A stretch of DNA of 64,000 nucleotides, taken from contig OV121088.1 in NCBI GenBank assembly GCA_921293015.1, positions 16,281,645-16,345,644 on the forward strand. The letters run 5' to 3'. A model generated the notes under the pieces. The model was given only the letters and a program-made list of their open reading frames with translations. It made no database searches and was not told the DNA's origin. The position numbers were made by a program, and so were the translations under genes. Of the stretch, positions 1 to 64,000 are shown piece after piece. How positions within the stretch are numbered: position 1 is the first letter of the stretch; each line of letters starts with the position of its first letter. This DNA comes from Phorcus lineatus (Eukaryota > Mollusca > Gastropoda > Trochida > Trochidae).

Positions 1-2044
1 CCCTGACAACCCATTCGTACGTGTAAACTTGTCCGGGAGGAACTCCGTCATCCAGTTTGTCGGCGGGCCCTGTATTGTCTTCGTACAGAGCACCTACAGA
101 TATGTTTTGGAAGATTTATTAACTTGAATCAAATTAGGATAGGTTTCTAATTACACTTATGAAAAATGTTAAATATAATGTTATCATTAAGAGAAACACA
201 AATTACCAAAAATACTGACATTAATTTTGTGTATTTTATAAGTTATTAATTGTCTACGCTTACTCGTACTAGAAAATTTTTCTCTGAAATACTAAAATCT
301 TGCGACAGTTAAATTAAGACTATTACTAGTTCTCCTCGGTACCGTTACAAAAATAACAATGATACATACCTTCAGCATTCTTCAAGTAAAAGACGCCGTG
401 GGGATGAACAGTGAATGACTGGTTACACTTAAAGGCCAGGTTAGCAAAAACGATCAGGATTGTGTCGTCCACCTCGGCTCTGAAAACTGGTCCCAGATAG
501 CCAAGCCAATCTGGTCGTGGAGCTTGATGGAGGAAACTTCGGTCCGTGTACTCCCTGTACACTACTTTATCGTATTTACTGCCAATATGGTCTGGTCCAG
601 ACTTGATGTATACATCAGCGCCCCTAAAACATAATAAAACAAAAGGTAAAAATCAATGTTAATATATTAAGGGGAAATACGTTAATAGTGTTTTACTTTT
701 TGTATTGACATTTGATCGGTTTGTCAATGAATGAATAGATATTTTAGCGTTAGATACAGAAATCTCACGAAATGATAAGGACATTCATTCATGAAAAGGA
801 TTGGGCCCAAGTTATCCAAATTAGAAAAACCCTTTCCAGATATTTACAGCGGTAATCTTGCAACAAGGGACGTGTATGCACAAGAGAGAACCTCTTTTTG
901 TGTGAAAGATAAAAATATTGACATATTTGAAAACAATTTTGTTTCCGAAAATAGTGCATTGTCATGAAAGATAAGATTAACACTAATTCTAACTCTGTTT
1001 CTGACAACGTTTTCTAGAGATTTAAATATTTTTGTTTTCTGTATGAAATATCAGGGACTTTAAAGGATAACAATTTTCTGTTTCATCATTTCTATCATTA
1101 ATTCTGAATAGATTATTAGTGAGTGAGCTCGTCATGATAAACCATTCTCACGTATGTGAAAGGGGAGGGACACTTTCAAATGTTTTTTAAAAAAAACCAA
1201 AGTAGCAAATCACATACTGAAATTCTTTCAACATAAACATTAAAATCACAAATTGAAAAATCCTTAATGTCATTTCGTTTATATCCAGGCAGTATACAAC
1301 CAATATTTACTGAATCACATCCTATCGATCCACTTAACATGCATTTGTAGAAAATAACGGGCATAAAAAAAACATTAGTCAATTAGTCAAACATATTTTT
1401 GCTTGGGAATCACATTCAAAGCTGACAGAAGGAGAGTTTGGAGTAGATAGTGTTTAATAGGTTATAAACCTAACTTGTATATATAAATAATGGATGTAAC
1501 ACTAGGTTTTTGCAAATAGATCAAGCTGTTGTAAATTCGAGTTACTACCTTTATTAACAGTATAAGTTAATTTTAAACTACAGGAATGTAAGAATCTTGC
1601 ATTTGAAATCTACAAAAGTTAGTTTTATACATAGTCTCTATGTTTCTCAGATTTGGCTTTGATGCGAAACTAATTACCAAATATGTAGTTACAGAAAACA
1701 TTCTCAGTGTGCCATATGTCATTCGTGATTCAACAATTCACTGAGTAGCTCTTTAACAAATACTCGTAACGTTAGCATACACCTACTGGAAATAATGTTA
1801 GCAGTTCATCGACCCTTCTTCATCTTGTTTCCAAATTAAAAAATTGGTAATGTTTTAAGTTAATGATTACTTACGGATCATTATTAACGAGGTTACCATT
1901 CGGGGCATAGTCCCATTCCGTATCAACAGCAGCAATGTATATCACACGAGTTCTTCCAAACGACTGTGCTTTATGAAAAGCGTGTCCACTCACGTTCCAA
2001 AACTGTATTACAAAGAGGAAAGACAATAGTATTTTTGATGACAT
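1..2044 (-). CDS. Hephaestin/ceruloplasmin-like multicopper oxidase, copy A (5' part; runs off window)
   Basis: Secreted multicopper oxidase of the ceruloplasmin/hephaestin family; the family oxidises substrates at a type 1 copper and reduces oxygen at a trinuclear copper cluster. Three exons are visible: exon 1 at 2044-1875 (ATG at 2044, hydrophobic signal peptide of about 20 residues, then [20 protein letters not shown]), exon 2 at 623-370 and exon 3 from 93 to beyond base 1. Splice phases agree (CC|G, then GAA G|GT). Exon 2 carries the HPHG motif, a trinuclear-copper histidine pair of domain 1, after [13 protein letters not shown]. The remaining domains lie outside the window, so intactness is unknown. 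It lies head to tail downstream of copy B. Exons 2 and 3 match copy B at roughly 97% and 93% of bases by eye, yet the introns do not align. Whether it encodes a ferroxidase cannot be told from this part. Confidence 0.9.
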
Positions 2045-2420
2045 TTCGAATAAAAATCGGATGTCATCAGCAACTTACACTATTGGCAATATTGTTACAA
2101 TGTTGCTTTAATGCAGCCAATTTCTATATATATGCCAACATTTAATTGCATTTCAAGTCATGAAGTTCCTTTTTTCGCCTGAATTTTATTACATTGCACC
2201 CTTGTATCAATGTAATTTATAGCTTATAACTGCTTGTCAAATTCTGGTTTGCAGATGCTGTTTTCTTTCTGTAGAAAACTCTGTCTCATCCATCTATAGA
2301 CAGCCAATCCCCGGGAGGTTGTATTGCTTTCTTTTAAAGGTTTATCGGAAAATAATCCTTGGTCGTATATTTGTATAATCTTAAGGTACCCCTAACCCCG
2401 TACTGTTAGCTTACAATTGT
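2045..2420 (-). promoter_or_regulatory. Upstream region of copy A, homologous to the upstream region of copy B
   Basis: Patches of this stretch match 23764-24170: the AACATTGTAACA block, a TTACATTGCACC/TTACATTACACC block, CTTATAACTG/CTTACAACTG, and a CCCCGGGAGGT/CCCCGGGAAGT block followed by TTGCTTTCTTT and AAAGGTTTA. The tandem duplication therefore included at least about 350 bp of promoter. The rest of the two flanks has diverged. Confidence 0.6.
2124..2133 (-). promoter_or_regulatory. TATA box of copy A (candidate)
   Basis: The minus strand reads ATATATATAG about 80-90 bases upstream of the ATG at 2044. It is placed like the TATATAA of copy B and followed, as there, by AACATTGTAACA. Inferred from motif and paralogue comparison only. 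Confidence 0.5.
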
Positions 2421-2892
2421 ATTGTATAATAAATGTCAACTAGTGTTAAATAGATATGATTATTGACCGACATTTGAATGGATGACATTCTTTTCAAATC
2501 AGATTTACAGAGTTAATAACGTGTGTGTTTATCACTTTTGATAAGAAAAGGCTTTCTGATTTACTCATTCATTTCCTCTATATGGTAATTTTGAATGATG
2601 TAATGTGTTTTATGTAAACCAAAAGTTTGATTATTTATAGCTAATGTCTATCCATAATCATCTTCAAATATGTTTATGAAAAGAAATGTAATGATAACTG
2701 ATAAATGATCTTTAGGTTTTATAATGCCTTTATATTTCTAGAATAACGGTATACGTTCACAGCTGATTCACACGTATAAATGAAATTAAAATGTGCATGA
2801 ATAATACAGAAGGATAACATATGAATAAGACATTAATAGAATATATATAAATAGGAAAGATTATTTTCTTGTTTTATGATTTGTTGAAGAAA

Positions 2893-2942
2893 TACATGTC
2901 TGTTATGTTTATTAAGTTTACATGTCTGTTATGTTTATTAAG
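2893..2942 (+). repeat. Two-copy tandem repeat, period about 24 bp
   Basis: TACATGTCTGTTATGTTTA followed by TTAAGT occurs twice back to back. It directly precedes the 38-bp direct repeat at 2942-2979. No gene overlaps it. Confidence 0.8.
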
Positions 2943-4468
2943 TTACTGCTCTAGGGTAAACCTATAGACCGTAACACAAGAATTGCAATATAAATTTTTA
3001 AAAATGCATAAGATCTATACATGTGTTTGGGAGTAGTGCAAATACTTTTACAAATCGTTAGTCAATGTAATGTGTTAACAATGTACAGATTCATTGCATT
3101 GTCTGGTGAAACCTCTAGTGTCCTTCACAGTGTAGGTGCTCCAATACACTCTCCTGTTCCAAAACACCCAAAAATGGTCCTAGGATAGTCTTAATCCCTT
3201 GAAGCTTCCAAACAAATATTAGTCCCACAACATTACTCGTTTAAAGCAAAGGATTTACTGTTTGACTACATCGATGAATGAATAGCAGCAGTCATTGTTG
3301 ATTGTAATTTGTGTAGTTTAAATACAATCTTTTACAAAGTTTTAACGTTTTGGCACAGTTTTAGGTCCATGCTACTGCATATGCTTTCCACATAAAGTAA
3401 AAAATCTAGTTCTCAAACTAGAACTTTCCTATAAGACAATATGGTGACAAAGTTACACCTTTTACCAGCTAAAAAAGCGACCTTGAAAAACTTATTTTCG
3501 TCTTTTTCTCCAAAAGCATGAGGCGTAGAAAATCATATTTAGATATTTTATCTCCAGAAGCCAGAGGTCGAGGAGACTGAAAACTTGTGTACAGACTCCT
3601 TAGTTTTTTGGAATTCTAATCTAGCGCTTATATGGGCCACAGATGCTACACCCTAATACATTTCTTTAAGTTTCGCTTTTCAGAAGAAAATGCCCTAGAA
3701 AGCTTAAATCTTCTGTACATACTCATAAGATGGTAAAGTTTATTTTAAATGGATTTGGTGACCCTGGACAGCTCATATGGAGACCTTGTGACCATTTATG
3801 AAATATATTATAGCCTGATGAGCTACAGAGCCGAAGGCCCGTCTTTTTAAGGCCAAGAACAAGTTTTAAGTTTTGATATCACACAAAAACCATAAGAAAA
3901 TTCAAGGACCACTGATAGACTCGAGAAAGTATTTGATCGTATTTTTGGTTGGTCCTTAAAATTTGGTGTTGTGAATTGAAATAGTCTGTGGATACGTCTT
4001 TGGTCTTGAATGTATACCAATCTTTTGCAACTTTGAGCTCCTGATTTACATATTGTTTTTCCACTCACGACTCGCACACTAATTGATCTCGATACATTAA
4101 ATCACAATGATGAGTAGATGTGCCTTTTGTATGTTTGTGTCCCTAATTTGCATACTTTATGCATAATTTCAACTTTTGTTCTGTTCAAAATTCACATATT
4201 AATGTTGAAATGTAAAAAACGGCTTGACAAATTAATTTTGGACATTTTTGTTCTGTCAAATTTTGTTCCGCTCAAAGCTCAAACACTTATTGTTCAATTG
4301 TAAAGAAAATTGAAACATGAAATCAGAATGATAGGTAATTGTGCTAGTCCTTAATTTGCATTGCATTAAACATTTTAGCTTCATACTTCATATTTCATAC
4401 AACCAGATTTCTCAACTACGATTCCTAGATGTTACTGCTCTAGGGTAAACCTATAGACCGTAACACAA
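2942..4468. repeat. Pair of identical 38-bp direct repeats bracketing about 1.45 kb
   Basis: The same 38 bases, starting GTTACTGCTCTAGGGTAAAC and ending CGTAACACAA, occur at 2942-2979 and 4431-4468 with no difference. The interior has no substantial open frame. The copies could be ends of a degenerate element or two members of a short dispersed repeat; they are too long for a usual target-site duplication. Confidence 0.6.
3507..3541 (+). repeat. 35-bp dispersed repeat (copy 1)
   Basis: Starts TCTCCAAAAGCATGAGGCGT and ends TCATATTTA. It is identical to 7000-7034. A weaker version (CTCCAGAAGC, AGAGG, GGAGACTGAAAAC) follows it directly. Confidence 0.65.
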
Positions 4469-4753
4469 TCAGGAAGTCTTTTAATTTCTCAAAGATGGAT
4501 TTTGGCTTAATTTATTGTGTATGTAAAACCTTTGAATGAATTATTTTTCCTTTTAAGGAGAGGGACTTGTGACCCAATCGATCCCCGTATTGATGCTTCT
4601 GTGACCACTTTCGGATTGTGGGGTTTTATGGGTGACCTGTGTTTCTAATGCTTTGTATTGCCAGAAGTAGTAGAAGTTTAGTAGGTTTGTATGTCGATAC
4701 TTAAATTTTTATTAAATACAAACTATTATGAACATTTTGAAATTATGCATTAT

Positions 4754-6043
4754 GTAGGCAGTTCGGATAAAAAAACTCAAATTCATAGAAACTTAATTCT
4801 TTAACTATATCCTGATCATTAAACAACTCAACAGGAGACAGCTAACCGTTTTCCGCGAAATTCGTTGGGGAAATGAACTTTATTGCCCATAAAGGTATGT
4901 ACTGTTAGCTGTTGTTTTGTTCTCCCGACAGCAGCTAAGCCCCACCTTTATGTTGGTTGACCCCTTTCTGCATATTCAAATATGTATGTCGGACACGAAG
5001 TGACTTAACTCCCTTTAATATCTTAGGGACCAGTCATTTAAAAGTATTAAAATGTTTTATCATTAAACAGTTGTAACGCGAAGCATTCGTAAAATAGCAA
5101 CTTTTGCAAAATATTTCAAGCAAGTTGTAGTGCAAACGAAAAAAGCTTTTCTTATTTTTCAAATAGGGTTTGTATGCAAATAACTCAAGAACAAGCGTCA
5201 ATTTCTAGTATCAACTTTTCATCCAAAATGTCATAGAGTTAATCATTCCCTATAAACAAAACTGGCATACACATATCGATGTAACGTAGATTAAAACATA
5301 ACTATACTAAATGTCCATATGTATTTTCAATTTCTTTGTGCAAAATTCTAGACAAATTAATGGTATAATTGTTCGTGTACATTATAATCATATTAAGCTA
5401 ATTTGTTGTACCATTTCATGCATATTTATAGATATATGTATATATACTACAGACCATCAAATTAATTAAGTTTTTATAAACAAGGCTACTATATACGGCA
5501 AGTTTCTCTTGTACAACTCTTAAGGTTACAAGGACATCGCAGAAGAAAACCAAAGAACATTTTAATGCACTGTACTAAAACTATTGAACAATTGATACCG
5601 ATACGGCATGTACACATGAACTTAAGTAAACGAAATATTTTACGACGACTGCCGGACTTTTTAATTTAAAATTTTTAAAAAATTATTAATGATGTCGCTA
5701 GTTTTTGGTGCTCTTGATAGAACATATCATGATCGTGTAATACACCATTTTCTAAAATATATTCCCCTAAAGTCTCCCTGACCTTCAATCCAATGTGTCA
5801 CGTAATATTGTGTGGTCGCTGTGTTTAGAGCCAACGGATATGGGATGGATGGGTTTCAACACTTTTGATATTCATTTAGATGATTTAAAATATCCACCCA
5901 AAATGTATACCGCGAATATTCAACCAGCCCACAAGGAAGCACATGTCCACGTGTGGGAAAGTATTGCATATCATTAGATGACGTCATCAAAATCTAGTTT
6001 CCCGGACAGTAGGAGATGCGCATTAGAACTCCGAAGTACCTAC
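4754..6043. mobile_element. Non-autonomous DNA transposon with TIRs and ATTAT target-site duplication
   Basis: The left end reads GTAGGCAGTTCGGA. The right end, reverse complemented, reads GTAGGTACTTCGGA, a 12 of 14 match. Both ends are flanked directly by ATTAT (4749-4753 and 6044-6048), consistent with a 5-bp target-site duplication. No transposase is visible in the 1290 bp. A shorter relative lies at 41572-42348, sharing both ends and blocks such as GGGGAAATGAACTTTATTGC. The superfamily cannot be named from this alone. Confidence 0.75.
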
Positions 6044-6999
6044 ATTATGTTTTGTGGAAAATTGCAAAATTGACATTACAAAGCAGCCAAAGCTTGTACA
6101 TTTCAATTTTTCCATTTTTGATGTGCCATTTTGGAGTGCTTAGTCGTGTGTAAAATATATAGTAAAGGAATTCAACCTCAACCAAGACATCTTTGTCTCT
6201 GTATTCCTCACGTGTGCTGGGGTTCATCTCACTTGAACACCTTGGCCTCAGTCGTATTCTATTCATCTAACCAGGCATGGCTTAAATTGCAACAGTTTCG
6301 AACCGTAGCTCGCATTGCTTCAAAATTCGTGTTTTAAGTGCAGCGCCCTTTTCATTGACGAAATTTTGCAATTTTAATGTGATTTCTCATTGGACTATCG
6401 CGTCGCAGCAGGCATGGCGACGAGCACAGAAAAGTATGGGAATTGCGGCAAAGGCCTTTCTTAGAAAGTCACTTGTGCTGGCGTAAGAATAAGTCAGCCA
6501 TGCGTGGGAAGATGAAAGCTGTTAGGTCTATTCAACTTTTTGGTTCAAGATATCGAGATTATTAACCGAGTATGTTTCCATAGCATTAATGTCATATATT
6601 ATTAATTAAATTTGTAGTATGCGAGCCTTTGGCAAGATAAAAGGCCATCAGAAGATGGCTTAATAAGAATCCCATTTTTTGACCTGTGTCGGTGTCGTGT
6701 CGGGAGTGGGGGAGTATTGAACAGGAATTATATTTGTCAGATGTGTTTGAATGCTGTATGGCCCAGTGCTGTATCATACACACTATAACTTTTGGATAAT
6801 TATTTCTCCGTCTCTATGAAATTTATAATAAATTTCAATTTATCCTTCTTATGTATTGTTTACAACGAATATATATTCAAGTGTACAGTCTTCATATTTA
6901 AAAGCTATGATAAAAAAAACCAGCACACAACATTTTCTCCTACATGTTTCGCTTTACTCTTCAGGGAGAATGACTACATTGTCTATGATATATATATCT

Positions 7000-7034
7000 T
7001 CTCCAAAAGCATGAGGCGTAGAAAATCATATTTA
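7000..7034 (+). repeat. 35-bp dispersed repeat (copy 2)
   Basis: Identical to 3507-3541. It lies in the 3' flank of copy B, downstream of its polyadenylation signal. Confidence 0.65.
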
Positions 7035-7362
7035 TAATATCATTTACCCTTTTGTACTTTCATTTTGGTTACTATTTGGGTGCAATTCACAGACGTTAAG
7101 TTAGAAACAAACCGATCAAATTTGTCTTGAGATCCTTTGACCTAGTAAAACATTCCAATACATTACGTATCTCCTGTATCGAAACACAGATGTTTGTCTG
7201 TTTTTATCATAAACCACGGGCAATAGCGTTAATGTCGGAAATCAAGGTTGATGCCTTGTTTGCCGTCTCATTCGATTAAATCTTGAAGATAAAGCTGAAA
7301 TTGAAATAATGCATATTGATGCGAGAATAAATATGTAAAAAGGCTTGATTTCTCTAAAACTT

Positions 7363-7368
7363 TTTATT
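7363..7368 (-). terminator. Polyadenylation signal AATAAA of copy B
   Basis: The minus strand reads AATAAA 75 bases past the TAA stop at 7445-7443, in AT-rich sequence. It is the first canonical signal after the stop and gives a short 3' UTR of about 100 bases. Confidence 0.6.
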
Positions 7369-7442
7369 TCACGTTAAAGGTGATTTACAAAAATAAAAAT
7401 ACCAAGTATGAACTTGAAAATGAAATATCAATTAATGAATGA

Positions 7443-10400
7443 TTATTTAATTTGTTTATACGTTGAAATGTGATTAAAGTCAAAAGGAACATGTACATGT
7501 CCGGTGAAACGATGGAATGCGTTATTGGTCGGTACAATGGTATACACAGCCTCCATTCCGTTTGTCACGTGAAAGCTGACATGACAATGGAATAGCCATG
7601 TTCCTGGATTATCTGTAAACATCTCAACAGTCTCGCTAGTTGAGGGGAAAATATCAATGACATCCTTTCGATGTCTCTTATCCGTCCTGTGAATAACCGT
7701 CTGCCCGTGGAAGTGAACAGGATGGACATCAAAGACAGACCCAGCTCCCAACACGTACCAAGCGACTCGTTCTCCCTCGGTCATTATCAAACCTCGAACA
7801 TTTCCGTAAATTAGACCGTTGATGGAATATTTTCTGTTGGCAAGCACAAAATCAGGGTCGGTATAATTAACTCTGCCTGGGGCCAAAGATGCTGCATTTT
7901 CTGCAAAGTAGTGACTCTCGTTTTCATCAAAGGTTTTGAAAAGAACGGCAAATTCCCTGTTGATATTGTCAGTACGCTGTCCATGGGCGTCCAATATACC
8001 ACTTCGACAAATAACTAAAGGTCCGATGAGTCCACTGTCAATATCTTTAGCTAGGTTCACGGAAGAATGGTACATCCGACCAATGCAATTTGGATCATTT
8101 TTGCCAGGGCCAGATCGTTTTGGTACCTCCCATTCATAGAGGTACGTCCCTCCAGGAGCGACGGAGTTGTCGCCCTTATAATTGTTCTCATCTTTATAGT
8201 CAGCCCCTTCGTTTGCTTTAGTATAGAACAGAGACTGTGGAAGAATTGAATATGGTATAGAAGCCTTGTTCCGGAACAGAACATGTACAATGTCCCCTAC
8301 TTCTGCCCGTATGAAAGGACCAAGTAATCCCAGATGTTCGTCCTTAAATGCTCGAGGTACTTGTCTGGCGAAAGAAGCATCTGTATATTGACGGTAAACA
8401 GCTTTCTTGTATTTGGCTCCAATGAAGTTCGGTCCATCTCTAACGAAGGTGTAGCCAGGTCTAAAAATGAAAATACAGCCTTTGTATTATGCTTTATTTT
8501 TGTACAGTGCCCGTGAAACAAGATGATTAAATTAGTTGCATCTGATAAAAAGTATTGTAAACGTATTTGAGATTAGTTTCTTTAGGACGAAATGGTAAAA
8601 ATATTAAGCTGTTGGATAAAGCGTATTCAAGACAACCACGTGAATTATTTGAAGAAACTTAGTATATACGGTGACTCGATGGAGTAAGATGGCCATTGGT
8701 AGATGATCGTATATACATGTAGCATGAGATGGATATGCCTATAAGTTAATATAAAAGAAAGTGAAAATTGATCACCATCAGAGTCAGTCAATATTGCCGG
8801 AATGACTGTACCAGTCTTTGACAAAATGGGCGAGTTGGTCCCACAAAGGGACGATTGGGTACGATTGAAGGTGGTGTGATCCCAAGTATAACAATGTTAC
8901 ATTTGTTCACTATCTAAATGACATGCCTCTCTAAAGGATATACATTTGTACTTCACATGTCAGATGATGTGATAAAATAAAACGTTATTTGTTTTGAAGA
9001 GTGAATAAAATAAATCAGGCCGTTTACAATTATTATGCGTAACAAAAAGCTCTCTAAAGCTCTCTAACAGTTTCTAACGATCGACAACAACGTCACAGTA
9101 AATTGCCCGAGGGCGTCTTCTTGGTGTTCTGCATTTATCAGTGGGAAAAACGTGATTGATAAAGATTGAAGTTAGAGGATTCTTCATATAGCTTGTGAGC
9201 CGGTGAGTAAATGAAACGGTTGCAGCAAACAGGGACACTTACTGTGACGGATCAGTTAGGTTTCCACCTGTGACCAGGTCAATCAAGACAGGTGCGTAGT
9301 CCCAGATCACCTCCTCTGCTGCGATGAAATATCGACGTATGTGACGTCGACCTTGACCTATCTGATGCCGTGCACCACAGGAGAAGACGTCGTATAATGC
9401 CGTCATTCCTCTACTGTAGAAAAAACTCGTTTGACAGTGCACAGACCACCGACCTACATAGACGTAAAAAAAGCATCATAGATTTTCAAAACAAATACAA
9501 TGCAGGCATGTTTCCATACGTTAAGTTGAAATTGTTTGGTAAATACGGTCGAGTGTATCCGAAACTTTTCCTGTTCGAAACGCATTTAAGGTGCTAATCG
9601 TTCACACGGAATTAAGAATTTGACGATATCTTGATCATCAACTTTCATTAAATGGATCATCCACATTCTGATTTCTGACTTGACTAATTGAAGATTTATG
9701 TATGTAAGCAAATTTTTTCGTTGTTGTCAAATAACCATGACGTACAAGTAGATTTGGTGCCCAACTTAGTTTTTATAGGTATTTATGATCATCCTTGGAT
9801 GAACAGAAAATATATCATCATTCTAGAATTGTTATGTTGTTATGTGGCACATGTTTGTTTAACCTCTAATGGTACATGTCGAGAAGGCGGCAACAATATA
9901 AGGTATCGGATTACGGATTCCTTTCCAAGCTAGACATCGCTAAGGACGATGTCGAATAACCATGCAATGAATTCAGTAATCTTCAGTATGAAATGTGACT
10001 TTTAAAAAGCCTTTAATATGTGAATTCACTTCATGTGCTGATCGGTAAATCAGTTTTGAAATTGTGCTCTTTGACATTAAATATTGCTTGTATTTGGACC
10101 AACTCACCAACAGTGTCTGGTGTAGAGTGGAGAGTCGCTCCAATCCCCGGATTGATGAGCTTTCCTTCAACGTTATTTCCGTGAAATTCTAACGCTTGGC
10201 CGTTAAAAACTACCCCGTGAGTATCACGTAAGGATCCAAGTCCGAAAATATGCCAAGTGATGTGATCTCCTACACACATATCTAATCCGGGCAGATTACC
10301 GAATAAGTATCCGTTGATTCCTGTAAATTGAGAAATGTAATTAACACGCACTAAATCAAATGTAAACAAATGCCAAAGTCATATGACTGAAATAAAGCGC

Positions 10401-13400
10401 TATTTACGTCTCGGGTAATTTAATAAAATCTAATTTCGCCCTTAAACGAATGTGTATAAGAGATCGTTTGACTTCTAGTAACAACTATTGTCTAATGTCT
10501 TCAGATAGAATCTTAAAATATTTCGAAGATGAAATTGGGAATAACCAAAGCGTGCCAGTATGTTCATAATCAATTATCAAAACACAATGATCATAATATC
10601 TTACTATAGAATGAACAATGAAGTGAAGAAACTAAGACAACATTGAAGCATTAATTATCAAATGAGATGTTTTGGAAACTATAATGCCTTTTCATTCAAA
10701 TAACAACTGCACCGACATGTTACTCAGGATAAAACACTACTTGTCACACATTGACTTAGGATTTGGTATTCTAAAAACAGCGATTTAATGGAAACAGTCA
10801 TGGATGAACATATGACTCAATTAATCGACAAGAGAGTCCCGATATATCCCGAGCGAGGGCGAGTGTTGTAAATCGACACTTTGTTAATGTCATAACAATG
10901 CCGGGTCTAGATTTTCGTAGCTCTCTAAGCGCTAAGATAGTCGTAGGCCAATGGTAATTCATGGTACTTACGACTGTCTTATTTAAAAGAGAGCTTCGAA
11001 AATCAAGGCCCAGACCTTCAAAGAATTAAGCAACATATTTTAATGAGTCCATCTCCCCTACCCTCCCAGGGAAAGTTGCTTTTAATGTACATACTTTAAA
11101 CTACTATTCATATCCTAAAACTAAAGCTTAAATAGAGTTGTACAATAAAGCGACGTACCGTACATGGTATTTGATTCAACGAAGGTTGTATCGGTCTTAA
11201 CAACACTGTTTGGGTCAGTAGTAAACTTCTGTATGTTTTCATCGATGTACCAGGATTCATTTTCATTCGTTGTCATAAATAGTAAGTAGAAAACACGGGA
11301 CGCCACATCTCTGATTCTCCAGTGCTTTGGCGTGTTCTGCAAAGGATGTCAAATATGCTCAATTAAAAGATTTTTTTTAAATTCACAAATCATTGTTTTG
11401 TTTTAATTTCCAGGCAAAACGATTACTTTATATTATTTCATATCTAAGGAGCAGGTAAATTTTTCATAAGAAATATGTTCAGGAGACTTCAATATTGTAT
11501 AATATATGGGCACCTGTCAGGATTACAAAGACAACTGAACCTAGCAATGATGTAACGTGATAGTCATGCAAACATTCTAAATTTATCTTCAAAAAGTTAG
11601 CGGTAGCCATATATACTGAACACAAACTAACTTGCATAAAAACATCGTTAAAAGTGTTTAAAATTCAAATGCCAAAAATGCTTTCCTAAGAACCTTTAAA
11701 TCAAGAACCTGTATTTTTGGGGATACCAAGAGTTGTTAACGATTTGAATGAACTTAAACAACGCAAATCAGTTAATGAAAAGCTTTAATCCTATACCGGT
11801 ATACGACAATATCTAATTAAGAGTAATATTTGTTATTAAGATATCACATATGATCTAGATAACGATGTTATATAATAGGCATGTGTAGCTACGATCGCGA
11901 TGACAACGGTAAAATTTCTCAAAGGATGACGCGCCATCTATAGAACGATTTATTCTTGGTAACTAATTAACATAAACTCAAGGGACAACTTATGCTTATA
12001 AGTACTGTCACACGGTTCGTCACTAAAAATTTAGAATTCAATTTTAGCTGCGATACGATGAAGTCGTCTCAATTTATAGACAATGCACATACAAAACATG
12101 CCGTAAAGTGTTGTTACAAATTGCGCATTGTGATCCATCCTCAATTACCTAGAAAATACTTTCCGATAAATATCCAATAAAATCCCTGGTCAGTTCTCGG
12201 ATTTACTTCTTACTTTTGAGAAACCACCTATCCCGATAACTCATGACAGCAACAATTCAGAAAAGTCTTTACAACCATGTTCCCTGCTGGAGTTAGTTAA
12301 TTTTAAGCGGCAGACATGAGTTATGACAGGAATCATTTCATTGGTACGCTGAACTTCCATCGTAGATACCTGATTGGCTTTAAAAACACCATGCAAGGTT
12401 ATTTATGATATACACAACAAATCTACTTTTTGAATCAAGGGTATAAGTTAGGATTTATTTGAACTAATAAACCTTTAAAGCTGTCGTTCTGTTGTGTTTA
12501 AATGTAATTTTATCTTCTAGTTTCCGTCTCTGAGATAAGGAATTCTTCAAGTGATGCCCCTGCGCGGCAGGTTATTTTGGGGGAAAATCTCTTTGGATAA
12601 CTATATTATTTTCCTGATGTGTCAAAGTTTTTAACTCTGACTATGATAACTTTTCATTTTCAATTTGAATTGCGTTAGTGACTTGCACTAACACCCATAC
12701 TTCATACTCCTAGTCATATTCTACTTTCTCAAAACCACTACATCACAGCGGCTGATCTGAAAGATGATAGAACATGGATAGACCATAACCCGTGGGCATT
12801 ATAATGATTAAGGGATATATGCCCTCACGATTTGCTCGTAGTCAAATTCAGTAGCCAAACATGATTTTGTTCTAACGATGTATCGTCCTGTTACATCCAT
12901 AATGTATGCCTTAAGATGATTGTAATCGAGTTTTCAGTACACCAACCTCAGTGGACCAATCATAGGAATGTCCCTTCTTGCAGATAACGAGAGGACCAAT
13001 GAGCCCGGTGTACACGTCTTTGACAGGGTTGACAGCAGAGTGATATGTGTAGGTGAGGCACGGCTCATCATCTTTGGTGGGGGACGCGCTCTCCCCAACC
13101 CGGTATCTGTAGATCACTGTCTCACCTGGTCGGGCGAATTTTCCTGTTTTCTGCTTAGCTGGGGAAATAAAAAGTCCTTTTACTTAGAGAAGCCATCACT
13201 AAAATAAGAATGTGCACAACAAGATTTTATTATCAGTGATAAACTTCATAAGATTGCTAGATTTCAAAGGACACCACGTTCTACCGCAGTTTGCTAGAAG
13301 TTTGGCACAGAAATTATGGAGATACCCCAGGGCTTGAATAGACCAAGAATGAAAACATTGAAACATTGAAATTCCTAAGTCATAGTTTAATCAAGGGTCA

Positions 13401-16400
13401 TTCATATTCTGATTTAAGGTATATTGCATTCATTTGAGACTCACTGATGGGATCGTCAGTAACGAAACCTTCTTCTTCTTTTGGGAACACCAGTCCGTGC
13501 ACATAGACTGAGTAGTCCCGATCAGCATTGTTTCTGAACACGATCTCGATTGTGTCTCCGACTTCTGCTTTAATAGGAGGACCGAGATATCCAAGATGTG
13601 CCTTAGTGGTGGAAAAAAGAACAAGAGTAAGAAAAACCCTCCTGATAAATCAGCGTATTTGCACCAGCGAAGCTCCTGCAAATGCTATCTATGAAGACAA
13701 ATTGACATTTTCAAATCATTGAATATAGATGTCAATCACAATGGTCATACCCAGTTGGTAGTCATGGTTTAAATGTCATGAAGTACGTGTGCATGTACTG
13801 TGTTAAACAAGTTTTACCGTGCGTTTTCTTATAAGAAATTAAGAACAACATCTAATATTAGCAATAGGAGAGATAATCTGCTTCAATGCTCTGATTATAA
13901 ACCTAATCAGTAAAACCCAGTAGTAATATCGTCATTTTCTTAACATCCTATCATAAACACGCAACGTTGAACCTTCAATTCCGTTTTGGAAGGTTCTGCA
14001 GAAGAATTTCTCATTGTTACTTACATCCTCAGGTCCTCTTGGCTTCCTTTGAGTAAAAGAAGCATCAGTATACTCGATGTATAATGCTTTTATATATTTC
14101 CCACCAATCCTGTTAGGTCCAGAACCAAAGTAAAATGCCGATGAGCTGGAAATTTGGCGAAAAAAGCAGTAAGTTTATATGATAAAAAATATCTACACTC
14201 ATAGCTATGTTTATTGTATATTTCTATTATTTATTTCTTTCAAAGAACTTTCTATTGAGAGGAACGACTGAGCTTGTGGACTTCATTGCTTGTTGAAATA
14301 GCTAAATGCGGATAAGAACAAGGATCACATGTTCCCATGTACAAGCGATTTTTTTTTCAATTATGAATGACAAAATGATATCAAATGTTTAAAGACGTAC
14401 ACTCTTAATTCTGGATAACTCAGATAATGCCTTGATCTATTTGATACATTTAACTTAATCTTAAAGTACAGATAGTATTATTAAGACACTGCACATTGCT
14501 AAAATAATATGGGCGATCGACCTACACTAAGCGCAACATCTAAGAGCCATTTGGGAGTTTCAACACCTTTTTTTCTCACATTAATACCGCAAGTGTTTTT
14601 TGCAAATTGACTTTGGATTATTTAGTGGAGTTCCCATACTCGAAAATCAAGATAAACGTTCAAATGACACAATCATCAAGTAGCGAACATGGATTATGAT
14701 TATTAGTGGAGAATTGCCGGAACGTTTACCCTGGAATATCGAGGATGCTGCGTTCCATGCCTTGTTTATGAAAGAATGAATTGTCATTTGTAATCACGGC
14801 CCCTTGGCCTAAGTTAAATAATCATGTATTAATATAGTCAATGCCCATGGACATTGAAATGATTTTTTTACATGGGTAAATTTCGTTCTGGATAAATTGC
14901 AAGATTTTTTAAGCATTCAACTTTCTGTAAAGACATTAGCAAATTAACTTTCCCGTGTTGGATAGGTATGAAAATAGCTTGGTAACAAAAAATGTTCTAC
15001 TTTCAATGTAATATGGAGAGACTAACAAAAAGTGAAATTTGTCTCGGCTAACGTCATACTTACATTTTGTCAACTTAAAAAAATCAGTATTTACATTTTT
15101 ATCGTATCGAAATTGATGTATATTAAGTTTATGGATCATACATAAATTTACACAGAGTTCGTAGTAGGTCTCTATTTGAATTTAGTTTCAAGATGTAAAG
15201 CTCCGGTTCCAAATTTACTCATGTAAGAGCAATAGTTATGCAAATAAGATGATGAACACAATTTACTATGCCATATTTGATATTGAATATAATCACATCG
15301 TTGTCTAAAGCGTGGTTTATTCTGTTACCGAAGTTCACTTTTCATCACGTTTTCACTAAAAGCTATGTACTTCTCTAAGCATGATTAAGTATAATTCAAT
15401 TCAATGGAAGCGTTAGTAAAATATCACGAAATGACTTTTACACGTAAATGATTGTGTCCTGGTTCTTATTCTCGTTTCTTACTGAAAGGATATAAAATAA
15501 CATATTTCGAAACGTGTATGTATTTCCAAAATATTTATCAGATGAATTATCAAAATAATGAGAGAGATTATAATGATAAGAAGTTTTTATCAGGGTGTCC
15601 GCCTTAAGGTATCATTTTAAGAACAATGCTATACAAATACATCTTACTAGACGCCAACCACTTAACGCTTTTAACTTCGTGCTACTCTGTACTTCTTGAT
15701 GTTGAAAAATACAATTGATTCCTACTAAACCTCCTGTCATCCATCGGTACAACACGTCCAAAATATGGCCGTGAGATCTTATAGTTCCATTAATCAAAAT
15801 TGATTGTAAATCTTCTTTAATCAATTTCATCTGAGCACATATTCTTATTAGAACAACGAAAGTGGGTAGTTAACAAATCTTATGTTAAGAAATCTATTAA
15901 CATGGGTACATGAAATAGGTGATGTCAAAGGCATTTTGATTACATCATGCCTTTCGTTACTTTGAATGGACCAAAACAAATTTGTCAATGCCAATGCTCT
16001 ATGAACGCCGAAAGACCGTTTGGGATCATCTAGGTGTTTTTACATTGATATTATAATTTAATATTTCGACTACACCCTGCCTTTTTCTAACATCAAGGGA
16101 TTCAACTAATAACTTAAAAGTTTATTTTGAGTTAGTCGCTTTTCATTTTAAAATTGGTTTATACAAACATTCTAGCATATACGTATTATTTTATGTTTTA
16201 AAGACACATATGATCAATTTTGGCATGTTCTTTAAGACAAAGAAACGTTTTAATATATTTTACACATTTTATATATTCACAGATTTAGGCTTAAGGCATC
16301 CAAAGGCCTCTGATTTTTCTTTGCTTTATATCTTTATATATAAATACTTTATAAATCAATTGATAATGAAGTTAGAAGTAAAAACACTCCATTTTCAATG

Positions 16401-19400
16401 GCGAGAGCTTTCAGCTCAACGAGCCTCTTCGAGCCATAAATAAGCTGATATGGAAGCGCTAGCCATTAAAAATGGAGTGTTTTTATTCCAAACTTCATAT
16501 TTATGAATATCTAATAACTGGGGATATACAACAATCTCTCGACAGTTTCCTCACTCGAATGAAAAATTGTGACACCCTTTAAAAGAAAATTCGTTCGATC
16601 CAAGGTGTTGTCCGCTTAGAACGAGTGCTCTGCTTTGAAAAGAAATCGTAAAATATAACACACACCTGTTCGGCTCGAGTAGTGATCCACCATTATACGC
16701 GTTTTTGCCAGATGGGCCATAATCCCATTCGACCTTTTCGGCTGCAATATAGTATCGTCGCAGTCTCCCTGTGCGGTGATAAATGTGGTTTACGCTGTGT
16801 ATGGAGTTGAAGTAGTAGCTATTCCTTCTTGCGGGCAAGACATGTAGGAACGCTTGTTGACCACCTGGGAAATAGAGAGATTAATATTTGATGAATTTAA
16901 GAGACACCCCTTGAATTGTATGAGTCACATGTACCAAACGTTAACAATTATGTCTTTCTATCGACTACTGTTGGTGAAAACTTCCATTATGATACTCATC
17001 GGTTCATTAGTAACAATGTTGATCAGGACAATGTGCCACATATTCTCCCCGGAGCTCATGGCATAAAGTCCTACACTGATCTCTGTTCTAATAAGAGCAC
17101 TTCTTGGACTTACGACAAGTTTCCCTAGCGGGAATATTTTGGAACACCAACTATCTATGAATATTTCAGCCAACAAATCTTATCCCACATGGAAGGCTTG
17201 TTTGTTGTTATTTAGGCCATTCACTTTACCGTTTTTTCTCAAGAAGACACGAGGTGTGAAGTGCACAGTCACATGAATATAATCTCGCTCTCTCGAAGCA
17301 TGCAGAAATGGCTGAGGCGTTTCAAAAGTTTACCTTTAAAGGACGTCGCTGATTGCAGAACTAACATAAATTGCACCCAATAAGACTTCTTCATTTCTGG
17401 CCCGTGAAGAGCTCTTATCAGAATAGAGGTTAGGGCAGGATTTTGTGACTTGAGTTTCCTCTGAGAGAATGAGTCAACCGCGGCGTGCGCGCCAGTAAGT
17501 CAAACTTCTTTTGACTTCTGAACATGTACACAAGGCCGTTGAGCGAGTATCAAATATTTCGCAAAGGAGGACAGTCTAATTTAAATCGATCGTGTTTCGA
17601 GGAATAGTTATGTGTCAACATTTGAACTTAAACCAGCCCTTATTGTATTTTGGCACTTAAAGAAAATCAAAATATATTTTAGTTGGATAAATTATGTCTT
17701 AAGTTAATTTTATGTTACTGCCCATGTCAAGCAATGTGAAAGTTGAAAGTTATAATTCCTAGGATATTTGCTGTTTTAATGAAGTGGGTGTTTGTCAGGT
17801 CAAATGTAAACGTATCTATATTCCGCTGATTTCAAAACGAATTATATCTACACTTTAAGTACACTCTTTAGTGAGTCAAACGAATTCTCACCAGTTTGAA
17901 AACTTCGAAAGGTAATGATATATAGAGATTATTACCCGAGGAAGTGTGTCATATGACTTTTACGAAACGAGTGTGAATTTTTGTATTACCCGAGCGAGAG
18001 CGAGGGTTATACACAAATTCACACGAGTTTCGTAAAAGTCATATGACACACTTCCGAGGGTTATAATTTCTTTATTACCGATTCTATTTCATTTTAAACA
18101 CACGGAATGCGGCCTGCTTCCTTTCCGGCGGCCCGCTACAGTGACATCAAGAACAATGGTTTTATGACGTCACAGGCGAGGTAATACGGTAACTCGCTCT
18201 GAAACAATCGTTGCTAGGCAAAAGTGATATGTGCACATGTGCTCATATTGAAAATATGTTACCGCTTATGATTAACCATATGGGTAATAAAAATTGTTAC
18301 GTACCATCAAACCAATTTGCAATCCGGGAAGCCAGCAGCCATCTGCCTGGATATTCAGCAATCATAAGCGCTGATCTTACGTGTCCCTGCCAGAAGTTGA
18401 TGGTGTCCATTCTAAGAACAATAAGTTACATATTCAAAAAAGTATCATTATCCTCAGCATTAAAGGGGCACAGAGTATGTTGTTGGATTCGAAAAATTAA
18501 TAGATGGTTTTATGTTATCGAGAGGTAGTGGTTGTTTCAGAAAATCGGAAGCATAATACTTATTATCTCTGTATAGTGACAATAAATGGGTTAAAGTCGT
18601 GATTTGTGGTCGAAAACCGGACAGTTTGACTCAAACTCAAGTAAGTAATTTTACTAATAAACACGTTACTTCCACATAGAAGTTCGATTTTTTAACATTT
18701 AAAGGACCGTGTTCCGATTATGATTGAAAACAAGAAAATATCATAAGTTTGGCATTATAGACATAAATATGCGAATTGAGGGAGTCGATTTTAACTACAC
18801 ACAGTTCATAAGGTATTTTGACTCTTACAAAAGCCACATTAAATATCATGAAACATACTCTGTGTCACGTTAAGGAAGTTGAAAAGGGTAAGACATCACC
18901 GCCGCATGCACATCCGCGATGCAGTGCTTTTATACTTCTTACAAAAAGATAGGCACAAAATAATAATATTTGAATAAACATGTCGCTTAGTCATGTCCGT
19001 CGAGGGAAAAGAATCGAGTAACGTTTACATTTATACAGAAACCAAGGACGTTCACCAAAAATATAATGACATTTTCTAAATACAATTATTTATCGGAAAG
19101 CCATTAAAAATGGTATTCTTTAAATTATATAAATATGTAATTTGCCACGCACCTGTGATTGTTTTCTAGAAGTGTCTGGCCATTGATATGGGCTGCCAGG
19201 ATGAACTCATGAAGGGAGAAAAAATGAAAGACGACCTTTTCTCCAGCGTGAACAACCAACCCAGGAAGGTTACCGTAGATGTAGCCGTTGATATGATATA
19301 CATTGTTAGAGAAACTGAAAGCGGCATCCCCTGTTTGAAGAAGTTCCTGACACGCAGTTACATTCTGACATTTCTGAAGGCTAGACTCGATACACCAGCC

Positions 19401-22400
19401 TTCCTGCTCATTCATGATATCTTGGTAGATGACAAATTCTTTATCAACGTCTCTTCGTCGCCCCTTATCGTCTAGTACACCTAAAAATAAAAACAGGTAT
19501 TTTCATAAACATTTATTTCGCTCTGATTCGCTGAAATAAATTTTGAAAAGATTTAAGTTAATAACACTCGAGTTGCAGTTCGAAGTTAACACTTGTCAGT
19601 AATACCCGGATATTATAGTGTCATGACCATCAGTGTATGTTTATATCCTTTTCTTCAGTAACTTATTCCTCAAAGATACAAGGAATGAGGCCTAGGTCGT
19701 CCCCGCAAGGCATGAATAGCAAGTCTGAATTTCATTCATTGATAAATCTAAGCCTATCTTCATTTCCAATCTTTCGTTGCCTGGTATTCAATATAATGCC
19801 CTTTAATTTGTTATTCAAATCAGAAATCTTTTTGAGTAAACTTATAATTGCCCTCAAACAATTTCACAGCAATGCAGCAAGGCTTGAGTTAACCAGGGAT
19901 AAAGACTGGGCCGAGGTTTGCTTGCTAGGCGAAGTTGTCTTAATACGATTTGTAAGACGACTCTTGTTTGTTCAAGGAATTTATTTTCATTGGCTTGAAA
20001 CATTTAGTTCTAAGATGACAAATTAGCGTCCTTTACTAAAACAATACATCAATTGAAAAAATATGATGACGTCACAATTCCATACCTTTTTTACATGTAA
20101 AGAACATCCCTACAAGTCCCGTAACGATATCCTTTGGAGATTTCCGATGCGAATGGTAGGCCCATCCAAGACAATCTTCGTCATCGGCAGTAGGAGCAAA
20201 TGTTTCCCTGACAACCCATTCGTATGCGTAAACTTGTCCGGGAGGAACTCCGTCATCCAGTTTGTCGGCGGGACCGGTATTGTCTTCGTACAAGGCACCT
20301 ACAAATATGAACTCGTAGACTCGGTGATTTATATCAATTCACAATTATCTTAATATTTGGATTGTTTGTTTAATTTTATTTGGATTTGGTAACTTTCAGG
20401 GGAAAGTTCTTTGGTTTATTTCATGAGGATTTGGATTTGGTTACGTTCATGAGAAAATGTTCTATATACTTTATGATGAGTTCTCATGTTCATAACAACC
20501 ACAAATAGGTTCCTGCTTTTGTGTATTGTATAATACTTTACGTGTTCATATCCATATCTGAGATGTTCTGTAACACTAAAAGATCTTCGACTTTCAAACT
20601 TGACCTTCACTCCGATATATTTCTGTGGAATAATTACCTCAAGAATTGTTAGTTGTCCTATCCACTTACTTAGTTTAATCTTTGACGAATAATTTGATAT
20701 TGATTTGATCATTACCAATAACATTGATTTCCATCACGAAAACAGCATGTTTTGATATACTTCTTTCCGTATTGATACATTAAACTCACTATAGCACACC
20801 CTTTGTTCGTTTTATGGACTTACGCGTATATTACGGTCATCTTTAATGATATAATCTATCAGCCTCAAAGTACTCTTTCTTACGGTTCATTTGGATTATC
20901 ATTAAGCGGACTTTCCGTTTTTGTCACTCTTTGCCTATTTCCTCAAAGGGACTATCAGAGGTTTTAGTTTATACTCTTCATGGCCAGGAAATTGCCGAAA
21001 TAACATGTTTTGCTATGAATTAGATACAATTTCATATTCATTAAAGACTCCTAAATAGATGTACATTAAAATTTTTAAAAAAAATGTAAATCGAAAGGCG
21101 GCTACTGAAGTCACGCGTCACAATTACATGAACAATTGTTACAGAATCTCCAAACCTACGACCACTATATGTTTCTCATACAACATTTTGCTTTCATATT
21201 TTAAACTTAAGATGAATAGATATTCATCCATTTTACATAGAAATGTTTTAAGCTGAAAATCAAGTGTACATTTGTAAATGAAAAGTTCACACACTTCAAC
21301 TCAAGGAAATTCAACTCAATTTATTAGGGTAATTTTTCATATTAACTCATATTGTCTGTGGAATGTAGTGCCAAGGTGTGCAACTTTTTGATGTTACTAT
21401 GTTTTCACAACCAATAAGGTGCATATTTTACTTTGAGTAAAAATCATTACTTTTGAGTTACACTGAATGTATCAGTAATTGTGAAAAGGCTTGTGCTAAA
21501 TTGGTCTAAACCTTTTGCCACTTTTATGTCTTTCGCTCGAGAATAAATCATAATATTTAAGATATACATCGTTCTAATATTTTCTATATGCAACATATGT
21601 ATATATTTACATATAAATATAAAGTATCCTATATATTCCTCGTAGTGTATTCAACATGTCAAATGCGCGTATTTACGTACCTTCGGCATTCTTCAAGTAA
21701 AATACGCCGTGGGGATGAACAGTGAATGACTGGTTACACTTAAAGGCCAGGTTAGCAAAAACGATCAGGATTGTGTCGTCCACCTCGGCTCTGAAAACTG
21801 GTCCCAGATAGCCAAGCCAATCAGGTCGTGGCGCTTGATGGAGGAAACTTCGGTCCGTGTACTCCCTGTACACTACTTTATCGTATTTACTGCCAATACG
21901 GTCTGGTCCAGACTTGATGAATACATCAGCGCCACTAAAACATACGCAAATAGGTAAATTCTAATGTCATAGTTTATAGGGTATGGGATGAAATCTTAGT
22001 GCTGACATAGTTTTCATACGTACACATGAGCACATATCACTTTTGACTAGCAGCGATTTTTGTACCACGAAATACCGTCTATGACATCATAAAACAATTG
22101 TTCGTGATGCTACTGTAACGGACCGTCGCAGGAGAATGGATCTGTTTCCCAGCGATTCAAATGGATAAGATTCTAATGGATCAATAAATAAACACTTAGA
22201 GTTCTGCATGAAGTATACAATCTGTACAATTTGATCCATATATTCTTATTCCCTCCACTTTTAACACATGCTTATGCAATATCCGTTTTAATCGGAGATT
22301 CATTTCGAATACAAAACTACTCTAAATGATAATGAATCTTTGAAGCAAAACAAGCATGTGTAAATTGTTTTATTTGTTAAGCGGAGTCGACATTTCCTTA

Positions 22401-23763
22401 TTCGAAGAGCAGAGGAACTACTAACGCCAACGGTAATCAAGATTTCCAACACCAAAATCGAGTTAACATCTCGAAAATAGCTTTTCAGTTCCTTATCACG
22501 ATTACGATTGTTTATATTACGAATCCATATCAACTGTATGTCTTATTCTCTAATTACTTTATCTAACAGACGTGTATGTCTTGCCTAATTGCTCTTGAAT
22601 TAATAAATGCAGTTTGCAAAGTTGAAAACATTGAAGTTACGCTTAAGTTATTTAGCTACGGAATTTATCGCTGAAAAGTATACGAGGATATGATATTCTA
22701 ATGACACGAAACTAATGAAATCCAGCGAGCGCCTAGCTTAAAGAGACTCTCCCCAAAATGCTGGAGTCATATGCATGTATAGCAAACTGTGACTGTACAG
22801 GCTGTGTCTGAAAAGTATCATTATAAAGCAAATCGCTTTAGTACAGTGACAATAGTATACAGTTATAACGTCGCAATCTTTATTGCAAAACGTGATTTTA
22901 CTGAAAGTTGTCAACTTAGTTTTAACTCGCAAAGTGAAAATAACGTAGACATGTTAAAAGTCCGAAAGTAGTCAATGAATCATCTCTCTACAAAACGACG
23001 GGCCAGTTGAGCATGAATTGATGTTATTTAGTCAAGAGAGCATGGAAAAACTAAAATATTTAAATTACTAATATATTGCGATACGCATATGCAATATGCC
23101 TCTCTGTATCGCAATATATTGCTATACGGAAATGTGGAGCGATACCATTCTTACAAAACAATGTAAGATAAAAACGTAAAACGAACCATGCTTAAAGGAC
23201 TATTTACATGTCAAAATGTACAGAATAAAATTCAAGTAATAAAATAAACACATAAGAACATAGTAAGTGTAAAGATGAATTCGTCATTCCCCAAAACATC
23301 AAAGCAAGTCTTGACTGTTAATTTACAAAGCAAAGGACTAAACCTCATGAAAGAAAACTTTAAAATTATATTAAATGAAGAAAGATACTACGTAGAATAA
23401 GACTTGTCTCTATTAAACAAGAGACGTACATGAAGGGAAAGTTAACAGTACGCGTATTCCATCTTCAATAACATGTCTCGATTGAACCACACTCTTTCAT
23501 CATAATGCATATTCAGCGCCCAAATATTATCATCTCCTGAGGGAAAACACTGCACGAAATTTGTTATTTGCCAATGTGGTAGTGGTTACTTACGGATCAT
23601 TATTAACGAGGTTTCCATTCGGGGCATAGTCCCATTCCGTATCAACAGCAGCAATGTATATTACACGAGTTCTCCCAAACGACTGTGCTTTTTTAAATGG
23701 ATGTCCACACACATTCCAAAACTGTATTACAAAGAGGAAAGATAATAATATCTTAGATGACAT
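7443..23763 (-). CDS. Hephaestin/ceruloplasmin-like multicopper oxidase, copy B (13 exons, 1126 aa)
   Basis: Complete secreted six-domain multicopper oxidase. Exons: 23763-23594, 21934-21681, 20298-20086, 19480-19153, 18411-18305, 16864-16666, 14145-14025, 13601-13445, 13158-12947, 11336-11159, 10320-10108, 9453-9243, 8460-7443. All introns are GT..AG, phases agree and the total is 3381 bp. Residues 1-20 are a signal peptide. There is no C-terminal membrane segment, so it resembles secreted ceruloplasmin more than hephaestin. Trinuclear ligands are present: H130/H132 (HPHG), H190/H192 (YHSH), H1037/H1039 (HPVHFHG) and H1079/H1081 (HCH). The domain-6 type 1 site is complete: H1034, C1080, H1085, M1090. 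Type 1 sites of domain 2 (L307, S350, W355) and domain 4 (F729 for His) are broken. Proposed ferroxidase residues are mostly replaced (L994, Y999, F1084, V1030). The last 1018-bp exon holds domains 5-6 without introns. The fold call is secure; the substrate is not known. Confidence 0.93.
10903..11013. mobile_element. Palindromic MITE in intron 10 of copy B
   Basis: A nearly self-complementary element of about 110 bp. The left arm reads GGGTCTAGATTTTCGTAGCT and the right arm, reverse complemented, reads GGGCCTTGATTTTCGAAGCT. Further pairing includes GCTAAGATAGTCGTA with TACGACTGTCTT. A second copy of the same family is at 56214-56324. Confidence 0.75.
16369..16500. mobile_element. Stem-loop MITE in intron 6 of copy B
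   Basis: The terminal arms of about 34 bp are complementary with few mismatches. The left arm contains AAAAACACTCCATTTTCAATGG and the right arm CCATTAAAAATGGAGTGTTTTT. The interior is about 60 bp. No target-site duplication is certain. It lies between exon 7 (14145) and exon 6 (16666). Confidence 0.75.
17081..17428. mobile_element. TIR element in intron 5 of copy B
   Basis: The left end CTCTGTTCTAATAAGAGC matches the reverse complement of the right end, CTCTATTCTGATAAGAGC. Interior blocks (CTAGCGGGA, ATATTTCAGCCA, CGTCGCTGATTGCA) recur in the element at 33892-34302, so the two are related although their tips differ. No coding capacity is seen. Confidence 0.6.
17931..18294. mobile_element. 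Hairpin-headed dispersed repeat next to exon 5 of copy B
   Basis: A long inverted repeat opens the element. ACCCGAGGAAGTGTGTCATA through GAAACGAGTGTGAATTT (to about 17980) pairs with AAATTCACACGAGTTTCGTA through ACACACTTCCGAGGGTTAT (to about 18063). The following 230 bp, with CAATCGTTGCTAGGCAAAAG and GCACATGTGCTCATATTG, also occur at 50680-51004 and, inverted and diverged, at 22018-22135. The element ends about 10 bp from the exon 5 donor at 18304. Confidence 0.75.
18460..18873. mobile_element. TTAA-flanked TIR element in intron 4 of copy B
   Basis: Begins TTAAAGGGGCACAGAGTATG and ends with sequence whose reverse complement is TTAACGTGACACAGAGTATG. TTAA stands at both tips. Interior GGTCGAAAACCGGAC relates it to the elements at 35215-35687 and 43481-43950 (CCGGTTTTCGATCA). 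The TTAA target resembles piggyBac-type insertion, but there is no transposase to confirm this. Confidence 0.65.
22018..22135. repeat. Inverted, diverged fragment of the same dispersed repeat, in intron 1 of copy B
   Basis: The reverse complement contains AATCGCTGCTAGTCAAAAGT and GATATGTGCTCATGTG, matching the tail of the 17931-18294 family. Flanking sequence is unrelated. Confidence 0.55.
23070..23120. repeat. Perfect 15-bp inverted repeat in intron 1 of copy B
   Basis: AATATATTGCGATAC at 23070-23084 faces GTATCGCAATATATT at 23106-23120, with a 21-base loop. It may be a remnant of a small palindromic element. Confidence 0.65.
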
Positions 23764-23860
23764 CTCGGAAAAAAACTAAAACTTAAATAATTACATATAA
23801 CGTTCGAACGTATTCAAGGCACTGTTAGAAATGTTACAATGTTTGTATAGATAAAGCTCC

Positions 23861-23867
23861 TTATATA
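23861..23867 (-). promoter_or_regulatory. TATA box of copy B (candidate)
   Basis: On the minus strand TATATAA followed by GG lies about 100 bases before the start ATG at 23763. Copy A has a TATATATAG at the matching place (2124-2133), and both are followed by a shared AACATTGTAACA block. That conservation between otherwise diverged flanks supports a core promoter. Confidence 0.55.
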
Positions 23868-24988
23868 TGTCTACCAATATTTAAGTACATTCCGAGCCAC
23901 AATGTATCACATTTTAAAGTGATGTTTATTACATTACACCTTTGTGTCAATATCATTTATTTACGTACTATGGCTTACAACTGTCATTCCTTTAACCTTT
24001 AACAATGATGGCTTTACGATGCTGTATTTAACTCGTTTCAACCATCTACAAGTAATGGTTGATTTGATCCCTGGTCAGTTGGTCCCCGGGAAGTTTATTG
24101 CTTTCTTTGAAAGGTTTAACAACAGCAAATAGTCCCCGACCTCGTAACTGGGCTATCTTACGTGTCCATTACACCAACCTGTAATTTGTCAAGTGTGTAT
24201 ACTAAACTTGTTAACACGTGTGAAATAGACTAACTTGTTGACATATATTTGTGTGGACGGAATCTTCATTAATAAGCGACAAATGGAATGGATAACGTTA
24301 ATATCGGCAGGGTAAATCACTTTTATCATGGTGACAGAATTCTTTTATCTACATGTATTCACTTATTAACCCTTTGTTGTAATTTTCTACATAAAGTATT
24401 ACTGTCAATGAACAATCGAACATACGCAGCCTTTAAAACTGTTTCACATCACTTATCTTATCATCTTCATAGCCACATATGATAAGGATAGTAAAAACAA
24501 ATATTTTCACTACAGAATAAATTCCCAGCCATTGTATGTTTTTTTTTTATTATATTTATGTATATTATACATTACGAGTACATTTGACCTTAAAAATGTA
24601 AATATAATATATTGAAATGATACCTATGGCAAGTGTATACATATATAAGAAAGAGTAAACATCGGATGGTTCTGACTCGATCAATCTTCTAATATATATA
24701 TTATTGTTTTGTTCCTGTATAGATATGTGTATACTTCCATTTGTCAACTATACTTGAAAAGACCGATGCAGTGGTCGAAATGAATTCATCGTATTGTATA
24801 AAAGAAGATTGATCCAGTCAGAGCCACACAATGTTTAGGCTTTGATATATCTTTTCAAGTCAAGTGCATTAGTAAGTTAAACGAACGTCCGTCCATCCTG
24901 TCGATAAAACGTAAATGGTATTTTTCAAGCCTTGATTTGGCCGTATCGCTATCTATGTTGATTGCGTCCAAATGTAGTTTGATATATA

Positions 24989-25015
24989 TATGTGTGTGTG
25001 TGTGTGGGTGTGTGT
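24989..25015. repeat. (TG)n microsatellite
   Basis: An alternating TG run with one interruption (TGGGTG), preceded by a short TATATATATA stretch. Confidence 0.8.
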
Positions 25016-27877
25016 TGCTTTCTTTCTTTTATTGGCATATATTCGGTTTTCAAAGGTCAAATATCAGATTTTTCTTTTCACTAACAGTTCAATTTTGATT
25101 CTGCGCTTAACAATGATTAACAATGCACCATCTAAACATTTATTGGTCACGCAACTTCTTCTTGTATTTCACCCACGGATTCACGATAACTCCTGTAAAT
25201 AAATTCTACATCTTGGATGATCTACGACTAATATAGTCGCCATAGGTGAGTAAAGACTCAGCTCATTACAGGTCAATCAGTTGATTCAAATCATTGAACT
25301 TTACCCACTGTTGTTATACCAACGATTTAATGTTATTCTAAGGACTTCTTGCGACTACCTATTCCGCCTTGCTGAAAGTTAACGTAATTGTCGGGCTCTT
25401 AAGGTTAGTATAGGCAATTGCATTTTAGATATGGGTTCGGTTACACGTGGATTTATCAGGCTGTTGTATCAAACCCTTTTCAATGTATGTCATGGTTAAG
25501 GAAAAATGCATTTCCGTGCATCGATAACCAGGAATGATTTGAAAGTATTGGTATTCATCGCAGGCTAAAATTATTTTCTTACCAAAAAAACTTTGGTCTC
25601 ATTTGAAACTTATTTGTCAATAATAACTGTGCCAGTTTATCGTATAACTTTTAGTAGAATTCCTCGTTCCAATCATTGTATTTGACTTGAACTAGGTCTG
25701 AAGTTTAGTTACCTCGACAAAAACGATAACGCCCATTTTGCATTAATAGAGTATTTCTATGATTACTGTAATTCCCATCATTTCTATGACACTTTGAGGA
25801 GATACATTCCTCCTGGATAATATTTTAAAAACACCTCATACATGTACTTGAGATTTATTCAACTGTTTACTGCTAAGAACCCGAGTGTTGTTAAATGTAT
25901 TTGTTAGGAATGTAGGAACGGAGAACTTTTTATAAACTTAACGTGATATTCTTTAAGAATGTAACAATCCAGTGTTTTGTATAATTCTCTATTTCATGTG
26001 AATTAAACACAAATTAAGTCAGGCAACTGTTTTATGATGTTTATCCTGCATAACTGTTCCAAAAATTTCGAGTTTCACTTACACACAAGTGCCGACTGGG
26101 AGATAGTCATGGTACAACTGCCGAGCCATTTATTCGTCAAATCATACATTAAACGTGCAGAATGAGAGAGTATTTTGTTTACAAATTACCACACTAGAAT
26201 AAGTAAAGAAAACCTACTCATTTTTAATCAAGAAACAGACATCTTTAGATACAACAACGTTTTAGGTTGTTTTTTTATCTTTCTAAGAATAACAAGACGT
26301 GAATGCTATTTCAATGTCATGCTTTGATAAATGTTTGATCTACCAAATATGTTTATTGTTAATACATCATTCAATTACGAATTCATATTTCAGGTTATAC
26401 AGAATCAGGTCAGCGCATCAAATTCATCTGTATAAGATCAAACGTAACACACGTTCCAGGCAGACATTTCTTAGCTAAGTAAAGTTCTACAAGGGTGAAG
26501 CCAATTGACCTTTCACTTTCCAAAAATCACACTCATCGATGACCACATGAATTAACGAATAGAGCCGACGAATACCTTGCCTCTTCACTAACTGACTGTA
26601 GATCCAAATTCATTTTAGCAAAGGATACATACACATCGACGCAGCAGAGCATGACTTCGACCTGATTTGAATGAGATTTATCCGCATATCCACAAACAGG
26701 TTTTTTATCAGCGAATAAATACATATTTATTGAAAGTGAATGATTAATAACTATATTCAAAAGGTGAACGTAGAGATTCCACAGGGCAAATACTTAGAAT
26801 TAAATTCAAAATGGGTGTATGTATCAGAGAAATATTCAAGAAAGCATTGGGAATGCGGAAAGAAAATTTCGAAGCAATCTGGGAGATTCCATCAGTAATC
26901 ATTTACTTGTCTCAAAGCTCTGTAAGCTTCCTAAGCTATGCATGTCTAAGTACATACTCGAGGATAGCGCTGTAAAAGGAGTTTTTCATTTCGTCAAAAA
27001 AGAAAAGTTTCTGTTTACTGAACTTGTGTTCAGTAGATAAACTGAATGCTCATAAGAGATAGTGTATTGAACCTACAATGATTCTATTTACATTCTCTTC
27101 TTGGCGAGCTACAAAATGTAGGAGCCAGGTGACGTCAAATATCTTAACCATATTTCATTGCAAATCCCCCTCGTGAAATGAATGTGCTTCAATGTCATTA
27201 TTTTAATGAAAATTCTAGTCTAGCTAAACAGACACAGCAGAGAATGTTAAACAATAAAACATATTTAAAAAGGACTGTGGCACGTTTACCCAGAGAAATA
27301 AAGGGATCTCACGGAAGGAAAATTGCAAGTTACCATGTTAAGAATTTGTTTACTTGTTTTATAGAAATTATTTTCTCCACATTTAACGGATGAAGTCTTA
27401 ACAAATAAAACTACCAAAAATGTACAAATGTGCCTTTGAATATTCAAATCGAGATTCAGGTGTTTTTCATTCTATTCATGTGGTCGAATTATGTAGGAGT
27501 AAACCTTCTGCCATTTCAGTTAACATTTTCACTGTTGACGTGTAACTGCGTTGAGTAGATGTAGTGTTGAAGTTAAATTACACCCCACATTTTAAAACTC
27601 AACTGATTGACTTACATTTAGTTTCAGTCCATACATTTATATTAAACATTTCAATGTACAACATATAATTAACATTAATGCTTAGGAATAATAGCATTGC
27701 TTTCCTCTATCAATTCATTATTGTGTCCATCCTGACACTTGCTATATTATGACGTCATACCATTGTTATGTCAATTGTATTGTGACATCTTAATGTCATA
27801 ACAGTTTTTTTGTAAGAATACCTGAAGATATCAATGAAACATGATGGAGTAATTTTGGCTATGTGTCCTTTTTTGTC

Positions 27878-28035
27878 TTTGTGTGTGTGTGTATATATAT
27901 ATATATATTTCTTTCTGTCTGTCTATCTGTCTTTCTGTCTGTCTACCTGTCTTTTTGACTGTCTATCTGTCTTTCTGTCCATCTATATATCTCTCTTTTT
28001 ATCTATCTATCTATCTGTATATCTATCTATCTAAA
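27878..28035. repeat. Compound microsatellite (TG, TA, TCTG/TCTA)
   Basis: GTGTGTGTGTGTG runs into a TA tract, then degenerate TCTG and TCTA tetranucleotides. It explains a 66-codon plus-strand frame here that is not a gene. Confidence 0.85.
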
Positions 28036-28596
28036 TATCATTTTTTTTAACCACATGTAATTATTTTTCTTTCTAACTATCTGTCTGTCTCTCTATCGAT
28101 CTATTTATTTTTTTCCGTTTGACAGTTCGTCTGTCTGTCGGGTTGTCCATATTTTTATATAAAAGTTTTCATTCCAATTATCTTATTCATTTATTCATAG
28201 TATTAACAATGTATTGCTCATACCATAAAGAAACTTCGATTACGTCCTGTGATATTCAAGAAGGCATGGTTTAACAACTTCTGTTTAATCTTTCAAATAT
28301 GTACAAGAATGAATATAAATTGTATATTTCAGTCAATTAACATATATATTTCTTTTCTCAAACCTCGCCCTTAGGAATTAAGTTAACCTTATAAACTTGG
28401 AAGGAAATAATCGTCAATCATGATTCACTAGAAAACAAAGAGAATTAATGATATCTTAATGTGAGAATCGTGTCCTCTCCATCTTTTAAGACTTTCCAGT
28501 AAGAAATATAGTCTTGTATTAACATACGAGCTATTCTCTTATAGTTCACGCATGGAAGTACAACGTTGTAAAACCACCAGGATGGAGATACACGGG

Positions 28597-28638
28597 CCAA
28601 TCAGAAGGGATGGAAAGTGTCAATTGTATGCTTATATA
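28597..28638 (+). promoter_or_regulatory. CCAAT and TATA boxes of the repeat-protein gene (candidate)
   Basis: CCAATCAG at 28597-28604 and TATATA at 28633-28638 are spaced like a classical animal core promoter. A start site near 28662 would give a short noncoding first exon ending GAGGCAG|GTAGGT at 28719. The pairing with the acceptor at 30197 is inferred, not proven. Confidence 0.5.
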
Positions 28639-28661
28639 CGACAAATCATGCGTTTATATTA

Positions 28662-28719
28662 GGAAGTCAGGATTTTGGACTGAGTATAGCTGTGACCGGG
28701 AGTGAGTTAACTGAGGCAG
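28662..28719 (+). other. Noncoding first exon of the repeat-protein gene (inferred)
   Basis: A stretch between the TATA box and a good donor (GCAG|GTAGGT). It has no ATG, which suits a 5' UTR exon. The intron would be 28720-30197, ending in a pyrimidine-rich TGTTTCCAG just 15 bases before the coding ATG. RNA data are required for certainty. Confidence 0.45.
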
Positions 28720-30212
28720 GTAGGTGGTTTCACAGTTTCGAATCATTTATGTCTGTATTTTTGTAAATTTAATCTGAATAACGTGACTTTAGAAAATAAA
28801 TAAACATAACCCTTATAAACAAAAGTTATTTGTTGAAATAAATTTCATTATTCAAATATGTAAATTTTATTTCGGTTTCATTATAAGCATTGATGATTGA
28901 TATCAAAATTGTTTACTAAAACTTAGATACAGCAAACAATAAATGAAATTTTCAGATAAGTAAATTTTGTTTTTTTTGTATTCATGACAGTATGTACGTT
29001 AAATGAATACATATTTAAGTTGTTGGGTGAATTACTCTTGAAATCGGCGTTAAACCCAACATCATCTCACCTCACCCCTAGTTATCGGTGACTTCATCTA
29101 CACAATCTATTCCATTACCTATCGTAAAATGGTACCTTCTCTAAATAAACTTAATAAAAGTATTTAAAAAACAGCTAGATTAATCTTTCTTATTATCATT
29201 ACAGAAACACAAAATGTTAACTATGTCTAATTAAGATTTTCCGAAGATAATTACTTACATCATTCCTACATTACCTGCAATTAAACGGAGAAACATACAT
29301 CTAATTATATATTATTATCACGCAGCAGTACACTTGATCTCAAATAGCCCACCTCTTGTCATTAAAGTGTCAAATGAATTTCAGATAAATCTTTAGATGT
29401 AATAAATATACATGTAAATAATCATGTATTCTATTGTTCATGAAGACACGGAAGACGAAATATTCAAACGCAAGAAAGCGATGAGAGAATATCTATTACG
29501 TTATTTTAATCATCTTTGAATGAATCAAGGTTGGTGGATTATGTTCACAAAGCAACACCTGAACTGAACACCTCCATGTTTATAGCAGGTATACGTTTAA
29601 CTCGTTCAACAAACGTATGCAATAAACTTCCAATGAATAATGCATATATGGTTTTAACCAGGCGCTTTTCTTATCTCTCTGCATGCATGATGAATTAGGA
29701 TATACATCTAATTCACAATATATTACACAAACCTCCTTACCGTTATTCATATTGACAGCTCAATTGTATAATAGTATAGAAGTCTTAGACATACTATAAT
29801 GATCAGTTTTAAAACCAGTAATTTTATTCTAGTTTTATTGGTGTTTAAGTATTTTATGTCTGACTACCTGAAGTTATAAACAATTAGTAGAGAACATAAA
29901 AACTTTGCAGTCGGTTTACCGAAGGTGTGATGTAAGGTTATTGGCAATTATGAACCTTTAAGAACGTCAATCTATTGTTCTGTAAGGGTATTTACTCATG
30001 GTAATTTCACAGTACAAACGTATGTAACTGAATTTAGTGTACTTATGCAAATGTTTCATATGTCGATAGAAATGCATCTTATATAATTGTACGTATGGTT
30101 GTAAAATCAGAAAATCACGTACCAAAACATTGGCTTCAGTTAAGCTAGATCGTTGTTTTGCTAAATATTTTGAAATATAAATGCTTTTTGTTTCCAGACA
30201 CAACTGGGGAAA

Positions 30213-33200
30213 ATGAAACTCAAACCGTTGTGTATAGTCACCTTTTCTGCTTTAGTGACTTTGATACTATCAGCAGAATCAAAACCCAAGGCAAGACCAA
30301 AACACAAGGACCCTTTTGGTGGATTCGATTTTTCTCTACCGACTTTCGAACATACTTTCAATGGAATAGACAAAAAAACAGGTTCGGGAAGTCCAAACAA
30401 CGCATTTCTATCAAACCTTAAAAAGCAACAACCAAAGCCACTTACTCCAGGTTACTTACCTAACAACAATTACCTTCCTTTACAAACCGGCTTTAGATCA
30501 TTTCCTGATCCGGACTTTAAATCGCTTTATGATCCCAAGAACTTTCAGCCTAAACAACAAGCCAAACCTCCGCATAAACCTCATCATCAAGTTCCAAACC
30601 AACCCAGTAGCCATGGGAATTCTTACGTGCCTGTAAACACAGGTAATAACCCTGGGGGCACATACCATCAGGGCAACACAGGACATGTCCTACAACCTTC
30701 TAGTCGTCAACCTGTTTATACTTACCAGCCAGGCAATACAGGAAACAATTACCACCCAACAAACCAAAATGTTTACCAGCCAGGCAATACCGGAAAAACC
30801 TACCAACCAACCAACACAAATTTTCAGGCGACTGGAAATACAGGAAACGCTTACCAACCAACTAACACAAATATTCACCGACCAGGCAGTACAGGAAACA
30901 CCTACCAACCAACCGATCCACACGTTTATCAGGACGGAAATATAGGAAACAATTACCATCCGCCAAGGTCAAATGGTCAGCATCCGAGTAGCACAGTTTA
31001 CCAACCAACCAACTCAAATATCTACCAGCCAGCTGACAGGAACGTTCACAAACCAAGCAATGTCTACAGGCCAAACAGCATCCAACCGGGAAATGGCTAC
31101 AGGCCGACTGAAACAAATGCCTATGACCCAACCAACACAAACCAAAACAATCAGCCAGGAAATGCCTACCAGCCAACAAACAAGGATGTTCAGCCACATA
31201 GCAATGCCTACCAGCCAACCTATACAAATTCCAATCAGCCGATAAATACAAACAATCAGGCAGCAAACACAAATTCGAATCAGCCAGCAAACACAAACAC
31301 CTATCAGCCAACCAACAAAAATACCTTTCAACCGACAAACACTAACAATCAACCAGGAAACGCTTATCAGCCATTCAAGAAGGATACCTATCAGCCAACA
31401 AACCCATACGGTAACCAGCCTAACACTGTGTATCAACCAGTAAACCATCAAACATCTAGCAACGCGTATGGACACTATCCCGGTGATGCAGCAAATGATC
31501 ATCAGCCAGTTGACAACAAAAATGTATACAAACAACCTTACATCGGGAATACAAATCAACCAACATTACCAAGAAACGGCTACAACCCAGCAAACACAAA
31601 TGCTCAAATTCCAGGAAATACAGCAAAACCCTACCAACCAGACAATGCAGCAAACGCCTATCATCCAGGCAATGTAGCAAATACCTACCATCAAGACAAT
31701 GCAGCAAACGCCTATCATCCAGGCAATGCAGCAAACGCCTATCATCCAGGCAATGCAGCAAATACCTACCAACCAGGCAATGCAGCAAATACCTACCAAC
31801 CAGGCAATGCAGCAAATACCTACCAACCAGGCAATGCAGCAAATACCTACCAACCAGGCAATGCAGCAAATACCTACCAACCAGGCAATGCAGCAAATAC
31901 CTACCAACCAGGCAATGCAGCAAATACCTACCAACCAGGCAATGCAGCAAATACCTACCAACCAGGCAATGCAGCAAATACCTACCAACCAGGCAATGCA
32001 GCAAATACCTATCATCCAGGCAATGCAGCAAACGCCTACCACCCAGGCAATGCAGCAAACGCCTACCATCCAGCCAATGCAGCAAACACCTACAAGCCAG
32101 GCAATACAGCAAACACATACCAACCAGGTAATGCAGCAAACACCTATCATCCAGGCAATGCAGCAAACGCCTACCACCCAGGCAATGCAGCAAACGCCTA
32201 CCATCCAGCCAATGCAGCAAACACATACCAACGAGGCAATGCAGCAAACACATACCAACGAGGCAATGCAGCAAACACATACCAACCAGGCAATTCAGCA
32301 AACACATACCAACCAGGCAATGCAGCAAATACCTACCAACCAGTGAATACAGGAGCCGCATACAGACCCGCTAACAATGGTTATCAGCCAGCACGTATCG
32401 GCAATACTGGCACTGTTAATAAACCAGCAAAGAGCAGCCGTCCACAGCATACGAACGTTCCTGCACATTCCAACCCCAACACAGGATTCGATGGTTCTCA
32501 ATATTACCCTTTCAAATCAGTACCTACTTACAATCCTCCTCAGGCCGGTAGTATTGGGCGACTTCTCCCAGGATTTAATCACCCAACTCACAAACACCAC
32601 GCCCCTCGACCAGACAACGGACACAATCACGGTGGAGAACATCCTGGAAGCACACCGTATGCAAATGCAGCGCCTCACACACACCATACAGCAAACAATA
32701 ATCACGAACAACCAAAAGATTCCCAAAACTACCAACAACCAAATCATGAACGAAAGTATCAGCCGCCAAAAAGTCCACAAAATTATCAGCCTGCCCACAA
32801 ACCGTTCGTGCCTGTTAGTACCAATCACCAGGACCCCGAAGAAAAGAAGTTCAGCCAGAATGCACACAAAGTTTTCGACCAGAATGACCATATAAGTCCT
32901 TTCAACAGCGATAGCTATCTTAGTGATTTGAAACCATCCCATGGAGGGGGGTTGAACCTGCCTTCAGCTTCAAACCTGAACGTCAACCGTCGACACTATG
33001 CTCCCAATCCTGTATATCCAAAAGGCAGTGGTAACATCAACAGGGGAAATGCTCATGACCCTAGAAATCCCAAGGTCATCTATGAATCCCACAATCTGTA
33101 TCCCACAACAAGGCAGCCTGTCATTCTTTCAAAGTATCGCCCTGGTAGATCTCATTTCAACCACAACTCTGCTCCAAACCCAGCACCGGTCGGTTATCCC

Positions 33201-33779
33201 TCTCACAATGTCCAAACGCCGAATACAAAAAGCAGTTCTCCAGCACATCCAGCTGGGTATCCTTCAAATCCCCAACAGCCGCATACCAACAGTGCATTTC
33301 CAGCATACAACGTTGCCAAGACAGCATACCCTGCTTTAAGTGCAGTATCCAAACCGGTTCAAGTTGGAGACCCTTCTCATAGAAGTATTCCCGCCTATAA
33401 CACTCCACCACAACACATAGCAAAAGCTCAACCAGTGTCTCCACAGTCTGGTTACCCTGTAAAGAATGATTCTCCGAAACATGATGGTAAGGCCTATCCG
33501 ACCAAGAAAATTACTACTGAGCCTGCGTATCCAGCTTACTTGCCTGCACAGAAACCAGCAGCAAATCCCTATCCCCAGGAAAAACATCAGACCAGCGACC
33601 CTTACTACCCTGTCAACACTAAAAAGAGTGGCAGCTTCTACCCACAAGAACCAAGTAATTCCAACAGTCAGAGTACATCGAAGACAAACCAGAATGCAAA
33701 TGACATATATCCTCGTAGCCCATCCACGGGACAGAAAGATATTGCTTTGAATTCCATCATCGGCAGTAACATTCCTTAG
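30213..33779 (+). CDS. Secreted Asn/Pro/Gln/Tyr-rich repeat protein (1188 aa)
   Basis: Not a family I can name. A single coding exon; the start is chosen because residues 1-21 form a clear signal peptide (KLKPLCIVTFSALVTLILSA) and a TTTCCAG acceptor ends at 30197. The mature chain shows no Cys, Trp or Met. Layout: about 24-165 basic, Pro/Gln-rich; about 168-475 degenerate YQPTNTN and YQPGNTGN motifs; 477-710, 26 tandem 9-residue units of consensus GNAANTYQP, one Tyr each; 790-831 His-rich (11 His in 42 residues, THKHH and HTHH); about 950-1188 many YP motifs (AYPAYLP, PYPQE, YYPVN). Such proteins are typical of secreted matrices, adhesives and threads, where Tyr can be hydroxylated or cross-linked; here that is inference. 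It is divergent from copper oxidase copy B. A disordered extracellular matrix, byssus, shell or periostracum protein is likeliest. Confidence 0.88.
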   Translation: MKLKPLCIVTFSALVTLILSAESKPKARPKHKDPFGGFDFSLPTFEHTFNGIDKKTGSGSPNNAFLSNLKKQQPKPLTPGYLPNNNYLPLQTGFRSFPDPDFKSLYDPKNFQPKQQAKPPHKPHHQVPNQPSSHGNSYVPVNTGNNPGGTYHQGNTGHVLQPSSRQPVYTYQPGNTGNNYHPTNQNVYQPGNTGKTYQPTNTNFQATGNTGNAYQPTNTNIHRPGSTGNTYQPTDPHVYQDGNIGNNYHPPRSNGQHPSSTVYQPTNSNIYQPADRNVHKPSNVYRPNSIQPGNGYRPTETNAYDPTNTNQNNQPGNAYQPTNKDVQPHSNAYQPTYTNSNQPINTNNQAANTNSNQPANTNTYQPTNKNTFQPTNTNNQPGNAYQPFKKDTYQPTNPYGNQPNTVYQPVNHQTSSNAYGHYPGDAANDHQPVDNKNVYKQPYIGNTNQPTLPRNGYNPANTNAQIPGNTAKPYQPDNAANAYHPGNVANTYHQDNAANAYHPGNAANAYHPGNAANTYQPGNAANTYQPGNAANTYQPGNAANTYQPGNAANTYQPGNAANTYQPGNAANTYQPGNAANTYQPGNAANTYQPGNAANTYHPGNAANAYHPGNAANAYHPANAANTYKPGNTANTYQPGNAANTYHPGNAANAYHPGNAANAYHPANAANTYQRGNAANTYQRGNAANTYQPGNSANTYQPGNAANTYQPVNTGAAYRPANNGYQPARIGNTGTVNKPAKSSRPQHTNVPAHSNPNTGFDGSQYYPFKSVPTYNPPQAGSIGRLLPGFNHPTHKHHAPRPDNGHNHGGEHPGSTPYANAAPHTHHTANNNHEQPKDSQNYQQPNHERKYQPPKSPQNYQPAHKPFVPVSTNHQDPEEKKFSQNAHKVFDQNDHISPFNSDSYLSDLKPSHGGGLNLPSASNLNVNRRHYAPNPVYPKGSGNINRGNAHDPRNPKVIYESHNLYPTTRQPVILSKYRPGRSHFNHNSAPNPAPVGYPSHNVQTPNTKSSSPAHPAGYPSNPQQPHTNSAFPAYNVAKTAYPALSAVSKPVQVGDPSHRSIPAYNTPPQHIAKAQPVSPQSGYPVKNDSPKHDGKAYPTKKITTEPAYPAYLPAQKPAANPYPQEKHQTSDPYYPVNTKKSGSFYPQEPSNSNSQSTSKTNQNANDIYPRSPSTGQKDIALNSIIGSNIP
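31641..32342 (+). repeat. Coding 27-bp tandem array, 26 units
   Basis: 702 bp = 26 x 27 bp, consensus GGCAATGCAGCAAATACC then TACCAACCA (GNAANTYQP). Units 5-13 (31749-31991) appear identical at the base level. Units 14-17 and 19-22 form a higher-order repeat with the pattern TYHP, AYHP, AYHP, then an ANAAN unit. Array length probably varies between alleles. Confidence 0.92.
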
Positions 33780-33891
33780 GAGCCCATATCCAATGTGATT
33801 TATTTTCAGGTGGGTATTTGTATGCGGATTACAATTTTAAATATACATTATTTGTAACTTGTTACGTTTACTCATTCTCTCCGAACAATGA

Positions 33892-34302
33892 TAGCTCCGT
33901 CATAAATTACATAATATAATACGAAGGTTTCTCGGTCTTCCGGCACTCTCCCCTAGCGGGACAATATTGCTACTTAAACTACCTTGATATATTTCAGCCA
34001 GTGAAACCAACGGCTGCATGAATAACATATTTGATGTCACACAGGCCTGTGCAATTAAACAGTCGGAAAATGAAGCGTTTGTGTACCGTAAAGACGACTC
34101 AAAGTGCAAGGTGCATATTAGAATAATGTTTAGCTTTTTGGAAGCTTACGGAAATAACTTAAGCGAATTGAATGAGAACTTTTGAAACGGCGTCGCTGAT
34201 TGCACAACTAACTTTGATTGCATCCAATCAGCGTTCTACATTTCCTGCACAAGAAACCTTCGAATTAAGACAGAGGTAGTATAGTAATTTATGACGGAGC
34301 TA
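33892..34302. mobile_element. TIR element in the 3' flank of the repeat-protein gene
   Basis: TAGCTCCGTCATAAATTAC at the left is matched inverted at the right (GTAATTTATGACGGAGCTA). Further inward, CGAAGGTTTCT occurs near both ends. Interior blocks CTAGCGGGAC and CGTCGCTGATTGCA recur in 17081-17428. It starts only about 110 bp after the stop codon, so the mature 3' UTR may include it. Confidence 0.8.
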
Positions 34303-34452
34303 CCTCTGTTGGGAGAGAATGACGTTTACTGAGTTTATTACGATTTTTTCCTGCCATCGCCCCTTTGCACTAAAGCTGATAAATGCTTCAATAACTACAA
34401 CACCTTTCTAGACGTCAGCTCATCTAAATTCATTTATTACGGCATTTACTAG

Positions 34453-34458
34453 AATAAA
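34453..34458 (+). terminator. First AATAAA after the repeat-protein gene (tentative)
   Basis: The first exact AATAAA I find after the TAG at 33777-33779; others follow near 34786 and 35175. The distance of about 670 bp makes the assignment weak. Confidence 0.3.
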
Positions 34459-35214
34459 TGTTTTCGTTGATTTGACCTTAATCTTCTCCATGTACAGCTG
34501 CATGCTCTTCATAATTAGTTACCAGGGCTCAAAAGTTCGTTCACAGTATTTTTCATTATTTTCTGTACAGAATCCTTTGTTATCCTTTATCCTTAAGTGA
34601 TCAATAGCTTTAAACACAAGTCATGTTTTTTTCCATTAAGTCAATATCATTTAGTTAATGTGTTTCTCAGAGATTCGAAATGGAATATTTTAATCGATAT
34701 TAAAAGAAATCGGAATTTCGAAAATGTCACCTTTTCTGGCTATTTGCTCATGCTTAAATTCTGATTTTTGCACAAGAGACTAGACAAATAAACAAGTTAA
34801 AGAATGGCTATTTTACACATTGACAATGGAAAATACTTTGTCATTTCTGCTGTAGTTATTTTATTGACGTTTAAACAAAACCACAATTACATGATATTTG
34901 CACTAAGATTCTGTAGCAAGTGAACAAACTTTTGATATGTAGCTGTAATTACGTTATCATACAGATACACGAGGACAAAATTCATGCATAGTTGTTTGTG
35001 ATGTCACTCTATTTTTGAGATTTCATTTTAAGAAATGGGTCGTTATATGTTGCAGACTGATGTTTCATCACTTTGAGAGGTAAACAGGAAAAGCAGAGCA
35101 ACGTTGTGATGTCCTTCTTACATTTATGGCTCGAATATGTTGGTTCTTTTTGCTACTTTGTGTAATGTTATTCAAATAAAACATTTTATCGAATACAAGT
35201 TTTCTTTAATCTTA

Positions 35215-35687
35215 AAGAGCCACTCCGTGATTTTCATAACATATTATTTACCCTTGATACGAATCTAAATGCCATATGTGGTGATATAAAATCAAGACAT
35301 CTTAACTTGTCATGTCCAAAAGACATATATAAGACAAATACTGGTTTTCCATGAAATCTAAAAACAGCCTTATAAATGCACAGAGGTGTAGATATCACGT
35401 CCAATACACATGGATACTAGTTATAAAACCTATCAAACACTATCAACTCCTAACTGCCCTCTTGGCTTTTTAGATAAGTCTCCAAAATTACGTTTGACTA
35501 TTTGACGCGCGCCACTGTCCGGTTTTCGATCATAATTGCGACGTTCTACCTTCATATTGTCACTGTAAAAAACAATAAGCTTTAAAATTGTCTTTTTGGT
35601 AACAGTGGATACTCTGCGATCAAATGACACCATTGATTAAGTTTGGCATATACGACTCGAACAACTCACTGAGTGTCTTTTTAAGGC
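35215..35687. mobile_element. TTAA-flanked TIR element, copy 1
   Basis: Starts TTAAAGAGCCACTCCGTGA. The right end (TCACTGAGTGTCTTTTTAA, mismatched) is the degraded inverse. The interior closely matches 43481-43950 along its length, including GCGCGCCACTGTCCGGTTTT. No coding capacity. Confidence 0.8.
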
Positions 35688-37239
35688 CAAGCTTTATTTC
35701 ACTAGGAACGATATCTATTTCTAATATCACACATTATATACTCAATAGAAAAAGATAAAGGCCAATAAGAGTCTAGTAGAAGTATTGTACAAATCATGAT
35801 AAGGATCCATAACAAAGTTGTATAATTTGGTGAGAATATAAAGCTTTAGCTGTTATACAAATATTGTAAAACAATATCCCAATCTGAAAGTATCAGATAT
35901 GCATAGTTTCTTTCCTTTTCATTCTCCTCGTGTAAGCATTGTTTCATGTATGTAATTATTGATTTAAAAACAAATAACAAAGAAATTCCGACTTTTATAC
36001 TTACAAATATATCCTATAATGCCTTTAACATTAATGATGTGTAACAATATGACAACAATCAGATAACACGCATAATGCTATAAACGATGATTAGGTTTTC
36101 ACAACCAGATATGGACAAGTGCAGTTGAAACTTGCAGTTAGATGCTTATTTAAACAAAATTCATTCCTATTTTGGGTAACACAAAACAAGAGATTGCCAT
36201 TTGGGATTCGAACGTTTTCTAGTGGACGTTTCTCTACAATGTCTGATGACAATCTATACAGTGACATGCCCTGTTGGCCAGCAAATTTTTGTTGATCAGG
36301 TTCAGGTCATTGAATAGAAAAAAGGCGTCTATATCATTTTACTCTGAACAGGAGTGGTTGTAATCAAGACGGTCAAGAGCTCCGCTAAACAATGAAGCAA
36401 ACATAAAATATTCAGAATTCTCTTTGGTTTTCAACACAACAAATTTATTTTTAAAAAAGCTCAACTACTGTACTGCTCCGTCTGTAAACTAAACAACACC
36501 GATTTTAGTGCATTGACGTTATTTTGTTTAGTGTATGATCTATACAACACTGAGTTTTAAAAAATCTAATCTTGTATATCTCTAGGTAAATCATTCAACA
36601 CTGCTTTTCGAAACTCTTGTTTTGCTTTGTGTAGTCTATCAACACTTTTTTGTTCAAGCCTAGCTGTGTTATTCGTTGATGGTTGAATTAATATTAAAGC
36701 AAGCCTATGCATTTTTTAATGTATTTGCCTGACCAGGTATGACCACAGAACAATGAACTATGACTTCTAAAGTGTGAAAAGGCAACATATCGGTAGAAAT
36801 GGTAAATCTGGCATTAATAATAAAAAGTCACTTTACATATGTAAACTCTAATAAGTTGGCGAACAATTGGAAACATGGTTTCCAAAAGTTTTGTATAAAG
36901 TTACTTTTCAAAGCAAAACTGCAATGTCCTTCATGCTAGCAGAATAAGTATAACTTTAGGATGATTATTTTGTCGCATTAAACAAAATATAAATACGCTC
37001 TGCCAGAATAATATGAAACATAGAACTCTCATATTTAACTACATTACTACTTATGTGAATACATAAAACTATATAAAGACATCAAAAGCTACTTCACTTA
37101 AATCTAGGCGGTTAAATGAAATAATACCCTTGTTAATGGGTGGTACTGCATAAAAGACAGTCTCGAACCTTTTAAAGACAATCATTCCATTTATTAGGCA
37201 TAGGAATCCTTTGTGGTTTCAACTATAAATTATTTGGGT

Positions 37240-37570
37240 TTTTTTGTACGAACTCACGTACTTACCTAAAGACCATAGATGACAATATAAATTCAAAGTG
37301 TCTCATATTTATTCCCAAATGAGAAAAATGACGATAACTCAGTTCATTGAAAAGTAAAAAAACAGCCTTATTTAAAAACAGTCGTCGAATTCACATTTCG
37401 TATTCAAATTGATACTATTTAAAGTACCTATAAAGCAATATGTGAACTGCGGTTATATCTTGCGTCATTGTTCGGTTTTCGATCAGAATCGCAGTTGAAG
37501 AAAATGACTATAGAACAGAATTTTATTTCTGATAATTCACATAAGTGACATAGAGAACAATAAGACAAAC
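37240..37570. repeat. Diverged fragment of the TTAA-flanked family
   Basis: The block TTCGGTTTTCGATCAGAATC and the surrounding order resemble 35215-35687 and 45500-45775. Both ends are unclear. Confidence 0.4.
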
Positions 37571-38351
37571 AACCTTACTGTATTTATCGTACATATATAC
37601 AAAATGAAATTAAAAGACACACAGTTAAATGTAAATATAAAAAACAATACAGGCGTTATTTAACGAACTTAGCCAATTTTAATAAAAGGGTTTTATGAGT
37701 TGTTTTCATTAGAGAGATATACTTTTCAAATGACGGATATTTACAATAATATGAAGGTAAGTATTTACTTCATAATTGTGTTACAAAGGGACAAAAGGAA
37801 ATGTAATTCGTCACCGATGAAGAAATTGCAAAGACTACAAATATTCACATTACCAATATCATATTTTGAAGATCTAAAGCAAATAAGTTTTGATATACTA
37901 TATAGATGTTTAACAAAATATATTTACATAATGTGTACTAAATATATTCTATAATGCTCATCTGGCTTTACTATATCTATTTATGGGCATAACATATTCA
38001 TTACGTAGACAATAATATCTATGTCATATACAGCAGGCATTGTAGTTATTTCTTCATCATTCCCGTGCACATAAAACTACGATACAGTTATTTCTTCTTG
38101 ATAACAAATTATAAAATCGTGAAAGGATATGCGTCTGTATACATTAATCTGACCGAGTGTTGTAGTTGAATTAGCTTCTGCCCACACGTACTGCCCAAAG
38201 GTGATATCGCTGACGTTCTGATCAATTTTCTATTGTGTAACGTATGATTAAAAGTTTTGCTTGGGAATAAATTCTTTATACTCTGTATGATATGAAGCAG
38301 ATTCTATATTTTGTTCCAAGATTGCATGTTCTTTATCAAAATGTCTATTTG

Positions 38352-38707
38352 TCTTTTCCTTTCAAAATGTTGCGTGGACATGTACTTATAGAGCAAGAAA
38401 TTGTCTTTAAAATCCTACATTGTACTAATTTTTTCCTTTCAGCAGAAAAAGATTCACAGTCTGGCGGGTATCTCTTATTTTTACTCGCCCGTGTATGATA
38501 CTGCAGTGTTATATCTATTCGGCGACATGTATCTTTTCCTTTCAAAATGTTGCGTGGACATGTACTTATAGAGCAAGAAATTTTCTTTAAAATCCTACAT
38601 TGTACTAATTTTTTCCTTTCAGCAGAAAAAGATTCACAGTCTGGCGGGTATCTCTTATTTTTACTCGCCTGTGTATGATACTGCAGTGTTATATCTATTC
38701 GGCGACA
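38352..38707. repeat. 180-bp tandem duplication
   Basis: Two near-identical units offset by 180 bp, each starting CTTTTCCTTTCAAAATGTTG and ending CTATTCGGCGACAT. Only a few substitutions are seen (for example TTGTC/TTTTC). It suggests a recent duplication and has no coding content. Confidence 0.9.
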
Positions 38708-39476
38708 TTAAATTAGTGTAATACCGCTGCACGTATGACGTCACAATACTGAGTGGTTGTGACGTCACAATGTTAGCACCGCCGTCACAATCACGGCCAA
38801 GTCGCGGAAATGTTTGGTTCAGTCAAATTTCGGCAATCATGCTTCATTACTTAGGTCAAGTAATAAACAGAATACTAAACTTCCTTCAATTTAATGCTAT
38901 TTGTATTAACCTCGTTAATGATTTGGTATCAAACTCACTTTCGTTCGTTTTTTAATTCATCATAAAATACGTTAAATAAAAATAGTATCTCAGTCGTAAA
39001 AAGAGTTGGATCTCTGATGAATCCCTTAGAAATGACTCTGCCAATTTGGGTCAGACCCAAGGGATTTTTGTCATTTCGTAGTTGTTCATCATAAATAGAT
39101 TGCCAGACAAATTTCTAATAAGCTTCATCAAGAGAATAATAGGAAGTATTGGTACAGCTGGAAGTCTATGATAGGAGATTGGTTGGTCATTAATACTGGT
39201 CAAATAGGTATATTAACACGAAGGTAATAGAATGAGACAACATTTGAAGACAACAGAACATTTTTCCTAGGCATGTTGTCTTTGTATATGATAACATTTA
39301 TTAATAATCATGTACAGACAATGGGAGAGATTAGAAAAACAATATTTCTTAATAAAAGTCTTTATTGGGAAATCACAACGTTTCCAATCACGCTTTATTG
39401 ATTTCCCCACTCAAGTATATTCGGACTTTCTTTTTTGATACAAATTCCCACGAATTCTCTACAAATCTCTACAAAC

Positions 39477-40699
39477 CATTCCCCTTTATTTTATTTCTTT
39501 CATAAGATTTCCTTACTATAGCTGTTCTTTGACATATTTTCTTTACTATGCATTAAGGTATGGCATATACTTTAAAAAAATATTATCCAGACATCTTGCA
39601 GTTTCATGTAGGTCACTTCTGAATGCCGACCAAAGGCTTGATTAGGACAAATGTTTAAGGGACGAAAAGGGATGTTGTTGGGGTCAAATATGTCAAACTT
39701 CAAAAATTGTGTATTTAATAGATAAGAAGTGATTGTTTCTGAAAATAAACATGTCAGTAAATATCAGACAAATGAAATAAAAAATAGTGTATATCATATA
39801 ACTATACACGTTTGTCTTAACAAATCAGTATCTTAGATTTCCCTGTTGAGGCATTGAATTAAATGTCATTGGATCATAAATTCTCTTTTTAGAAATTGCA
39901 AAAATGTAATCAACAAATTGGCTACCCTAAGCATTAATATTCAAATCACTTTGTTATCATTTCACAGGATTCATATTATTCATGAGTTTTTTTATAAAAA
40001 AAAGATCGCTATTCTTAAAGCCCAGTAACAAAGGTTAGTTCATTTCCATCGACCTTCGAGAAAATTAAAATAATCAATTCCCATCAAATTGATCAAATCA
40101 TTCCCCTTTATTTTATTTCTTTCATAAGATTTCCTTACTATAGCTGTTCTTTGACATATTTTCTTTACTATGCATTAAGGTATGGCATATACTTTAAAAA
40201 AATATTATCCAGACATCTTGCAGTTTCATGTAGGTCACTTCTGAATGCCGACCAAAGGCTTGATTAGGACAAATGTTTAAGGGACGAAAAGGGATGTTGT
40301 TGGAGTCAAATATGTCAAACTTCAAAAATTGTGTATTTAATAGATAAGAAGTGATTGTTTCTGAAAATTAACATGTCAGTAAATATCAGACAAATGAAAT
40401 AAAAAATAGTGTATATCATATAACTATACACGTTTGTCTTAACAAATCAGTATCTTAGATTTCCCTGTTGAGGCATTGAATTAAATGTCATTGGATCATA
40501 AATTCTCTTTTGAGAAATTGCAAAAATGTAATCAACAAATTTGCTACCCTAAGCATTAATATTCAAATCACTTTGTTATCATTTCACAGGATTCATATTA
40601 TTCATGAGTTTTTTTATAACAAAAAGATCGCTATTCTTAAAGCCCAGTAACAAAGGTTAGTTCATTTCCATCGACCTTCGAGAAAATTAAAATAATCAA
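39477..40699. repeat. Two-copy tandem duplication of about 600 bp
   Basis: 39477-40077 recurs as 40099-40699 (offset 622 bp) with very few changes, starting CATTCCCCTTTATTTTATTT and ending AAATTAAAATAATCAAT. About 21 bp separate the copies. No gene overlaps it. Confidence 0.9.
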
Positions 40700-40880
40700 T
40701 CAACACAGACTGTCAACGATCCATTCCCTATCAACACATTCATTCACTACCCTATTCAACCAATGGCTGATGGAAGTAATCAAGGATGGGCACTATTCAT
40801 TTTCCTTTGACATTGCAATGCAGTAATAAATCAATTTGCGAGATCTTTTAACAGTCATTGTTCCCTAGACGCTTTGAAAA
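40700..40880. repeat. Dispersed repeat family R1, copy 1
   Basis: The segment beginning CACAGACTGTCAACGATC, with CATTCATTCACTACC and AGTAATCAAGGATGGGCA, has diverged relatives near 49715, 51870 and 54760. The R1 name is mine. No ends are defined. Confidence 0.55.
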
Positions 40881-41571
40881 CGATACGGTGTTGGGTTTAA
40901 TTAAATGTTAAGTAAAAAATAAAATTCAGTTAACTTGTATTCAAAGCATGTTTCCGAAGGTATTGAAAAAATATAATGTAAAATTATTGTACTAAATTCG
41001 ATTTTATTATTGGCTAGTGCGATAAATAAATATCAATCATTATTAAACACATCTTTTGAATTATACTAATTTTACTACCGAAACACATTTGAGAGCGACT
41101 TATGCAGCACTAGATTAAACCATATTTCTTGAAAAATGTAATCATTTTGGAAATATTTGGCGAAACAATAAAACATGCAACACGGAAAAAGCAAATATAT
41201 ACATTAAAAATTACCTTTGTATGCTACATGTGTGTTCACTTAAAGATGCATCATCAGATTTATATATATATCTATAGAAAGTAATTTTAACGTATTCTTT
41301 GTATATTTGGCAGACACTTGCTACCAACTTAACATAAATAGGAATAAAGCTGGACAAATTCTGACAGTCCAGTTTATTCATCTACAGTCCAAAAGGACTC
41401 GAATATGTTTTTAACACTATCAGCAATCACTTGTGTTTAAAACGTATATACCAAGAAATAGTTCTATCCCGATTTTGAAATCCAAAACTTTAGATTTTAA
41501 CTTACCGTTTAAATTGGGAAGGGGGCACAGCACGTACTAGCATAGCAAGATTGTAAAATTTGTAACTGAAG

Positions 41572-42348
41572 GTAGGCAGTTCGGATCAAAAACTCAAAAT
41601 CATAGAAACTTAATTCTTTTATTCTTTTACTCACAAAACAAACCCATCAGAAGACAGTTAACAGTTTTCCTCAAATTTTGTAGGGGAAATGAACTTTATT
41701 GCCCAAAAAGGTGTGTACTATTAGCTGTTGTTTTGATCTTCGGACAGCAGCGTAGCCGAACCTCTATATTGGATGACCCCTATCTGCATATGAGTGTCGG
41801 ACACGAAGAGACTTACCTCCTCTGAATATGATAGGGAACAGTCATTTTAAAGTTTGTAAATGAACTTTAAATGAAATGAAATGTTTTACGACGATTCCGG
41901 GCTTTTATTGGTCAACTGATTTGTTGTGCTCTTTAAAAACATTGTTGGTCCCTATCCAATAATATCTCTTCAAAGAAAATTAGATAATTCATTAATGCTG
42001 TCGCTAGTTTGTGGTGCTCTTAATAGGGCATATCAAGATCGTATGATACACCATTTTGTAAAATATATACCCCTAAAGTTACCCTGACCCTTAATCCAAT
42101 GTGTAACGTACAATTGTGTGCGCGCTGTCTTTAGAACTAACAGATGCCCATGGATGGGTTTCAACAATTTTAGTTTTTATTTAGATGATTTACAATGGTC
42201 ACCCAAAATGTGAACGATGAATATTCGACCAGCGCACAAGAAAGCATATATCCGCATGTGGGAGAGTATTGCATTACATTAGATGATGGCATTAAGTCGG
42301 GTTTTCTCTGACAGTGGGACATGCGCATTAGAGCCCCGAACTAACTAC
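41572..42348. mobile_element. Shorter relative of the 4754-6043 TIR element
   Basis: Left end GTAGGCAGTTCGGAT; the right end, reverse complemented, is GTAGTTAGTTCGGGG. Long interior blocks match 4754-6043, such as GGTGCTCTT...ATAG and AAAATATAT.CCCCTAAAGT, but about 500 bp are missing. No clear target-site duplication. Confidence 0.75.
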
Positions 42349-43480
42349 TTAAGGGAAATAGGTCTATCTATATAGACATGTATATATGTATGTATGTTCT
42401 TATACCACCAAAGGTGTTTTTGCGAGTAATAAAAACAGTGAAACCTAACCGAGCGAATTAAGGACAATAAAAGAAAGAGCATTCCCGCATCGTCTTAGAA
42501 GGATAGATATAGATTATTTATGAGGTCGGGCTTTGGGAAGCCTTCTGAGATCGAAGTGTTCAAGTTAGTTGAATCACGACCTCCGAGGCCATGCGCGATG
42601 CATCATCTAACTTGATTCCGAAGGCGAGGTCGGTAACTATTTTACACATTAGCTTATCGACACATCAATCCGCACGAACCTTTTGATGATGGAGATAGTT
42701 CATGTTTCTCATATACCGTAACGCATCTAAATGTGCCATAGAATTGAAACGTTGACTCCTCTTTCGTCGAATTGGAGAAACAATGTCTATTTCAGGTAGC
42801 TGACAAAGGTATGACTTCTCGTGCTGCACGTGCATCACGTTGAAATGTACAAGCTAGCGCAGTAGACTGAATAGCTAACCCCAGGTAAAAGAAAGCATAT
42901 CAGAATTTTAATGTGAATATTCATCTAGTAATATTAATGTAATAAAAGTTACTCTGTTGTAGCAACGTTCGCAAGTGATTCATAAACATTTGGAATTATT
43001 AGACAACTCTTAATCAACTAAACTATTAACTTATGAACTGTACAACGAGTATTAACTGTAAACAGATTGTCAGCAGACGGGTATATCCTTCTAAAATGAT
43101 TCTAAGAAGGAATATTTCACAACCATTTATCTCCAATAATGTGACCTTCAACTTGGTGTATCGGAGAATTACTCCGCAAAATCTAGGTCACTGCTCTTAA
43201 TACGAAGGAATCAGTTTTGCTTTTTAAAGCCTTTTTTTAAAAATTAAATAGTATGATAAAGAGTTATTTACCTCGTGTATTCCCGTATCAGTAATATATT
43301 TACATTACATTAGTAGAATAAAGTTTTACCTTGTCGGGTACTATCAATAGATGTTTGCTATATAAGTTATATACTTTCCTTTTAGGAAGAGTAAAGGAAC
43401 AAAATGATCATGAAACTCGTCTTCAATTTTGCCTATATGACAACGGATGCAAAAAAGCTCAGAATGAGCACAGCATTCTT

Positions 43481-43950
43481 TTAAAGAGCCACTCCGTGAT
43501 TTTCATAACATATTATTTACCTTTGATACTAACCTAAATGTCCTATGTGGTGATATAAACATCTTAACTTTTCATGTCCAAAAAACATATATATGAGAAA
43601 TACTAGTTTTCCATGAAAATTAAAAACAACATTACAAATGCACAGAGGTGTAGATATCACGTCCAATATACATGGATACTAGTTTTATAACCTATCAAAC
43701 ACTTTCAACTCCTAACAGCCCTCCTGGCTGTCTTAGATAAGTCTTCGAAATTACGTTTGTCTATTTGGCGCGCGCCACTGTCCGGTTTTCGATCATAATT
43801 GCGACGTTCTACCTTCATATTGTCACTATAAAAAACCAACTAGCTTTAAAATATGCCATTTTGGTAACAGTGGATACTTCGCGATCAAATGACACTATTG
43901 ATTAAGTTTGGCATATATGACTCCAACAACTCACGGAGTGGCTCTTTAAA
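43481..43950. mobile_element. TTAA-flanked TIR element, copy 2 (perfect 19-bp TIRs)
   Basis: TTAAAGAGCCACTCCGTGA at the left is repeated exactly, inverted, at the right (TCACGGAGTGGCTCTTTAA). If the outer TTAA is the target-site duplication, the TIR proper is AGAGCCACTCCGTGA. The interior matches 35215-35687. This is the best preserved member in the window. Confidence 0.85.
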
Positions 43951-44010
43951 TGCAACTGTTTTATCTATAAGATGTTTAATTCAATCTACATATGCGTATG
44001 AATATATATA

Positions 44011-44186
44011 CAGTCGAACTTCGCCTAGCCGGACACCGGATAACCGGAAACATCGCTATCCGGACGCCGATTTTTCAAACCATGTCTGTACATTTGCGCT
44101 GGAATATGATTTAGATAACTGGACGACTCTCTATTCGGACGATTTTCACCTGTAACTAAATCGTTCGTATAAACGAGGTTCGACTG
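44011..44186. mobile_element. Tigger/pogo-like MITE with TA target site
   Basis: Ends CAGTCGAACTTCG and CGAGGTTCGACTG are inverted and flanked by TA on both sides. This matches the CAGTCGAACCTCG-type ends known for Tigger/pogo Tc1-mariner elements. At 176 bp it has no transposase. It accounts for much of an 88-codon frame that is not a gene. Confidence 0.85.
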
Positions 44187-45499
44187 TATATGTATACGTC
44201 CTTATGGTAATGTATAAGTTTCATTAGGTTATATTGTTATATTGAGACTGAAGCACATGTTTTGAGTCAGTTGCCCTTTTCAACTTGAATGATTAAATAA
44301 AACAAAGACTTTAAAAAGAAACCAATGGCTTTATTCAACGTTCCCATCTTTCGCAAAAAGAAACAGTTCTAGATGTTTTCGTACTGTTGATACAATAAAT
44401 TCTAATATTAAGATGTAAAGACACAAACTTACACCCTACGAATACATTGTTAGATATTTATCCTCTCCTTAGCGAAATACCTCATTAACCTGAGTTAAGG
44501 CAAGCCATAAACAAGCTTTATAGGCAATAGTTCTTATAAATATACCTTAGTATATTGGATGTGTTACATAAATAGATTTTGAAAAGATTCCAGATAAGAT
44601 TATCCCTCTTTTTATTGTGCTCTTGTTAACTAATGTAGAAGAATTATATTGTTACTAAATATATATTTGATTAAAGAAAATGTTATCAAATACTCCCCTT
44701 TTAAGTTCATTGCATTTCTTTTCTTGATTTATTTGATTTTAGTACTCTTCCGTTTAAGATAGCGCCGTTTTACATTATGTCAGAAAATCGCGTGTTGATT
44801 GACGTCACAAATTAAGTATGAATATGACGTCACAAAGTTAGCGGCACAGCAGCAGTATAAAACTCGACGATTTTCATGCTTTATATTTGATAATTCTGAG
44901 AACAATAAATAAAATTCTAAACTCAGTCCAGTTTCATTACTTTTTTATAAAACTATTGAATGGTATCGGTACATAACCACCAAATACCAAACCATTCACT
45001 CGTTTCATGAAATTATTATTAAACGGGATATCGTTATATATAGTCTATATATCATGACCAGTTAAAACTGTACACTTGAAACCAATTTAAAAAATCTTAT
45101 CATTTAAAGTGACAAACATGTACAGTATGTCTCATAATTTTTCACGTGACCTTGATAATAGTCGGAATACCTCGTGACCTGAGTTAAGTTAACAATCGCC
45201 TTCTTAAACTTGCACCATTATCTCTAGTCTAGTCTAACAATTAGACTCTGAAATGAAAAATGCATCAGTTAATCGAAAAATTTAAAAACTTATTATAAAT
45301 GAAATGAAAAGGAGAATTCCTGAAATCAAGCTTTAAAGTCTTTTTATAGACTTGCTTAGGCTTCTACCTTATTTCAGGGTCTGGCCTAAAGACTACATTA
45401 TCTCTAAAATGACAAAAATATGATATTTTCTTGTTTTCATTGATTATCAGAAAATGGCCCTATCAAAGTCGAAATTCTTTGCCATTTACCATTATCATT

Positions 45500-45775
45500 C
45501 GTTAAATGACCTACTTAACACTATCCACCTATGTTTGTCTTTGTGTTTGCTGTAAATATGTTTCCGAAATTACGTTTGAGTCTTTGGCTCGTGCAACCGT
45601 CCGGTTTTCGATCAGAAACCACGATTTTATTCCGTTTATTGTCACTCTACTAAACTTATTACCATTAGGATTCTGATTTTCTGAAACAATAACTACTTCT
45701 CGATAGAATAAAACTAATTATGAGGTTTGACATATTTGATTGAAACAATTCTGTGCCCCTTTATATAATCTTTCC
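45500..45775. mobile_element. Diverged relative of the TTAA-flanked family (partial)
   Basis: Contains CCGTCCGGTTTTCGATCAGA, a TATTGTCACT block and a right tip near ATTCTGTGCCCCTTTATA like that of 18460-18873. The left boundary is uncertain. Confidence 0.5.
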
Positions 45776-47133
45776 CGTATTGAGATTCATTGTTTTGTTT
45801 AATGCAACATTCATGCAGTAAATTAACGAGTGTAAACTCTGGACATGGCATAAGGACTTTATAATAACAAGTTGTAGGCTACGTGTAGAAACTTGACTCA
45901 TTGCTTAATTTGCGTAAGTTAAAGGTGATATTTAATATAAAATAAAAGTGTTGAATAGTCATGATATATTTTTAACCCTTTAGTTCTAGTTCACGCTAAA
46001 CTAAAAATGTGTAGTCATCCAGATATAATTTTAAAACGAATCTAGATACCATTTGATAAAAAGAACATTTGAAAAATATGCTTTTTAGTTTACTTTATTT
46101 GTGTACATTGTTTTCTCATGTAGAGTATGAACGATTTTATCAAATAGTACTTGTTCATAAGTTCGCCTTATTTTTCCAATTTACCAGACACGGTTAGTGT
46201 TAATGTTATTACGTCTTCATATGCTTTTTTACATACAAGACATCATCGAGCTACAAGATTTTCCGCTTGATGTCTAAGTGGAAAGTTTTTATCTCTCGGA
46301 AATCTCTCGATGTTCACAAACATCCGTGGATTAACAAATACATCACCGCATTGATAATATACGTATCCCTATTTGGACATTCTTGAAAGATGAAAATATT
46401 TAAAGTTACTAAGAGTTTTTACATTGATTGTGAATTCATCAAAGTCATATTTTCAATATAAAAACATGTCCCCATATAAATTGTGCTTAGATACGATTGT
46501 CTTATCGCAAATTTGTTCGTCTTTACATTTGTTGAATAACTGAAATGTTGTTGAAAACACCCCAACTCACTCAATCATCGTCTATTAGGTCATAAAAGAG
46601 GGTTTGTGACGTCACTAGCACAAGAAACTTCTTAGTTGATTAGATGATAAAATTGAAATAAAAGAAATCATTCACTCTATAAACCAAAAACATATTCAGT
46701 CGTGCTATTGAAACTTGTATTTATTAAGTGATTAGAATTACTTGAGATGAATCCGTTTTCCTCTTGCACAGTTTTGCTGCAACTCACAATTAAATATTGA
46801 TTCTTATAGATGCATATACATGTACGTATCAATATGCCAAGACATCAAAGGTTATATGTATATGTGTACATGTGTAGGGATGTTTATATCAAGGATGAAT
46901 ATTATTTTCTTTAAATGTGTTCGGCCTATGACCATCTTTGCACGTTATATATTCCATGTAACTATTAAGACTATTTTTTCTATATGAATTTAAGATTTGT
47001 TGTCTGTGGACAGCTTTTCCCGTTTACGAAAACATACTATGTTAATATATCATCCAACTTAGTTTTTAGTAGTGTAATAGCCGCTATGGTAATGGTAGTT
47101 GTATCATTTCACTGTATAATTGCCTAATTGTCT

Positions 47134-47173
47134 ACATACATACATACATACATACATACATACATACATACAT
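47134..47173. repeat. (CATA)n microsatellite
   Basis: About ten tetranucleotide units in an uninterrupted run. Confidence 0.9.
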
Positions 47174-48539
47174 GATAAATATATTGAATCTTAAAGAAGG
47201 TATTACTCAAAAGTGTGTCACTGTCTTATCTGGGATTAAGTGTGTATAACCTTTGTTGTCACACTTGTTTCGCAAAATTCGAATTTCAAACTTTCGCAAG
47301 TGATAAGGAAGCACTGTTTCATGATCCTTGTCATGGGTCAGTCTTCCTTTTTATCACTTTATTTCTCTTTGACTTTGGTACACTTTTATACAACAGTCAA
47401 CAGTAATACTACTTATCGAATATACTACTTATCTGAATTAAAAGTTATGACACGAGTATAATGTTTAGTCGTGAAACATGGATTTTGAGTAAGCATTTTA
47501 TTTATTTTCATGATAACTGTAGTTGAACTGATTTCTTCAAAACGGTTCGATCAAGTGTTATATATGTCGTTGCTCTAAATGTATTCATTATTTTCTTAAA
47601 ATTCAGAGCCGTTTTCCCTCATTCTTTCTTTGAATCCAATACAACATAGATTCTGGATGTTGAATCAGATTGATGTCTTCATTTCAAGTCATAGATATAG
47701 TACACTAAAAAAATAGTTTTCATTCACTGAGAGATCAATACACACAAGACAAACTGTTTCAACTTGACAACGTTCCTGGCCTTAAATTGCTTTTATTTAT
47801 GAATTTGTGTTTCAAGGGCAGGAACTTTTAATATTTTCATAAAATTCATCAATATACTTGCCCTCAGCATTTCACTAAATTGATTGAATGGATCGATTCA
47901 TTGTCATTCATCTACATATATTTTACATACTAATTGTATGCATGGTAGACAAATTTAGAATACTAGCAACATGTCCTCCCCCGCGGGTCCATTTTAGTAT
48001 TAAAACAAATTATATCAATATAAATAATAAATTTAAAAAATAAACAATTTAAATGGAAGATGTTCTCAGATATATTTCAATATTTATCATTATAAACGCA
48101 AAAAGGGCACATGTTCTACATGTATGTCATTATCATGGATTCTGTGACTTTCTTGAATCCACCCCTTTAATTCAAGTCACAAGTGTCAGTATTAATATGG
48201 ATTATACCCGGATCCAACTCAGAGTAATTTGTATACGCTTTTATGAATCATATTCATATATAGGCGATATTAATAATGTATGACCCTGTGTCTATTTATA
48301 ATGAGATCTTATTGTTTTAAATTGTTTTATCAATTTAGAACTTTTTTTACCTTACATGGGCGGTGCCTTTCATACCATATCGATTAGATTGAGATGATTG
48401 CAATTTTGCATATAATATCTATCAGAAACAGTCAGACAACAGTAGAAGCCTTGATACAAGCCTTCGGTAACTTTTCAATTTCTAGATGTGAATTTAAGGT
48501 TAACATACGAAGAAACAGTCACATATAGTTTTTCTATTT

Positions 48540-49900
48540 TGTTTCACTTATATGTTGGCAGCTAGTGTAAAAAAAAAGAAAGCAATTACAATCTTTTTAC
48601 CAAAATCAAAGAACTAGTTATGTAGAAGCGAAGGAAATCAATTCACAATTATGTGTTAGACCCCTTTTTATCCAATGCCAAGGTTTCAGATTTGAAGTTC
48701 CGATTCTGAAGGGATTGCTGTCATCATTTCACAGTTGTTTAGCCTTTATTTTCAGCTAGAATAGTTTTTCAATTCCATTCAAATTTATTTTGCTTTGAAG
48801 TGTCAATGATTTGAAAAATGCTATCCAGAAACGTTCTACATAACAGCTCAATCTCTATCACATAAGAACAAAGGATGTGTAAAAGTAAGTATTTAACAAG
48901 AAGCTATGACAACAACGAGACTATCCCCTACTTTCACCTGTTATGTCCTTTAAGTCGAAACATCAAGTTTTATGTGTAAGCTTCTAGAAAATCAGTTTTT
49001 CTATTGACAAATTGTCACGTCGCGGGACTTGTCAGTTATGCTTAGATTTATAACTAAATACCATTTCAACAATGGCCAACAAAGGTTTAGTAATCATACC
49101 AAATCATTCATAGTATACATCATATATATTGTAAAGATAAAAGGCTTTGATGTTTCACAACCAAAATTGAAGATAAATCGTACTCATAAATGTGTTATCT
49201 CTGAAATCATTTGGTTTTTACATCATCAAGAAATGACATAATACATTAACCTCATAAGTTTAATTACGAAACAATGCAATGACATCATATTAGGGTGCTG
49301 TTATCTACATTTATATGGACGCGTAGTGAATACAGAGTTTTGATGAAACATATTTTCTAATCGATGTATACACTGATATCAACTGTATCATGTGTTGATA
49401 ATGTGAAAAATATATTTGAGTCTAGGATTTCTGTAACCTGGTTTTTTTCTCCAATTGAATATCTCAAGAAACGTGAATGCAATTCCTCTAGTCTCTATTA
49501 ATCTTTCATGGAGAAATCTGACTTTGAAGTATCACTTAATAGAAATTGATTATAATACCACATTCAAAGGAATAGGCGGCCAATGACAATCCAATTCAAG
49601 GCAGGTTGTGATAGTTTAAGAGGGTGCAATATTTAATGGGTTTTCCTTTAAAAAGTCAGATCCCCTGTCTATAACAATGGTTAGTTTATGGCGATGGACT
49701 TTTCAGGAAATTAAAATCACCCATCTGCACAGACTGTCGAAGATCAATTCACTATGAACAGACTCATTCACTTCCTCTTTCAACCTGGGGCGGATGAAAT
49801 TAATCAAGAATTTGTTCTCTTTGTCTGCATTCAACATTGCTCTTCATCAACAAATCAATGAAGAGATCATACATTTACCATTGATGTTAGTTGTAATCAA
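48540..49900. repeat. Dispersed repeat family R1, copy 2 (longer)
   Basis: The tail CACAGACTGTCGAAGATCA to ATTAATCAAGAAT matches 40700-40880. Upstream blocks (TTTGCTTTGAAGTG, ATCCAGAAACGTTCTACAT, AACAGC) match 51590-51640, so the family probably spans more than 1 kb. The boundaries are approximate. Confidence 0.5.
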
Positions 49901-49982
49901 CCTTTGCTGTATAAAAGCATTATCACTATTTCAAATTCATCTCGTGAATTACATTTAAGACAGAGCAATTATGTTTGTATAA

Positions 49983-49986
<4 letters not shown>

Positions 49987-50013
<27 letters not shown>
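49987..50013. repeat. (TA)n microsatellite
   Basis: An uninterrupted alternating TA run. Confidence 0.85.
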
Positions 50014-50016
<3 letters not shown>

Positions 50017-50679
50017 TACAAATAATAATGTTGTGCTATTGTAATGTAATCTATTTATATGCTGATCGCCAATTAAAGCGTAAATATAGCTTTATTATAA
50101 AGATTGATAAATGTCTGTTTCATATTATTTTCGAATGAGCATACACCTTGTTCATTCGACTTTTATACCCTAACTTGACATATTCGCGGTTATACATGAG
50201 GATTGATTAACGAAGCGTAGGTACCTGTTCCACACATAGCACGTGACGTAGGTCAGTCGTTAATTGTTGAAAATATCTACTTTTATTTATTGATATAAAT
50301 TATACAGCAGTCAAAAAGGCCGACGATAAGATAGCCTTAAAGAAATACTTACAACTGTAAAACACATATTACCTCATTATTCGTTTAAGTGTTGAAATCA
50401 TGTTGTATTGAGTTTGTACTTTGTACGCTTCCCTGTGTACGTGCGAGTAACAATTGATATTGGTTTAATACTTTATTATATGAAAGTTGTGACAAATCCT
50501 CAATTAGTGTGTAACATACTTTGTTAAATGATTTACTTCTGTATGATTATTTTTCGATATGAAATATAACATTTTGAAAGAAAATACATGGTTTACTTTT
50601 AGATGAATGGAGATGTTCTCAATCAAACTATTTTTACATACATTGAATTGATATAATATTTCAAATAAAGATCTTTAAT

Positions 50680-51004
50680 ACGACTCCATGTTTTCTGAGA
50701 AGATCACTGAGAAAACCGGGAAATACTAAAATTCTCGTCATATGACACAGTTCCTCGGGTAATAATCTCTTTATCTCTTTATTATCGATTTTATTCAATG
50801 TAAAATGCACTGAATATTCAGAAAATGGCCTGCTTTCCTTACGACGGCCCCATACAATGATGTCACGAGCAATGGTTTTATGAGTCACAGACGACACAAT
50901 GCGGTAACTCGCGTTGAAACAATCGTTGCTAAGCAAAAGTGATATGTGCACATGTGCTCATATTGAAAATATGTCATCACTTATGATTAACCATATGGGT
51001 TATA
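50680..51004. mobile_element. Dispersed repeat, copy of the 17931-18294 family
   Basis: Shares CCTGCTTTCCTT, the AACAATCGTTGCTA...GCAAAAGTGATATGTGCAC run and GATTAACCATATGGGT with 17931-18294 in the same order and orientation. The large opening hairpin is not preserved. It accounts for most of a 96-codon minus-strand frame at 50661-50951, which is therefore not a gene. Confidence 0.7.
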
Positions 51005-51339
51005 AGATGAAATATATGGCTGACAACTTACATAATCCTACAGCCATTCTTACACTAATATTGATAATTGGTCTACGTTCCTCATTTTGACGGCGTTCGG
51101 AATCATCCAAACTCTAGAATCTTATTGATAAATAGGCTATTCAAACGCAAATCTAATAGAAGTAGCAAAGTTAAGTTGATTTTCAAATACCAATTTGTAT
51201 TCATATAACCATTCTATATAGAAACGACAAAGACGAAAGCTCAACAGAAGGCATCAATATCCTTTTCAATTCCAAGGATGTAAATATGATATCAACCATT
51301 CCACGAAATAGGAAATGTGGTTTTCTAGTTTGTTTCACT

Positions 51340-52000
51340 TTGATTAAGGCAGCAAGAGAAAGAAAAGGCAATTGAAGTGAAATAGTTGAAATCAAACAAC
51401 TGTTTATAATGAAGAAAAAGGGACACCTTTGATCAAATGCTTCCAAAATTGTCTCAAAATAGTTACAAATGTCAATAACAATTGGTATAATACGATTATG
51501 TAGGGGTTCCTATCTTCATTGAACAGTTTCTTGTCCTACATTGTCAGCAAAAGGAATTTACAATTCGATTCAAAACGAAATTGCTTTGAAGTGCCATTCA
51601 GAAACATCTCCCATGACAGCCTAAACCTATTCATTAAGCTTTGAAGAAACAACTTAACACCTCAACATCCCTTGTTACCTCAATACAATCAAAACATAAT
51701 TAGAATAAATCTTAATGACAATAAAAATAACCCCTTATGCTTTTGATTTAATTGTAAATGAATTCTCGTTTGAAATTGTCATAAATGTAATCAACAAAAT
51801 AATCACTTACATCCAACACCCGATTTAATGATTTGAGAGAACACTTTATCAAGGATAGAGAAACAATACAATACAATTTGTCAACGATTTACTACTTTGA
51901 ACACACTCGCTAACCGCCTTATCCTATAGACTCGGATGTGATGAAGCTAATCAAGGATGGGTATTCTATCTCTGCTAGTAAATCAATTTTTCACTACCTT
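51340..52000. repeat. Dispersed repeat family R1, copy 3
   Basis: Shares TTGCTTTGAAGTGCCATTCA, CATGACAGCCTAAACC and the tail GAAGCTAATCAAGGATGGGT with the other copies, in the same order. Strongly diverged. Confidence 0.5.
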
Positions 52001-53039
52001 AACGAGTCATTTTACCACTCATGCTTTTTGCGAATGTGTTAAGGTGATGAAAAAATCTGATATAATTTTTTTAACAATTTCATTTGAAACGTGTATTAAG
52101 GCTAGCAAGTTATATGAGGTTATTGAATGTATTGTTTAATAAATTAGTATAGATATTAAGAGTTTTGCTTTGGATTGATAAAGTTAATGATAACAAAAAC
52201 AATTAATAAGTAAACCAAAGTTTATTGACGTAATCAGGAGGAAATAGTGCAATAATTTTCTATGGCGTTTTAACGGAAAGCGTTAATACAAGCAAACAAG
52301 TAATAAAACAGAAAAGCCTAATAGTTTACTCAATCTTGTAAACTTCTAAGTAATGAATACAAATGCTTTATACCAAAAATTCAGTAAAAAAGAGAGTCAG
52401 AATTAGAGAAAATAAATCCATTGATCTCACAAAAATTCTAATACCTTTACAATTTTTTTTATTGTTTTGACAGAACGATATTATATACAATTTGTAATTT
52501 TGAAAGGTAAGTTAAATTACAAGTTATTCTTTTGCTTTTGCATGTAAATATTTCTGCTTATTGATGTTAACTGCGATAGCATGATTTAAGACGCTTACGC
52601 TCCTGCTCGTGTATGAAAAGGTATGTATGTAAATGCTTTCAGAATGTTTTCATTACGGTTTCAAAGATGAAGATAGATAAACAGAAACGCAAAATAAACG
52701 TCATCCTGGTGAGTCAGGTCAATTTCCTGTATTTCAATACTGCAAACAAACCAATTGAAATGTATAATCGTTTTTAAATTAACAATATATTATATATGTT
52801 GGTCTATGTGAATTGTTTGCATACAAAATATCCAAATAACTATAGATTATTCCAGAGGTCTTAAACTCATTGGCATGTGCGATCTCATTGAGATTTTAAA
52901 GAACCTTGCATTTTCTGTAGAAAAAGTTACTAAACTGAATAATAAACTAAATGGCAACTTCGTAAAATATTCTCAGCCATGTATTGAGAAATCGGTTTCA
53001 ATTTGTCCACCTTGGTAATGATTTTTGTTGTTGTTCTCT

Positions 53040-53520
53040 CTTATAGCCCGAATTTCCTTCTCAAATTGGCTATTTTAAGGCTTATTAGCACATCGGCACT
53101 GACTTTAGCTCTCTATAGATACAATAAAATATGTAGTATTCTTTATCTAGTATATTTATTCTACAATTAACCTGCAATCAGTAAAGGAAGGGTTTAGATG
53201 ACATATCAGCCAAGAAATATAAAAAATCCAAGCTCAGCTGTTCACAAAAAATGATAAATACAGACTGTTGGAAACGACTGTATTAGTTAAGTATTCAGCT
53301 TTGGAATTCACCTTAATATCCGAACTGTGAACAAAGGATACAACTTTTTTTATTGAGGCAATCCTGAAATTTTACAGATTTCATAATCGAAGGATTACCT
53401 TTTTAGCTGTTTAACCTTAACGGTCTGCCGTTTTTGCATTTCCAGCTGTAAGCAAAATTTGAATATTTCCAATATCGAAGTTCATGCTGATATATTGCAA
53501 CGTTGCGTTAGGTATTTCCG
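53040..53520. repeat. Dispersed repeat family R2, copy 1
   Basis: In order: TTGGCTATTTTAAG, ACTTTAGCTCTCTAT, CTCAGCTGTTCACAAAA, GAACAAAGGA, TGCCGTTT, AGTTCATGC and AACGTTGCGTTA. The same blocks occur in the same order at 55785-56213. The R2 name is mine. Confidence 0.6.
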
Positions 53521-54689
53521 TTATTAACTTAAAAACCCGAGTTCTCTAGTTCCGGATCCGAGATCGAGGTTTGGCACATTTCTGAGAAATGTTCTATTTC
53601 CCTTAATTCGAAGTTTAAACATTCTGTTCCTTACCATGCCCTTAATTGTGTTTACAAGAACAAGAAGAAGTGGTTGGTTAATTTCTCATAAATAAAGTAT
53701 GTTTGTTTCTCTGTGTATTAAATTCGATATGACATATTAACCTCTGCTAAGGACTCCATAACAACAATATTGATTTCGACGTCAAGAAATTCCCATAAAC
53801 ATTACTATTTTAAGGCAAAAACATAACAGAGCAATCGATATTGTCTTAAACAGATGCCAGTAAATACCATTATCATTGAAGACAAGTTGGCACCGATACG
53901 GTTTAGCTGTGACTGCCATTAAAAGATGATAATTAATATCATGATGAAGAACATAGTCATTAGTTCTGGAATTTGCAATGTAAATCATAGATCCTTTCTA
54001 AATTTCTGTTGAAATTTTGAAGTATTTCGACATCAAATATTTATTTAATGAAGCATAATTTCACATAGCTTATAGACTTAAAAGCCGTCTATATGCCATT
54101 TTATAGAATGTAAGTATTGAAAGGACGATGATACAGAAGAATAAAACTATCTCTCGTCGGACCTTGTCAGCTGGAGGTATTGAATTTACGGAATAATTGC
54201 ATCAACACCTTCTTTTATGTTGAATAGTCTGTTAACGAATATCTCAAAATATTTCCCTTTAGAATAACAATTGGTTCATCGCTGTGGCTCTTTTCAAAAG
54301 ATCCGTAAAACCCGTCTTGATTTATACGGATGTTTGTCCGAAAGGTAACAGAATTTACTATTTGTCTTGACAAAATCTTGCTTTCAATTATCAATGAACT
54401 GAAGATTCTTACGATCGAACGATCCCATGTGAAACAGTTTGAAATCTTCAAATGATTTTAAATTTGCACATTTTGTAACTACAACTGCCTAGGGATTTGC
54501 AGGAATTCGAAACAGATTAGCGAAGACATGACACTTTACTATGTTTGGAGAAACTCTCTCAAATTGTTTAATGCAATATATCGGGGATTAGTATTTGGCA
54601 GGGAGTTGTCGAAATTGAATAATCTAAATTATTTCTAGCATTTTGATTCTAATTATAGGTTGAATACAAGTTATTATTAGATGAAGGTG

Positions 54690-54910
54690 TTATGTTTTAA
54701 TTGAACAGCACATCTTAAAGCAGTGCCAACAAAGGTGATTGATTGTGTCGACCTACGGGAAAAGTGAATAATCTATCAGCACAGCCAGTCATAGAGCTTT
54801 CCATTAACATCACACCCATTCAAGGACTGATAAAACTAATCTAGGATAGTATATTATCTCTGCCTTATACAGTGCCTTGCAATAATACATCATTTGAGAC
54901 AATGTTCCAA
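54690..54910. repeat. Dispersed repeat family R1, copy 4
   Basis: Contains CAGCACAGCCAGTCATAGAG and AACTAATCTAGGATAG...TATCTCTGCC in the same order as copies 1-3. The most diverged member. Confidence 0.4.
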
Positions 54911-55784
54911 TGGCTTTGAAAGTCATTTCAACGAAGATGTTTTGATGATTTGTTGTAAGGTATAATCGACATTTTGAGTGGACAACTTTTATAAAATCGC
55001 TAGTGCCTCTGGTTAAACGTCTTTAAAGCTTTGAGGAAAGGGTTTCACCTTAATTCTTCAATTATTTTAATAAATATCATATTCTAATGTATCTTTATTA
55101 ACTTTATTAAACATGATTTTTTATCCAACGTAAATTTTAAAGATCAGTCCAATGCTGAATATTATAGATATTGTTTCGGTAATGGTAACAGAGATAGGAT
55201 TTAGTTTTTAAAAAACCTCTGGTCTTAATTCAACGTTACATATTAACTATATCTTTATAACTATAGTTTAACTATATATTTTTTTCTATCATTTACAAAC
55301 ATAAAACGTTGTCGATGAGTGAACGCTTTGTAACAAGGATTTATATATTGTATTTCAAGACTCAAATATGACACGAGTCTTGTCACAAATACACATAGAG
55401 CCAGTGCTGTAAGTCGTGGCATATTTAAGTTTGTTTTTGCCACTTTTCAATGCAGGTTACAGATGTTTTAACCATGGCCACTTCGAGCTCGATGGTAGTT
55501 GCGATGTAGTCTCCCAGGAATGGTTTTAAGTTTTGGTTTTGTATATTTTCTGAAAGCATTTCATCAGCAACTTAAGTACTGTTTACAGTTACAATCTTAT
55601 TCCTATAATTACCTGAACAGAGCCATAACCAGGGCCCATTCTACGTTCGAAGCAGTCTCAATTAAGCGTTTTGCTTTCTAAAATGTGGAACACGCATTCT
55701 TTGGTTTTTGGACAATACGCCGATGACGTAAAGGAGCGTTGCGTTGGTGCTGCACCATTACTTAGCGTGAAAGATGTTGTTAAA

Positions 55785-56213
55785 GGCACTATAACACATT
55801 TTTACAGTTCATATTGGCTATTTTAAGCTATGAGGCCATAGGTATTCACTTTAGCTCTCTATGAATGCAATGAAATAATTATCATTGCTTACAATTGAAA
55901 TGTAATCAGCAATCAAGATCAAGAAGGCCGCTGTCGGCTAAGATCTTAGGCAGAAAAAATCTATGGTCAGCTGTTCACAAAACGGCTGAACTAGTTATGT
56001 GTGCAGCTAATGAATTAACCTAAACTCTGAACTGAGAACAAAGGAAGAAATATAGTTTATTGACGCAATATTGCAAATTAACCGATTAAATAAAATAGCA
56101 TTAGCATTGTTACTGGCTTAACCAAAGTAGCTGCCGTTTCTGGTTGTAAATAAAAAAAATTCAAATATTGTAGTTCATGCGGAAATTAATGCAGCGTTGC
56201 ACTAAATACTTCT
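55785..56213. repeat. Dispersed repeat family R2, copy 2
   Basis: Matches 53040-53520 block by block (TTGGCTATTTTAAG, CACTTTAGCTCTCTATG, GGTCAGCTGTTCACAAAA, GCAGCGTTGC). It ends where the palindromic MITE at 56214 begins, which suggests an insertion point. Confidence 0.6.
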
Positions 56214-56324
56214 GGGTCTAGATTTTCGAAACTCTTTTAGTGCTAAGATAGTCGTAAGCCAATGTTAATGCATGGTAATTACGACTGTCTCAGTGCTGAG
56301 AGAGCTTCGAAAATCTAGGCCCTG
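56214..56324. mobile_element. Palindromic MITE, second copy
   Basis: Same family as 10903-11013. Arms GGGTCTAGATTTTCGAAACT and, reverse complemented, AGGGCCTAGATTTTCGAAGC, with the central GCTAAGATAGTCGTAA pairing TTACGACTGTCTCAG. It sits directly at the end of a longer dispersed repeat (55785-56213). Confidence 0.75.
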
Positions 56325-59300
56325 GTCTTTTGGAATAAAGTTTATAGCCTGAATGCGTACATATTTTCTTAATAACTAATAAGGTAGATTAATTGAGTGC
56401 GTATCATTAGAAATATCGAGAGTTATGCAGTATCTGTGCATTCGTTGTGTTTACGAAATATTGGTGTGCGCTAGTAACGTTATGGGGTCCCTTAAAGGCC
56501 TTACAGGTACAATGCCAGGCCCTCTAGCCTCGTGTCTATAATGTAGAACAATCAAGATGCATTCCTTTTGGTCTGTTGTTTTGAGAGGATGACCTGCAAT
56601 TTACCTTGGACCAGTGGTTAGTCTTTTCTGATTTCAAATCGTTAAACTATTCTCCTACGTTGAATTTGGACGCATTTCACAGGACCCCGAGGAATATACT
56701 GAATGTGTAAAACCCAGCAGAGTCAATCAGTGGGAGAATCTGTATAAAGGTTTGCACTCACTGAATGAAAGCAATTAATACAAGTGTACATAAGACAGCC
56801 ATAACTGGTGATAGTGTATAGAAAAATTATGCTGTTATTTTGAATCAATCGTACCTTTTCACATGAGACCAGTCGCTTTCTGTTTATCAATATTCCGTGT
56901 TGCTATTGATTCTGAGATACCTCCCTAGAGACAACCGAATACCAAGCTTATATTAGATCCATTAGAATCGATAACATTAGACAAATCAGCCGAAAAAAGA
57001 GGCATCACTTTCAGAATAGCAAATCATTATAGAATATTGTTGAGGAAAAACAAATGTTAAAAGTATATTTTGAATCAACGTGTATTTTTAAGACAAATCC
57101 TTGAATGTTTTTTTCTTTATCAACTATGTAAATATATGATTATTAAAAAGGCAGTAATAAGTATTTTGGAAAAAAACCATTTCTTCCGATTTTCCTAATC
57201 AAACATTAGTCTATTTTAAAGGTTGGAAAATTGTCATCGCTCAACCGATAATGGCACGCTCGTTAGAAAACGTTGTCTTTCAATTTGAACGAAACGTTTA
57301 TTTTCGTTTTAGTGAGTTCACCTTATGTATCCGAACAAACGTGCTACTGCTCTTTTAAAAGTAATGTTTTTCGTATATTTATTCATTCCCGTAAAAAATT
57401 GGATTAGCGGGTGTAAAAACGACATCTTTTCATTGTGTGTCCCTAAATTACAAGAAAAAGAAGTTCAAATTAGATTTTGGTCATGCTTTCATTATAAAAA
57501 AAGAACTTTAAACATACTTTGCTTTAAAAACGATTTCCAAATATTTCAGTTTCATAGAGAGATTATTAATGCTTTTGTTGTTTACATATAGAGGGAAACT
57601 TGCATTACTCACCAAAAAAAGAAACGAATTGATACATCTTATAAGTAAAAAATATTAGTTGTTTGGACAAATAGAGACATCAGTCCTAATAATTGGATCA
57701 AAGTATTAACTTTATCTATAGATATCATAAGTATTAAACGACTTAATGTAAAATACATCTTCTTTATCACTTGATGAATAAGATTGGACCCTTGATGTGG
57801 TGTTATTTCATATAAAAAAACCGTATTTGGAAAATCAATTTCGATTGAGATAAGAAATTTTAAAAACTGTAATATTCTGAGGGCACATCTTCAGAGATAT
57901 GTTAGTAAGGCTTCACAATTGCATTTGTGTGCTTCTCAAAGTAAAAGATAAGAATACCGAACATTAATCATTAAGAATTAGTGAATATTCATTAGATATC
58001 ATCAGTTTGAACAACTTTTCTTCCCCAATGGATCACCTGGTTTACGTGACAAAGAGCATTATTGACAAGATTTCATTTTGCTTTGATTCGTGCCTTCTAC
58101 CATACATGTACATTTGTATACACATTTGTAAAGTTTGTTCACGTACATGCCTGTCACCGTTTTTATTTTCCCTTGCAAAATCTCTAATAGATGATCAACA
58201 GCGTCAAACATTAGCACTGTCGTTTACCTTATAACCATGTTATGTATGTATTATCCAACATCTTTCACTAAGTCGATAAGGACAATTATATTTCAAATTT
58301 CATCTGTTTTTTCGTCTTGCCAAATTTCGACAAATTGCACCACCGGTCGATCCAATGATCCAATAATCATGCTACACTAGTACATATATGTAGGAAGGTT
58401 TATTGCAAATGCGAATGGAGTGAAGCAAAAGACGTGTAAACGAAATCTAAATTATATGATATACTAAGATACACAGGTAGGGGGGACAAACTTTTTGGAT
58501 CCAGCTGTAGGTATCGTGGTACAGAGGCAGACACACGTAATATGTCATGAAAATTACAGAAAGCCATCTTCAATTAACATTCAAGTTAAAATATTGCAGT
58601 CGCAAGTCGTACTAATATAACTGCCTTCCCATCCGCCACCGTCAAGCCTTGACAAAGGTTTTAATTATCAAGTGAACTTGTCCTTAATGTTATTAAAATG
58701 ACCTCAATCGTTAATGAAAATAGCAATAGAAAATTGCATACTTTAATCATACCGGTGAAAGGATATTCAAAATAATGACTTCATTCGAGTATATCTAGTA
58801 GAATCAAAACTTTGCAATTCGCTTTAAACTGAAACTGAAAATGATCAGCTACCTTATACTACTTTTACCTATATTTTTCTTCTTAGGTTTCAATGAAAGC
58901 ATTTGATCGATTGGGTCTTCGGATATTTATAGCTTTCAATATTAAAAGAAAAAGCTAAATACGCACATTAAAGATAGAAGAGGTTGCATCCCAAATTGTT
59001 TGACTTTAAATTTCCCTCCGGGCAAACCTTTTTTTCACTAAAAGGGACAGTAGCCTTTTTTTTAAAGAATTTTTGTTTTAAATGTTACCCAATAAACATT
59101 TTTTACTGGCTAAGGTATTATCTTCAGAGGGCCAAAATATCTCATTACTCAATCCGAGTATCTCAATTATGCAAATATTTTATTTGCACATTATTATAAA
59201 ATCATAAATAAGTATGAATATGCTTTGTCCAATATCAATCAAAATACACAATGAAATAATCAAGGACATTATATGTAAACCGAATCGTGTATAAAAGTTC

Positions 59301-59326
59301 TAATAATCAAAAAGTAGAAAAAATAC

Positions 59327-59402
59327 CGAGGGAACTCCCAATCAAGTCGTCCTTGGAAAAAATGCTTCCACACCTAGGTGGGATTCCATCGGTGTTCCCT
59401 CG
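59327..59402. other. 76-bp segment closed by a perfect 9-bp inverted repeat
   Basis: CGAGGGAAC at the left faces GTTCCCTCG at the right, with CCACACCTAGGTGGG inside, so a branched fold is possible. It does not fit a tRNA: there is no proper T arm. Function unknown. Confidence 0.4.
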
Positions 59403-62400
59403 ATCACAGTGTCTGTAAAATATTAACGACGTGTGAAATCAATCAATACACGAAAAATAAACTCAGTTTAATGCATGTAAGTTTAAATAGTTATCTCATT
59501 TAGAGAATAGTTTGAAAAGACACAAAAAACTGTTTTCAAGGCTACGTATCTTAAGTTGAAAACTTGTTTGTTGTTTACTTATGTCCAGATTTGTATTGCT
59601 GTCACAAAATTTCAAACCTTTTTTCCAAACACAAAATATTTTTTGACTAGTTTCTGTATCAAAGTGAATCCCTTGGGTAAACTGTGGTAACTAATTTTCG
59701 TTTTCTTCAAAACTATGTCATCTGTGACGCCATAATTCTAAAATAAATCACCGTTGTTTTTAAAAACTTTTGTTTGTTTCTTACAACCGTTATAGTACAT
59801 ATATGTATGTATAGATGTAATTATATGAAAGGAATACTTTTCAGTATCTATTCTACATATCACGCGTCTCTAAATACTTATATCAACAAATGCAGTAACT
59901 TTCTCAATAAAAATCTATTTTAAAACATTTTGGGAAAACTGACTTTGAAATTAATTCATTTGCAGCCTACAAAGACATGGTAAAGGAGAGCACTTATCAT
60001 TTAACAAAATTAAGTGTATAAGAATGACCCAAGCTGGCCATTGGTTTGCATGTTGAGCATGTTTGTGTCCGCTTTGGCCATTTTGTGGACATTAAACCAA
60101 CTTTTGGCAATCATAATTTAATGATTGCCTTACACTTCAATCTGATATTTCATATAGTAAACATAAACGTTAAGATAAAACGGATGATTGTGTGATTCAA
60201 ACCCTTCACCGATACTTTTGCTATGACTGAACAAATTTTCCTTAACTAGAAGAATGTGATTCGTAATATGGCGACTGCTATTTCCAAATCTATCTAAATG
60301 AAATTGCATACCATAGTGTCCCTAGGCCTAGGTACGGTGTGAATTAGGTTTGAGATGACATATGCACTAAGTTATGACATAATCTTTAAATAGGACATGA
60401 CAAACTTGTAACTGAGGGTAACTCAAAATCAGAATCTAAAATGTATTTCTTCACACAAAGGAGTCTCTTGATAACACATTGAATTGATAAATGTTTTCCT
60501 ACGTATATGGCTCGTAATTAAGCCCGATCAATCCCTTAAAAGAGTAAATTTCTAAATAGGAAATGAGATATTTTCTATTTGGTTAGATTAATCCCATCAT
60601 TATGAGTGCATCTCATTAGATCGATTAATTAAGACATCATTATCAAGTACCATATCCTAATTAATACATTTCAATCCTCTTTAGATTATTACTTTATCAT
60701 GATTAGTACAAAATATATCCCATCTATAAAACAATGTATACCTTTACAAGAGATTATCTATCCTTGGCAGATTTAGATGAACTACTTTGTCTACGAGCAT
60801 AATGATGTTGTGCTCACGAATCATATCATGATTGGTTGAAATAAATACTCTTCAAACTAATATTGACGTTTCTGTATTGTTGTTCATTTATGGTAAAATT
60901 AATGATTCAAGTCTAAATGATTGAAGTTGATTTGATGTTTATCTCATTAATAGAGTTTCAATATTTTGATTAAGTGTAACGTAAATCTCTAAGTTTTCTT
61001 TCGTTTGATTCAAGATTTGATTTGTTCTTGATTGTAGGTTATTCTCGTGTGTACTTGTTCATTGAAAAAGTGGGACCTTTTTAGTATTGAAGTCGCTATC
61101 AAAGGAATTTTGCAAAAATAAATTCACCCTTTTTTTCGGGATTCAACGTCAAAACTTGAGCACAATCTGATGGGACCCTGTTTAGGTATCGAAATTCTTA
61201 ACTATATGGGACTTTTCGTAAATTAGTCAACTTGAACTGGATTTGAACCCCCAACTACGTTAATAAAACTGAAATTATATCGTATACTACTGTATGTAAT
61301 GTATATTTTGAAAAGTACCCCTTTTCTTGCAATTTGCACAATTTCCTCACAAATGTTCACAAACATCTCACATGTCTTTTTGTATTTGCGAACTGAGATT
61401 TAAGCATGGTAACTAACATCTGGTACCAAAGAAGATACCTGGAGATACCTAAGAAACAGGTAACAATATTAACATTTGCTTCACTTTCAAAACATCTGAG
61501 AAACAATGTTAAATATCTTCAAGCAATAGATAATCTATTCAACAGAAATAGCAATTCTATATAAGCCTTCCATATTGAAATTAGAGACAGCTACTGAATA
61601 AAGAGACACACTGTAGCGCAAATATACGCACAGGCTCGAGAACTTTGGCTTGAATATAATATTCAAATATTTTGCAATGATTCACAAAGTCGTTGTTGAA
61701 TAAAATTTTAAGTATCGCTCAATAAAAAGTACGTTGTAAGTAGATTCTTACTTTATTATCTTTTTTAGATGTATACGTACTTATCTTTTGTGTGCCGTTA
61801 AATAAATTAATCTTATTGTATTTAAATTATGGTTGCGTTATTTTTCATTGAAGTGCTTGCCTACATGCGCATAGTTAGATTGATATAGAATTGTGAAAAG
61901 AAGGTCGTTTTTCTGTCAGAAAGTGTTTAATATTAGGTCATACTGTGATTTTACAACTTCATGAATTGCTTCACCTTAGGTCATTTTAACACTCACAACC
62001 CTTCTGGGACCTTTGATGGCCGCGAATATCTTCAACCCTCCATAGAAATCGCCGTATCGGTCTGAACCACTGATTCTATGTATCCTAAAATCCCTGAAGA
62101 ATAATCGTGTCAGTGAAACGAAATCCTTTCAAAGGTTTTTTTATATCGATTTTAACCTTGTGCGTTGGTGTCTCCTTTCCCGGCATCTGTGGCTCGTGGC
62201 ATTCCATATTCTTTAGTAAAATCATTCAAATGGTCGATATGTTATAAGGTTTGCATTACTTTCAGTTGAAGCTGGGGCATCAGAAAATATCTAAAATTTT
62301 AGATAGATCCATAGGGATTAAGGTTGTTGAATAACATAACAATAAAAATGTTGTCTCTATGTTATAAAAGTTGCATGGAAACACGGAAGGTCAGTTGAAA

Positions 62401-62507
62401 CTGGAGAATAAAAAATATAAACAATTTCAAATAGTTTCAATAGGATTAAACTTGGTGAATGAGATACATTTATCATACAATGGATAGTGTTCTCGGCATA
62501 ATAAAGT

Positions 62508-62532
62508 CAACGGATATTTTCGATATCCGTTG
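62508..62532. other. Perfect 10-bp stem, 5-base loop hairpin
   Basis: CAACGGATAT, then loop TTTCG, then ATATCCGTTG. It is isolated in gene-poor DNA and may be chance or a palindromic remnant. Confidence 0.5.
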
Positions 62533-63275
62533 GGGTCATGTGCGGATACCGATGCAATTTACAGAGGTCAAGTGCCGGAACTTTTTCTGAAAATTACTAT
62601 GACGTCACACGCTTTATCATTTGGAATGCCTGCACAAACGGATGGCTTCAGCAAGTTATTCGTCATCTACTGCATCAAAATTAAGCTGAAGAAATGACAA
62701 ACGGACTTTGTGCAGCTGTTTCGTGAAGTCCATGATCAGGCAGTGCAAAATAACTTAATTACATCGCTGGTTGAAATCAACCGAAATATATAGGCCTAGC
62801 TATTTCAATGAATGAACTGAGTTATATTTTACTCACGGGAACCCAAAGCAGATTGAATCACATGTTCAATGACCTCATATTTAGCTTCCATGTATCATAC
62901 ATGTTTTCATCATTTATTGGGTGTTGGAAATTAAGTAGAGTAAGTATTAGTTAATCTATCCGTAACGCTGCGTTTACACAGGTTGCCATTTGCATTTGGA
63001 AAAGGGAAGGAACTCTCGTTCTAAGTGAGACACGATCGCTGCCCGAGTACGTGTGAATGCAAATTTATTTTCGTTTACATCTTTTTTCTTTAGAAACATA
63101 TTCTAAGACCAACTGGAACATTTAGATCATGCCATCACAACAGCTCTGTTGCCTCAAAGGCAAAGAATGGAGGATTAATTTAATGTCAATTTACCGTGGA
63201 TATACTTTTACAGCCCTAGTAATGACGACAGACCTTTTTAAGCAAAATGAATGCGGAATGACATTGTATGATAAA

Positions 63276-63425
63276 GAGGTTGTCAATATCGTATGTTTTG
63301 GGATGGTAAATATCCTGCATTAGGAATAAACACTATGTATATAGCTCGCCAAGGCTCGCAAAATACAATGTTTATCCCTAATGCAGGATATTTACCATCC
63401 CAAAACATACTCGCATGATAACCTC
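63276..63425. mobile_element. Long inverted repeat (arms about 56 bp), MITE-like
   Basis: GAGGTTGTCAATATCGTATG...GGTAAATATCCTGCATTAGG at the left is matched inverted by CCTAATGCAGGATATTTACC...CATACTCGCATGATAACCTC at the right, with few mismatches. The loop is about 37 bp. A 64-codon frame running into it is not convincing as a gene. Confidence 0.8.
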
Positions 63426-64000
63426 TATGTATGCAAATGTTTAATCTGATATTAGGTTCCGGCAGGGTATCTACCGTGTAATTTCCTCATTAGATTAGTC
63501 TGGCAAATTCTTGTTTCAAAATTTAAATATGTAGAATGCTGGAGTTTGTACTGAGAATACCTCGAATAATTCTTCCCAGTTGTCACAGTGGTTACTACAG
63601 TAAATTCTTTTCCGAGTAACCGCTTTTACCGAGGAAAAATGTAACAAGTGTAGCAGGATAGAAGTAAAGAATTCTGATTGTTTGCAATCGACGTTAGTTG
63701 TGAAATGACATTGTTCCAATATAAACAACCAACTGTTCCCGTTTCGTTGAAAAGAAAGTTGTTCCTTCACAACGTGCAAAGCACAACGCTTTCTGAAAGG
63801 GGTAGTAGCACGTTTGTGAAATATTTCCTGATATCTGTGCCAAATAAACAATAGTTAATGCCAAATCTGCGTCTCCAGAGGGTCAAAACATCGCATTACA
63901 AAATCCGATCATCCGTAGTCGTAGAGAAAATAATCAAGTTTGAAGCAAAATTCATTGTTGACCATTTTTATGTAAACATCTTAAATTCTATTAGATAGGT

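Follow-up and report, generated by a model that had tools for sequence, protein, structure and literature searches.

Tandem hephaestin-type copper oxidase genes of Phorcus lineatus with an intact catalytic copper path and few of the iron ligands of ceruloplasmin

Ceruloplasmin, hephaestin and HEPHL1 (zyklopen) are the closest described relatives of the gene reported here, and coagulation factors V and VIII are six-domain relatives with C-terminal C1/C2 domains and no known ferroxidase role. In excerpts of PMC11817551, the domain 6 iron site of hephaestin is modelled as E960, H965, D1050 and E300. According to passages of PMC3600357, the type 1 (T1) copper sites of domains 2 and 4 vary across the six-domain multicopper oxidase family, factor V no longer has the copper sites, factor VIII has lost one, and extra regions are present in the two factors. 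As for organic substrates, passages of the review PMC3738974 place biogenic amines at domain 6 of ceruloplasmin and other organic substrates at domain 4, state that adrenaline and dopamine are not oxidised by hephaestin, and count aromatic amines and phenols among the substrates of laccases.

Further passages were taken from PMC6351634, PMC7299971, PMC6534290, PMC6281612, PMC4595640, PMC8476170 and PMC4043741. In excerpts of the literature, the invertebrate relatives carry the names hephaestin or hephaestin-like, and hephaestin-like proteins in or linked to extracellular matrices are described from coral skeletons, from the shell or mantle of a brachiopod (Lingula) and of molluscs (Lymnaea, scallop), from the teeth of chitons and from the tubes of tubeworms, with an iron-oxidising or iron-trapping role given to them in two papers. 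Among the titles, abstract openings and passages covered, no report was found of an animal six-domain oxidase that combines iron-site loss with an intact copper path.

The window analysed is a stretch of 64,000 nucleotides from Phorcus lineatus, with a complete gene (copy B) on the minus strand at 23763..7443 and the first exons of a second gene (copy A). Copy B has 13 exons with consistent phases, all 12 introns are GT-AG, and the product of 1,126 amino acids contains no internal stop. Exon 1 (23594..23763) encodes the start codon, a hydrophobic N-terminus that is signal-like by hydropathy, and the first strand of domain 1, which continues in exon 2 (21681..21934, trinuclear HPH pair H130, H132) and exon 3 (20086..20298, trinuclear HSH pair H190, H192). 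Domain 2 is encoded by exon 4 (19153..19480) and exon 5 (18305..18411, C-terminal T1 loop), and ends in exon 6 (16666..16864), which also holds the first strand of domain 3. Exons 7 (14025..14145), 8 (13445..13601) and 9 (12947..13158) encode domain 3; the donor of exon 9 was picked by frame, and an alternative donor 6 bases further would add two residues. Domain 4 is encoded by exon 10 (11159..11336, E641 and Y646), exon 11 (10108..10320, T1 His H681) and exon 12 (9243..9453, T1 loop with F728 and F729), the last of which also contains the start of domain 5. Exon 13 (7443..8460) carries domains 5 and 6 undivided, and the stop codon ends at 7443.

At an E value of 0.001, Pfam matched only Cu-oxidase models on the whole copy B protein. 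Factors V and VIII gave strong sequence matches to copy B, from which they differ since Pfam found no C-type domain in copy B and both copies keep the catalytic copper path. Hephaestin and HEPHL1 share family and copper layout with copy B; unlike hephaestin, copies A and B have no C-terminal membrane tail, and no hydrophobic segment was found near either C-terminus by hydropathy. A hydrophobic stretch past the copy B stop (about 7341-7284) was considered by eye as a membrane anchor and rejected for want of a good acceptor, and BLASTN found no likeness between the downstream sequences of A and B.

Copy A has exons 1-3 at 2044-1875, 623-370 and 93-1 on the minus strand (exon 3 is cut by the window edge) and continues past the window to G000:C13:16266111. 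It is intact and 89.7% identical to copy B. Over 1,123 aligned codons, dS was 0.269, dN 0.055 and dN/dS 0.20 (0.11-0.30 per domain), indicating that the pair is under purifying selection. The locus is rich in repeats and has tandem copies, as a pseudogene or an assembly artefact might show. However, both genes are intact with 13 exons each, matching splice phases and a dN/dS of 0.20, and their three exons in the window are alike while the introns are unlike, so that this explanation was rejected as extremely improbable.

Copy B was compared with human ceruloplasmin by MAFFT and with solved ceruloplasmin chains by HMMER. The six cupredoxin domains are collinear over 1,031 aligned positions (1,126 vs 1,046 amino acids), with 425 of the 1,031 aligned residues identical, and ceruloplasmin chains were the top solved-structure matches. 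All eight trinuclear histidines are kept (H101/103/161/163/978/980/1020/1022 of ceruloplasmin, H130/132/190/192/1037/1039/1079/1081 of copy B), as are all four T1 ligands of domain 6 (H975/C1021/H1026/M1031, H1034/C1080/H1085/M1090). Two motifs of exon 13 carry ligands of domain 6, HPVHFH (7707..7724, minus strand; T1 His H1034, trinuclear H1037 and H1039) and HCHVSFH (7569..7589, minus strand; trinuclear H1079 and H1081 flanking T1 Cys 1080, and T1 His 1085). The alignment with ceruloplasmin confirmed the ligand spacings of 46, 43 and 43 residues that the initial annotation gave for domains 6, 2 and 4, respectively. The same 12 ligands are all present in copy A.

The other T1 sites differ from those of ceruloplasmin. 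In domain 2 none of the four ligands of copy B is kept (H276L, C319S, H324W, L329Q; S350 and W355 of exon 5 stand in place of Cys and His), and this site is gone in copy A as well. In domain 4, copy A has all four ligands and copy B three (H685F, at F729). Since the domain 2 site is lost and the domain 4 site lacks one His, the domain 6 site is the only whole T1 site of copy B.

Six of the eight positions of the ceruloplasmin iron ligands are clearly changed in copy B: E935 to L994 (codon 7842..7844, minus strand), H940 to Y999 (codon 7827..7829, minus strand), D1025 to F1084, E971 to V1030 (just ahead of HPVHFH), H602 to Y646 and D684 to F728. Domain 4 thus keeps only E597 (E641) of its four ligands E597, H602, D684 and E971. 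The eighth position, E272, falls in a loop of exon 4 (SLHEFIL, opposite E272/H276) that is two residues shorter than in ceruloplasmin. Its counterpart is F305 when copy B is aligned to ceruloplasmin domain 2, whereas E304 stands opposite the equivalent Glu (E633, E971) when HMMER aligns copy B to domains 4 and 6, so that two of the three alignments HMMER gave for the loop have E304 at this place. The acid may therefore be kept, as E304, which is common to both copies. The ligand list was checked against passages of PMC11817551 and PMC3738974, and the residue numbering of the initial annotation held at seven of the eight positions in MAFFT and HMMER; at the remaining one it had placed H303 opposite E272, which the alignments replace by F305 or E304. 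Over all eight positions, copy B keeps one ligand (two if E304 serves for E272) and copy A none (or one). Neither copy has a His at 940 or an acid at 935 or 1025, and the domain 6 iron site is absent from copy A too.

As a control for chance, 67 of the 143 acidic residues of ceruloplasmin are still acidic across the whole copy B protein. By a hand estimate, the probability of losing five of the six iron acids by divergence alone is about 0.14, so a loss of four or five of them in this way is not improbable. The loss gains meaning from the paralogs in the same genome, such as C4, which has the same domain 6 identity to ceruloplasmin as copy B (45%) and keeps Glu, His and Asp at 935, 940 and 1025.

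A and B differ from each other at four of the eight iron positions, compared with 116 of 1,123 positions overall (Fisher p 0.005), and the iron pocket may merely be relaxed in the pair. This difference is also what would be seen if the proteins were non-enzymatic copper carriers or structural matrix proteins, with the coppers serving folding, storage or delivery and the pocket drifting freely. The lost domain 2 T1 site of both copies and the broken domain 4 site of copy B fit such a role, as do hephaestin-like proteins of shells and skeletons, for which the excerpts of the literature show no activity there. We consider it rather improbable, because the eight trinuclear histidines and the path from T1 copper to cluster are kept in A and B at a dS of 0.27, and the trinuclear and T1 residues of domain 6 do not vary among the eight six-domain genes compared.

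These eight genes were found by searching the genome once with the Pfam model Cu-oxidase_2, and the genome may contain further six-domain genes. The search gave 26 matches, on contigs C13 (8), C11 (10), C32 (4) and C37 (4); those on C13 are the six-domain genes A, B, C1-C4, D1 and D2. Motifs in eight of the ten C11 matches and four short stretches of C32/C37 look laccase-like, and motif and frame length suggest three domains for the C11 loci. C1-C4, D1 and D2 were examined one exon at a time rather than as full models, with their E272 states and most domain 4 states read by eye. At 935/940/1025, A and B keep none of three ligands and C4, D1 and D2 all three. C4 keeps all eight iron positions, and D1 and D2 have four of four at the domain 6 site. 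Besides A and B, the search found six six-domain genes on the contig, three of which thus have a full domain 6 iron site. C1 and C2 have lost the domain 6 iron site (MAFFT leaves a gap at position 935 of C2, where motif spacing gives Asp).

In a midpoint-rooted tree, C1-C4 clustered together and were separated from A, B, D1, D2 and ceruloplasmin (support 99/99; 100/100 with repeat rows added). The 12-row tree, likewise only midpoint-rooted, put the other repeats of ceruloplasmin on the A/B/D side and does not fix the root or the forks within that side. Domains 5 and 6 form one exon in A, B, D1 and D2 and are split in C1-C4; this shared exon suggests that A and B descend jointly with the iron-site-keeping D1 and D2. 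The loss in C1/C2 is apparently separate from that in A/B. C4, D1 and D2 have Asp directly ahead of the T1 His, where A and B have Phe, and the change from Asp to Phe is common to A, B and C2. In the laccase-like loci of C11 this residue is Leu or Met in seven of eight (the seven in which the motif was found), and in the five solved laccase or ascorbate oxidase chains shown of the 50 listed it is Tyr, Pro, Arg, Trp and Trp. A and B thus share with laccases a non-acidic residue ahead of the second T1 His; having six domains and not three, they resemble laccases by analogy and not by membership.

Continued ferroxidase (or cuprous oxidase) activity of A and B would need iron near the domain 6 copper to be held by residues such as E304, D989 and D991. 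E304, the same in both copies, may equal E272, which the two-residue deletion allows; D989 and D991, present in A and B, adjoin L994, and the yeast ferroxidase Fet3 binds iron by a different acidic triad (E185, D283, D409). In excerpts of the literature, Cu(I) is oxidised by CueO, Fet3 and ceruloplasmin, and HEPHL1 could do so. Against this, neither copy has the His at 940 or an acid at 935/1025, both pockets are largely hydrophobic, and mutations of the ceruloplasmin sites reduce ferroxidase activity in passages of PMC11817551. The side chains of other acids could not be placed at the iron site, since the structure model of the domain 5-6 exon, built with an alignment of window pieces, had a mean pLDDT of 42 and was unusable. 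On balance this alternative is unlikely without being negligible, and weak or relocated ferroxidase activity may persist in copy B through E304, D989, D991 and E641, with Fet3 as precedent.

For copy B, we consider it probable that the product is a secreted, competent six-domain multicopper oxidase without ceruloplasmin-type ferroxidase function, most likely an oxidant of organic donors or matrix proteins. The initial annotation had proposed that the enzyme left iron for another substrate, and this reading is strengthened by the missing 935/940/1025 ligands of A and B, the dN/dS of 0.20 and the three of six other genes that keep the site. Substrate electrons would enter singly at the domain 6 T1 copper, travel via Cys1080-His1079/His1081 to the trinuclear cluster that lies between domain 1 and domain 6, and there reduce O2 to water. 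In the iron pockets above the domain 4 and domain 6 coppers, hydrophobic or aromatic residues have largely taken over, which would abolish a ferroxidase role of the ceruloplasmin type. From this pocket and the intact copper path we infer a non-iron substrate; likely donors would be small organic molecules (phenol, catechol, aromatic amine) or an extracellular matrix protein, oxidised in laccase fashion. Secretion, folding, copper loading, activity, substrate and tissue are all predictions for copy B from its gene. Domain 4, where PMC3738974 places organic substrates of ceruloplasmin other than biogenic amines, has a broken T1 site in copy B; this and the lack of adrenaline or dopamine oxidation by hephaestin count against an organic donor. 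More speculatively, and with considerable doubt, hephaestin-type oxidases may have changed from ferroxidases to laccase-like enzymes at least two times here (A/B and C1/C2) and may cross-link secreted matrix proteins rich in tyrosine, perhaps the product of 30213-33779 among them.

The A/B type is a variant of the known ceruloplasmin/hephaestin family. A single animal genome thus holds hephaestin-type genes that keep the iron site and others that have lost it, with the same domain 6 copper machinery, so the name hephaestin-like alone does not give the substrate. A check of the eight positions would predict the kind of a given hephaestin-like protein, and the paralogs, some having the iron site and others lacking it, offer a natural experiment on substrate choice in six-domain copper oxidases.

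Among ten larger neighbouring reading frames, no Pfam match exceeded the curated cut-off; one frame of 1,201 amino acids matched a single Pfam model with a score below it. A tyrosine-rich repeat protein is encoded beside copy B at 30213-33779.

The iron pocket of copy B, the multicopper oxidase gene on the minus strand at 23763..7443, is chemically changed. In human ceruloplasmin, the iron ligands are E935, H940, D1025, and E272 in domain 6 and E597, H602, D684, and E971 in domain 4 (extracts of PMC11817551 and PMC3738974). In copy B, L994, Y999, and F1084 occupy 935, 940, and 1025, and E641, Y646, F728, and V1030 occupy 597, 602, 684, and 971; the alignment at these seven positions is beyond doubt, and the residues named in the initial annotation were recovered there. 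Its pairing of E272 with H303 was not supported. The loop is two residues shorter in copy B and its tandem neighbour copy A, leaving the partner ambiguous: copy B offers F305 when the loop is aligned to ceruloplasmin domain 2 and E304 when it is aligned to domains 4 and 6.

The alignment to ceruloplasmin confirmed the copper-ligand spacings and the intact catalytic sites read earlier in copy B, with 8/8 trinuclear histidines and 4/4 domain-6 type 1 ligands kept; in domain 6, the trinuclear and type 1 ligands do not vary among the eight contig C13 genes compared (A, B, C1-C4, D1, and D2). The domain-2 type 1 site is gone from copy B (0/4 ligands) and the domain-4 site keeps 3/4, one histidine being lost (H685 to Phe); loss of either site has precedents on record (extract of PMC3600357). 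Since the domain-4 set is complete in copy A (4/4; G000:C13:16268499-16268287 + 16267777-16267567, in the genome containing the window), the copy B histidine was probably lost after the duplication, and judging from these ligands the copper content of the two copies may differ.

Copy B shares 425 of 1,031 residues with ceruloplasmin and has an acid at only 67 of the 143 positions that are acidic there, so any single iron-ligand loss carries little weight; other family members in the same genome, taken from a single Pfam search, are a useful control. At 935, 940, and 1025, followed by 272, the residues are E,H,D and E in C4, D1, and D2; D,Y,E and E in C3; N,H,S and T in C1; gap-or-D,I,F and S in C2; F,Y,F and F or E in copy A; and L,Y,F and F or E in copy B. 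Copy A has A, F, F, and F at 597, 602, 684, and 971. Both iron sites are complete in C4 (8/8 ligands), and the domain-4 site is incomplete in D1 and D2. Although C4 and copy B are equally identical to ceruloplasmin in domain 6 (45% each), C4 keeps 3/3 of ligands 935, 940, and 1025 and copy B 0/3. Besides A and B, contig C13 carries two clusters of hephaestin-like genes (G000:C13:9452374-9533487 and 181577-216396; loci L012-L026), in which iron sites are complete in some genes and lost in others.

The copy B gene is complete, with an ATG at 23763, a stop at 7443, and 13 exons whose 12/12 introns are GT-AG with agreeing phases. Its 1,126 aa product has a hydrophobic, signal-like N-terminus, and no membrane tail was found in it; Pfam matched multicopper oxidase models only, and ceruloplasmin chains were the top solved-structure matches. 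Copy A, starting at 2044 and ending beyond the window, was read whole from the genome (13 exons, 1,124 aa). Between the copies, dS is 0.269, dN 0.055, and dN/dS 0.20 (0.11 to 0.30 per domain), so the coding sequences indicate that both are maintained as proteins. They differ at 4/8 iron positions versus 116/1,123 overall (p 0.005), a pattern compatible with adaptation of the pocket to new substrates or with lowered constraint on it.

A new substrate for copy B is a prediction. The protein would be secreted, copper-loaded, and active; electrons, putatively from an organic donor, would enter at domain 6, pass to the trinuclear cluster, and reduce O2, the ligands required all being present. The structure prediction (pLDDT 42) was too low for use. 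The residue ahead of the type 1 His is non-acidic in A and B, as in 7/8 fetched laccase-like loci on contig C11 (Leu or Met; the motif was not seen in the eighth) and five displayed solved laccase/ascorbate-oxidase chains. According to extracts of PMC3738974, domain 6 of ceruloplasmin binds biogenic amines and domain 4 takes other organic substrates; in the same extracts, hephaestin did not oxidize adrenaline or dopamine, so this analogy is a loose one.

In the tree of domains 5-6, rooted at midpoint only, C1-C4 separate from A, B, D1, D2, and ceruloplasmin (support 99/99; 100/100 after adding three repeat rows), with branching inside the latter group unsettled. These domains form one exon in A, B, D1, and D2 and are split in C1-C4; they are split in the vertebrate ceruloplasmin gene. 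Given this grouping and the shared single exon, the simplest account would be an ancestral iron site with two separate losses, one on the A/B line once it had split from D1/D2 and one on the C1/C2 line. In A, B, and C2, the Asp preceding the type 1 His is changed to Phe.

The C11 laccase-like genes (L001-L008) lie at about 9.46-9.52, 10.35, and 18.37-18.39 Mb, mostly clustered; in the eight fetched loci, the C-terminal domain sits within an open frame of 223-703 aa. Near the oxidase genes, an uninterrupted plus-strand frame at 30213-33779 encodes 1,188 aa with a signal-like start (rich in N 15.2, P 13.5, A 9.8, T 8.0, Q 7.5, and Y 7.4%; one Cys, no Trp), including ~27 tandem 27-base units coding NAANTYQPG; the product resembles a secreted protein of fibrous, adhesive, or matrix type. 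Adjacent direct duplications, 99% identical, occur at 39472-40078/40094-40700 and 38352-38528/38532-38708. Imperfect palindromes (83-87% self-complementarity) at 17920-18075, within a copy B intron, and 63291-63410 are possibly small inverted-repeat elements.
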